DNA of 64,000 nt from Thysanoteuthis rhombus. Lineage: Eukaryota > Mollusca > Cephalopoda > Oegopsida > Thysanoteuthidae. How positions within the stretch are numbered: the stretch's first letter is position 1; the number at the start of each line of letters is the position of its first letter. Below the pieces are notes generated by a model that saw only the letters and a program-made list of their open reading frames with translations, did no database searches and was not told where the DNA came from. The stretch spans positions 28,411,597 to 28,475,596 of the forward strand of contig OY735215.1 in assembly GCA_963457665.1 (NCBI GenBank). Reading direction: 5' to 3'. This document shows, one piece after another, positions 1 through 64,000 of the stretch. A program made the position numbers and the translations under genes.

Positions 1-1555
1 TTAAGATATTTGTTCAATCGATATTCCCGTTCACTACACATCAACAACAACAGTGAATGACCAGCTGCCTACCACCAAATGTTTTTATTGAAAAACTTTG
101 AGCACTAGCAAAAAATCCCGCAGATTTTGCTTAGTTGTTGATGTAAATATAATATGTGAGTCTCTATTAAACCTTTTTTCTGCTTTTGAGTGTCATTATA
201 GTTTTATTCATTTTAATACTTTGTGTTTTGTTTTTTTTTTTTTAGCTTTTGTGGGCTGGAGGTAAAAAAAAACAACTCTTTTTCATTTAGTTGGTAAATT
301 TGAGAACTAAGGGAAGCTATTCCCACAAATTGAAATATATGTATGTATGTGTAAATGTTTTTTAATTATCACTTCTCTTTGTTGTGTTATTCCATTATAT
401 AAGCAAAGATGAATCGTTCTAAAATCTGCAATTTTTGGTACTAGTTAACTTCTGCACCCTTGGAGTAAACGAGGGAGACAACTCTCAAAACAACAAAGGG
501 AGATAATTGCTATTTTTCTTGTTTTTACGCTAATTCATAATTTGCTGAAATTGTCATATAGATATATTTATAAACATCGTTTAAAAAGAATGCTCTCTTT
601 TTAAAATTAAATTGGGAGAACCTCTAATGACTCTGTATAATCTTCCGTGAGATCATAGACATTGTGTGAATGTTGCTGTCTATCTTGTATATGAATTTCA
701 TTTATTGAAATTGACACTATTATGCGCTGCAATCAATTTATTGTTCGTAAATTCATTTTTGTGATTTGTTACTTAATTTTAATTCTGAGAACTTATCATT
801 ACTTCGTCTGATAAATGTTTGTTATCTGTTCGTAAATTCAATATCTAAGGGGGATAAACAATTACGTTGGTTTATGTCTGCTACTATTCCTTCTGATATT
901 GAATAAAAAGACCAATAACAAACTTCATCTCTTTATCTTTTGGAATTATTGATGGACAATGTAGACGGCAAGCAAACTGCTGTGATTCTCCTAGTGGGAG
1001 TAGCTTCTCCTTTATTTTTTTTAATTGACTGACATGAACGAAAGACTGCTAAAAAGTTATAACTTTGTCGGCTCATATGGACGGATAATATTACCCCTGA
1101 TCTTATTAGTGTAGTGCACCCACGTACTACTCGGCCACATGATGGGTTGTCCTGAAATTGTTCAGGTCACTCTGCTATTGCTGCAGTTATCAGGGTGTGC
1201 CCATCTTAGTATAACAGAGAACAGCTGTCTGAGAGACTTTCTGGCCATGAAAACAAGAAATGAAGCCAGTAAGACCTCATCACTGTTCTAAATGTTATGC
1301 TATTGAAGAAAAAAAAAGTACCCACATGAAAATAGTAAATGTAGCTTAATTGAATTAAACATAAACTTATTCAAGACACTTTTCATATTTTGAGCAATGC
1401 ATAATTTTATTTCATAAATTAGTAAATTAAAAAAACCCTTCTTCAATTCTCATCCCTAACCATAATTGAAGGTTGCCAGTCAGTATCCATTTGATTTTCT
1501 CAATAAGTCAAAATGCATGTGTGATCAAGCAGCAAAAATGATTTGAGATTATGTA
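1..1555. other. Intergenic, no gene seen
   Basis: AT-rich with frequent short stops in all frames. A moderately GC-balanced patch at about 1080-1290 may be an unclassified repeat. Nothing else is supportable. Confidence 0.6.
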
Positions 1556-1800
1556 AACAGACTTTTCTTTTCATTTGAAAAAAAAAAAAAGGCCTGTACA
1601 AGGAGTTTGAGACGCTTATATGTATTAGGTTATTACATATGAAATGTTTTCTTTCCTTTCTTTCTTTCCTCTTTTTTTTCACATTATTGAGTATAATGCT
1701 AAAAGTAAAAAAGATTCACTAATGTACTCAATCTTTGGCAGATTCAATGTAAATAGAGATGTAATTATTGTTGTAAGTTTTTGAACCCTTAACCATGATA
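1556..1800 (+). mobile_element. Mariner leader fragment
   Basis: The stretch with GAGTATAATGCTAAAAGTAA and GATTCACTAATGTACTCAAT, followed by GTAAATAGAGATGTAATTAT, matches the 5' leader of the mariner copy at 6 kb. No transposase coding follows. Confidence 0.5.
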
Positions 1801-3189
1801 TTGACTACCTCAAAAGCTAGACTTATTTTCAAACATGATCTCAAATAAGGACATAATATTGTCAATAATTCCTTTTTTAAATTAAGTACTTATGATAATA
1901 ATGACATTAGAGTAGATATTTAGTATTATCAAGTTAGGTTAGTATAAGTACTAATAGTCTATGGCATCTGGATAAACGTCAGCTTACTAGATATCTCAAT
2001 TTTGCATGTAAGACCAGGGTGATTTCTTCTTCTTCTAGTAGGTCTTTATGGTATTTTATAAAATGAATTTCCTCATTCCTTCTGGGCTAAGATACAGCAG
2101 TCGCCTTACAATTAGAGGAAGAAGAAAAAACGAATGTTGTCAATGGATTAGTTCATTCCAGTTCTCTAGGAAAAGAAAACCAGAATTTCAGGCTATCCTA
2201 TTAGCAAATTTGGGTGAGAATTTAAAAAATTCCAAGTTTATTTCTATTACACCTGATCTGAAATTATTACTTGAACTTAACAGAACTATATAAAACCATG
2301 TAATTTAAAAATAGTGAGGAAAGGATAAAGAGGACAAAACAGTGAGATCCTGTTATCTGGAAAAGAACGAACCATTTTGAATATCTTGAGAACCAGTTGC
2401 ACAGCCTTGATATAACTTGGCAACCAATAAGAGGGGACATTCACATGCATTAATAGACCCTTTCCCATAGGGTTACTCAGTTGGCAGTAAGATACCATTG
2501 AGTGTGTTATGAGACCATCATATTCATAATGACTGAGTCATCCTTCAAGTTTTGTGCAGGTTTTTTTTTTTTTTTTTTTCAGCAAAACATATCACCCAGA
2601 TCTGTCAGTCACCTGCAGTCCAGATTTTGCTCAATGTGACTTCTGACTTTTTCCTAAGCTAAAATTGCTGTTGTTAGAGATTTCAGATGGGGGATGAGAT
2701 TAAGGAGAATGTGATTAGGCAGCTAACGGTATCCTGAAAAAGTATCTTGCAGACTGTTTTGAAAAGTGGAGGGGATGCTGGGATAAGTATATGTGATCCC
2801 AAGTCAAGTACTTTGAAGATAACTCAGGTGCCATTGCCCTAAGAAGGCTTTTTTTTTTTTTTTTTCTTTTTTTTTTAATTTGAAATGGCTGCATAGATTC
2901 TAGACAGACTTCGTACATGTATTTATCAAAAGTAACTGCGAACTAAACTGGCAAAATTTTCACCTTACTGATGAAGGAAGCTACCATTTTGAGTACACTG
3001 AGAATAAAAAGTGTATGTTATAAAATTATGGCTTAGTAAAATTTATTAGTGAATATAAAACTACTAAAAAAACTTTTGAAAGTTTATGGTTTTTAATGAA
3101 GTTCTCAACATTTTCAAGTTGATGATGCAACATGCATTCGTTTATTCTCTCATCAATATGTGCAGTAGAAAAGCTTGTAAAATCTGCCT

Positions 3190-3350
3190 TTTGAAGGAAA
3201 ACTACTATCACACAGCTGAACCAAAAACTACTTTCATTATGTTGTTAAAGATTTCTTTATATCTTGGAGAATAATATTTAAAGTGAAAGAATTACCAATG
3301 TAATTGCTTTTTTTTTTTTTTTTCATGTAAATATTGACAGAATTCGTTCA
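3190..3350 (+). mobile_element. Mariner leader fragment
   Basis: CACAGCTGAACCAAAAACTA, then TTGGAGAATAATATTTAAAG and ACCAATGTAATTGC with a T run and CATGTAAATATTGA, follow the order of the 5' leader of the 6-kb mariner. The match stops before any coding sequence. Confidence 0.5.
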
Positions 3351-3454
3351 TTTTAAAGTACAATTTTAAATCAAGACGTAATACTTTTCATGTTGCTGAC
3401 AACATCAGTTTAGTGAAAAGCAATGGAAATAAGATGAAAGAAATATTAGTTAGA

Positions 3455-3540
3455 AATTAATAATTGACAATCCTTCATCTAATAATAAATTCAAAGTAAT
3501 ATCACCACTAATATTAACAGTGTAGACAAATATTAAAACA
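3455..3540 (+). repeat. Dispersed repeat unit
   Basis: AATTGACAATCCTTCATCTA then AGTAATATCACCACTAATAT and GTGTAGACAAAT; same family as 4708-4780 and 38755-38870. Confidence 0.45.
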
Positions 3541-3619
3541 AAGATGGTAGCGTATCAGGTGTGAGGTGAAAACGAAAAATGAAAACTATATGATTAGATT
3601 TGAGCTTCTGTAACTGCTG

Positions 3620-3860
3620 GTCTTTGTGGTCTAATTGGTTAGACAGCTGCCCTAAACAGCCAGTCTTCCTGGGGGATGGGGATGTGATTTAAAATCTCAA
3701 TGAAGGCTTATTCTTTATTTCCAGTCAGTGCTGCTTTCTAACAACTAGAATTATGGTGTGAAACTTGCAATAAAAAGCAACTGAAATAATATAAAAGAAA
3801 TATTGGTCAAAAATCGAGTAAATGTGATTCTGTAATAACTTCTGTAAATCTCAACCAATT
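3620..3860 (+). mobile_element. tRNA-derived SINE
   Basis: The head reads TGGTCTAATTGGTTAGACAG (A box), with a decayed B box TGATTTAAAATC. The body (GTGCTGCTTTCTAACAACTA ... AAAGAAATATTGGTCAAAAA) matches the body of the copy at 29.6 kb. Confidence 0.55.
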
Positions 3861-4177
3861 TTAATGAATTTATGTCATTTTTTAGAGACCTTCCATATTA
3901 TTCCAACTCGCGTAAATTGCTCTGGAAAAAAATGAGAGAAAGATTTTCGGGGAATTTTTACTTCAAATCTGATATAATGCAATGCACACGTACAGTATAG
4001 AGGTGAATTACACCGAACTTTCCGTAGGTATACACTTAGTTTTGACCCTGCAATTTCATTTGGGGGGGGGGGTATGGATTCTCTAATTTGTAAACATGAG
4101 CTTTAGTATTGGAAATGAGAAAGATTTTGAAAGTCAGGCACAAATGATTTATATTTGAAATAAATTATATCTTGTAC

Positions 4178-4325
4178 ACTCCACTGTGGCACAGTTGGTT
4201 TGTGTTTTCATTTTGTAATCGAGAGATTGGTGGTTCAAATCCAACTTAAAATTACTTGGGGGAAAAAAAGAAAAAAAATAGTTACAGTTGAGGACATCAT
4301 GAGTCAATATTAATAAAATGTGAAA
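4178..4325 (+). mobile_element. tRNA-derived SINE
   Basis: A box TGGCACAGTTGG and a perfect B box GGTTCAAATCC (about 4233) at tRNA-like spacing, followed by an A-rich tail. It is not a functional tRNA: the acceptor ends do not pair. Confidence 0.65.
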
Positions 4326-4704
4326 AGAAAAAAAAGACCAAGAAGAAAAATGAGTTTCTGCACAACGTTATTATAATTGAAAAAACTTGAAAAACAGTGT
4401 ACCAGAATATTTTGCAGTGGCAAAATTGAATGACAATATTTTATGAATCTTAGTTACAAGTGGGTACATGACACTGAAACAGCTATTTTGGGACACAACA
4501 TTAAATTTTGTCTATTCAGAAAACTTTAACATAAAATAGATAAAAATATATTACTGTAGTGGCATAAGTCAGCATGTAAAATAAGATAGCTTCATTTTGC
4601 AATATTTTGTCATCTATTTTATGTTAAGATATTCTTCCCCAATGTTTTTTAAGTTTTTACAATCATGTAAACACATTGTGCAGGAACGCATTTTTCTTAC
4701 AGGT

Positions 4705-4785
4705 TAGATTTAATTGACAATGCTTGATCTAATAATAATTTGAAAATAATATCACTACAAATACTACTCATGACATCATTCGTTG
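4705..4785 (+). repeat. Dispersed repeat unit
   Basis: TTAATTGACAATGCTTGATC then AATAATATCACTACAAATAC; same family as the unit at 3455. Confidence 0.45.
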
Positions 4786-5954
4786 GATTTAGTAAGCTTT
4801 GTTCACAACTGTGGCTCCCCCAGTTAATGTAACAGGATAAGGTGTCTTATTGAATGATGATGCTTGAGACTTTGTTGTAGCCTATAAATGGGAAGCCAAA
4901 ATTAAGACTGACAGGACAAAGAAAAGGGGAACGCTATTCATTAAGGTTGATCTGCCTAGAGATGCAAGAAGAGATACAGAGGATGACAGAATCCAACCTA
5001 TCCAGAGCTAAGCTTGTAATTCCATGTGCCTTCTTCTGTTCATTCCGGGTATTGTTTTGTGTTTTAAAACTAAAGGATCTCACTCTTGGTAGACATAATA
5101 AATGAACATGATATTGTACATAATATTTGCCTTGATGTTCCAGCAGGAGTATGAGAAAAGTTACATAAGCAGTATCACAAAATATATTTTTGTCCTCAGC
5201 CCATTTCCTTGGCTGTACCTGAATCTGTAGGAGCTGCTTTCTGATCCAGCTAATTCAATGACATAACATAAAAAACAAACTCACAAGCTATGAGTGCTGT
5301 TTGTGATATATCCAGAATGGTTCAAATTTTGAACCCCACCTAATTAGCTTCCTGTATTGACTGTCTACAAATGACCTCACTAGAAATAACATCATTATGT
5401 AAGGAAATAGAATGTTTTTCAGAAATTTAGTTAATTCAGCTAAATGAAAATACTGAGTGATCTAGTCAATCCTTCTGATCTAATCATATTTAATGGTATA
5501 TAAGAGGGCTTCTCAGACTTTTTTCAATTTCTTATTTCTTTTGATGAGATGAAATTTTCTGCCACCCTTCATACACTTATAAAAAGCAATAGGTACTAAG
5601 ACTATATTTAATTAGTCTTTAGCTGTAATTTAACAGTAACTAAACATAGAAACAAATAAGTACCAAAATATTGTCCAAAATTATGTATTTAATCTATCTT
5701 AAGTTTTACAGTATTTATCAGGATAAAAAAATTATTTTTTTAATAATAAAATGTAACAAAAATGAAATTCATTTTTTTTTAAATTACTGAATAGCATTGA
5801 GCCTTTTTTTTTTACAGTAAGCACCAGGAATACATTTTTGTATAAAGATTAAAAAAACACTACATAATGATTCTTTAAAAAAGCTTTTCAAATATTTCTG
5901 TGACCCCAACAATTTCTATGGACTGACCTTTCATACGTATCTTTTCTTCATTCA

Positions 5955-6840
5955 GGAACAAAAAAAAAATGGTGCTGCAGCAATGATTATAGAATCTAAC
6001 TTTTGGCGGGATAGCAGTATTACACAACTAAATCAAAAACTGTATCTTTAAGTTGTTACACATGGAATGTTAGTTTTTTTCTTGTCATAGAGAATAATGC
6101 TAAAAGGGAAAAAGATTTACGAATGTAATTGCATTTTTTTGAAGATTCCATGTAAATACGGATGTAATCAATAATTTTTTTTAGGGGAGGTGAGATGTTG
6201 ATTAATGGTGTCTACTCGAGAAGTTGGACAATTTTCAACTATAATTTCGAATGGGGATATAATGCTGCTCAAGCTGCTGATAACCTCAACAAAGCATTTG
6301 GAGTGTACACTGCTACACAGCAGACTGTTCAGCATCGGTTCAATAAGTTTAGGTCTGGAAATATGAATACCAATAATAAACCTCAAGGGAAGCCCAAACC
6401 TATTTTTAATGATGAAGAATTATCCAGGGCCGTGGCCAATGGGTCATAGTTTGAGCACTTTCCGGAGACTTTGAGATTTCAACAGCAACCATATCACACC
6501 ATCTCAAGGCAACTGGAAAGTTGGAAAAAAATGAACTGAATGAAATACTTCGTGACAGTACCAGACCACACACCGCTCAGCTGACTGTCTAATCTTAGAA
6601 ATATGAAGTCTTGCAGCATCCTCCATATTTACCTGACGTTTCTCCAACAGATTATCATCTTATAGGCATTTGGAACTTCATATCTGTAGTAATAAAGCCA
6701 TAATTTGTCCTACTGTATTTATGACCAGTAAACCTGAAGAATTTTATAGAAATAGCAATATTCAGAGGATCATTGGAGAAAGATTATTGCCTAGAATGGG
6801 TTATATCTTGATTAATATTTAGTTTTTTATAGTCAATATC
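5955..6840 (+). mobile_element. Mariner transposon remnant
   Basis: 6195-6449 encodes a Mos1-like N-terminal helix-turn-helix domain: YNFEWGYNAAQAADNLNKAF, TQQTVQHRFNKFRSGN, then a GKPKP linker and DEELSRAVANGS. After a large internal deletion, 6605-6690 encodes VLQHPPYLPDVSPTDYHLIG, the region holding the catalytic Asp near the C-terminus. The leader at 6020-6180 is shared with fragments near 1.6, 3.2 and 35.4 kb. Non-autonomous and decayed. Confidence 0.85.
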
Positions 6841-7434
6841 ATCCTTGATTTTACTTTAAAAAAAAAAAAGAAAAAAAAAAAAAGTCATTTCACATGTATC
6901 AACTTAATTGCCAGTAGCCTCAGATATTTAAGTGAATGGAAATTAATCTTTCTGAGAAAATGATTTAAAAATTGTATTGTTACAACAAGCTATAAAATGA
7001 CCTTTGGTGAGTTAAAGGAAGAAAGAAGCCATGCTAAAACAAAAAAAAAGTAAAAACATTTGGTTTATTCTTTTTTATGTGTGGAAAAACAACAAACAAA
7101 CAAACAATTTAAAAGAAAATAATAATCATGAATTTTCTTTTCTTGGTAAATTATCCACAAGTGGATGCCTTTTTTGAAGTGCTAGTCCCATGGTTGGTTT
7201 GATAGGGAAACATATTGTACAGGTTGTCTCAAATCAAAGAGCAAGAAAGAAGAAAAAAATACTTTGAATGAGTTAGGAAAAAATAATTTGAAAAAAAAAA
7301 TACAAGGTTCAGCAAAAGAAAAGATAGAAGTTCATCAATTGATTTTTTTTTTTTTAAATTGTCCTTCACGTAAAACGCAAACCTTGGTAAATATTCATAC
7401 CCTTAGGGTAGTATTGTTTTACAAGTATTTACAG

Positions 7435-7435
<1 letters not shown>

Positions 7436-7468
<33 letters not shown>

Positions 7469-7490
7469 TAAATATATATATATTTTTTGT
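7436..7490. repeat. (TA)n with (CA) edge
   Basis: Alternating TA followed by ACACACA and further TA. Confidence 0.9.
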
Positions 7491-7919
7491 TCAGTTCAAA
7501 TCTCAAATGGTGGAGAAAAAAATGTAAAACATTCACTCCTTCCTCTTTCTGCTAAAGAGGCTTAAAAGAAAGGAAAAAACAAATCAAGTTTGGAGATTTT
7601 GTCTCCAAGTGTCCATGGTTTTTGTTTGATTTTTAAAAAGTTTTTCCTTCCTTGTAGTTCCAGGGGTATTGGAAAGAAAGTTTCAAGCACAGCTAATGCT
7701 CTTCTTTGGGAAAGTCTTGATATCGTATAAAGGCTCCTTTTTTTCCCTTCTTTAAATATTGTCCTCCAGTGCAGTCATCACACTCCCCAGACCCCTTATG
7801 TCACATTTGATTTTTCTTCTTTCTGAAGTTTGTATCACAACAGACTGATAAGAGTAGACATGTTGGGTCTACTGTACACAAGCTTTTTTATTTTTTCTGC
7901 TCCTATTAGTCATGGGACA

Positions 7920-8121
7920 TACCATATATGCCAGTATATAAGACGGATATTTAATTTTTAAAACAGGGTGCAAATATTACACTGCGTCCAATGCTTTGGT
8001 ATATTGACTAGGGGCAGTCTACCAGATATGGACATTTATTTGGATTCGATGAGCTGCTGAGAGCAGTAGTCCTCTGAATACCTTCCTAAACTATTCGTCT
8101 TATAGTCTGACTTATATAGTA
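7920..8121. mobile_element. MITE, TACCATATATG family, copy 1
   Basis: The ends are inverted: TACCATATATGCCAGTATAT on the left, and TACTATATAAGTCAGACTAT reading in from the right. The interior shares ATTGACTAGGGGCAGTCTAC and CAGTAGTCCTC with the copies at 8.6 and 36.0 kb. Confidence 0.65.
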
Positions 8122-8564
8122 CAGGGAAAAAAAAATTCAATTTTCAACATCAATCGGGGGAAAAAAATTGCCTTACAAAATGTCTGGCTTTTGAAAAATA
8201 CAAAAATCATCTTTCTCTTATTAAATTAACAAAGATATTGAATGATCAGAAGAATGAAAGAGAAGGTCAGAAAAGGTGGAATGAAAAGCTCAGGAATTTT
8301 GTTACAAGTATAAAATTATGATTGGAACAGTTGAAAAAAAAAATCTAAGTAAGAGATATCAGATATAATTTCTCTTGTAAAAGATAATGTTTTTGAAAGA
8401 AGAATTCTTGCTTCAAAGAGATTGTTAATGCATTATCAGAGAATTAAAAAAAATAGTGGTATAAAAATAAAAAACAGAATATTTTTTTTAAAAATGTGGA
8501 AAATTATGATAAGTCATTGCAAGAGAGAGATAAAAGCAATTTTTTTTTAGAAATCAAAAATGCC

Positions 8565-8788
8565 CAATATATGCCGGGATCTAAAACAGACATTTAATTT
8601 AAGGAAAAAAAAAGAAAAAGAAAACTCTGCAAATAGTACACAGCATCCAATGCACTGGTATTATGACTAGGGGTCCCATCTACCGAAGCTCAATATGGAC
8701 AGTTATGGGTCTTGAGTGAGTTGCAGTGAGCAGTAGCCCTCCGAATACCCTTGTAAACCATTCGGCTCATAGTCCAGCATATACGGTA
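8565..8788. mobile_element. MITE, TACCATATATG family, copy 2
   Basis: Right end, read inward, TACCGTATATGCTGGACTAT; left end CAATATATGCCGGGATCTAA. The interior has ATTATGACTAGGGGTCCCAT and CAGTAGCCCTCCGAATACCC. It lies about 440 bp from copy 1 in the same orientation. Confidence 0.65.
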
Positions 8789-9539
8789 ATTAATCTGAAT
8801 AAATACCTAGACATTGGGGGTGTAGAAAGAAAAGAAGAAAGTGTAATTGTTCCCTCAGAAAATAAACGCAAATTTTGGCAAGTGGAAGAGACGAATTGAT
8901 AAATTGATTGCTTGCCAAAGTTCAGTTAACATTGGTTGTAGTAGCCATGGAAGGAGTAAGCTCTCTCTCTTTCTTTATGTACACAACATTCAACCATGGC
9001 TTCCAGAGGTAGAAGTTGATAAACCCTGGATTCATAGAATTCAGAAAAATGAACATGCTGCCTGATAGGTAAGAAGTTTGCTGCAAGTGGGGATTCATTT
9101 TTGGTTAAGTTTTTGTTTTTTTTTTTGTTTTAAATTAAGAAATTTTAATCATTTAAAAAAAAAAAAAAAAAAAAATGTTAAAAAGGGGACTATAGTTTTC
9201 AAAGCACCCGAATTAAGCTAATTTCTTAAAAAATAGAAAATTCATCTTATAAGAAGAGGGATGGGGACAGGCAGTGAGATTTTCCAAAAGAAAAAAAAAG
9301 AAAAACAAGAAAACAACAAAAAACAAAAAAAAACACAAACACACCCACCCAACCTTGAATTGAAATAAAACATTTTAAAAGTATAAACACGAGGAAATTT
9401 ATCTGCCGATAATTTTTTGTTTGGTTGTTGCTTCTTTTTTTTTTTCAAAATTTTTTTTTACAAATTAAACAAAAAGCAGATTGAACAAAATTTTAAATCT
9501 TGTAAAAATCACACTCACATTCAATCACACATTAATTCT

Positions 9540-9562
9540 TTATATATATATATGTGTGTGCG

Positions 9563-9607
<45 letters not shown>
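9540..9607. repeat. (TA)n microsatellite with a (TG) island
   Basis: Alternating TA interrupted once by TGTGTGTGCG. The open frames of Tyr and Ile codons across it are artefacts of the repeat. Confidence 0.95.
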
Positions 9608-9612
<5 letters not shown>

Positions 9613-10549
9613 ATCTGTTTATATACATATGTATCTGTCTATTTACACAAATCCACACACAGCAAAGAATATATAAATCCCTGAATGTAATAACCTCACT
9701 CCACAATCAACTTGAAATTATTTGGCCTCTTTATACCAAGAGATATTTTCCTAGTCATTTTCTCAAAGATTACAAACTTCACTTGAAACTCTTTCCATGC
9801 CTTCCATATTCACATGAGGGAAAGAATTCTCTTCTGTATTGCTAACCCTTTATAGATTGGAGATGTGATTTCATCTGAATGTGTACAGGATAACAGAGGT
9901 AGACTCTTCACTAGATTTTTTTTTTTTTGTTGTTGTTGTCCCAGGGAAAACCGAAACTATTTTTTTTGGCGATGATACTATTGGTTTAACAGACCAAATT
10001 CCATTCTGAGGAAGTAACAAATGCAGAAGCATTGGAAGAGTTAAATACACTAGTTATTCAATCAATTTTTCAGGAAACGAAGGCTATTGAATTGAGAAAT
10101 AATTTCACAAATGTAACGAATAGAAGCATTGCAAGGATTCTATTCCTATTGGTTTCACAGTCTTTGCAGCATCGTGGATTAAATTTCATCCCACTTTTGA
10201 AGTGTCAGTATCTTTGGGTCGGGTCATTTTCAATACCACCTTTTTATCTTATCTCTAAGGGCATAGAGATTTATACTCTGTGTCACTATTCTGTTCGTTA
10301 CCCAGGCTGATTCAACAGATGGTACATTAGTTCAAAGAGGAAGAAAGAGAAATATGCCTTGGTCATCTTTTTTTCGAATTCTTTCTAGTTTATTGTCAAG
10401 TAGCAGGAGGTGAAAACCTAGGGGCAATTTGCAATTTAATTTCCATTCAAGAGTTTAACTGCACAAACTTTTTCTGCATAGGTTTATGAGAAATCAACAA
10501 ATAAAATAAGATCAATGAATAAACTAGGAAATCCAAGACATCCATTTCT

Positions 10550-10630
10550 CTTATTGGAGCCCTTTAGCCCTGTAAGGTAGTTCATCTTTGGTATTGGGCT
10601 TGCATCTCAGTCCCGCAAGAACCCACAATC
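10550..10630 (+). mobile_element. SINE 3' fragment
   Basis: TTTAGCCCTGTAAGGTAGTT followed by ATTGGGCTTGC corresponds to the conserved 3' domain of the 18.5-kb SINE family; the head is missing. Confidence 0.4.
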
Positions 10631-11950
10631 GCTGTATGAATCACTTGAGAGAAGGAGACTAAGTCATCGCCTCCTGTGTCACGGAAAGCAACTTTTCTTT
10701 CAAGTGTGAATGACTATCTGATCGTCTGGTTATGGAAGCAAGCTAATTCTATGATGGGGATGTAGCTTTTAGTTTGTTCCCATTTCTTGTGATCCTAACA
10801 CCCAAGCACACATATACACACACATGCATAATTATGTGCACATTCACATACACACTCACACAGCAAATTTACTTAACCTCAAAATTCTCTGAGACAACTA
10901 CCCAAAATCAATCATAAGAAAGAAAATCTCACAGAATTTCAATTGGTTATTCTCTAACCTTAATCAAATTGCCTGAATTTTGTTAGAGTGTTTTAATTAT
11001 TGTTAGGGGTTTAGGTCAGACTAATCTTGTTTTTTTTTTTCAACTGTATACCTCCTGACTTTCCTCAGACATCTGTAGTGTTCTGGAATGTACGAGAAAT
11101 CTTATTCCTAAGGAGCCTGATGAGAGGGGATGTACATGCCCCCCCAGAACAAGATTCAATACATATTCTAGAGCACACCAGACATACAAGGAAGGCCCCA
11201 ACAGTATGCAGCTGAAACATCAAAAAGCAAAAAAAAACCAAGATGAAGAAAATAGTCAGAACAAACCACATATAATGATCCTTATAAGCTTATTTGGTGG
11301 GGATTCAGGTAGAGTTTTACAAGCACACACTTGATACCACCTAATATTTCCTACCATTCACTTACATCTCTTCAATACATTTACAAAAAAAAAAATTCAA
11401 AAAAATTCACATGACTAGAAACAGAGGAAATGTACATACATAATCACACACGTGAAACATCAATGTCTTATATACATGAATAAATTGAAATAAATGACAA
11501 ATTACAAATCGGAAATTTCATAAACTTCAAGACTCTTGCATAAGTTTCAGAACTATTTAGTTTAAATTTCTACTGTGGGAATCGGTTTACTTAGTTCAGA
11601 TATTCATCATACAAAATCCTGTCATTGAGAAATCTCTCTTTATACACATACATTGAGATACACATTCGTACTTATTTCATAAGAAAAAAAGATCTATGAA
11701 AGATAAAAGCATTAATTGCAGAAGTGACCGGTAAAGAAGTATTGAATAAAACAGAAAAAATAAGGCAAAAAGAAAACGTGGATATAAATATGTGGGAGAA
11801 AAAAAAGGAAGAAAATATGTAAGGAGCGAGAGATAAGTTTCATTATAAGGATAATTCTAGCAAGTATTTCAGTTATCAAAGTACTGTGGGACAATTGTAC
11901 AATTCTATGTTCCCAGTAAGCTTTATCTCATAAGTCCTGAGTAGCGAACA

Positions 11951-12598
11951 CAGGCATACAATCTCTTATCTGAATTTTTTTAACTAAAAAGATCTGTGAA
12001 CTTGACATTTTTTCCACTGAAAAATGTCCATTTTTCTGAGCTTTGTTTTCTTCTTCAAGTGAATGAAAGCACCAACATATTTTCTTTTAGTGCTTAAGAA
12101 TATAAAGTATGCCAGTAATTTTATGGTCTATCTTTATCTCATTCCATTTACCACTGTAATACTATTTAGGGTCTTAATTCACCCAAATCAGTGCGAATAC
12201 TCTCAGGGTTAACTGCAGAGACACTCCCATTCCCAAACAATTGCCTTGTTTACCCTATATACAAGTGACTGCAAAGCAGTCACATGCTGCAGGTTTTTAG
12301 GTGATATTTTGGAAAAGAAAACAAAAAAAAACTTGAAACATCTTTTTTAAGTATATTCTGAAATTTCAAGTTATTTTCTATCAAACTGTTAGTTTTATAA
12401 ACCTATTAAAAGATAGGCCACTTATCTAAAAGTATTTACCTAAAACTACATGTAAGTGACACTCTGATAGCAATATTTTCAATAAAATCAAAATTTTGAC
12501 ACACCGTGCTGAAAATGTTCGCCATCACTGCTATATACACTACTATTCCTAAATTCGAAAAAAGGTCCAAGGGTTTCAGATCAGAGATTGCGTACCTA
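11951..12598. mobile_element. MITE, CAATCTCTTATC family, copy 1
   Basis: The left end CAGGCATACAATCTCTTATC and the right end read inward, TAGGTACGCAATCTCTGATC, are inverted copies. About 650 bp, with no coding sequence. Confidence 0.6.
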
Positions 12599-13209
12599 TA
12601 ATTGGAACCAGGGTTTCATGTGAATAAACTACAGTTTGGGACTTGAAACATATCACAAGATCACAAGTCATTAATCAAGCTGAAACACCACCCAGTTGCA
12701 CTATCATGTACCTAATTCTAAATTATATACATTACTTTTTTCTAGACTGTTACCAAGTCTCAAATGAAATAGTTATAATCAACTCAGGGACTTTTCTTGT
12801 TTCAATCTTATATAAAAATCGAAAGTTAGTTAACAATTTGTTATAGTTTAGTGAGGAGAAAAAGGCCCCTTGAATCTTGAGGAAAGATTAAGTTCAATGT
12901 GGGCATTTCATAGCTGTCTGACTGAAGCAGTAATTGCTGCTATGGCTTGAGAATTACAGGAACCAAATAAACAAGATACCAGAATGGTACACAGTCCTAA
13001 TATACATAATCCCATAAATGCATGAATATAATTGGAATTTTATGGCTATGTATCGACCAATAGCCAATATCTTCCCTGGGCTGACTCTAGCTGCTTTTTT
13101 TTCTGTGTCTTAATATTCAATGAGTCATCCATTTAAAAAGGATGAAAGACTGATTAGCGCATCACAGCAAATAATCCTTTTGTTTTATACACACTAATAT
13201 ACATCATAC

Positions 13210-13219
<10 letters not shown>

Positions 13220-13283
<64 letters not shown>
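13220..13283. repeat. (TA)n microsatellite
   Basis: About 64 bp of alternating TA, preceded by a CATA-repeat edge. Confidence 0.95.
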
Positions 13284-13289
<6 letters not shown>

Positions 13290-13447
13290 TATCAATAATA
13301 CTACTTTATTTGGAAATAATTTTGATAAAAAAAGTAGTGCAGTTGAAGTAATCCACAACTGTTGATAAGGTGTTTTTTCTCCCAGATCTTGAGTGTGTAT
13401 ATATACATATATATATATATGTGTGTTTATATAAACAGATGAATATA

Positions 13448-14651
13448 CAGTATTCCCATAAATGAGTATACCCCACATCACTTTTTAAAAAAATAGAAAG
13501 TCAGTTTTTGTCTATACAAAACATAACAGGATTTTACTGCTTCGAGTGAAACATCACACAATCAATACAAATATTATCAAGTATTATTTATGACCCAACT
13601 CTACAGCATTGAGACTCTGTTGCAATAAATATGAATATGTTGCCATCCAAAAATGAGTACACACCTACAAAAAAGTTAATTTTATTCTATTAAGTATATT
13701 TTTAAACAATTAATGATTTTTTCTCCAATGAAGGACCTAAATAAATTCAAATATAAATAGAGTACACAGTGTTGAAAATATTTTTCATAAAGTCAGTTTT
13801 CAAAGTACAGGTAATGGAAAGAATGTGTTATTTTTCCCTACGAACAGAACATCTACAAAAAAAAAAAAAAAAAAATAGCAACAAGACTGAGGTTGAGCAA
13901 AAACACTGTCGCCAAAATTGTGCAAAATTACCGAAAAAGTGGAAGCTACCAGGTCGTTCAAGCAAGCTGACACAAAGTACCAATTGTTTCATTAGGAGAT
14001 CAGTGGACGAAAACCCAAGAAAATTGGCTGTGGATGTTACTAATGAGAACAGAAAAAGATTTGCCGAGAAAGTTACTTCAACTACAATCAATCATCTCCT
14101 GAACGTGACCAGCTTATACGTCCAACAATCACATGGGAAACTATGTACTGTGTGGTCAAATGAAACAAAATTCAACCAATTTGGGTTCAACAAGTTTGGT
14201 GTTATCACTGTGAAGCATACAGGGAAAAGTGTTTGGTTACAACAGTTAAGCAAGGAGATGGAAATGTCATGTTGCTGGATTTGAATCCAGTTGAGCACTC
14301 GTGGAATGTATTGAAATGAAAGGTAGAAGAACAACGACCATCTAACAATGTAGACTTTAAATAATACATAAAATAAGAGTGAGAAAATATTTCAGTGACA
14401 ATACAAATCTAGTGAATTCAATGTTGTTGAGACTACTAGTAGTAACAGAAATTAAAGGCAGTTAGGCCTAATTATGATTTTAAATAAACTTTCTTCATAG
14501 AGATCTCCTCGTTTTTGGATGGAAACATATTCATATTTTTTGCAATAGAGTTTCAATGCTGAAATAAAATCCTGCTATGTTTGGCTGAGAAGAAAATAAA
14601 ACTTATATAAAAAAAAAATGGTAGGGATGCACTCATTTGTAGGCGATATTG
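13448..14651 (+). mobile_element. Tc1-family DNA transposon, decayed, with IR/DR ends
   Basis: The ends are inverted: CAGTATTCCCATAAATGAGT on the left and CAATATCGCCTACAAATGAG on the right read inward, each flanked by TA (13446-13447, 14652-14653), the Tc1/mariner target. Similarity between the arms runs for about 200 bp. Inside, 13769-14340 encodes remnants of a Tc1 transposase: a GRSSKLT-type linker, VWSNETKFNQFG (family: IWSDESKFNLFG, second catalytic Asp replaced by Asn here) and LDLNPVEHSWNVLK (family: SPDLNPIENLW). The central catalytic portion is deleted and stops interrupt the frame, so it cannot encode active transposase. Confidence 0.88.
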
Positions 14652-15700
14652 TATATATGAATACACATAATATAAATACATATACAGGTCTGTTTAGTCA
14701 CTGAATAGAAACTCTGACCAATGTCTTTTGGCAGCACTACATGTTGAGGGGATCAATTAGAAAATTGGAAGAGAAGGTGATCAATCCTCTTTTTATTCAG
14801 CAATGATCACTGAAATAATTTGAATTCTTAAAAGACAAGCATGGAAACTGGAGACAAACTAAAGGACCATTTCAGCACGATTTATGTTGCAAATTGAATG
14901 CCCTACAAAAATCAACGGGTGGGGGGGGGTCTAGACATAATGAGTAAATGTTTGACTTTTCAGCCTTCTGGCTCCATTGGTGCAGCCTATATGCATGATA
15001 AATTGCCAACATTTTAGGAAGGCTATACCCACTTGGAAACTGAAAGAACTTATACTGACGGTTCTTGTTAATAATTTCTGATAAATATACATTCATATAA
15101 ATATTTATCGCATGGTTGTCTTCACTAACTGAATTGCAATCAAATAATTGAGAATCCTATGATGAAGGCTTAATCGGATTTTTAAAAAGAATTAAAAAAA
15201 CGCAAATTAAGGTATTTAGTCTCCACTGGACAATTTCAAATTTAAGAAGTACATAAATGTTTTGACTATCGATGGTTTGCAAAGAAAGATTTATCCAATA
15301 TCAATATAGTCATTTCTTGTCTTCAACCCAACTATCTTGAGAGGAAGCAATTGGAAAACAAGAGCTCTCCCTATGAAAATTCTAGCCTAGTGGACAGTAG
15401 AGACCTTGAAAAATCTTTCAAGTATCTGAAGGGGTTATGATAGTCAGTATTGAGTAGAAAGGAAGACTTGTCCAGGGTTGAGTGGTCAAATTCCGAGATC
15501 AGATCAGATCATTACAAGTAGCAGTTTTGAAGAACAGTCAGATCTACCAAGTGAGTAGTACAATCACTCCCTTATCATTTATTGTTATTTCAGTAATTGT
15601 AGTTTAATATTTTTTTTTTTAAATGTTCTACTAAGCAGAGAAAAAGAGAAATTTAAGGAAAATTTTCCCTAAAAAGCAGACAAAAAAAAAATAAAACCTT

Positions 15701-15880
15701 GTTTAAGCTGTTCACTGCCATGGACAAGATAACTTAGTCTTGGCAAATTGTCAGTCTAGTGCCGCAAACGAGATAATTTCACGATAGTGTATCCAATGCA
15801 CATCAGTGGAAAGTCGGTGGTACTGAACTGCCAACTTGCGAAGACGAGTTATCTCGTCCATGGCAGTGAATAGTTTAAAC
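15701..15880. mobile_element. Palindromic MITE with about 70-bp arms
   Basis: GTTTAAGCTGTTCACTGCCA on the left is the inverse of TGGCAGTGAATAGTTTAAAC on the right, and the match continues through GATAACT(C/T)(A/G)GTCTT for about 70 bp. The element is almost wholly a hairpin, with TTAA-like ends. Confidence 0.7.
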
Positions 15881-16907
15881 ATATAATGAAGACTTGCTAT
15901 TTTCATCAATTTTTTTTTTCTGTCGGAGAAAAAAACCGAGCACACGAGTTACAACACCAAAAAATCCATTCAGCAGTGAAGAGATTAAAAGAAGGAGGAT
16001 AGAAATCACAACCATTTGTTACTTGTAAGTATTCTTACTAGCTAAAGAAAACCCTAGATAAGACCTTTTTGTCAAGTGGTATCATATAAGACTTACCAGA
16101 TAGAGCATAGTGGAATTATAAAATGAAAAATTAAAAAGTAAACTTGAAGATAGAGCAATAAACAAGAATGCACACTGTATGTAGACTTCAAGTATCAAAA
16201 GTATTTCAAATTTCAGAAATGAGGAATTAAGATTATTATACATTATTCTATTTTAACTGATGTCCTCATTTTGGTTGTTATAATCACATTTTGAATATTG
16301 TATTGGCCAGCCTTCACCCGGCATCTGTCATATTTGATAAGGATGGGGAATTTCAAACCAAATCCTTTATTCAATTGAGGGGGATAGATTGTTTCATTCC
16401 ACAATCCATGCTATGAAATACCTTGAATTACCTCATTCTTCCTAGTTAATTCATACTTGTGATGTCAATTTTTTACCTTTTCTCATTGAACCAGAGAATA
16501 TGACACAGACTGCCTGACCTTGGTCAGTGGAAAAAGCAAAAGCAGTATCACAAGGGCGAATCAATTGATACAAGATATCTCCTGACATGGTCATCAAAAT
16601 GAGGACAATCAACTCTTATGGATTGAATAAAAACTCTTGTTTGAAATTCCCAAAATGTTACCAAATATGATAGAAACCTGAAGAAAGCCAAAGGTTATAA
16701 ATTGAAATGTTGTGAAATAACGAAGATGAGGAGACTAGTCTGATTAAATTTGTGTACAACAAAGTAATTTCAACATCTAAATTTTTATATAACAGCGAAT
16801 TCTATGAGAAGACAAGAAATCTAACAATTCAGCTAATCAGTAACCAACAATCAGGTAGATATTAAACAAAGCTATAACAACAGAAAGAAAATATCTTTAT
16901 ATACTAC

Positions 16908-17229
16908 ATGAAAGAAAAAGGATAAAGAGAAAGAAAGGAAGGAAACAGGAAGAAAGTAGAAAAAGTGAAGGAAATGGGGGGGGGGAAGAGGCAGAAGAGA
17001 AAAAAGAGAAAGATAAAGGAGAAACAGAAAAGAAGAGAAGAAAAAAGATAAAGAAAAAGGAGAAAAAAGATAAAGAAAAAGGAGAAAAAAAGAAGGAAAT
17101 AAGAAAATAGCAGAAAAAGAGAAAGAAATGGGGGGAGAGAAAAAAGAGAGAGAAGAGAAAAAAGGTAGAGAAAAAAGATGAAAAAAGAGAAAAAGATAAA
17201 GAAAAAGGAGAAAAAGAGAAAAAAAAGAA
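16908..17229. repeat. About 320-bp purine-rich tract
   Basis: The plus strand is almost entirely A and G (GAAA, GGAGAAAAA, AGAGAAAAAAG units, and a run of 10 G near 16977-16986). The pyrimidine-rich opposite strand gives a spurious Phe/Leu-rich open frame. Such tracts can form triplex DNA. Confidence 0.85.
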
Positions 17230-18009
17230 TCAGTAGTGAGAAAAGTCCATAAAGAGCATCAAAGACAACCACCATTTTAAATGCTTGACAGCTGTGCAGG
17301 CATAGAAAGATAAAAATTCTAATGCCTATCTAGAAACATGGTTATTGTAGATAACTTTCTCATATCTTCCAGTATACCTTCATGCCAAAAGTCCCAAGTG
17401 TAAACCAAGAGCTCCACATCTCAACGTGGCAGCTTGATGTGACACATATCTAACAAGGAGAAAGAACATTGATTTAACCAATTTACAAGTAATGCCCTCC
17501 CAACAAATTAGCTTGTAAAACATTCTTCTGATACTTTTATTGTCAATGATAAACTTGAAAATAGATTAAAGAAAAATCATTTGTTTAAAAAAAAAAAAAA
17601 ATGGATTATTGATGATCACAACTTAAAAGTACATTATACTTGGTCCATAGTGAGAATTTTTTGTTATAGTTCTTGCATAGAGGCCGCTAACAAATCATTC
17701 GTTTTGTCACTTCCTTTTTACAGAAAAGAGCTTTGAGAATTTTAGAATAAGTAATGCATTTGTTAAATATGGCTGGCAACAATATCCACTGGAGATGAGT
17801 ACTTTGGACTATCCCCTGTCATTCTTAGACCCTCAAGATTAAAACATGACACAAAATTAACAATTCCTAAGGTTTTCAGATAATGTATTAACATCAGCCT
17901 ATACATTATTTAGACTAATATCCTCATCTTTGAAGTTCTGATCTCTATATTTTGGCACTCTCCAACCTTCCTCAAATGTACATATCACATCTAGTAAGTT
18001 TTGAGTCAG

Positions 18010-18185
18010 GAGGTGTGGAGTGGTGAATTGATTACCGGTATTGAAAGCGGAAATGGCGAACCAAATTTGAGTTTTGAGCCGAGGCTGCTTACACACAAAG
18101 GCCTTTGGATAGCAGGGCAGTTGAAACTCTTTAGTCCTCTAGAACTGTCCATCTTGGACATGGTGTTAGCAAATTCGCAACACAA
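18010..18185 (+). mobile_element. SINE copy of the same family
   Basis: It shares TGGATAGCAGGGCAGTTGAA, TTAGTCCTCTAGAACTGTCC and GGACATGGTGTTAGC with the SINE at 18.5 kb; the tRNA-like head is more diverged. The two lie in tandem about 300 bp apart. Confidence 0.6.
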
Positions 18186-18489
18186 AGTAGAAAAGATTCA
18201 TGCTACAATTATACTAAAACCATAAAAGAATTATAAATGCAGCCTGAATCTTTGTTACCCTGATCTGAATTATTCTAAGTTTGATTAACAAAAAGAAGAA
18301 AGAAAGAAAAGAAAAAGAAATTAAAACATTAAGGACAAGAGCCGATGATTATCAGATAAAATGTGGATAACTCATCAGCTGAAATGTAGCATTAAAGAAA
18401 AAAAAAACTCCAAAAAACAAAAAACAAAGATGGGGATACTAGCCTGAACATTTCAAAGATTTCTAATCTATATTTACCATGATAATATT

Positions 18490-18700
18490 AGGAGACGCGG
18501 GTAGCCTAATGGTTAAAAGCACAGAGAATGGAATTGATGAACCAAGTTCAAACTTTAGCTGGGATAGTTTGCGTTCACTTTGCACTGATGCTCTTGGGAG
18601 AAGGCATGAATCCACTGGATAGAAGGGCAGTTAGAGTCTTTTAGCTCTGCAGAGCAGTCCATTTTGAGCATTGTGCTAGCCACCCCCCTCTACCAGTAAA
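18490..18700 (+). mobile_element. tRNA-derived SINE, GCAGTCCATTTTGAGCATTG family
   Basis: Head GGGTAGCCTAATGGTTAAAA (A box) and AAGTTCAAAC (B box), then a body with CTCTTGGGAGAAGGCATGAA and a conserved 3' part TTAGCTCTGCAGAGCAGTCC. It is the best preserved copy of its family here. Confidence 0.65.
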
Positions 18701-18999
18701 AAGCCACTATTGCTACAGAGACAATGATTTGGTCTACATAGATCTATCAAGAAATAGCAACAAAACCATTGCCTTATATGTCACAGAATATGGGGAGCAT
18801 CTGAGTCTGATAACTATAATTCAGTTTTTACAAGAGAGAAATACTTACAAGGTACACAAGGGGCATAAAAGACTTGCCCAAAGTCTAGATGCTTATTCGA
18901 GTCATGACTTGCTGAATAACTGTTTTCTTTTTGGTGAAGGTAAACAGTAACATCAACCACAACCCTGAAAACATTATTCTATGAAAGCTGGAAGAAAAT

Positions 19000-21900
19000 C
19001 AGTTGAATTTCTGTTTTTTTTTTTAGCAAAGTTTTTAAAAAGCTTGAAGGATAAGTAGATGCAGTTTGGCCTAAAACTAGCAGCAGACACGATTGATAAG
19101 CCATACTGTGACTGTTCTGGTAAAGCAATGTTGAGGTTTATAACATTTCAGCTGCTGACTATCTGGTTCCATTCTGCTGATCAACATAAGATTATAACTC
19201 ATGACATAGTCCACTTAGACACCCAGCCTATTTTGAAAAATATCTTTCACGAATACTCCCCCATCTGGTCACTAATGCATCTCATTATACACAGAGTTCC
19301 CACTAGTCAATGAATGTATCTTTGGAACACCTTATCTCAAGCTGTCTCAAGAGTATCATCCAAACATCTAAGAAAGAGCTAAAAGGCTGCTTACTTGCAA
19401 AGATATAAATAAGAATGTTATCTCTGAGCATGTAATAATGTTTCATTATCATTACTTCTTGTAAATGTGTCTTTCACATCCCAAAAGATGCACAAAAATC
19501 AAATTCAATGCATTATTAGATGTTTCTATCTGAGCAAAAATGTTCATTTGTTAGCGTTCATATTGAATAAGGACAATATCTACTAATGAATGCTCAGTTT
19601 GAAATGCACACAGATTTGCATAAATTTTAGTTTCTGGAGAGAGGGGAATTTATAATTTTCATTGAGGGAAGGATTTTCTTCTTCTTTCCAGTCTACAGAT
19701 TCTGTTTTTTTCCTCAATATTTCAAACAACAGGGCAAACACTTAGAGTTAATTCTCACCACTATTTGAAATGTTTACTTCAAGTCATTAGAAAATCAAAA
19801 ATAATTTTGGTAAATATATGATTGGTCTTTTCTTTCTGTGCGTGTTTGTTTACAGGAGACCAGAAAATACAGAATATCTTTATTTCCAATTTAACGGACT
19901 TATTTAGATATTTGTTTAGAAATGGCTAATTTATAATTTCATTTCGATGTTTCAGAGTTTTGAAATTTGCCCTATTTTGAACCGTGTATGAAAACCATAA
20001 GAAGAAGAGTCAGACAAAACATCTCTCATCACACTTTGAAAGAAAGAAAAGATGATCTACAAAAGTTAATGACAACTTTAGAAGCTATTTTAACCAAGGC
20101 ATCATTCGGTAACCTTGCTGACTTTCCGATATGGTCCATTCTAGCACAAACCACAAGATCAAGATGTTCGAAATAAAAACTAATCAAGTCACTGACTGAC
20201 ATATGATAGAAAATTAAGATAGTCTTAATCTTGTACATTTTCTTTGGTATTTTTCAGTTCAAGTTTTAGGGAGATATCAGGTGGAATGATGCTGATGTCT
20301 CCACTTTAGCTCACACACAAATTATACTAACCAAAGGTCATGGGAGAGGATAAGAGGAAAAATACTTGTACATAATTAGGAAGAAAAAAAGGGCCCCCTT
20401 CCCCTTGTTCCAAAAAATTAAATCAGTATCACTACTTGATGGTAGCAGATTTCAGTTATTATTTCACATATATCATGAGAAGATTGTAATTGATAAATCT
20501 TTAATCATGGATTATATTTTCACTTTTAAAAGAGACATTGATATTTACATTAAAAATATATACCAATTATTCACAGCAAAAAATATTTGTATTTCTTATT
20601 TCAGAGATCATATGTATGCATGTGCATACACACACATTTATATATCAATACATCTAAATGCATATTTCAAAAATGAAAAAAAAATTACCTTTGCCTTAAT
20701 GATAACAAGTATTCTTAATATGAATTAAATTCTAACTTCAACATTGTTACATTATTAGTCAAGTGCTATTCTTTAGCAAAGTTAGACTATTGTAACTTTT
20801 TTAAAGAAATTTTAAACAATTCTAATTTTGCTATCCTTTAAGAATGACCCCTCACTTTGAGCCCTTTCAATTATTAATAACTATATTTTTTCTATATCAG
20901 CAGAGGCACCTTGAATAGATGTTATTAGATCAACATTTTTATTTATTTATCTACTTCTTTTATACAGACACAGGTCTGATTACCCACTTTATGACCTTGT
21001 TTATAAACTAGTAACATTTATAGTTTGTTTTATAAATAAATTCAGGTGTTGGAACAAGAGGAAGCATAAATAAAAATTTTTTTAAAAATCCAGTCAGGTC
21101 TTGGTATTGTGAAAACAGGCATTGAGAAACATGCAGCAGCTGGGTTTATGTTTATATATTAAGCCTTTTGTGACTTCTGGGATATTTATATATCACAAGC
21201 TTTGTATGACTGCTAGGATACAAATGTCCGGTAGATCTCTTTGAGAAATATATGTAGATATTTCAATTCAGGCATTAAGTACCTCAATAGTCTTGAAGAA
21301 TTAGAAAATAAAACCTGGGTTTTTGCCCTTTTTGATTAAACCCCCTTTTGGCAGTGCAAAAACAGCTACATATTAAATCAAGAAGGAAAATTAGTAAAAA
21401 CTAAGAACAGAAGATAACTTAGGCTTGAAGAAAAAAAAACATTGTGCTGATTTACTTCTGAATGTTTTGGTCTGGTTTTTTAATACATTCTTCAATCCTC
21501 CCCATATTTTTTTTTATATATAACGCTGGTTTATGAAAGAAAGACAAAATGCAAAATTAGAAAAATAAATTTTGCATCATTAGGACTTGAGGTTTTGTTA
21601 GAATCACATCATGGGACTAAGTCTTTACAAAAAATAAAACCATTTAATCAAAGAAAAAAGAAATTAAATAAAATCAAAACAAAAGAAAAAAAATCTTGCC
21701 TCACAAACTCTTTTAACACAGTTTTTGTGTAATCATTGTTGGACAGTTTTGTCAGCTATTTGTATTATTTAATAAGAAAAAAAAGCCCCTCTTCCAGTTT
21801 ATCTCACTTTACAAAAAGGCCTGTTTTACTTTCTGATTGTATTCATTGTGTATTTAGCAGCACAGGAGAAAAAGATCAACTTCCGATTTGATACCTGAAA

Positions 21901-22320
21901 ATTTGAATTTTACTTTCAATCTGTAATCATAAAGCTAAATGAATAGCAAAAGAGGGAGGTCAATTTTGGCCAAGATCAGCCAATTCTACCAGGTACCATT
22001 TTTTTTCAACAAATCAAAAGCTACCTGATACCAACCCAGTGTTACAAATCTCCGGTCTGTAAAACTTTATTACAATTTATGGTGAAAATATATCTAACTT
22101 TTCAAGATTAAATTCATTTGTAGCTATTTCAGAATTGAAATCAAAAAGGTACAGAAAATTACCAAACAAAAATGATAGCCTTTTTGCAATGTAAAATATT
22201 GAGAAAATCTGGTACTTTTTTCTTTTACTATGTATCATATGGCAAATTAAAAGTAAACAATAATCTATCAACATTCTTATCTGGTAATAGTATCAAATAA
22301 TAAGAGTTAAAAACACACTT
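19000..22320. other. Intergenic or distal NRF1 3' region, no gene seen
   Basis: AT-rich with short open frames only. The longest (20366-20728, 120 codons; 19967-20176, 69 codons) have no recognisable motif, and the first is Lys/Ile/Tyr-rich as expected of AT-rich noncoding DNA. Confidence 0.55.
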
Positions 22321-22326
22321 TTTACA

Positions 22327-22327
<1 letters not shown>

Positions 22328-22401
<74 letters not shown>

Positions 22402-22414
22402 ATATATATATATA
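22328..22414. repeat. (TA)n microsatellite
   Basis: About 85 bp of alternating TA with one short interruption, 500 bp beyond the NRF1 stop. Confidence 0.95.
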
Positions 22415-22440
22415 CCCAAATATGGGATGAGATAAAAAAA

Positions 22441-22446
22441 TTTATT
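22441..22446 (-). terminator. Possible NRF1 polyadenylation signal
   Basis: AATAAA on the minus strand about 470 bp past the NRF1 stop, with a U-rich neighbourhood. The region is so AT-rich that the hexamer is expected by chance, and a (TA)n tract follows, so this is only a candidate; a longer 3' UTR is possible. Confidence 0.25.
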
Positions 22447-22916
22447 TTTGACAATTTACTAAAGGTTTATAGTCTGTTTTTTTCTTTTTAACAATTCAGA
22501 AAACTTTTAAAAATCTGTTTTCCACAATTTAAAAACAGAAATCTGAATTTTCTCAAAAGTTCTAGATAGAATTAAATTTGCAACATGACACATGGTGAAA
22601 TAAAACAAAAATAGTTGACCAACCAAAGCAAGGAGGAAAAACTGTCTACTTTTTGCTGAGGTACTTAGTCATCAACAAGTAAGGCAGGAAAGAATCAATG
22701 CACACATGCATGCATTCAACCCCCCACCCATCCCCGCTATGTGTGATGGCGGCAAAATGAGCATGAGGTCTGGTAAAAAAAAAAAAAACATGAGAAAATG
22801 AGTCAAGTGAATGAATTTGATTGGTTGACTGCATCCAAACTTAGCAGGAGAAGGAAGAGGAGGACTAGATGAATTTATATCACAGATAGAGTGAGGTCTC
22901 TCCTCTTCAGCCCCAG

Positions 22917-23140
22917 TCAGGATTGGTCCACAGCCATCACTTCCATAGTTGTTACACCCGAAGAATCTACATGCCCAATTGACGACAGGTGATTGTCATT
23001 CAACGTCTGGTGTGACGTCAGTTCACCGTTATGGTGATGTTGGTTTACTGAAGCAACGCGATAATTTCCCTGATTATTGATGTCTGTGGTCTTAAACGTG
23101 GTAATGTTATGGAACATGGAGACAGGGAAAGAGACAAGAC
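22917..23140 (-). CDS. NRF1: NRF1 terminal coding exon
   Basis: The acceptor is a long pyrimidine tract ending CTGCAG at 23141-23146. Two bases complete a Gly codon, then 73 codons and TGA at 22917-22919. It begins LVSFPVSMFHN, matching the vertebrate LVQIPVSMYQT, and ends with MEVMAVDQS, comparable to VEVVTLEQ. The middle is rich in His, Asn and Ser and diverged from vertebrates. Confidence 0.93.
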
Positions 23141-26100
23141 CTGCAGAAGAAAGAAAAGAAAAAAAAAAAGAATTAGGATTCATTCAATGAAAACAGTCAA
23201 AGCAAAATGAGGTATTTTTATCACCTCATTTATATTGAGGCTTCAACGGTGATTTTATGGGGAGAAGATCCAGAGATCAATTTCTGACTTCCTGTTATTG
23301 TCAATCTCAAAAACTCTTTTACATAATACAATAAAGTCATATTTTTCTTTATACTTTTAGTCCCATTGCCTGTCACCTTCACTATGGTCTGGTCACTGCT
23401 ATAGGGATGAGAGAATACACAAATCGTCCTCATTATGATTCTGTACACAGACAAACTTCAAACCCCACCCAGATATAAAAATGATGTTCATGATCAAAAA
23501 AGTCATAATCAAATAATATTTCTGAACCAAATCAACCATTATTGAGTTACTCTGACTCAAACAACTCTCCTCATCTGAACGTGGGCGCTACTCCAAGTAA
23601 ATCAGTGTATGATAATGACAATTCCTAATCTTAGAAATTCTGACAAAAACTATCAGATCGGTACTAATGGTAAATTAAATTAAATTATATCATAAATTAA
23701 ACTAATAAAAATCATAAAAACTCCACTGAAGACTGGCATGAAAAAAAAAAAAAATTTTTTTAAATTAAAAAATGGGAGATCAAATTTGGAACACTAGTCA
23801 GAGCAAATAATCATATGATAATGATGATTTTCTTATTTCAGAAATTCTGATAAAGATCAACTCAAGTATTGTTTCCATATGAATATTTACTTTGAATTTA
23901 TGGATTTGAGAAAGCAATAAGATCCCCAAACTAATGTTTTGGAGTTTGGAGAACATTGCAGTACTTTTCCAGCAGCTGATAATTAGTTTTCTAGTCTTGC
24001 AAGCAATTGACAGTGACTTTATTATTCCCATTGGGTGCTCCATGAAAGAAGCCTCACGTCGAAATTGGCATAATCGAAAAACAAAGCGATTTTTCATGTT
24101 TATTTTGCAAGTGATTGCTTGTGAGTTCATCTCTCACGGAGTGCTCTATGAAGGTGGTGATATACCAAAGTTGGTTTTGTCCCACGACATCTGCATTTGT
24201 GGATTATATGACTGAATTGTTCAACATCAGAAACAGAAAAAAAAAAGAACAGAATTAAGGATTCTTTTTTCAACATTTGCATCTGTGAAAATGTATATTT
24301 TGAAATTTGGAAAAAATCTTGCAAAAAGTTTCATAGTGCAGAGAGGCCCAAAAGTGTAAAAATGAATTCGGAATAGTATGTAATAAAAAAAAAAAAACTT
24401 CATCTGTAAAGAAAAAAAAAATTATTTTTTCACATCAAAGGGGGCCCTTAAATTACTTTCAAATGACCCGGTAGCACATTTTTTTATTACTAATTTTGAC
24501 TAGTTTCTACATCTTGTTTCTAGAGCATTTTATCACATTTGACTTTTCAGCCGATTTGATTTAACCATTGGTTAACAATACAGCGTCGATTAAAGTCAGG
24601 AGAAAAATATCAGAGGCAGAATGACTAGAGATAAGAAACCTAATCTCATCATTGATAGCTTTGCTAGCCTAATTGATCAAGGCATTGAGCAGGAAAGAAA
24701 ATTTCCCAGTTTAATTTTATTAAAAAAAACAAAGCAAAAAAAAAAAACAGACAAAAAAATTGTGATAAAAGGCAATAAAAAGATGAAAAGTAGTCCAAAT
24801 TAATGATAGAAAATGTGTAATAATGAAAATACTTCATTCACAATCACAAAGCGACTTAAATGAATAATATTTTTTTTACAAAAAAAAAATTCTGAAGCTG
24901 AAAAAAGAAAAAGTCAACCTTCAAATGTTTTTATACAGCAAAAATATGATATTTCACAAACATTTTCATGCAACAGAGGGAAAAAAAGTACGTATTAAAC
25001 AGGAGTAATGAATCAAAACTTGGCCCTAATTCTCTATAATGTCACAAATTTTTCACTACAGGTACACAATCTCTTATCCAAAATTCTGGAAACTAAAAAG
25101 CTACAAAGCCAAATGTCTTTTTTTTCATAGCACCAAATGACTCAATGTGATGACTGCTCAACCAAAGTCATCTCGATTACCTTCACAGCTCTCTATCATG
25201 CCTTGTACAGCACAGTGGAAGTTATTTTACAATCCCCTATGCTCGACCCACAACATTCAATTGTGTCTAAGTGCTTCTCCTAGTTAGACGTAACTCTGCT
25301 GCTCACAGGTATCTGGACTTTTTTTGAAGACCGTAGAAATGTTGAAAAGAGCTGCAGATTTCCCTATCGATAGCAGTGTGAAGTAGAAAAGGAAGTATCA
25401 GACATCACCAAAATGGTACCATTCCAATATCCACAAAATGTCTGGTCCCAGAGATTTTGTTTAAAAGATTGTGTACTTGTATCAATAAGACTGTAACCCA
25501 TGTACATGTTAGATGTTAATATTTAGTATATAAAAAAAAAAAGAAAAAGAAAAGTCAGAAGCTCATTTCAAAGTCTTTTTGTAACATGAAAGTGAATGAA
25601 AAATAAATAAAATAACCATGAATGTTGGGAGTTGTGTCTCTAGATGAACAATCTCTAATCTTTGTGCAAGAAGACTGTCCTAAGTGTGCTGCAAAATAAA
25701 TGCAAGTATTGTTATAACAGCTACATTATGAAGTTCTGTGTTCATTAGTTAGAGAATACTGACAATACACAGACATGAAGCAACAGGCAGAATCGATACA
25801 TATACACACAGAGTTTATATTCATCCACATTACTATGCTTAAATGACATCAGGAATCATACTCAGCACCTTTCATAAGACAGTAAAAGCTTTCATCCATT
25901 ACAACATGAACGGAAGATTGTTTGATAATGTTTTCCATGAAGGAAGAGGAGTTTCTCCTTTGATGTATGAATGATTTCACACCTTTCTCTCCCACACAGA
26001 CACGTACTCAAATACGTAGAAAAAAAAACAATAACAAAACTATAGCACAGGAGATAACAGAATTTACTTTACTAGTTAGATGACAGCAGGTATAGGGTTC

Positions 26101-26370
26101 AATTTCCAGTGTTGGAAATCTTCATATCATGACAACGCTGGCAATACACATACACAATACCAGCAATTATATAGAGTAGGTCTAAATTACTGCAAATAAT
26201 GCATCCGGCAAAACTCTCCTATTCATAATATTTGAAATTAGGTGGAGTATGGCAATTAGTTTTATTCTGTTGAAAATGTCTATAGAAATCTATTTAAAAA
26301 GAAGTTTCAATATATTGTACATAAATTTGTAGTAAACATACTACAGCAAAAAGGAACTCTATACTGTGTA

Positions 26371-26413
<43 letters not shown>

Positions 26414-26694
26414 ATTAGATTTGACAGTATATGTCCAACAGAATGTGATAATTATAGAGACGTTATGTCAGGAAACATTTTCCATCCAGCACCAGAATGA
26501 ACTGAGTAGCTAATTGAACAGCAGAACATGAACATGAATGGAGAAATAAGTGCCGTGCGGTACTCAAAGAGCGTCCACAAGGAAACAGTCTTGATGTGAC
26601 ACTGCTCTACTGACTGAGCTAACAGCACTCCTGGTGAGCAAGACTTCAAAAAAGCCCATTTAAACAACCCATCTCACTATTCAGTGATTATATA

Positions 26695-26732
<38 letters not shown>

Positions 26733-28370
26733 CAATTTTGCCAACAGTATATATATCATTAGATTGGAGAGTTTATGTCCAACAGAATGTGACAATTGTG
26801 GAGACACATTATCATTCCAATCTTATATATGAAGGATTCAACTCTTGGTATGAATGAGTATGGAAAACTCTTCATCAATACGAATTTCTCCATGCACTCA
26901 GCAGCTAATTGAGTACACTCCAAGCTATGTGATTAGAGTGGAGGTATCCTTTCAGTGGATTTGCTTATACTATAATTATTCATATACACACAATGTAGAC
27001 AAATATGATGGAAGTGAATAGACATGTTCATTTTACCAAGATTTGACATTTTATAAAGATATACTCATTGAAAATTGTTCAATCTACTATAAAAATGCAG
27101 GAGAAATAACTGCATAATCAATTCACAATGTCCACTGGTCCAGGACAAAAAAGATTTTCAAATGAAGACACAGTGCGGGTCAGTTGAGAGATGGAATAAG
27201 CCAGTATCAAACAGGATCAAAATTAGGAATTCAACTTTCAACTGAACTCTAAGTGAGTGATGCTGCTTTGGGCTTATAGTCTCCAAGTTTATTTTTAGAT
27301 ACTGTAACCTTTCATTTAAACCAGCTACTATGAATGGTGAGCAAAGAAAAAATACATATGAATCGCCTCCCTTTTCAAAACATGGACTTGACAAGTGTTA
27401 TTGATGTGCTATAAATTATTTTGCTGATAGAAGGGCAGAATTTTGTAAAATAAATACACTTAAAAAATGATTAATTTATACATATTTTCATACAAGTTGA
27501 ATTTTCAAGACAGAATTTGGGGGGATAAAATTGTGATTTGGCCTCTACATAGTGACAGTTTTGCAAACGTTGAAACTTTCAACTGTAAAGATGAAAATAT
27601 TGACCACTTACAAAAAACATATTGTATTATAATATTATTCAATCCTAATTGTACACACTGGCAAAATTTAAAGATTTTGTGAACTAAGAAAATTTATCTT
27701 CACTTAACAACAGATTTTGTGGACTCTTGAGTACTTTCACAATATCCAAGTTGATTTTTAGAATATAGTCAGTTCATTGCTACATTTGCTGTTAGAGAAT
27801 CAAAGAAAATGAGTGTCACTTTCGAAGTCATAAGAAAATAATGGTTTTGAACTTATTCAATCAAAAAGTCTTTCCATATGCTGCTACTTTGATGATGGGA
27901 GGGCTTTATGTAAGCTATAATTAAGCTCCGGGTAGGTTTAACCAATCTGGGACTGTTATAAGGGAGAGGTCAGATGGGATGCAGCACCTACTCCTCCAGA
28001 TTGCGGGGTGGGCTAAAAACTCCATCCCACAAAAACAGCATCTGACTGGAACTGCAACAATAACACCTTCTGCTCATTGGAAGAATACTTAAAATTGCTA
28101 GAGATGGACACCAGAAAAAGAGGCAGCCCAGAGACTACCTGACAAAGGACAATGATGCCGGAACTGGAAGTGATGGTTCTCGTGGGGCAGAGCATGGGCC
28201 TAAGAGCAAGGGATTGACAGTGCAGCATGATTGTGGCCTCAAGTTCCAGCCAGCACGATGAGGATCGAATAAAAACTATAATGTCACAATGCATTCCTTT
28301 TAGAGTATCCTAGATTTTTCTCGTCCATAAAGGTCTCGAATAGGAAATATGTTTTGTATTTGATTATATG

Positions 28371-28401
<31 letters not shown>

Positions 28402-30141
28402 TATATATATGAAGATGAAAATGACTATTGAAAGGCGAAGAGAAAAACTCAAGAGATAAGTGTTACATCTCAAAATTTCTTATTCTGTGGGCATAGTTCA
28501 ATGCATTTTGACAGGGGCCGGACATCTTTTTTAGAGAAAAAATATTTGCAGCAGTTCAGAAAGAAAAATTTTGAGATGTAACACCTATCTCTTGAGTTAT
28601 TCTCTTCACCTTCCAATTGTCATTTCCATCTACATTCTTTCAGATCACTTCACATCCACGATACAAACTTACATATTATATATAACAAAATAATTATATA
28701 TCCATTAAACATAATTTTATATGATTATATACAGATGTGTATACTTCCATGGGAAAATAATTTTGAGGCTTAATTTCCAAATTGCTCTTATAATTCGGAA
28801 CTTAATAATGGTAGATCCATTCGATAAGTAGCATCCAAATTATTTTTGCAAGATCAACCACTGAACAATTTTCACTTCACATTTAGGAATGGTAGAATAA
28901 ACTTCTTCATTCTCCATTGTCACCAGTTAATTTACATCTTTGTAACCATCAACAAAGACAGAATCAATATTTACTTACATATATACATACAGCTACAAGC
29001 ACATAATATATGTAATTGTCATATTGTCATATATATATATATATATATATTATTCAGATTAAGGGAAAGGAAATACACACCTTAGAATTCAGTAAAAATA
29101 AATAATTCAATAAATGAAATCAATCAATCTCATTTTTAAATGGTACAGATGAAAATATGTTGGACAGAGAATTGTGTTTTTTTTTTCCCCCCGAATATTT
29201 AACCATTTTTCAACCAACTCTCCTCAACTGCTGTTACTCTCCTCAGCCTGATTAGAATATTAATTGATAATATTATCTTAATTCATTTTTTATTAGATGA
29301 AGCATTGTTAAACATTATTCATTTCTAGGTTAGTTCCTTTTTCATTGCAACTACACTGACCGTCAGTCTAAAGAAGTGGGTAAATAGCAATGAAAAGTAA
29401 CTACAATTAAGACGAAAGGGATACTAGTCAAAAATGATTCATTGAATAAAAAATAAACCAAGGTAATATTCCTACTACAACTAGCGTAAGTAAAAACAAT
29501 AAGTATGGTGCTGAGCAATTGGAGAAAAATGAAGGCTAAGTTTAAGGGTATGATATGATCTTCTGACAAACTATAAAAGCTCTGGTAGTTCAAGTGGTAG
29601 AGCAGTTGCCGTAAATGAGTAGGCTTCCCAAGGTGAAAAGGATGCATGGTAAAGTCTTGCCCAGAGGTTTAATTTCTTTCTAAACTGTGCTGTTTTCTAA
29701 TGGCCATAAACTGACAGTTGTTATGATTAAATCAAGATGAAAGAAACACAAGTCAAAAATTGATAATGGTAGAATATGAATCATTCAGACAATAATGTTT
29801 TTTTTACAGACATAAAACATATCAGGTGATTTTAGAGTTGAAAATAAATTTAAAAAAGATAATTTTAGTTGGATATTATGAGTAGTGCCAATGAAATGAA
29901 AAGAATAAAGCAAATTTTTTTTTCATTGTTATTACTAATATCTATCATTTGTTTTATTCTTGAAATCAGGTCTACTTATCACTCAAAATTACGGGTGCAA
30001 GGTAATGATATCCAAGGGAGTGAACTCTATGTTATCTGGCGTTTGTAGGATTGAAAAACATACGTTTCAATATGTGATGTAAAGTATTTTGAATGTTAAG
30101 TACGAACTGTTTTGTGCTGACTTATAAATAAGCATTATATA

Positions 30142-30186
<45 letters not shown>

Positions 30187-33100
30187 GTGTGTGTGTATGT
30201 TTATGAAAATATTTTATACATAATGCATTTGAATCAGATCATGTTATTTAAACTACATTTCATAAAACTAAAATGGTACTGTAAAAGGTTTTAGAATATA
30301 ATTAGTTTGAGTGATAAAACCAAATAGAAATTAGAAAAAAAGCAATATTATTAGGATCTTATGTAAGTAAACATATGTAAAATTTACTTAAACAACATTG
30401 GATTGTCTTTTTGGATAATTCCAACCAAGAAAATATAGTTTCAAAATTTTATGCATCAACCCTTTCCAGACTGAATTCATTTCTAAGTTTTACCAATTTT
30501 AAGGTAATCCATTTAAATTTAAATTCAATTCGTGAGCTATAAATAAGTTGACCCCTCTATACCATATATATTCTGGCGGGATTATGCTCAAGCGATATGA
30601 TAAAAGGATATTTATTCATGAATATCTGATTTTGGTTGTTTTCATGGAAACTGAATGCAATAAAATTGCTGAAACTGAGAATATAACTGTAACAGATGAA
30701 GTTGTGATAAATTGTAACAATTATGAATCTGAATCATATGTAACAGTAAGTGTAATGAATTCTAATAAAACAATAATTTCCTCACATTAAAACTCTGAGT
30801 TAAGAATGGTCTGCAAGGCTTCCTGAGCATTCGTGAATCTATGCCTGGTGGTCATGGGATTGAAATTCAACCATATCACTAATTTTAAAGCACGCCTCTG
30901 CTACATAGAGGCCACCATATTGCTAGAGCAGATCTAATACCCTATACCCCTCTGTGACAGATTGGTATTATTAAATTTGGTCGTAAAACAAACGCACAAC
31001 CAGAACTGGCCAGTCTGGAAAGGGTTGACTATAAATTCAAATAAAAGTAATAAAATTGCACAGTTTCCTTTTTTGTTATTTTAGAGTTAGAAGTTACAAA
31101 TTGTTCCAAATTTGATATTTACCTGTTGATTATGCATTAAAATTTATCATAGATATTTTAGTATCTGCAGCTTTTTGTTTTTGTAGTTATTATTATTATC
31201 ATTATTATTATTATTATTATTATGAAAAATTACCTGCAGTCTGAAATTCTTCATTATTTCTGAATGTAATATAGGCAAAATTTGTTTTTTTCTGAGGAAT
31301 CAGCAATTGGAAGACCAATGTCTTTGTGACATAACTGGGCCATTGTAATCGGTTCCTCTTTCACAATGGTTTCTGATTTTATCACACCCTTATCAGCTCG
31401 CATAATTTCTGGCACCGAATTATCAGCCCAGTCCACCGACTGCACTATCCACTTGCCATCAGTTAAATCGACCAGGCACTTTCCTACAACAGTAAAATTA
31501 GGCTTTGTTCAGAGAGACAGTTGAAGAGAGATGAATAGTGATGGACAGAGACAAAGAGAGATGGGATATGGTGACCAATAATAACAGAAGAAGAAAAAAA
31601 GAAGCGGTAAGCACTAAATAGGAGCATAAAGATAGTAATAGGTAGCCTTTTTTATTTATCCATTTCCTCTCTAGGCTGAAGTCTGGAATATTCAACAGCA
31701 TTACCAATCTTTGTACGAAGTTCTGAGATGTACAATTATCATTATTATACACAGATTTACTCGGACAATGAAATCTACCTCCATGGATTGAATAGAGAGT
31801 TTAGTTTATAATTCTCAGCAGAAAAGCAACAACAAACAACAGCGGATACCTGAAAAGGCCCGAGGAAACAATGGCAAAAAAATGGTGACAATAACAACCA
31901 AGATGAAGACACTATTCTGAGTAAATCAGTGTGTAATAAGCATTAGCAATCTTTTCAAAATAATGTATCAAAAATAAAAAAACAAAAATAAATTTTTTAT
32001 AAAAATTAATATGTTGAAATCTTTTTATACAAGTCATTAGTGATCTTTGACAATCTGGATCGAAGCTGTAATTGCTTGAACAATCTTATAAAATTGAAAT
32101 GAAAAGTAGTGACTATTGTTATCTTTTTTACTATTTTCACTTGAATCAAAATTACCCTTTTTTCTTCATTCAGATTAGTTTTTTTTTATCCTTCAAAAAA
32201 AGAAAGCTGATGAAGGTTTTGAACAGTAAAATATCTAAGTTTGAAAATGAAATCATTAAGACGAATAAAAATGATCAAGATTCTATATTCATTTGACACA
32301 ACACTGCAATCCACCAATTAATTGGGACTAGAATTTTTATCACAACATTGAGACTGAAACATTCTTCAATGGATGCAAATGCAAATATACACCAAACTGA
32401 CCAGCACATAAAGAGACAGCAGACCTAAATTTCTTTCAACATTCACATCATACACGGGATAATCTCTTTTAGTCATCTCCTATCCAACATAAATAATAGT
32501 AAAAAGCATCTTGTGTCTTTTCTTGAAATTGTACCTTACACAGTGTAGACTGCTAGCTGTAGGGACTGAATTCTTTTCTTCTTACTTAAAATGCTTCAGG
32601 AGATGAACTGACACTTGCAGACCTCAAAATCCTTAAACCTCTATTCTATTACTAAAACACTGAACACAAACAAATCCAGAAAAAATCAAAAATTTTGTGG
32701 ATGAAGTAGGGACTTCATTTTAGAAAGTATCAACTAAACTGGCACCAAAACTATCAACATAGGTTTCTTCAGTTTTCAAGTGAGTCTGGCCAGATAGCTA
32801 TATATTCATTGCGTATACAAGCCGTACTGATGGTGCTAGAGAGCTGGAAATTCAAACATTTATTTCTTATTATGTGAAGAAAAATATTTTATTTTTTGAA
32901 AATCCCCATACTAAAATTATTCCAACATTTACTCAAATATAAGACAGGGATCTGATTGTGATATGAACCTACTGGTACAATTAATAATAACTATTTTAGA
33001 AAAATGAAATTGATTTTCTACATCATTGTTTTTTGCAAAGGTAAAAATTGTTCATTTATTAATGTATTCAATTAGGCAAAAAAAGTAACTCTGGACTGAT

Positions 33101-34673
33101 AAACTCCAGTAGGAGAGGAGGAGAATAAGCAGAAGGAGCAGTAAATTGGGTTGTGATTCATTGCTCGTAACGTCATTTGATTCAAACTTCAAAATATCCA
33201 TCAATAACTATATGCAGTGACTCAGCATATATCAATTGGTTTTTATGAGGGAGATAAATATCAATGCAAAGCATTTTTGTCATTCAGTAATTTTCTTTAT
33301 GTAGTATTTCATTCTTTAAATAACTCTGCAGAATGTAAGTATCACTTTTGTCTTTAGTCTTCCAAAGAGCACAGAGATGCATGAATAGTTTAAAAGAGTT
33401 CAATACAAAATATAGCTAAAATGTTATGAAATTGATGAAAATGAAGACAGTAGTCCAAACAAATTACTAGCACTTACAATAGTGTGACTTTGTTACCCTG
33501 ACTGTAACTTCTTCTAGAGCACACGCATACTACACTTTGGATCCTAAGAAGAGGACTGGGGAGCAACACTTTGATCCCAGGCAAAGCACACATACTCTTA
33601 TGCTAGCCAGAAGAATAAATCCATGCATAAATTAACCCATCGTTTATAAGGAGTACTATGCTAATTGGCAAATAATTCAGACGTAGATAGCATTTTTTTT
33701 ATTAATGATTTCATAACATTTACTCAGCATACAATCTTTAGAATGTATTAAGTTGAAACTTTGGCTTGTAACATTTATATATTGTTTGATGTAGCTGGAA
33801 AAATCCAAAAATGAACCATGACTTTCTACAGAAGGGAATGAGAGATGAAAGCCAGAGACATGAAAGTTTAAATGATATGAAATGCTTTCAGCATCGTTTG
33901 CAATATAGTGCCATTTTAAATAGTCTGATCACTTGACTGTAAACCTTTTTTTATTAGAGCTTCTACGCTAAAATCTCACAATTGTGAAGTACGGAGAATT
34001 TGTAAAGTGCATCCTACTAGGAAATACTTTCAGAAAATGAGGATTTGATAAAAGAGTAGAATTTTAAATAAAAAATGATAATTGTTATATCAATACCATC
34101 TCCAGAAACAATTTTATTAGTAAAAAAACATTGCAAATAAAAAGGATTACAATTAGAGAAGATATAAGATATTGAACAAAAGAATCATTTTAAAGTAAAG
34201 GCAACATGGTTAAGTTTGAAATTGACATTAGAAGTTTCATTTGAGTTTATTTTGCTGGAAATTAGTTAAACTTTTCCTTTCATTCTTAAATTTGTCTTAA
34301 TCTTTTATAATTATGTTCAATATTCTACACATTTGATTCTGAAGAAATTATCAGTATACCAAATCATGTCAGCTAAATACCATATTTTATGGCATATAAG
34401 ACCCATCCATACACCTTTATTTCAGCAGGGAATATCAAGAAAGAAAAGAAAAAAAATCACATCTCCCTGAGTTCCAACTATTTATCATCCACTCTAGTTC
34501 TGGCCAATGTAAAGCTGGACAACGGAGGTTATCTTAACATTTTTTAGCCAATTTTTTTTGGGGAAAAACAGGAGGTCTTATATGCAGTTATATATGGTAT
34601 GTTACGTATTATATTTTGAAATTTCTGAAAAATTTCTCAAATCAGGTAGGATAAGCACAAAGCAAATTTTCCG

Positions 34674-34737
<64 letters not shown>

Positions 34738-37700
34738 TGAATTATAAATTGCATTATATTATATAGAAACTTATCTGAAATGATTTCCTGTCATTACACG
34801 CTTAATATATCATTCAATTTAGACAACATGAACAGAATGAACAATTGAAGAAAATGGGACTGCTGCAGGAATCAAACCTACTACCGATATGTAGGCGAGA
34901 ATAAATGAGATGAGAATTTGGGTCGAAAGCAGTTAATCAGCCTTTGCCTTATCAGTGGAATGTTTAGCACAATGACAAGTACATTGTGACATTGAAGCAG
35001 CTACATATCGGTAGCAGGTTCAATTCCTGCAGCAGCCGCAATTTATAATTCATTTTGTTGGACCAAAGTATCCATTTCTTAAAAACATATACATATATTT
35101 TATTTAAATGAAAATCATTTGAAACCTCTTATAAAAAGGTACCTCACTCCTTTCAACCACCAGATGAGGTTTTTTTTGTAAATAAACCTATTTGCAGAGT
35201 TGAGCAACATTTCATCTTACATATTTATCATTAAAACAGTTTACACACAATGAGTTCACTATAAAATGCCGACCCAACTGTTGTCTTCTCAAAACCTACA
35301 GCTAAATAAAGAAGTGCATTCTTTTCTCAATTCCTAACAGTAACTTCCAAGTTGAATGGTATTCAAAATTAGGCTAAGCATCATTTTGTTACAAATGATA
35401 TGTATTTTTTTTACATCATAGAGAACAATGCTAATAAAAAAGATTTAGTAATGTAACTGCATTTATAAGAGAATTTCGAACTCTCAACTACTCGCAACAT
35501 CAACCAAGCATTACGGGAAAACTGTTCAGCATTGGTTCAATAAGTTTAGATCATGAAATATAGAAACCAATAATAAATCTTCAGGGAGGCCCAAACTTGT
35601 TTTTAATAAATTATCAACAACAGTGTTTAAGCTTAGAGGATTAGGATGTGAAGTCTTGCAGCATCCTCCATATTCACCAGACATTTCTCCTACAGATTAA
35701 GATATATTTTCATAATTCGTGCTCATGGTTCATATTTTGATTGAATACATACTATTTTATGAAAGAAATGGATACATTACACTTTATCTTACTATAGAAA
35801 TTAAAAAAAAACAAACATTTCATATGTAATAAACTAATAGTTACAGCAGTTCAGAGTTTGAAATTCAAACAATGTCGCTGACTGTCACTAGTACAGTAGT
35901 AGTTCAATCTTAACCTCAGTTTTTGACATTGCTTGCAAGACATTACCGTTGGGAAAGATACTAATATACTTTCTTAATCTTTTCCTGTGTCATACACCCA
36001 AAATGTGGATAATTAAAGTTTAATCAAATAAGAGAACTATAGTAATTACCATATTTGATAGCATATAAGACACACATTTGAATAAATAAAAAACATCACA
36101 GTTTATCAAATGCACTAGTATTATGACTAGAGGGCCATTAACTGAAGCTCAAAATGAACAGATATGGAGCTTTAATAATTTACAGTGGGCAGTAGTTCCC
36201 CAAATCATGTGTTTTATAGGCTGGCAAATATGGCAATCACTAACCTCCTCTCAAAATTCTGTTAATTCTCTCACAAAAGCTATTAGAGAAGAATGATTCA
36301 ACTAATAAGTTACTGATTATTTTTCTGATAATCCAAGTTGATATACAATTTACATTTTTACATCACAGCCTATTTAATTCTATTGAAAAGAAACTACCAC
36401 AGAATATTCCTAACTTGAGAAGTTAATGAACAATAATACAAATACTGCATTAAGGGCTATATTGAGGTGCAAGTGGCCAAGCCTTCCTCACCTATAGGTA
36501 AACAGCACAGTAGTCCAGTCTCCTCAGCTTTATTTGGCAACTATTCTGGGAGACAGAAAACTCTGAATTCAAACTATTAGCTAGTTCTATACCCAAGTAA
36601 AGCAAAAGGGTTGGGCGTGGGACTCCTACTCGTAAAACCTATTTGCTACAGTAACTGTAGCAGCATCACCCCAAAAAGCGTAGTGTGTTTACAGCTCCAT
36701 GTTCCACATTAGGGGCTATATAATATCGAATAGATCTGAAACAAACAAACATTACTCATTCAATATTGTTGAATGAAAAATAGAAAAGCAGTAAGAATAT
36801 TGCTAATGAAATGAGATTTCCCTATGCATATCAACTGAAAGTCTAGTAACATAACAAACACTGCAGACACTTCTGGGCCTATGGTTTGTTTTGTGGTTTC
36901 ATCTGCTGAAACTGCCAAATCTACCAAGAATCCAGTAAATATAGTAGATACAATGTAACAATGATTAAGGGAAGGATTAGACAACACAACACATTAATAA
37001 ATCAGATGCAAACAAATGATCAGCACAATTTTATCACAAACATGCATTCACATAAAATACCTTTGAAGCTGAGAACACACAATACCAAGATGTTCATTAT
37101 TGAATCCTTGTCAAGTAACTGCTAAGAACATTTCTGATAGTGTGAGAATTAGGTTTTATAAAAAAAAATCTTTTCATTAGAGCTGAAAATATCAATGAAG
37201 TAAAATTAAGTTACTGAAAATGAAGATGGACATCTGCTTCAAGTGCTTTGCACAAAGCTGATATCAAAACTAGATGATTAATATGGTTTGATAAGATTTC
37301 ATAGAGAACTTTCTATCACACTGACATCTCCATAGGTTTCTTAGTGCTGAACACCATTTCTATTAGTACTGACCATTCTTTTTCTTCTATTGAAGAATAG
37401 ATAGAAAATAAAATCATTTTTCCATCATCTCTTAGGATATTGATATCAATATTGAACTGTGTAACCTCAATTTTTTTTTATTTCTTAAGATGAATAGATT
37501 ATGGCAAGCAAGACTAGTTTTTGTTGCCACTCAAAAAGATGAATCCTTTTGGCAACTGGATCTGGAAATTTTTCAATTGATTTGAATTGAAACAAAAAAT
37601 ATTTACATTGTGAATACTTCAGTAGACACAGATGACTGAACTGTGAGTAATAAGGATAACCACATTAGCTTTAAGCAAACAGACAAATACTGAGATCTTA

Positions 37701-40700
37701 GACAAGACTTTCAATCATAGATCTTGGGTATATTAGTGATATGGTTTTGTTATAGGAAAGACAAAGAATACCAAAATGTCATAAAAGAAACGCTATTCAT
37801 ACTTATTATTATCTATTATCTATTCAAACGATAACCAATCAAGAATGACAGAATTTTGGCGATTAAGTCTCACAGCTATTTCAAGTGGAAAAGTTACCAA
37901 TGGTTAATGAATCTAAATTGAATTTGATAAATCTGATATCCTGTAAGCTCTTAAATTCCTAGATTTTGCTTTCACACCAAATAGTATCAGGATAGCACTG
38001 CAAATGAAAAGAAATGTAGCCTGAATTTTTAAAATGCATTTATATAGGTATGATCCAATTTCAGGTTATAGCAAATGTAAAATAAGTAGTGAACAGTGAG
38101 AATTCAGAGCAAAGAAGTAACTTAACACTGCATTCCCTTTATCCTAGAACAGAGAAAATTCCAAGGATAATCATACCGAGAGAAACAGACTAATAATCAA
38201 TAGAACAAATGATCTACAAAGGTATGAAACTATTGCTCATGAAAAAGTGAATATCGTGACAGACAACACAAACACACAACTATCTACTTACCACCTAAAG
38301 TTGTAGGATCTCCTGTTAATATAATCTGACCATCTTGATTTACAGTAGCTTCAGCTAATGTTGCAACTGCGTGTGCATCAGAGTCTGAATTCATTTCAAC
38401 GCGCACAGGCGTAGGCTGTCCAGTACCTGTCGTTTCCATATGTGTCGCAGCATCGGCCAAAGTCTGTACTGCTTGTGTCGCTTCTTGCTGATGGTTTTCG
38501 GGCACCTTTTAATAAAACAAACCAAAATAAGAACATGGTAATTCGGTTGTAGTTGGCAAGGAACTGGGGAGGATCAGGCTAGCAGTTACAAACAGGAAAA
38601 ATTACTGTTTTCATTTCTATAGACGGACTAACCACTTGGAACCAGTTGACAAGTTTGTTTTTTTTCCAGATTTAACTGCACATATCAATTTTTGACTAGT
38701 ATTCTCTTTCATCTTTAGTTGCTTTTTATCTCAACTTACAAGTGAAAAATTGTTCAAAATAATAGTTAACAACACTTCATCTAATGAAAAATGAATAAAG
38801 ATAATATTACCGCTACTAATACTACTAGTGTAAAACCAATATCAAATACGGAACCAAGAGAGATAAGGAAAGAATCAACGATACATTTGAAGATTATGAT
38901 TTTGTTGCTCAGTCAATAAGAGCAGCTGGTACAATTAAACAAGCTTCTCTGAGGCAAAATGATGAGCGTAAGTTTCAATGAGAGCTTTTCCTTTACTTCT
39001 GATTTGTGCTGTTTACTCACAGCTGTAGACTGACAGCCTGAAAAAGTTGCAAGACATTTCTTTGTCCTCGGGCAGCTGACAAGATATGTCTTGAGAAATT
39101 TATTTTGTCCAAGAGTGGCTGACAAGATATTTCACTGATGTAGTTGCACATTGATATTGATAGTATATGAAAAGCTGGAGGGGAGGGGAAATTCATGCTT
39201 TTTTGAAGGGTATTAGCGCAATGTAATCACATACTATCCTAGCCAGAGTTTGAAAGTAACCACTACCAAAATTTTTTAAAAGATTTATGGCAATAAGACA
39301 ATGTTTGTATATCTCAGAATTTTTGAGATGAGGTATTATTATTATTTCCATTAATATTCGGACCATCCTCATCTTTGTTGTTTTTCATACAACGTTTCGG
39401 CCGTTGCACTCTACGGTCTTCATCAGGTAACATCTGGGAGATTTTTGGGAAGTAACGAACCGAACCCTTTATTTATCCGACGGGGGTATATCGACCGTAC
39501 TCCCCTCTTTTAGCGTTAGTAGTATTGTTATACTGCCTCACACTAGGATCGAACCTAGTACCATCAGATTACTTAACAGTAATTTGTCTGATGCTGTAAC
39601 CACTGCGCTATGTAGAGTGCAACGGCCGAAACGTTGTATGAAAAACAACAAAGATGAGGATGGTCCGAATATTAATGGCAATAAGACAATGTTTGTCGGT
39701 CGGTCATAAAATACGAATCCACCAATGGATGACAACAATTACTTACAGCATGAACCACAGTCGCTTGTGTCCCATCAGCTAAAGTAACCACAGAAGTATT
39801 ACCAGGTGTCCCTGTATCAATCTGAATGATAGATACTGTCCCATCAGGATTATTGATGGTCTGGACCATGGTGCCTGAGTATTGATGAGGAGGAGATGCG
39901 TGATTCTCTTCTGTGAATTCTGGCAACATGTCTTCACGTCCATGATGCTTATAACAGTTTTTGACTATCTGCCTCAAGGCATGCGTCCACGATACCTGAA
40001 GAGGAAATAGCAAGGAATTACTTTATAAAAATGTTGGTGTATAAAGATACTTGAGAAATTTTATTCAATCAATTTTTTCTTGGGTGCGAATTATGCTTTA
40101 ATCTTCAATTGAATTCTTCCGACAATGAGCAAGCTCATATACCAAGAATTGAGCTTTTACGCAAAAGTAATTTTTTTTTCACGACAAACATTATACTATT
40201 TTATTGTAATAAGAACCAAAATTAGATATTTGAAATATTTCAATACATCTTGAAACTTAAAAAAAAGTCAATGATGATACCAGCTTGTCACATGAAGTTA
40301 TTAAAACAATACAGAATTTAAAATCACTTGCTCAACTTTCTATCTAGGGTAAGACAATACACAACCATGGGTGCCCTGCTATGAGGAAATGGCTAGCAAG
40401 CTGGTTTTGCAGACCATTACTACTGAGTAGTGAGTTCAATCATTACAGGGTGCCCCATACTTGTGGCCTTGTGCCAAAACTAAGCTAAACTCACGAAATA
40501 ACTAAGATTCAAAACCAAATGCACTACTGAATACGTTCAAACACTGTTGCTGTGTTTTTCAAAAATGATAAGGCTACTTCGAAGATTACCAGTCATAATA
40601 AACACCCGAGGAAGGCTAAAAAACATAAGGCAAAATGTAAGGCATAAAACAACCATGATTAAGATACTCATGTGAATAATGTACGGAATGAATAAAGTTA

Positions 40701-43700
40701 CTTTGATTGACCTATATTTCAAAAAAACTATACAAGACATTTTCAATTCTCAGCATCAGCCATAAGAATTCTAGAATAGGAGATATTTAGCAAACTTACT
40801 TTTCGTTTTTCTTCTTCTGATCTTGCATCACTTCGAACATTGGCCCAGGGCACATCGTCAGGCCACCATACTGGTCGATATTCAGCTTTACCCCAGCCTG
40901 GCTTACTCCGACCTGTTGAATATTTTAACATTTCTGGGATGAATGCACGAAGTTGGGCCTGCAAAAACAGATAAAAAAATCATTGTCAGTTATTGAACAG
41001 GTAACTGTACTTCTGAGTTTGGGATAATAGAGGTATCCCCAGGTTTTCAATGTTTTCTTTTTACCACTTTTTGGTGAAGAGTGAAAATAGTGCTCAGGAT
41101 TTGTTTTGCAGTGATCCTTTGTAGAGGCAGTGCACACCTCCTTCCTCACTCCATTCTGCTGTACCTACTACCTTGCCTACCTTTGACGGCTCAGCCTAAC
41201 GTACAATCATCACCTGGGGGAGGGGTCAAGGAATGCTTGAAAAATTTTTCCGTAACAAATTATTGGTCAAATTGCTTCTTTGCTTTATGCCATTTCTTCT
41301 CATGACAAATTTTTATAAGAACGCAATATTTTTGGAAAGTGGGGGGTATCTACAAAAGTTACAAGACAGGACAAATTAGTCATGATCGAAAATTGGAAAG
41401 AACAAGAACGAAAATATGAAAAAAAAGTTAGCTATGCTCATATCCTCGAATAAACAGATCTGTCTTGATCTCACTAAAGCTGTTGCAATGTGAATCATCG
41501 ATATCATAAACACAGCAGGACAGAATATTAGGTCACGTAAGCAAAGTGTGTATAGTTAAATCTTCTAAGCTTTCTGAGAAATTCTCCTTCATCATGAAAA
41601 TTTGTGTTCTTTTATTATCAGATTGTGCCCCACCTAACCACAAAAAAATGAAATCATCAAATATATGAGTTCAAGTAAAATGTGATCAGTGTAGAACGTA
41701 GTTTAATTGAGTCTTTTCAAAAACCATAATGAAATATCTGTTTTGTGTTACGATAGTGCTTTTACTGAAACAGTAAGCATCCTCAAGTGGGTGGTTTTCC
41801 TTCTAAGAAATATATATAAAACATTCCAAGTTACAAGACGGAAAAAAAATCGAATCCATAGCTGCATAGCTATGATTAGAGGCTGAACTCAAAATTTTCA
41901 TACATAAATTATTGGGTGGGCTAAAAAGTTTGTTCTGCTTCAATCATTAGCTGACATTAAAAGTAATTAGTTTTAACTGATTTAGATAAAAAGATAACTT
42001 TTGATTTGCATTGTGACAGCTGTCATATGAGTTTGCATTTCTTCAAAAATTCTGTCAAAATTGGCATATTTTTGTGTATTGAAGATGGCAAAACATAAGC
42101 GACATTTTTTGCCTGTTATGCTTTTTTTATTTTAAGAAAGGTTAGAAATGAGACTCAAATGCTTAACAAAACAACATTTGTGCAGTTTATAGACAAAGAA
42201 ATGTAAATGAATGAACATGTCAAAAGTGGTTTGCGATATTTCACGCATGAACCAGTTGGGGTTGATAGCTATCTACTCAAAATATAATCGATATTATACA
42301 ACCAGCTTGGTTGTTAGTTGCTTTGTTGTGACTTGCACATAAGATGGAAAAAAAAAAAAAAAAAAAAAAGCTCCACTGGACCATATTGAAATGTTTTGTT
42401 TTTTCTAAACAAATTGTGACAGGCAATGAGGAATGGATACTTTACAACATAGAATGCAAGAGATTGTGGAGCAACTGAAATTAATTACTATTAACCATAC
42501 CAAAAGTTGGTCTTTATTCCCAAAAGATGATGCTGTGTATAAGGTGGGATTGGAAGAGAGTCCACAACTGTGAGTCCATTCCACAGAGCCAAATGACTGA
42601 TTTCAATCAGTGATGCTTCCAATTAGACATATTGAAAGGAACAATTAATGAATGCATCCAGACTTAGTTAAGAGAAAAGTCATAATATTTAATCAGGTAG
42701 AATTAGACCGCATGTTTCTTTGATGATCAGGCAAGTAATTTTTTTATGCACTAGTATACTTTCAAACCACCTTAAAGACATTAATTATATTAAAGGTTCA
42801 TGTTTATTCTTGGAGGGGGAAGAATTAAAAGAAATTTTCAATGATCAGCATCCCAGACACAATAACAATAGCATAATTAACTGATGCCTGCCTTCAATCT
42901 TGACTCAAAATGAGAAGTATGCTTGTGAAGAGAAATGTGGGCACAAATGTCTGAACAATCAATGACATTGTATGAAAATGTCCATAAAGGACCTGTGGGA
43001 TAATTCATAACATGAAGAAAGGTCCCAAGGGTTAGGGTTATATTTTTAATAAATTTCATACACATTGAAGGTAGAGGCACAGAACTGTACAAGTGCTAAT
43101 TTTTAAACTCTTGCTGATTACCCTAACAAACATAGCCTTCTTTTTCAAATCCCACATTGGCCAAAAGATGAAGAAGAGCTTTAAAACTAGGCATTAAATG
43201 AGAGGAAATCAGGGAAATACATTTATTTGTTTTCAAATATTCTCTGCTGAAATAAAAGGGGAGGGGGTACATGCCATCAAATACAGTAGTTAATCGATAG
43301 AAATTAAAACGGACAGCCACTCACCTGAGTCATTTTGTCAACAGGTGTTGGGATGCCATCAATAACAAGGCGGGGAAGTTTGTGCAAATTAGGGTCTTCC
43401 TGTTGGGATGGTGGTGCTTGTTGGGCAAGTGCCGATTCCAAATCCTGCATGATGATACCTTTTGAATTCCTCACCTGGTCACAAAACAGAAAAAAATAAA
43501 AATTAAAAATTGAAATTAGTCTTATGTTACAAAGACAATCCAAGAATAATCTGACTAAATAAATTAGATGTTTCCGGCTTGAATTTTTTGCTTAGTCTTC
43601 CTCATGCTAAAGTTTTATATTCTTCAGTTTGGGAAAGTTACCAGATGCCAGAGGCTATATGATAATTTCTATTTTACTTGACATTTTCATAGTTATATAC

Positions 43701-46700
43701 AAGTATATATAATATATTATATATATTAGAAATAGTCAACCAAAACTGTCAAAATAGGTTTTTTCAGTTTTCCAGTTGGTCTAGCTGGCTATATATCATG
43801 CAAACAGACTGCATAGATGGAGCTAAAGGGACAAAATCTTCAACATTTACTCTTTATTATGTCTAGAAAAAAAAAGTCTTCATTTTTTAAAAAAATCCCA
43901 CCAATATGTTTTCAAAGGGGGCTTCAATTTACAATGAAAGTTCATGCCAAATTGATCCCTTAGTCTATGTCCAGCGTTCACATTTGTTTTTTTGAAAATT
44001 CAGACTTTTTTTAGTGATCACTGCCCAAGAGAAGTGTGGTGAATCCTGGGGAAGGTTTATGTCCAATGACAGACGATTAAAGATTGATGATGATGATGAT
44101 GATGCCCAACAAAAGGTGAGAGAAGTAACTTATCTATTGATCACCTCTTTTTCCAATTTTTTAAATAATCATAACGTACCACTAAAAGACGCTGGTCATG
44201 TAATGGTTTCTACTGAGTGACTAACCAGATCTGTATCTATTATGGTTGCTTGGTTGCACGCGTCTTATAAATGGCCAAACAGTTGGACCCTGAGGGCTGA
44301 AAATTGGTCTATAATGACTTGCGGATGAACATAGTATTGGTGGGACTGACCTCTAAAATCACTAGAGATCACCACAGGTCAATTTAAAGTCAAAACTGCT
44401 GAAAGGGACATATTTTTACAAGACACAACATCAAGTGGAAGTGCCTTGATAGTAGGCATATGTCTATTGTATGTAAACATTTATTTATTTCTGAAAAATA
44501 TCAGGGGCCGAGCAGTTAGCAGCACAGAAGATGGAATCTACAAACAAAGTTAAAACTCAAAGATAATCTGCATTCAGTTTTTACTAATGCCCAAGGGAAA
44601 AGTATGAATAAGAATAAATGATGTAAATGACATTGAAAAAAATCTTAGATTAAAAAGACTTCTCATACAGTAATTAGACAAATAAGTACAGAGGTCGTCA
44701 AGTCAAGAACATCTGACTCTCTGAAAACTCGTAATATGAACAGACTGCTATAAAGTAAGGTTGCCAACTTGGCCAGTTTCTGATAAAATCTGATGGATTT
44801 TTCCTCCAATTTAACTGATAAAAATTTTGACATTAAAATCTAGCATATTTTAGCTATTTTTCAGTACTGTTTTAATCATAAATAAAAAGCTATTTTTTCA
44901 AAAATCATGTTGCAGACAACAGTTTGTAATAATGAATGGTGCACTACTTTGAAACAAACATCAAAACATTGAGCGTTCTTCAGAGGTTCCTAGGCTCAAG
45001 GGATAACTACACTGTTAGCATTTTCCCCTCGTGATCACAACTCAAAAAATAATTTTGATGCAAGTGATGGTGATATGAAAAACAGTCATGTTAGAATGCT
45101 CATTTGACATAGATAATCCGAACAGCATGGAAATAAAGCTACTTGTACATAATGATATTACAAATGTAAGATATTCACCATACGGCACTATTCCAACTCA
45201 CATACAAATCCAACTTACAATAGGCCTAGGAACAGAACTCATTCTTATCCTGGGAACTTCTTGTGAAATATTTAAAAAAAAAAAACGAAGATATTTTTTG
45301 CAGTTGATTTTTAAAAATTCCAAGCCCTTTAGTTATTTATTTATGTTTACATTTCTGTGGATTTACATGAAGGTCAAAAAGAACTATTTTATCAATTGAT
45401 TGGAAGCAACAATTCTGATAAAATCAATATTTCCAAATCAACTGAAGATTGTCAGCACCTTTTAAAGCAATTGATAAAAACTATAGTGACTCATGTGATT
45501 TAATTCCTTTTAGATATTTAGAAACCCAGGCAAGGCAAGTTACTTCAGCTAGTGCATACAGCTGTACCTTGGAAGGGGTTACTGCTGAGTTAAAGACCAG
45601 AATTTGAAATGCTGACTTTCAAGGTAAGCATGGCATCCCCGTTCATTACCCCAATCTCCCCAGTAAATGTACAAATATACATCTAAGTTTTGATATTAAA
45701 GGCATGGAAAAAATATATACAAACAGAATAGGTCATTGACATTAAGGGATGCACAGTGTAATGGCACAAATAAATGACAAATAAGAACCGTAAAGATAGC
45801 AGAAGATTGTAAACATACGACAGTTTCTAAAGGCTGTGATCCAAACACTTTGAAAGACTGGTAATGCTGATTAGGTTTCCCTGGAGTGCAGCATAGGACC
45901 ACAGCTTGCTGACCAACACGGGTTGAATATTCTTCAATAATAGCACGCAACTTTCTACAAAGAAAAGAAATAAACAAAAGAAAGTCAAGTTAATCCTGAC
46001 CAAAACATTTTGAAAACAAATTCAAATCCTCAAAGTAAAATAAGCTTCCAAAACAATGAGAGAAAAATCAAAAAAGTTTATGAACCCATCATCTGCAAAT
46101 AATGGGAATATCCATTTTATCGATGGCAACTCAGTTCTACCTGTGAGTCTTTTATCTTGCAATGGATAACTATTACTCTTCGCCACCGGCCGCAGTTAAT
46201 GGGTTAATCTACTTACCTGAGAAGTCTCGTCTGTTGTCGTCGTCGTATGGATGGATTGGTTTCAAAACTGTGCATCCGTCGTCTTTTCCTACTCGTTGCG
46301 ATAGCAGCTGCAGCAGCCACACCAACTGGACCTTCAATTGGAGAAACACAAATCATAATTAGATAACTCAATAGACCATAAAGTGTAAACATGTTCTTTA
46401 ATTATTTCAGTTGTATATTTCACACATCAAATGTTACCATGTGTTTGGAGAAGAGAGGGGGAAAAGTGGTTAAAACAATCTAGCTTTGAGTCAAACTTCT
46501 TAACATGATAATACAACACAATCAGTCTTCCCTGATGTCTTCAAAAATTAGAAGGGTTCATGCCAGTTTTGTTGTGAAAATAAAACCAAAGCAGCATTTA
46601 GCCCTACTTTCTGTAGCAAAGTAATATCTCTGTAAAATAGTTAAATATTGCAAGTATCTTTTAATCGATTTGTTTTTTTTTAAAATATTTTTTCCACACT

Positions 46701-47876
46701 AAAAAGTTGAAAGTTTGGGGGAATTGTTCAATTCTTTCTTCAATTTTAATGCCTTTTGAGAAAATGGTATTTCTTGTAAAGATACCTTCAGTATTTGAGA
46801 TGAGCCATGATCATTCTAAGAGTCTTGGAAAAGCATCTATTAAAAATATTCCTTAAATGCATTCGTGCTAGGAACAAAACTAACATCAACAGATACGGCA
46901 GCAGACAAATTTATATGCAATAATGACAATCAGCGACACTAAAGGGTTGAACACATTTGTTTTGAAGGTCAAGAAATTGAGACAAGAGAAAAAGGATTTT
47001 AGCCAAGGTTATATGGAATATTAAAAATGAATGGTACTTTGTTATCTGTATGCCACTCATTGCATTCTGCCATTTCACCAATTCTCATAATCAATCTGCA
47101 TTTTGTGTGTTAACTCATCTCAGCCAGGAGTGCACATAGGCACTCTTGAAATTTTGTGACACACATGAATGAAATGCCTGAATATAGCAACCATTTTGAA
47201 TATAAAATGAAGTCACATGACACATCTGTATAATTTTGCCTTAAATAAAATCCATATCTTATAACCTTCAAAATAATATACGACTTCTGATCAGGTTATG
47301 TCCTTGTCACCCCCCAAAAAAAAAACTAGGCCTGAACGAGTTAACTTCTGAAGCTGCTATTCATTACTATTGAACTGTAGAAATGCTTCCAAATGCTATC
47401 AAGGAGTCACTGGAGGATCCACTGTTTACTCAGATTATTGACAGGATTACTCCATCTAAGAATTGAATGCAGCAGGTTTTCATGAACCACACATATAATT
47501 TTATTGAAAATACAAAAAGCGGAACAGAAGTGGGGATTGTCAAAATAGAAGAACAAAATACACAGAGTACCACCAAATAGATAAATAAATAGAAAGAATG
47601 CTAAGATTTTGTGACTGGCTGAATTAAAAAAAGGGGTGGGCGAAAAGAAGATAACTGACCAGCTGCAGCAAGTTGGGCCGTGACGTCATCGTTCATCGGA
47701 CTGGTGAGTAAATCAGATTCATCAAAATGGGCACTCTCTTGCGAACTGGATTCGCTTATGTCATCGCTCAGCATACAGGAGCTCATGGGGGATGTGCTAA
47801 TGGTTGTCATTCCACTCACTGCTGCTCCTACTCCTCCTCGCACTCCCACCGCGGAAGATGGTCCTGAACTGTTCAT
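22917..47876 (-). CDS. NRF1: NRF1, nuclear respiratory factor 1 (erect wing / P3A2 family), spliced CDS
   Basis: Sequence-specific transcription factor that binds paired GCGCA half-sites as a dimer and activates nuclear genes for respiration and housekeeping. Eight minus-strand exons (47660-47876 coding part, 46217-46331, 45819-45954, 43325-43474, 40800-40958, 39747-39995, 38292-38505, 22917-23140) join with matching phases into 1464 nt, a 487-residue protein; human NRF1 has 503. Order: acidic, Ser-rich N-terminus (res. 40-72, ending DVTAQLAAAG), basic nuclear-localisation cluster RKRRR (res. 87-91), then the DNA-binding domain with the family signatures TRVGQQAVVL, DGIPTPVDKMTQ, IPEMLKYSTGRSKPGWGK and PWANVRSD, then a C-terminal activation region with AHAVATLAEAT and FPVSM. 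All introns are GT-AG. The reading frame stays open upstream of the chosen ATG to the exon's acceptor, so a further N-terminal coding exon is possible. Identity is from recalled family sequence, not a search. Confidence 0.96.
25057..25481. mobile_element. MITE, CAATCTCTTATC family, copy 2
   Basis: Left TACAGGTACACAATCTCTTA; right, read inward, TACAAGTACACAATCTTTTA. The ends match those of the element at 12 kb and both copies continue after the end with an AACTAAAAAG-type stretch, so they are one family. It is in the last NRF1 intron. Confidence 0.65.
26340..26830. repeat. Duplicated (TA)n plus flank
   Basis: Two (TA)n tracts (about 26364-26410 and 26690-26730) are each followed by a copy of the same sequence: TATGTCCAACAGAATGTGAT near 26429 and TATGTCCAACAGAATGTGAC near 26772, with similar sequence on both sides. 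The tRNA-like SINE head lies between them. Confidence 0.65.
26520..26625 (-). mobile_element. tRNA(Lys)-like SINE head
   Basis: The minus strand reads TTAGCTCAGTCAGTAGAGCA, close to a tRNA-Lys D arm with A box, followed by a degraded B box about 45 nt on. It lies between two duplicated (TA)n blocks. Confidence 0.5.
27890..28300. repeat. Possible LINE 3' remnant
   Basis: A GC-balanced 400-bp block unlike its surroundings. A stretch near 28105 reads KRGSPETT.QRTMMPELEVM in one plus frame, loosely like the end of an RTE-type reverse transcriptase. Too decayed for a firm call; an unclassified repeat is equally possible. Confidence 0.3.
28370..28410. repeat. (CA)n and (TA)n microsatellite
   Basis: CACACA run followed by TATATA, directly adjoining the palindromic MITE at 28411. 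Confidence 0.9.
28411..28633. mobile_element. Palindromic MITE with about 70-bp arms
   Basis: The arms share AACTCAAGAGATA(A/G)GTGTTA and CATCTCAAAATTT in opposite orientation. The left side abuts (CA)n and (TA)n tracts. No coding sequence. Confidence 0.7.
29575..29770 (+). mobile_element. tRNA-derived SINE
   Basis: The head GGTAGTTCAAGTGGTAGAGC is an A-box region. The body GTGCTGTTTTCTAATGGCCA ... AAACACAAGTCAAAAATTGA matches the SINE at 3.6 kb. Confidence 0.55.
30136..30196. repeat. (TA)n with (GT) edge
   Basis: Two TA blocks separated by a single C, followed by GTGTGTGT. Confidence 0.9.
30456..31028. mobile_element. Non-autonomous DNA element with 18-bp perfect inverted ends
   Basis: TCAACCCTTTCCAGACTG at the left is exactly complementary to CAGTCTGGAAAGGGTTGA at the right. 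The CCCTTT start with TTAA-like flank resembles piggyBac-type short elements, but no clean TTAA duplication is seen. An 80-codon open frame inside (30548-30790) has no recognisable domain. Confidence 0.6.
31187..31221. repeat. (TTA)n microsatellite
   Basis: Repeated TTA with one C interruption, just beyond the donor side of the optional NRF1 exon. Confidence 0.9.
31234..31483 (-). CDS. NRF1: Probable alternative NRF1 exon giving a different C-terminus
   Basis: An acceptor (TTACTGTTGTAG) at 31484-31485 and a donor-like GTAATT after 31234 bracket 250 nt on the NRF1 strand, inside the 15-kb last intron. Read in the phase left by the previous exon it stays open for 230 nt, then meets tandem stops TAA TGA (TAA at 31254-31256). 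The product would be a 489-residue protein with a 76-residue tail in place of the normal 74-residue one. The tail contains GKWIVQSVDWADNSVPE and two adjacent SUMO-consensus motifs, IKSE and VKEE. As 250 is not a multiple of three, inclusion cannot be frame-neutral. It could also be an alternative last exon without using the donor, or, less likely, part of an unrelated gene. I do not recognise this tail from vertebrate NRF1. Confidence 0.6.
32735..32910 (+). repeat. Dispersed repeat, copy 1 of 2
   Basis: ACCAAAACTATCAACATAGG, TTCAGTTTTC, GTCTGGCCAGATAGCTATAT and TTCAAACATTTATTTCTTAT align along about 170 bp with the copy at 43.7 kb. No tRNA-like head or inverted ends were seen. Confidence 0.55.
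34378..34599. mobile_element. MITE with the same ends, different interior
   Basis: TACCATATTTTATGGCATAT on the left and, read inward, TACCATATATAACTGCATAT on the right match the ends of the 8-kb family, but the interior is unrelated. It is probably a sibling family mobilised by the same transposase. Confidence 0.5.
34677..34736. repeat. (TA)n then (CA)n
   Basis: Alternating TA followed by ACACACACAC; it abuts the foldback element beginning at 34737. Confidence 0.95.
34737..35053. mobile_element. Foldback element made of two facing tRNA-like ends
   Basis: Outer inverted repeats ATGAATTATAAATTGC (34737-34752) and its complement (35038-35053) are perfect. Inner arms of 35 bp (34860-34894, 35001-35035) are nearly perfect, and each contains a B-box-like motif (GGTTCAATTCC, and GGTTTGATTCC on the opposite strand). 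Two copies of a tRNA-derived end thus face each other. A (TA)n tract abuts the left side. No coding sequence. Confidence 0.6.
35350..35800 (+). mobile_element. Second mariner remnant of the same subfamily
   Basis: It shares the leader (GAGAACAATGCTAATAAAAA, then GTAATGTAACTGCATT) with the 6-kb copy, then keeps a short helix-turn-helix piece (VQHWFNKFRS-like) and VLQHPPYSPDISPTD. The internal deletion is larger than in the first copy. Confidence 0.75.
36047..36235. mobile_element. MITE, TACCATATATG family, copy 3
   Basis: Left end TACCATATTTGATAGCATAT. The interior has TATTATGACTAGAGGGCCAT and GGCAGTAGTTCCCCAAAT as in the copies at 8 kb; the right end is a diverged inverse of the left. It lies in the last NRF1 intron. 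Confidence 0.6.
38292..38505 (-). CDS. NRF1: NRF1 exon, activation region with AVATLAEA repeats
   Basis: 214 nt, phase 0 in and phase 1 out, donor GTAAGT. It encodes two related motifs, ATQAVQTLADAA and DAHAVATLAEAT, followed by GQIILTGDP; the second matches vertebrate NRF1 closely. The phase-1 end fits both the distal terminal exon at 22917 and the optional exon at 31234-31483, making this the likely branch point for C-terminal splicing. Confidence 0.95.
38755..38990 (+). repeat. Dispersed repeat with SINE-like part
   Basis: AGTTAACAACACTTCATCTA, GATAATATTACCGCTACTAA and ACTACTAGTGTAAAACCAAT recur in diverged form near 3461, 4708 and, inverted, 29245. A tRNA-like TTGCTCAGTCAATAAGAGCA follows at 38903, so this may be the junction of two SINE copies. 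Confidence 0.45.
39287..39696. mobile_element. Foldback element with tRNA-like core and 22-bp direct repeats
   Basis: Two near-perfect 67-bp inverted arms (39348-39414 and 39612-39678; ends CCATTAATATTCGGACC) flank about 200 bp. The minus strand of this core has a tRNA-like RNA polymerase III promoter: A box TAGCGCAGTGG (39600-39610) and B box GGTTCGATCC (39546-39555). A 22-bp sequence beginning ATGGCAATAAGACAATG occurs at 39287-39308 and again at 39675-39696, like a target-site duplication. The minus strand also has CTGATGA ... GAAAC (39426 to 39394), the two conserved arms of a hammerhead ribozyme core. Penelope-like elements are known to carry such motifs, but no coding remnant is seen. 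Confidence 0.7.
39747..39995 (-). CDS. NRF1: NRF1 exon, end of DNA-binding domain and activation region
   Basis: Exactly 83 codons, phase 0 at both ends. VSWTHALRQIVKNCYKHHGR closes the DNA-binding domain. NNPDGTVSIIQIDTG and the Thr/Val-rich ADGTQATVV segment belong to the glutamine/hydrophobic activation region. An inverted-repeat element ends about 50 bp inside the intron that follows this exon in transcription order. Confidence 0.95.
40372..40500 (+). mobile_element. tRNA-derived SINE in an NRF1 intron
   Basis: A-box-like ATGGCTAGCAAGCTGG and B-box-like GAGTTCAATCA at tRNA spacing, then a GTGCCCCATACTTGTGGCCT body. It has no intact tRNA fold. Confidence 0.45.
40800..40958 (-). CDS. NRF1: NRF1 exon, core of DNA-binding domain
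   Basis: Exactly 53 codons, phase 0 at both ends, acceptor TTTTTGCAG and donor GTAAGT. It holds the most conserved part of the family: AQLRAFIPEMLKYSTGR, KPGWGK, WWPDDVPWANVRSD. The basic and acidic run at its end (SEEEKRK) leads into the VSW of the next exon. Confidence 0.97.
41919..42610 (+). mobile_element. Mariner transposon remnant, different subfamily
   Basis: It begins with a mariner-type end, TTGGGTGGGCTAAAAAGTTT. Transposase traces follow in order: KQIVTGNEEWILYNIECKR (family IVTGDEKWILYDN) near 42405 and KRMMLCIRWDWKRV (family KVMLCIWWDWKGV) near 42525, in frames broken by indels. A run of about 20 A at 42350 lies inside it. No right end was found. It lies in the NRF1 intron between 40958 and 43325. 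Confidence 0.8.
43325..43474 (-). CDS. NRF1: NRF1 exon, DNA-binding domain part 2
   Basis: Exactly 50 codons, phase 0 at both ends, acceptor GACCAG and donor GTGAGT. It encodes the DLESALA helix, a Gln/Pro-rich variable linker, and VIDGIPTPVDKMTQ, which is nearly identical to the vertebrate segment. Confidence 0.96.
43735..43905 (+). repeat. Dispersed repeat, copy 2 of 2
   Basis: CAACCAAAACTGTCAAAATA, TTCAGTTTTCCAGTTGGTCT and TTCAACATTTACTCTTTATT align with the copy at 32.7 kb. In an NRF1 intron. Confidence 0.55.
44505..44630 (+). mobile_element. SINE copy in an NRF1 intron
   Basis: GAGCAGTTAGCAGCACAGAA, AAAGTTAAAACTC (decayed B box) and TGCCCAAGGGAAAAGTATGA match the head and first body part of the 18.5-kb SINE. 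Confidence 0.5.
45819..45954 (-). CDS. NRF1: NRF1 exon, DNA-binding domain part 1
   Basis: A 136-nt exon with a TTTCTTTGTAG-type acceptor and a GTATGT donor. It encodes KLRAIIEEYSTRVGQQAVVL followed by the KPN/FKVFG/PLETV motifs of the NRF1 DNA-binding domain. Compared with vertebrates it has a short insertion (HYQS) between KPN and FKVFG. Confidence 0.96.
46217..46331 (-). CDS. NRF1: NRF1 exon, nuclear localisation segment
   Basis: This 115-nt exon runs from an AAG acceptor to a GTAAGT donor. It encodes the Ala-rich linker, the basic cluster SRKRRRMHSF (vertebrate counterpart GKKRKRPHVF) and the conserved NPSIRRRQQTRLLR at the entry to the DNA-binding domain. Phase 1 in and phase 2 out, matching its neighbours. 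Confidence 0.95.
47110..47344. mobile_element. Short TTAA-flanked inverted-repeat element
   Basis: TTAACTCATCTCAGCC at the left is matched by GGCCTGAACGAGTTAA at the right (imperfect inverse), with TTAA at both outer edges as piggyBac-type elements leave. It is in the first intron between NRF1 coding exons. Confidence 0.5.
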
Positions 47877-47891
47877 TGGATCTCTGTAAGG
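47660..47891 (-). CDS. NRF1: NRF1 exon with probable start codon
   Basis: The acceptor follows a pyrimidine run and CAG at 47892-47894; a second possible acceptor lies 8 nt further in, giving an exon start at 47883. The ATG is at 47874-47876 and the donor GTCAGT follows 47660 in phase 1. It encodes 72 residues plus one base: a Gly/Ser/Thr-rich leader, then the acidic serine stretch (SSSQESAHFDESD) that aligns with the phosphorylated N-terminal segment of vertebrate NRF1, then DDVTAQLAAAG. The leader differs from the vertebrate N-terminus. No in-frame stop separates the ATG from the acceptor, so the start is probable, not certain. Confidence 0.88.
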
Positions 47892-48064
47892 CTGTCAGGA
47901 CAAGGAAACAATACATGAAAAGAATTATTAAAAATCAATACAAAAACCATTGTCTCAAAATTAGAGTACCTAATATCTTTTTGTTTTTGTTGTCACGTAT
48001 GAATGAAAAGAAATATTGTCTAGTGAATATCCTATCAAATTCTGCCAAGATTTCATTTTGAGTC

Positions 48065-48480
48065 ATCTTGATGATCCCTAGGCTGGGTGAAGGAAGAAGG
48101 TTGAGCAAGGGGCCAGAAACTCCATCCCTTAAAATCTACTGGCTACTGAAACCAAAAGAGCATCACCCCAGTGAGAGGCTGGCAGGGAAGATTCCTTTTC
48201 AGAAAGGCTCATGATGCATGCTGGTGAAAGTCTACAGAAAGCCATTGAGCTAAATGACTTTCTACAGACTGAGACAAAACCAGTACAGGGACCTGGGACA
48301 TCAGAACCGTATTTGAGAGCAGATCAGTTCAAGTGTCAAGTAAAATGAGGAGGTGCAACATATGTTAAACAAGAGGCAAAGGCGGCTAAACTGACATGGG
48401 CTCAGCTGAGGAGAGTTACCTAGAACTGAGTCTATTGATGGCCCTCTGCTTTATACAGAGTCTAAGAGAATAAACAATAT
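48065..48480. repeat. Unclassified GC-balanced repeat-like block
   Basis: It sits between NRF1 coding exon 1 and its upstream region, has a base composition unlike the flanking intron and begins CTAGGCTGGGTGAAGGAAGA. It shares ACTCCATCCC with the block at 28.0 kb. No long open frame. Confidence 0.3.
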
Positions 48481-48838
48481 TCTATACAGGTTTTATTAGA
48501 ATTATCAATGCTGATCATGAAGAATTATAGCTAAAATATTGCATACAAATGGTTTTGTCCCTAAATACGGAGTCTGATTCGGTTAATTTTGTGGGATTTG
48601 AATATAATTCTGTTGATATTTCTATGAAATTCATCATAAATGACATTTTTTTAAAATTTTTGTAGTTGGATTATTAGTTTTTACTTTATTCTTCATATAT
48701 TGTTCATTGGTTCATCAACAGACCCAACATTGATATCAAACAAATCATTCTACCTGTAGAAAACCAGAGAATAAACTGACTAAATTGTTGTGAACAAAAA
48801 TAAGGAAAGAGTTAAAAAGAAATCTATTAGATGTCATT

Positions 48839-48842
<4 letters not shown>

Positions 48843-48866
<24 letters not shown>
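48843..48866. repeat. Poly(A) tract
   Basis: 24 consecutive A, in the NRF1 5' region. Confidence 0.95.
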
Positions 48867-48869
<3 letters not shown>

Positions 48870-50204
48870 TATGGAACGTCAGAGAGGTGGGTATTTTGGC
48901 TGTATCATATCTGTGTATGAACAAGCTTACACTGTCATGAAGTTTCTGAAAATCTTGACTCAAAACCACATCTGAGCAACATTCTGGAAATATCTCTTAA
49001 CGAACTTTGTAGCATTCACACGAAAACTCGACCCACATGGCAATATCTTGTTGCTCTAAGAAATACCTGTTTTGCAAGTCGTGCTTATTTTCAGAATAAA
49101 TACCTACTTTTATTCCATAAGTCTGTTGCCTTTGAGTTTTTCATTTGATTTTTTTTGTGTTTTCATTTCTCATTCTCACATATTTCGTGTTAAGGGAAGT
49201 AACCACAAATAGACACCACCCCTCAATCACGATGAAGAAAGATTTCTCTCTAAAGTAACTAATTTCCGAAGGAAACGAAAGATTTTATGGGTTGAAAAAA
49301 TAAAAAAGAGGATTCAAATTTTCGTAGGGTAGAAAACAATTTCATATAGGATTAACCGTTAGGAATTATTCGAATCCCAACCCTGAAATTCAATAATTCA
49401 AAAGTTTCAAGCATCAGAAGTAGGTTATTTGTGGCGTGAGTAAAAAAAAAAGAAAAGGATATTGTTTGTTTACAGAAGATGTTTTTGTGACAACAAATTT
49501 TTACGCATTGGATGACACATTTTTCGAGTTTTTATAGTTTTTAGCTGTTTAACCACACATAATTACCCAACTAACAAAAGTTTTCCGGACTCGGATTTGT
49601 GAAAAAGGAGAAAATAAAGATTTAATGCAGTGAAATTGTCAGGGGAAAAAAACGAATGATAAGGCTGGAAACACTAGCTACTTCTTTTAAAATGAGGGTA
49701 AATGAAATACAACCAAGGGAAAATGAAGAAATAGAGAAATTTCATTTCGCTTCCAAATTAGAATCAATAAATAAAATAATAATGAAATGAGTGATAAACT
49801 TATTTATTTTAAATAATTTCCAATTAATTTGTCATGTTCTGTGCGTACGCAGATTTTTAAAAATGAAGTTCTTCAGCCTGCTGAATAATAATGTTACGTT
49901 AAAAATATGTAAGAAAACAGATGTCAATAAGTAAAACGAAAGACTTATATCCAAACTTTTTAAAATCATATCTTTTTTCGTAAAACAAAACAATTTTTCA
50001 CTTCTTGTTTACAATCCGTAATTAACGAGAAAAATGAAGAATCGGACCCCTCCTCCCAAAAAAAGGAGCGTTATATGTGATGTGCGCACGTAACACAAGA
50101 GGAAGATATGAAACGATCAAAGAGTCAGATAAATTTAATAATGTTGGAGTGTTTAGAAAAAGTGATCATCTAAAAAGCATTATTGTTGATATTTTGTGGC
50201 TTGG

Positions 50205-50310
50205 TTGTAGTCTCGGGAATGTTTGGCCGGTCGAGTGGGAGTGGTGGTCGCGTGTCGGTGAGGTCGAGTCGTGGGGTTTTTTGCCTTCGTTTTGCGACTG
50301 CGCTTGGGCA
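50205..50310. promoter_or_regulatory. CpG-richer patch, possible promoter segment
   Basis: A GC- and CpG-rich stretch in otherwise AT-rich DNA, containing CGCGTGTCGG, TGCGC and GCACGCGCA, about 2.3 kb upstream of the first NRF1 coding exon. It includes two NRF1-like half-sites (TGCGC and GCGCA) about 8 bp apart, but not the full palindrome. It may be an internal promoter or a noncoding exon. Confidence 0.35.
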
Positions 50311-51306
50311 CGCGCAAAATGAATTTAAACAGTTAAGAGTGACACGGCACACACGAACATGTTGCTGCTCTTTTCTCCAGACACAAAACCCCAGGAACAT
50401 GTAAAGCAACCACCAAAAAGGATATTTTTTCAATACACTAAAAACCTGGCTTCATCCTTGAGCGCTAATAATAATCCAGCCATGTCTCTTATGTTGTTGA
50501 TCTTGTTCAACGTCCGAAAAATCCATCGCCTCGTATCTGCGAATAATTATAAGAGGTTAGCACGTATTTTTTTTTTTCTATTTTCAAATAACTTTTGTGG
50601 TATTTTTTTTTTCAATTTCAGTTTGTTATTCATCCTATTCTTGGTGCTTTTTTTATATCCTAGTTTGATACTTTTTTTTTCAAAAAAAAAAAAAAGAAAC
50701 TATAAATTCTAACTCTTCATAGAGGAAGCAATAATAGCCTCATGATGGAGGTCTAGCAGGAGAGTAGGACACTCGTAGTTGACACGCATTTATTCTTAAC
50801 AAAACGACTTCGTGAGACTACGAACTTACAAAAAGCACATCAAAGATCTTGAAGAAAGCAAATGAGTTCCCCTGAACTGTCAAAATAAATACAACTACTC
50901 CAAGTACGAAGATATTTCTTTTTAGTCACTGCACTTCTGTACTTGAATATTTTTTTTCGATTAGAAACTCTGGAAGAAATACATTATTTTGAAACGTATT
51001 TTCAAACCGCGCCATCTCTTCATTCCTACCGAATCGAAGTAGAACACCGTTTAGAAATATATACATAATTAAAAATCATTTCTACAACCAAGTAACAATA
51101 ACTTCGTTGGCCTTTTTCTGTAGACTTTTTTATGATTGAAGAGGCAAAAGTTAGTGAATAGACTTACAATCGATCACTACCCAAGCCGACCCTATCCTTA
51201 AAGTTTCATGTTTTCTAAGTTTAGTCATTGTCCTAGGCTCTCCGAAACAGTATCGATAGCCTTATGAGTGTATGCATTTTCTGCTAGTATCGGACTTTTA
51301 GCTTAC

Positions 51307-51480
51307 CTTTCGGGTATAGAATAATAATTGCACCCGTTTTTATCTTCTTCTCGGCGTCACATGCGTTGAAATAGTTTCAAAATGGATGTCGTTCTTCTCT
51401 GCCACCTAGAGGACAAGGGAGGTGATTCCGCGCTAATGGAAGGGGTCTCTGCCTCATCGACGCTAGATTAGGTTTGACCG
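51307..51480 (-). other. Candidate noncoding first exon of NRF1
   Basis: On the minus strand the sequence CCCGAAAG is followed by GTAAGC, a good splice donor, 3.4 kb upstream of the first coding exon. The preceding 170 bp is unique-looking and less AT-rich than its surroundings, as a 5' UTR exon would be. It contains a minimal upstream ORF (ATG TGA, within CGCATGTGACGCC). No transcript evidence is available and the transcription start is not placed. Confidence 0.35.
51399..51412 (-). promoter_or_regulatory. CTCF-like binding site
   Basis: The minus strand reads CCTCTAGGTGGCAG, matching the bilaterian CTCF core CCASYAGRKGGCRS at 13 of 14 positions. It sits about 100 bp upstream of the candidate first-exon donor, a common location for such sites near promoters. 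One match of this length could be chance. Confidence 0.4.
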
Positions 51481-52410
51481 TGATACCTCCCTTCAGCTTC
51501 ATGCTAAGCTAGTGTATTTATTTTCGTACCAATAATTTGGTATTTATCAAAATAATAGAAAAAGTCGTTCAATTAAATGCAACGCTAAATTTATGTATAT
51601 ATTCATTACTATTAATATTTTTCAAGTATTTTACATGTATTCCGGTCTATTTGCAAGGACTTGGAATTTGACGATTATTTTGATAAACGTCTCTGGATGA
51701 AATCAAGGAAATGGTCCCCTGCCACTGGCTTATTTTTATAGCGCACTGAATATAAGTCACTGAATCAAACTAGCTGTTATTTTGATATTAAATAACGCCT
51801 TAATTTTAAATAAAAACTTGCTATTTTAAAAATATTTTGGTATTTTTATTTTTATGTAGCGTGGTAACCAATATTTTTAGTTGTACAAGAGGGTTCTGCC
51901 TTTCAAGCTTTTTAAAGCCATGTTTTTTAGTCTTGAAAATATGTAAGCTCAACTTGATTTGATAGTCATTTGATTACTCACTCACCTCTTCAAGAAAGAA
52001 TACATTTTTTTCTTTTTTTACCTTGCTCTATTACTTTCGAGTTTGTACCGTGTCTCAGAATGAATACTAATGATGTACTAAACTTTTAGTAACAACGTAA
52101 GCTGATATCTATATGGAAGTAACCACAGAAAAAATGTTTTTGTGAGGTAATTTTCATCGTGGGTGTTAGAATCATTTAGAAAAATGAATAGATTCGTTTT
52201 TTTTCCCTCGGCAAGTTGTTAAAGTGTTTAATAGAAAAAAAATGTAAATAATTGATTTGATGAGATATTTCTTTCCTCTAATCCTAGTGTTTTGCCTTCT
52301 ATGTTCCATGGTCATTCATTAAAGACTAGACTGAATACTCGGCCTGATAGGCTGGATAAATTGCTGAAAAAAAAAAAATTACAATACCTGGAAATCAGAT
52401 AATTTGTTTA

Positions 52411-53620
52411 CTCTTGCTTATCTGGAGCCGAGAAAAACGTTAGCTATGGAAAAAAAATGGCTACTTCCGTTTAACTTCAGCAATATAGCTACTTCGGTTT
52501 GAGTTTTACGATTGTGGTTATGACATTATCGTTAAAGTATTACCTGCGGCTACGGTCTAAGTTTTTGTTGTTTTTATTACAAAAGATAGAATTTTAAGCA
52601 AGACAAAACAACAATCGTTGCATAACGAAAAAAAAAGTTGAAGAAACAATTCATTTTCTCTCAGTTGCAAAGCCAAAGGGCCACTCAAGATAGAGTTGAT
52701 GTAATTTCAGCTTCACAAGATATTTGTTGACCTTGGATTTGAAAAGATGGATATCATATCTAGCAGGAAGGCACTCTCGGGGAAGTTTGTTCCACAAAAC
52801 AACCATTTGTGGGGAAAAAAGCTGTTAGAGTGGAAATTGCAATGGGTATGTGGAGTGGTCAGAAAGTGTGGATGAACTTCACTAGAGAGCAAATTTTGTT
52901 CTGACTTGAAAATCTTTTACTGATGGAAGCAGGTGATGGAGCTCTTCTGAACATACTCCATGAAACTAGTGATAGAGAAGTGCCAGGCTTGCTGCATCAT
53001 GTTGATAAAAGAATGGTTGGAGAGAATAGGTCATCACTTACTAGTTCATGCACTTGAATCTGCACCCTATCGAGGCTAGATATAGCCTCAGTGGAGCCTG
53101 TCCGGATGTGTGTGCAGTATTTGATATTGGGTCATTTCTGACTGGCAGCAGGTTGGGTCGGATATTTTCTGGAGTGGTATTTTCACCCAGTCTGGGGCAA
53201 CAGAAGAGACATGGGGGTTCCATTTCAAGTCTGGTGTGAAGTTAAGGCCAAGAAGTTTATCAAAGCGTGGGGCCTCCTTGAGAGTGGTTCCATCCATATG
53301 GATTTGGGGGAATTGAGGGGTGTTACGATGATGGAAAGACAAGCCTGGTTTTAGTTTTGTCAAATGACCTAAGCCACTTTTTTTTTTCCTAATTGACTGC
53401 CATGTCCTGGTGGTTAAAGCCCCCTGATAATTATGTAAACAAAAAGATGGTTCTAAAAAAAAAAAACTATTAATCAAAGTTGAAATAAAATTAATTTTTT
53501 GTGCCGGTAAATTCATCTGGGTATGGAAACAACTATTGTTGAAGTTGGATGGTTGTAGCTATATTGCTGAAGTTGGCCATTTTATAGCTAAGGTTTTCTC
53601 AGCTCCTGGTGAGCAAGGAC
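52411..53620 (-). mobile_element. LINE fragment lying between inverted repeats
   Basis: On the minus strand 53516-52690 encodes the end of a Jockey/RTE-type non-LTR reverse transcriptase: LLGLNFTPDLKWNPHVSSVA, and further on LWNKLPRECLPARYDIHLF and SKVNKYL, in frames interrupted by stops. On both sides, at about 52411-52500 and 53540-53620, are inverted sequences about 80 bp long sharing GAAAA..TTAGCTAT and ACTTCAGCAATATAGCTAC, so the LINE piece appears to lie within a foldback element. The fragment is 5'-truncated. Confidence 0.7.
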
Positions 53621-53649
53621 ATCCTAATTATTATTATTATTATTACTAT

Positions 53650-56280
53650 TCTTTTTTACATGGTCTCGGAAAAAAGTTAAATGTACATACCTATTGCATA
53701 ACAGAAAATGAATAGTCCCTCTCTATGAGCGATACCAAAGAATCCACTGTTAGTGAGGTATCTCACTCTCCCCTCCTCTCTGTGAATGATACAAAGTCCC
53801 AATTTGCTCTGCAGTCGAGCAGTTTTTTATCCTCAATCAGTGGATTCAGCTGGAAAAGCAGGAGCAAAAATGTGTTCATATTAGCATGAATTTACATTGT
53901 AACCCCTCCATTTTGTTTGGTGATTACGAGAACTAACTTGCTAAAAACCTATTTGTATATTGTACCTGTCAAAAATGTCAGGATTTTTTGTTATGTACGG
54001 ATAGATGAAGATTTTAGAATATTATTTTTCAGGACATTTTTTTTTAAAAATGTCAGTTGTCTATTTTGCAAACGATGTTATGAAAACCAAGCTGGGGTGG
54101 GGTAAATGATGCACGTTGTTTTAGAAAGCACCAGCAATAATAACTAAATTCCTGAACATTAATTTTAATGTTTTGTATTTGTAGCCAGTTGTGAGCTTTC
54201 AATACATCCATAATTGTGTTTGGCAATTGTCTCCCTGTGAATAAATTTAGCATTTTTCTTGGACCCCCCCCCCAAACTCCCAATCCAAATATATCCATGA
54301 ATTTCTTTCATTTGTATTTATGAATACATCCTGTGAAGATGAAAAGATATAGATCAGGGTGCACATCATGTAGCAATGATCAGCAAGCCAAACCTGCTGG
54401 CTGTAAGTAAAGTGGGTTTGATCCCCCATTGGATTTACCTCTATTGTTGTTCTTATACAAATCTGTTATGTTCACATACTTATACAGTGAACAGTGTGAA
54501 CTTTTGCTTTTCAGTCCATAATGCTGGACTTTTCCATTCAGATTGAATTTTGCTGATGAAAATACCTCTTACTCACCCATATTTAAAATTGTTTTAAAGT
54601 TATGGATGGAGGTGGTCATTTTGAAAACCTACAATCTGCCATTGGTATTTTAAATGGGTGACAATTGTAGCTCTGACAAGAAAATGTTTTGATGGTCAGA
54701 CTAGAAGAATTTTGCTCCACACATAACTAGTCATTAGAATGTGCTAATTACGACTTCAATGTCGTGGCAGTATAAAGGATTGCTACATATAAGACAAAAA
54801 AAAAAGTAGTTCTTGTCTCCCAAATAAGTGGGCATTTGGTTGCACAATCAAACACTACAGTGTAGTGATACCAGAGTTGTATTATTTGAGACTTTGAATA
54901 TCTAGGGAAGTGTCTTGTAGCAGAAATAGTTATTTTCTTCCAGTCTGTGACTGAGGTGAGAAGAGCAAAGGTTTTGAAAGCTGATTTTCAAGTCACAGAC
55001 CTACTTGTTTGGGAAATTGGGGCCACACAATCTTTCTCCCTTTTTTGACCTTGTGCTATACTAAGCAAATATTATGAAGTATTTAAAGGCATTCAAGTTT
55101 TGAAACAAAAATGGTTGACAAAAGTCGATACACACTAGTGTGAATTTAAGTCTGTCTGTGTATGCTCCAAGTAGAAGGCCACTGTTTTGTACACTGGAAG
55201 CTGAAATCTGAGATAGGGGTACATCTTTTTGAGATGGCGGTGACCACTAAAACACATTGAGAATTTATTTAGCCGGCTACATAAACACAACCTTAAGCTG
55301 AAATTGTCTAAGTCAGTTTAATAATGAAGTATATTACTGAAGGGTTTACTATAGAGAAGGCATTTAGCCAGAAAAAGATAAGGTTGAAGCTATTTGTTCC
55401 ATTGCCATGTCTAAATCTGTCTGAGATGTATGTAGTTTCATTGGCATGTGCTCCTCCTATTAGCAGTGCTTCATCACAAATTTCTCTACAATAGCAGAAC
55501 CCCTCGATACAACTAACCTGTAAATATGCCAGATTTAAATGAACAGAAAGCTGTCAACAAGCCTTCGGTCTTTTAAAAGATAGTCTGACTCAAGTTTCTG
55601 TGCTAGCCTACCCCAACCTAGATAAACCATATAATTTATAAACACTCATCAGGATTGGCGGGGGGGGGGGTGCATGCCTTAGTCCAGTTTGACCTAGCCG
55701 GGGGGAGAAAGAAATTGGTTTTCTGATGTATTTTCTCTCACATAGGCTAATTGGCGCTCAAATTTGCTGGTCTTTCATTGAGAAATAGTTATTTGCTATA
55801 GTTTATTCTTTACAGAAATTAGACCATTACTTACATGATGGAAAATTTATCTTTTTGCAATCATAAGCTGGGTATTCTATTTTCATTATTTTGTTAATTT
55901 AAAAAAAAAAAACAAAAAACGAGAACAGTGTGTTCTTTGCCTCATCATTTCCAGGTTCACAACCCATATTTACATCCATGACACTTCTATTTCTCTACAA
56001 CTGCATTTAACTCCACAGAGAATCTTCAGGAAGGGGTCTCCAAAGAATGCGACAAGGAATTTTTTATTTGTCACTCCTGTGTGTGACATCACCATAACAC
56101 GCCAACGAAAAAGTACATAAACAAGAAGTTAATAAGAAAAATGTTCCTTGTCAATCATTTTTAATCAAACGTATATCAATGAAAAATTGCTTCCCGAATA
56201 CTTTTTCTTTTTTTTAATTTTTATTTTTTCTTTGTGTGTGTTTGGCTGCACTAAGTTTGACAACACTGGAAAGCAATTGA
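53650..56280. other. Intergenic, no gene seen
   Basis: No open frame above about 80 codons and no recognised protein motif. A B-box-like GGGTTTGATCCC at 54414 hints at a decayed tRNA-derived SINE. Possible intron of the plus-strand gene. Confidence 0.5.
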
Positions 56281-56289
56281 TATTTCATA

Positions 56290-57135
56290 GAGTTCATTAA
56301 TGTGATGCGTAGTTCTCAACATCTTTGAGTACAAATAAATTTTTGTACTTCATAATATATATATATATGTATCTCGTTAAATTTACATTTGCACTGAAAG
56401 AAATTCTGTTTTCCTATGATGAATGGAAACCTGGAAATTCATTTTCATTAAAATTATTAGAAGCCTATGAATTAGTGCCCCAAAAAAGAAATTAAGAAAA
56501 AGCATCGACCCTCACCCACTCACATGTGTGTAGATTCAAATAAATGGTGAAGAAACTTCTTTCCTCTTCCTTTTTTTTTTTTTTTTTTTTTCAGACCCCC
56601 CCCCCCCAACACACACACCGAAATCGGCACCAATTTCTTTTTCTTAAAATGTGTGTTGTAGGTAATTGGAAATTACTGATTTTGTACATACTTCTGTTTT
56701 TCTAATGTGATGCATAGTCCTCGGTATGTTGGAGTACAAATATATTTTACTACTTCATAATATAGATAGTGACCAAATTACATTAACACTGAATAAAAAA
56801 GAAATTCACAATTGCACAATTTTTTATGACAAATTGAAGGTTAGGGTTAGCTTTATGATTATGTTGTGGATAAAATTGCCTCTAGAACTTGAATATTCTT
56901 ATTTATTAATTTCCTTTATCATTCTGACATTTCTGGAAGGTTGAAGGATAAATATATTGAAAGCATATAAATGGGAAAGAAAAATCAAACTTCCTCCAAC
57001 AATCTCAACTTGGTTTGCTAATTACATTTTCTGGTTCTCGAACATTTTGCTATTGAGCTACCCTCATTTGAAGCCTACAGATTCGTACAAAAAAAGTACA
57101 TTGATCCCTCCCTCATGTGTGGATTCCAGTGAGTT
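56290..57135 (+). repeat. Two diverged copies of a local repeat
   Basis: Copy 1 starts near 56300 with TGTGATGCGTAGTTCTCAAC and GAGTACAAATAAATTT; copy 2 starts near 56706 with TGTGATGCATAGTCCTCGGT and GAGTACAAATATATTT. Both continue with CTTCATAATATA and, further on, AGCCTA(T/C)(G/A)...CATGTGTG(T/G). A third partial copy is at 58100-58150. Confidence 0.55.
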
Positions 57136-58097
57136 ACACCAGGTGATAATGCTAGTGTCATCAATGCTGGGACATTTTTTAAAAAATAGTGGCAGCCATA
57201 TTTGAAGGTTTCTGTTCAGTTTAATCTGAGCAATCATTGGGATTGTGCTGGATTTACACTAGTTGCCCAGCAAAAAGAAAGAAGAAAAAAATACTAACTC
57301 GATATGAAATTTTTCTAATCTTTGTATTGTGAATTTTCCTGGCCTGTGACTTGTGGATATTTCTGACTTGTGACCAAAATATAAGCATAGATAACTTTAA
57401 TATGTGTTCCAAGTGGCTTCCAAAGTTAAACAGCAAATTTGCATATGATCTGTGGAAAAAAGATTTATGCATTTAGAGTTGACTGACCAGTCTTCCCCCA
57501 ACACCAGCAGGGTTTAGCTGTTCACTTGCCTTTGAGTGGGAAGGCCAGAACTGCATCTTCTGACATCAGTGTTGAGTACTTGGAGGTAAACAGCTATGCA
57601 CACAATCATCAAAAAATTGGATGTATTAGTTCTGCCAGATAAGGGTAGACAGCATTTTGTCATCTTCAATAAGCAATACAATCTGTATAGAGCAGCTGAC
57701 ATGTACATTAAAGATAATAGATTTTGACCTTGCATAATTCAGATTCACTCAAAAGAATGTAACTCCTTCTGACCAAGTGATGGCTTTTATGCTTCTTTTG
57801 TTAGTGAACCATTCTGAGAGGGATGCAAGTTTGGTGTCGGCATTGATGAAGGTTTGTGGGGACAGTATTTATGAAGGATGAGGGGTTGGCGTTGTCCAAC
57901 TTTCTGGCATAGCAAGAAGGTTTGACGTGTTGTCAAGTCTACCCTATCAGCTGAGGTGGAAAGCATGGAGGCTGCAGTTTATATTGCCTATATCATCCAG
58001 GAATTGACATTTGTTTTTCTTTGCAAAATTTGATCTAAAGATATGTGCTATAAATGATTAGACCTGTTGACTTCAGATATGCGTTTGTTTTTGTCCT

Positions 58098-58150
58098 GTG
58101 ATGTGTAGTTCTTGACATCTTGGAGTACAAATAAATTTCAAGACCTTATA
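58098..58150 (+). repeat. Third partial copy of the 56.3-kb repeat
   Basis: TGTGATGTGTAGTTCTTGAC followed by TTGGAGTACAAATAAATTTC matches the starts of the copies at 56.3 and 56.7 kb. Confidence 0.5.
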
Positions 58151-58447
58151 TTTAGTGCTGCTACCCATAAGTTGGAGGAATTTGATTGGGTTGATCTATC
58201 TGTTCTTCTGTTGGGTTATTCATCTCTTCCTTTGTTTTGCCAGGCATTTCCCACCTCTGAAATAAAAACACAATTCAGTATGATGAGGGAAATCTTGAGA
58301 TAAAGAAGAGGTTAGTAGGCTAGTCTCGTGGACCATTAATATTGCAATGAGTTTGATCCAAACTGACTGTCAGACTAAGCTGATCTTGGTCAATATCCAT
58401 AATTTGATCTCTCAGTTGAAGCTATAACAAGCTTTGCCATACACAAT

Positions 58448-58449
<2 letters not shown>

Positions 58450-58478
<29 letters not shown>
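58450..58478. repeat. Poly(T) tract
   Basis: 29 consecutive T. Confidence 0.95.
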
Positions 58479-58606
58479 CCAACTATAGAAAAGCTTACCT
58501 TGTATTAAATTCATTCCATTCAGTGCCTGACAAAAATTGAATGGTTGCACACATTAACTTCAATATAGAAAGTCTGAAACTCATTCTATATTGATAATGA
58601 TATGCA

Positions 58607-58609
<3 letters not shown>

Positions 58610-58651
<42 letters not shown>

Positions 58652-58665
58652 TATTTATTTATTTT
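58610..58665. repeat. (TA)n then (TTTA)n
   Basis: Alternating TA for about 38 bp followed by repeated TTTA. Confidence 0.9.
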
Positions 58666-60385
58666 TTGTTACAAGTAAATTTGGATAGCATTAAATGTAT
58701 TCCAAGTTGACTGGATAGTGTTAAGACTGCTTGCTAAGCATGTTTTATAATCTGTGTAATGAAGAGTGACTTTTTGTATTTGGTTCTTTTCCATCTAAAT
58801 GAGTTCAGTCGTTTCTTTTCCTTTCATCCACAAAAATTCTCATAGAAATTGAAATGTATCCATGAATTTTCTCAGAGGTTAACCACTCCTATTATGAAAT
58901 TCTTTATGCTTGTAGAGTTGCCATTAATTTCCCTTAATGTGATCGATATAATGTTGCAAAGATAGAGACATCTAATTCCACAGAAAGAGTGTTCAGTTGG
59001 TATTGACCATCATAACAAAGACCTAACTGTATCTACATAGTTGTTAATGCAGCAAAATATTGTCAAAATGGGACAAAATTGTAAGTTACAAAATTCTTTT
59101 GAGACTATCTAAAAGTTTGTTAAATGTCAGTGCTCTTATGAGAGGTATGAATCCAAAATTACCCACCTAATGAACATTAGCTTTCTTTTGAACTAATCTT
59201 GATATTACTTGGTATTTGGTACAGATGATCTATCATCAAATCTGTACCTCTGCAGAGCATTTTAAAGTAGAATTTTAGGCATTCTTCAAAACCTATGGTT
59301 ACTCCCAAGGTTTCTGTATTCCTGTAGACTCCATGTGGAGCATAGGCCTGCTTTGTGGTATCAGTAGCAAGTATTTTACAGGGTGGATTAGCTAGCCCCA
59401 TGCCCAAGCTATAGGTTTTTCTCTTGGAGTAATCTTCTAGAAAAGGGCTCAAAGTGCCTGCTATTCACCCATAGCTGTGCAAGTAGCAGATTTGTGCATC
59501 TCCCCCCCCCCGCATGAGTTGAAAATGAATGCAAGTGGCCTGATGCGGTTCATGGGTTCTGTTTTCTGTTTTCTGTGCCACTGTCAACTTTTCTAATGAA
59601 TCGAGTGGTTCTCATTTGTTAATTTTGTTTGTTTTTTGGGGTTTTTTTTGTTGTTGTTTTTTTCGAATATAATTACGCATGTTGGGTTCAAAGAAAGCCA
59701 ACCACATTATAACTGAGCCACAATAACTGCTAGATTAGTGTGGGTGATATTCAAGGGCAGGCAATAAGTGAAAGACAGTTAAATTAAAACCTGCTTCCCT
59801 GATGTAACTGTATGACCAAGTTTCACTAGTTTCATTGATGGTCTCAAGGAAATGGGTTACTGTGAAAAAAAAAAATTGAAAGGTTAAAAGAAAATAGTTC
59901 TGTTCATTGACTACTGAAATGTTTTTGTCTGATTCAATATATTTTTACAGTTGCTTTGTGACGAAGGTCTAATATATTCCTTAGTGGGATATGAAAGGGA
60001 ATACTAGGCTCACTGGTTCGAAGGGAAAGTGAAGTGGGCAATAATTTTATTGGTAAAATATTGATGTAACCCGTCTTATATCACAAATAACACTTTAATG
60101 AATTGCATTATATCAAGGGTTGCTTCTTATTAACAAAGATGCTCTCCAGATGACACTGGTCTGCCATCACCTCTTTCAAACCCATTAAAATAGCTTCAGC
60201 ATTAATTGAGTGGGGTTAGAGCATATATCCTGCACTTGACCAATACTTATTTGCTAACATTTGTGTATTCATGGTACCTTCCACTGAGCAATGGTTAGTT
60301 TGCTAGCTAGTCTCAAAGACTATTAGATAGTGTTGTAAGTTTGATGTTTTTAATTTTTTTAATTTATTTATATTTTTTCTTTTAG

Positions 60386-60795
60386 GTGTCATCGTTAGAA
60401 GGGGAGACCAAGCAGATAGTGTAGCTATCTCATTAAAACAATCAGAACTCTGGCAAGATGTCAAAGTTAAAAAAACTGAAAAGGAACCTGAGGGTTCACA
60501 GCTCAGCAGTGCTAACAAAGGGGAAATTTCGGAGTGCTTGAAAAAGAGTGGCAGGTCCTTTTGTCAAAAGAGCAGGCCCAGATCGATTTTGGCACGGAGA
60601 CCTTCAAAAGAGCATAGATCAGAGGTGGAGGATTTGGTTGAGCCAGATGCTCCACAACAGCCAGACAATTTGCAGATCACCCTTCTGCCTTGTCAGTTTC
60701 CTAACTCGTATCATGTCCAGTATCTGCCTTACCAGACCTTTCTGAAATCATTTTTACAAGTCACAGCCCTGCTGGACAAACTTGGAGCCAAATGA
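60386..60795 (+). CDS. Terminal coding exon of an unidentified gene
   Basis: A long T-rich tract ending TTTTAG is followed by 410 nt that stay open in one frame (two bases finishing a codon, then 135 codons) to TGA at 60793-60795. The segment is more GC-balanced than its surroundings and free of simple repeats, unlike other open frames here. The peptide starts VIVRRGDQADSVAISLKQSE, has a Lys/Glu-rich stretch and a basic region (KSRPRSILARRPSKEHR), and ends with a hydrophobic segment (YQTFLKSFLQVTALLDKLGAK, split by me as YQTFLKSF and LQVTALLDKL). I recognise no domain. No upstream exon with a compatible phase was found, so the gene may start among the 51.5-60 kb repeats or be a decayed exon. 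Confidence 0.6.
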
Positions 60796-60885
60796 GGAAG
60801 TTGAAACACCTATTGCCATCACGAATAGCAAGTATACACTGATCTTTTTAGACTCTTTTCAATTGGTTGGTCCCTAATGTTAGAT

Positions 60886-61170
60886 TGATATGAAACTTGA
60901 TCCAGACATTCAGGTGAAACATCCTCATCTTCTTCCTCCCCCTCTTACTACCACCACCATATCTAATGATGCTAAATATGATATGTTACTTGGTCTAGAC
61001 CTTTAGGTGAACCATCCTCATCTTCCTCCTCCTGCTACCTTTACCGTAACTAGTGGTGGTAAGTATCCATTTTCTTGGTCGTATTATGTATTTACATGAA
61101 ACTTGGTCCAGACCTTCGGATGAATCATCCTTATCTTCCTCTTCTTGCTACTACCACCGCAGATGGTGGA
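60886..61170 (+). repeat. Three-unit tandem repeat of about 90-117 bp
   Basis: Units begin near 60888, 60979 and 61096 with ATGAAACTTGATCCAGAC or close variants, then TTCAGGTGAAACATCCTCAT, a CTTCCTCCTC pyrimidine run and a CTACTACCACC segment. It lies just beyond the stop codon of the plus-strand exon, within its likely 3' UTR. Confidence 0.7.
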
Positions 61171-61714
61171 TGCTTAGTTGAACTTATGGTTGATCTTAGT
61201 TTTGGTGGAATCTAATCTTCAAGTTATCTGTACTTCATGAGGTATACTTCCAGATTATAGACTTCAACTATCAAAAAGATTGAATGGTCTAGTGTGTTGA
61301 GCTCATACTGAAAATGACAGTATTTTCATTCAACATTGCAATTTAGCCCTGGACATACTTGTCAAGTAACAGTGTATCCATGACCCTAAAATTTGGGCCC
61401 CGCCCACTATTTGAAAGGAATAGCTTTAGAGACTAAGGTTGATTATATATGGTTTTAAAACGAAAAAAATACTTGGTGCATTGTTTGAAATTTAAAAAAA
61501 ACAAAAAACCTTTTAATCATATTGAAAATAGTCAACATCGTCAGTCAGCAAAATTTGTTAGTTTTTTATGATAGTTCGTTGGCGGCCCAAGATCAAAAAT
61601 GTCTCTGATTTCTACTAGCAGGTAAGTGTGGACTATGCCCTTATTGCTATTTGATTTATGAATTGATTGCTGTATTAGTGTCCTAATTATTAGAATCAGA
61701 TTTGATTGTATATT

Positions 61715-61716
<2 letters not shown>

Positions 61717-61753
<37 letters not shown>
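61717..61753. repeat. Poly(T) tract
   Basis: 37 consecutive T. Confidence 0.95.
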
Positions 61754-61757
<4 letters not shown>

Positions 61758-61759
61758 CG

Positions 61760-61765
61760 AATAAA
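61760..61765 (+). terminator. Possible polyadenylation signal for the plus-strand gene
   Basis: AATAAA about 965 bp past the stop of the plus-strand exon, just after a 37-base T run. The motif is common in such AT-rich DNA, so support is weak. Confidence 0.2.
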
Positions 61766-61799
61766 ATAGAATGAATTGTATTTCTCTGTCAATTTTTTT

Positions 61800-64000
61800 T
61801 ATACATCATTGCTACATTTCATTGATCTTACATAATTCTACTTGGTTGATTTTGGGATTTTAATCCTATTGCTCCAATTTTGGTGATCTATTCAATACCG
61901 GTGGTTAAGTACAGGAAGCAAAAGGAACGTAATCTTCAAACGCATTTATGCGGCGGTTTGTGGTGATTGATTATATAAATCCAGGGTTATTCACTGATTA
62001 GAGCAATAGTTATTGGTAACAAATTATATCCTCTGCTAAGTTTCTTGTATTTTACCAGGACCCCTTCAATACAGCATCTAGAAGTTCCTCTTTGTACTCA
62101 GTAGATATGAATAACTAAGCTTAATGAAGTATTATATAATTGGCAATTAAAGGGTGATGCCAAATAAGTTGAAATGTCATGGAAAATGCTGAGAGAGAGA
62201 GAGAGAGAGAGGCACGTTGAAGCGGGTTGTCATTTGGCCGTTGTGGTATGAGAATTTCCCAGAGGGTAGTTCATTCATTACGTTTCATTCTGAAGTTAGA
62301 GAAAACAAACTGTTCAACTTTTTTTTGTGCTACCCTATTTTTAAGGCTTCATCTCTTTAAAATCATCTAGTCCTGCAATATTCAAACTGTGTTCCACAGA
62401 ACTAAGTGCTTTTTTTTTTTTTCTTTTTTGTTATATACTTAATAATTCTTCAATACATAAACGATTCCTTCACGTCTTTATTTTATTTCTTCATCACCAA
62501 TACTACTTTTCATATAAGAAATTGATGTTGTGCATTTTTAATTAAAAACATATTGGTTATTTACATGACATGGACACTATTCAGTCAGTAGTCGTTCACG
62601 TGTCTATTACTTTCAGTAAGCTTCGTTTTCACTTTTTCATTTGAGTGTGTATTTTCTATTTGGATTGATAAATATTCAGATAATTCCATGAACAAGACCA
62701 ATATCCAATACTTACATCTAATATACTTCTAGTACTAAGTTAAGTTTATTTTTTTGTAATGCTTGTATAACTTATAGGAATAATTAAGAAAAAATTTCTG
62801 CAAAAAATCAACATGGATGAAAAAATAGTTTATAAAACTTATATACAAGTAACTTGAGACAGGAACGTAATTGGATGTATTTATTGATATATAATCAACT
62901 TCTCTCATGAAAAACAAAATAATTGTACACTGTGATATCAACAAATAAACTATTTGACTTTCTAAAATCAAATTTAAGATTATTTCTTGAATATGTAGAT
63001 TTGATATCCAAAATAATAATGGTAGTACTCTTACATTGGACTACTAAGTTGTATTAGTCACTAGAGAACAAAGGAGTCCACACATGGTCAAAGTTTCCGC
63101 ATGAAAAGGACGTTTGGATAGAATATATATGTTATAGACAGTATGTATATTACAGCTGAAAAAGAAAACATGAACATTTAGGTTGATAGCTGGATCTATG
63201 AATTATTGTTGAAGTGAGATATGCAAGTTATTACTTATAGAGAAGGAAATGTTAGTTAATTTAAAGGCAAAATTGAGCTAGTACAGGTGACATAGGTTTT
63301 GAGTAGGTGCCATTCTTGTGTGAAAGTTGTGGAGAACAGTAAAGACTACTGAAATAATTGGGTTTCAATAGAGTTAGCTGGCAACTGCCAAGATGTTATT
63401 AAAAGATGGGCAATCAGTGGAGAGATATGAACAAAGCGATGTAGGCAAATCAAGTATATACCGAGGCTATGGAGGCTCCTGTCGTCAAAAGTGACAGCAC
63501 AGAGATGTGATGCCAAAATTAAGTGAATCAGAAAAGTCTCTGCGTAACTTTTGCTTTTCTAGCATATGTAAGTCACGGTAGATAAATGGTATGACGCATG
63601 GTCAAATGGATCCATGTGTCTTCCCAGAAGTAAAGAGAAAATTTAAAAAATAAAGGGAAGATAACCAGCCGAGCAATTGTGACTGCACTCCACCTAATAA
63701 GCTGATAAATGAGACATGATAAACGGATGTTTAAGGTATTGGTGAATTGGAGCTGAAGGAAGTGGCGTCATTGAATATATGGCTAGCTCTTTGGTTTCAT
63801 TTTAAAGCTATATACTTATTCGTATTTCAGATAGAATTGAACGGGCTACTACAAATGTACCGAAATGTAATCACCTGATAACCCTGCTTGCCGATAAAAC
63901 TAAGTGGGGGGGGGATCCTAGATATCGAAACAGTCCCCATTCTACTTGATCATTAACTGAAAGTTGTGAGTTTTTTTTTTTTGTTTTTTTTTTTTTTTTT
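61800..64000. other. Intergenic, no gene seen
   Basis: AT-rich, with short open frames only and a (GA)11 tract at 62191. The last 30 bases are mostly T. Confidence 0.55.
62191..62212. repeat. (GA)n microsatellite
   Basis: Eleven GA units. Confidence 0.95.

Follow-up and report, generated by a model that had tools for sequence, protein, structure and literature searches.

A candidate alternative C-terminal exon in the last intron of a squid NRF1 gene

The 15-kb last intron of an NRF1 gene, carried on the minus strand of the 64,000-nt stretch of DNA analysed here (the window), contains a 250-nt segment that is probably a real and coding exon. Its reading frame, splice sites and codon statistics further suggest, with marginally less assurance, that it serves this gene as an alternative C-terminal exon, whose inclusion would give NRF1 a different tail. 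NRF1 is a master regulator of mitochondrial genes and sets the level of the nuclear-encoded ones.

Results

Anatomy of the NRF1 gene and of the candidate exon

The NRF1 gene was recognized by its DNA-binding domain (Pfam PF10491), which is spread over several exons and includes part of E6, and the exon positions were set via translation (Table 1). E7 ends at 38292 with one codon base left over, and the canonical last exon, entered at 23140, encodes the FPVSM ending that a preliminary description of this DNA had reported. The same description had pointed to a 250-nt segment on the coding strand of the last intron, with an acceptor, a donor-like end and a frame in the phase of the preceding exon closed by TAA TGA, and all these elements were found at 31483-31234. 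The segment starts at 31483, directly after ...actgttgtag, and its frame reads G-KCLVDLTDGKWIVQSVDWADNSVPEIMRADKGVIKSETIVKEEPITMAQLCHKDIGLPIADSSEKNKFCLYYIQK before reaching the two stops, so that 227 of the 250 nt are open; after the TAA 20 nt of the segment remain, and after the TGA 17 nt, up to 31234, where the donor TGCAG/gtaatt is found. The acceptor phase matches E7, and an in-frame tail of 76 residues with its own stop results.

The two splice sites, scored with generic, untrained matrices, differed in quality. The acceptor is moderate, with a score of 6.99 against 4.2-16.8 for six known NRF1 acceptors, and 38 of the 747 AGs scanned in the intron, the candidate included, score at least as high, which makes its earlier qualification as good a somewhat generous one. 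The donor is strong, being itself one of the best 4 of the 821 GTs scanned in the intron. Some 10 nt into the intron past this donor there is a (TTA)12 microsatellite (window 31187-31223), and changes in its length could affect donor use.

Table 1 Coordinates of the NRF1 exons and of the candidate exon in the window
Feature	Position	Strand	Basis
NRF1 N-terminal coding exon	47660..47891	-	translation and exon scan
NRF1 exon E2	46217..46331	-	translation and exon scan
NRF1 exon E3	45819..45954	-	translation; 3' boundary by eye; outside the 25 best of the exon scan
NRF1 exon E4	43325..43474	-	translation and exon scan
NRF1 exon E5	40800..40958	-	translation and exon scan
NRF1 exon E6 (last part of DNA-binding domain, first part of activation region)	39747..39995	-	Pfam; 3' boundary from exon scan
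NRF1 exon E7, donor AGGTG/gtaagtag	38292..38505	-	translation, splice matrix, exon scan
Pyrimidine-rich 3' splice-site region preceding the candidate	31484..31580	-	visual inspection; acceptor scored at 6.99
Candidate alternative NRF1 exon (entered in phase 1, with its own stop and a 3' donor)	31234..31483	-	frame, splice scores, codon model, exon scan
Coding part of the candidate exon	31257..31483	-	76-residue tail with the split codon
Tandem stops TAA TGA	31251..31256	-	read from sequence
Canonical last exon E8, coding part and stop (GLVSFPVSM...MEVMAVDQS)	22917..23140	-	translation

Frame length, site combination and periodicity

Since the window is AT-rich and long frames are frequent in it (175 stop-free stretches of at least 60 codons on both strands, known exons included), the length of the open frame was dropped as evidence for the candidate. 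A phase-1 acceptor followed in phase by an ORF of 75 or more codons and by a donor was found a single time in the intron, and 200 dinucleotide shuffles produced no such combination; it was also present in one of four real-sequence control stretches (start 59436, minus strand), the other three being devoid of it. The control segment in question (window 59436-59167, minus strand), with its acceptor, 85-codon ORF and donor, lies upstream of the first NRF1 coding exon and has a coding score of about zero. The three-base periodicity of the candidate was weak, 18.6% of the intron windows being as high. Amino-acid composition alone, judged against mean frequencies that were not trained, did not discriminate, with other non-coding ORFs outranking the candidate, and was discarded.

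Codon statistics of the candidate

A first, small codon model built from the exons of NRF1 itself and used with 12 hand-picked control ORFs gave the candidate a z of 1.42 (p 0.076), which is no more than suggestive. Given this result and the weak periodicity, a second codon model was trained on kinase ORFs of the same genome. The longest ORF was taken from each of 25 loci, with 15 codons trimmed per end (10,599 codons), after excluding 5 of 30 loci (L034, L035, L037, L039 and L041) that had stops in the match. Under this model the candidate reached 0.189 bits per codon, with a z of 2.60 (p 0.0036), while the 15 known exon segments of both NRF1 copies of this genome ranged from 0.064 to 0.380 bits per codon and from -1.54 to 2.42 in z. 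Only 2 of the 716 stop-free shuffles of the candidate, out of 120,000 made, scored as high (p 0.0028).

The candidate was then compared with the 152 non-exon ORFs of at least 60 codons that remained of the 175 once those overlapping known exons on either strand had been removed. It was the only one to combine a score of at least 0.1 with a z of at least 1.5; three others had a z of at least 2, every one of them with a negative score. Ranked by best 75-codon score, the candidate came fourth, not first. The running codon score climbs at the candidate acceptor and drops at the stop, and is below zero over the last 25 codons. By the kinase-trained model, coding-like codon statistics are confined to the candidate exon, the weak periodicity and the result of the small model telling against this, and the codon signal is as frame-specific as that of the better NRF1 exons.

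Exon scan of the window and of the paralogue region

Acceptor, donor and codon scores were summed into an exon score over both strands of the window. The acceptor had to reach 4 and the donor 6, and exons whose stop falls within the final 60 nt were admitted as a class; these choices were made knowing the candidate. Ranks 1 to 6 were taken by NRF1 exons and rank 7 was exactly 31483-31234, in the right phase and with a total of 29.6. The next totals were 28.1 on the same strand, with a codon part of just 3.6, and 26.6 on the other strand; E3 was absent from the 25 best segments of its strand. Among the 25 best segments of the NRF1 strand, the best other one inside the intron had 19.6, and none of 300 shuffled introns reached the candidate's score, the best one attaining 24.3.

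A scan of the 63-kb region around the second NRF1 gene placed 6 of the 8 coding exons of that gene within the 12 best segments of their strand (E2 and E4 were missing). In that region, 29.6 was also exceeded by four segments, spread over three places, that do not belong to the NRF1 exons, and the exon score alone is therefore not specific. These four are GC-rich (50-55%) and have a composition-controlled z below 1.4. Eleven segments of each kind, non-NRF1 controls and NRF1 exons, were picked by hand from the two scans. A z of at least 2 was found in none of the 11 non-NRF1 controls (best 1.85) and in 5 of the 11 NRF1 exon segments, the candidate having 2.57. It is therefore the composition-controlled codon structure, and not the raw exon score, that carries the argument.

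Copy number and relatives of the tail

No second DNA copy of the candidate was found in the 2.73-Gb genome at E <= 10 with a search that skips very common words, and no second protein copy of the tail at E <= 0.001; the only other protein matches were two at chance level (E 3.9 and 6.3). The single GC-rich control segment examined was also single copy, so that the uniqueness of the candidate argues against a common transposon and is no proof of an exon. The tail had no match in Pfam, no meaningful match in the PDB (best E 0.99) and, as expected, no relative among viral contigs and prokaryote genomes. A relationship between the tail and the NRF1 activation region was considered and set aside, since local alignment p values of 0.007 (E6 alone) and 0.02 (E6-E8) are unconvincing after several comparisons, and alignment revealed no homology to E8 of either NRF1 copy.

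Two other elements were noted in the window. At 6168-6446 on the plus strand, a Pfam match to HTH_48 (E 7.9e-9) marks a piece of a mariner-type transposase, and the segment at 34674-34889, located beside a (TA)n tract, has several similar copies in the paralogue region, with up to 83.6% identity, and is probably an interspersed repeat.

A second NRF1 gene in which no counterpart of the candidate was seen

A family search of the genome revealed a second set of NRF1 exons (C18:28804446-28813956, minus strand, loci L011 and L012), hereafter paralogue B, on the same contig and strand and about 345 kb from the window copy. The two genes share their exon order, 70-87% identity in exons E2-E5 and the phase in which E8 is entered. 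Their C-termini have diverged, E8 of paralogue B encoding GIMTIPVSVYQT...LKEEVPDATHAVEVMTVEQL, and the last intron of paralogue B measures only 1.0 kb. No counterpart of the candidate exon was seen in this short intron: when the tail was compared with the 63-kb region by tblastn, the six best matches all fell outside it, the top one having an E of 0.07 and a stop. The alternative exon would therefore be specific to the window copy, or lost in the other one. The single tail of paralogue B carries, in its canonical last exon, both the conserved IPVSVYQ and a SUMO-type LKEE-V-P. Counted from the exon start, this LKEE is at residue 42 and the VKEE of the candidate tail at residue 41; the alignment of the two tails is not significant.

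SUMO-type motifs in the candidate tail

The preliminary description had called attention to two SUMO consensus motifs (psi-K-x-E) within ten residues of the tail, and both were read in its frame: IKSE at residue 35 and VKEE, followed by Pro, at residue 41. Depending on the motif definition, two such motifs at most ten residues apart occurred in 0.1-1.1% of tail shuffles, and two anywhere in the tail in 0.7-5.3%, for a motif that had been picked after reading the sequence. The canonical NRF1 of the window copy, as assembled, has none. In synergy-control (SC) motifs, as described, a SUMO motif has Pro or Gly at its flanks (PMC3554661). Of the likeness to them that had been proposed, the psi-K-x-E core is present; VKEEP taken alone satisfies the flank rule only by half, with a Pro after it but no Pro or Gly in the four residues upstream. 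Taken as a unit, the IKSE/VKEE pair has a Gly upstream and a Pro downstream.

Discussion

Several other readings of the segment have to be weighed against an alternative exon of NRF1. It might be a relict, once coding, or a splice decoy slowing the excision of the 15-kb intron, with no stable protein isoform made at present. The moderate acceptor, the fading of the codon signal in the last third of the segment and the lack of any counterpart seen in paralogue B would all suit such an origin, which we nevertheless regard as unlikely, given that the frame is intact from acceptor to stop, that the donor is intact as well, and that the codon signal is frame-specific like that of the better NRF1 exons. 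A chance ORF in an AT-rich intron, lying beside chance splice-like sites, seems to us slightly less probable still. The composition-controlled codon score (p 0.003-0.004), the z of at least 2 that sets the candidate and 5 of 11 NRF1 exon segments apart from all 11 controls, and the failure of 300 shuffled introns to attain its exon score speak against this explanation, to which the abundance of long ORFs (175 of at least 60 codons), the occurrence of the acceptor/ORF/donor combination in one control stretch, the weak periodicity, the four higher-scoring segments in the paralogue region and the fourth place among 152 non-exon ORFs by raw codon score lend some weight. Least probable of all, and very unlikely in our estimate, is an exon of a nested gene or transposable element on the same strand that has nothing to do with NRF1: the tail is indeed unlike the canonical E8 and that of paralogue B, and a mariner-type fragment exists elsewhere in the window, but the phase fits E7, the tail has no Pfam match, the genome holds no second DNA copy nor, at E <= 0.001, a protein one, and no other intron segment among the 25 best of the strand comes near the candidate's score (19.6 at best).

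A further possibility extends the reading as an alternative C-terminal exon and does not exclude it, namely that the resulting protein would be a SUMO-modified repressor form of NRF1 acting through synergy-control motifs. The close spacing of IKSE and VKEEP, rare among tail shuffles, would be in keeping with it, as would the absence of such motifs from the canonical protein of this copy and the Gly and Pro that bracket the pair, the SC motifs reported in PMC3554661 being flanked by either residue. On the other hand, the motif was chosen post hoc, VKEEP by itself has neither residue just upstream, and the activation-region exons E6 and E7 would be retained. Moreover, as paralogue B has LKEE beside IPVSVYQ in one tail, a C-terminal SUMO consensus alone does not mark a repressor form. 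We hold this extension to be doubtful, at about the same level as the relict or decoy, and the SUMO step to be a guess from motifs.

Returning to the alternative C-terminal exon, skipping of the candidate would join E7 to E8, and the protein would end in the family tail FPVSM...MEVMAVDQS. Because the candidate fits the phase of E7 and bears its own stop, inclusion would swap this C-terminus for the 76-residue tail, translation halting at the TAA. The included exon may be spliced on to E8, which would then be 3' untranslated sequence, or may end the transcript by means of a poly(A) signal in the intron. Of these two fates the strong donor makes the first more likely. The second is possible, the nearest AATAAA or ATTAAA that the coding strand offers past the exon being at 30616, about 620 nt downstream. 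The junction rule of nonsense-mediated decay is 50-55 nt, and a stop as close to the junction as 20 nt is not expected to expose the mRNA to classical decay. The product would be a DNA-binding-competent NRF1 that keeps E6 and E7 and has the end of its activation region exchanged. We infer that the candidate is spliced and that its tail changes NRF1 activity. In human NRF1 the activation domain comprises residues 305-503 (PMC6113564), and since E6 and E7 are kept, a loss of all activity is not implied. The splice switch of the preliminary description holds up as far as an optional coding exon is concerned, its own stop, its fit to E7, the codon statistics and the exon scan being concordant; a switch between an activating and a SUMO-repressible NRF1 is doubtful.

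Titles and abstract openings in the literature yielded no account of such an NRF1 exon. Testis-specific splice isoforms of vertebrate NRF1 are mentioned (PMC6719441). A precedent for an alternative NRF1 C-terminal exon comes from the Drosophila homologue erect wing (ewg), which has alternative last exons and is regulated through the last intron (PMC8904962; PMC11551757; PMC2643944), where ELAV blocks an intronic poly(A) site and the last intron is then spliced (PMC8904962; PMC11551757). Both cases concern the same gene family and the same place in the gene, and in the fly a choice in the last intron sets the end of a transcription factor transcript (PMC8904962; PMC11551757), whereas the candidate has a strong donor and its first AATAAA or ATTAAA only some 620 nt downstream. 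A motif scan of the intron for U5N2U3 found 23 of the 38 (overlapping) matches within about 1.8 kb of E8 and none between 31980 and 27352. An ELAV-regulated last exon of the ewg type, with a proximal poly(A) site and clustered U5N2U3 at the exon, was thus considered and rejected, and for lack of a U-rich cluster the candidate is not classed as an ELAV target.

An exchange of the C-terminus of a transcription factor by alternative 3' splicing is also described for the TR-alpha1/TR-alpha2 pair, in which the TR-alpha2 splice form has an antagonist action and isoform-specific SUMO sites are discussed (PMC9266318). According to that account, TR-alpha is a nuclear receptor in which a site inside exon 9 is joined to an additional exon 10, unlike a stop-bearing exon in a last intron, and its antagonism was tested. 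Removal of the activation region (residues 305-503) from vertebrate NRF1 leaves residues 1-304, an artificial, DNA-binding dominant negative (PMC6113564). In contrast, the candidate form would keep E6 and E7 and have only the last part replaced, so that full dominant-negative action is not implied.

It is tempting, if improbable, to generalize that distant animal phyla control NRF1 output through RNA processing in the last intron that changes the C-terminus. The squid version might use a tail whose tandem SUMO pair is absent from the canonical form of this copy, a motif of this kind occurring in the canonical tail of paralogue B, and splicing and gene duplication might together tune full versus SUMO-restrained activity. 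More generally, a splice choice altering the activation end of NRF1 would offer an easy means of adjusting mitochondrial output and, if fly ewg is a guide, the growth of synapses as well. Use of the exon, if it occurs, would point to last-intron control of NRF1 beyond flies and would provide a directly testable pair of isoforms in a genome with a second NRF1 gene.
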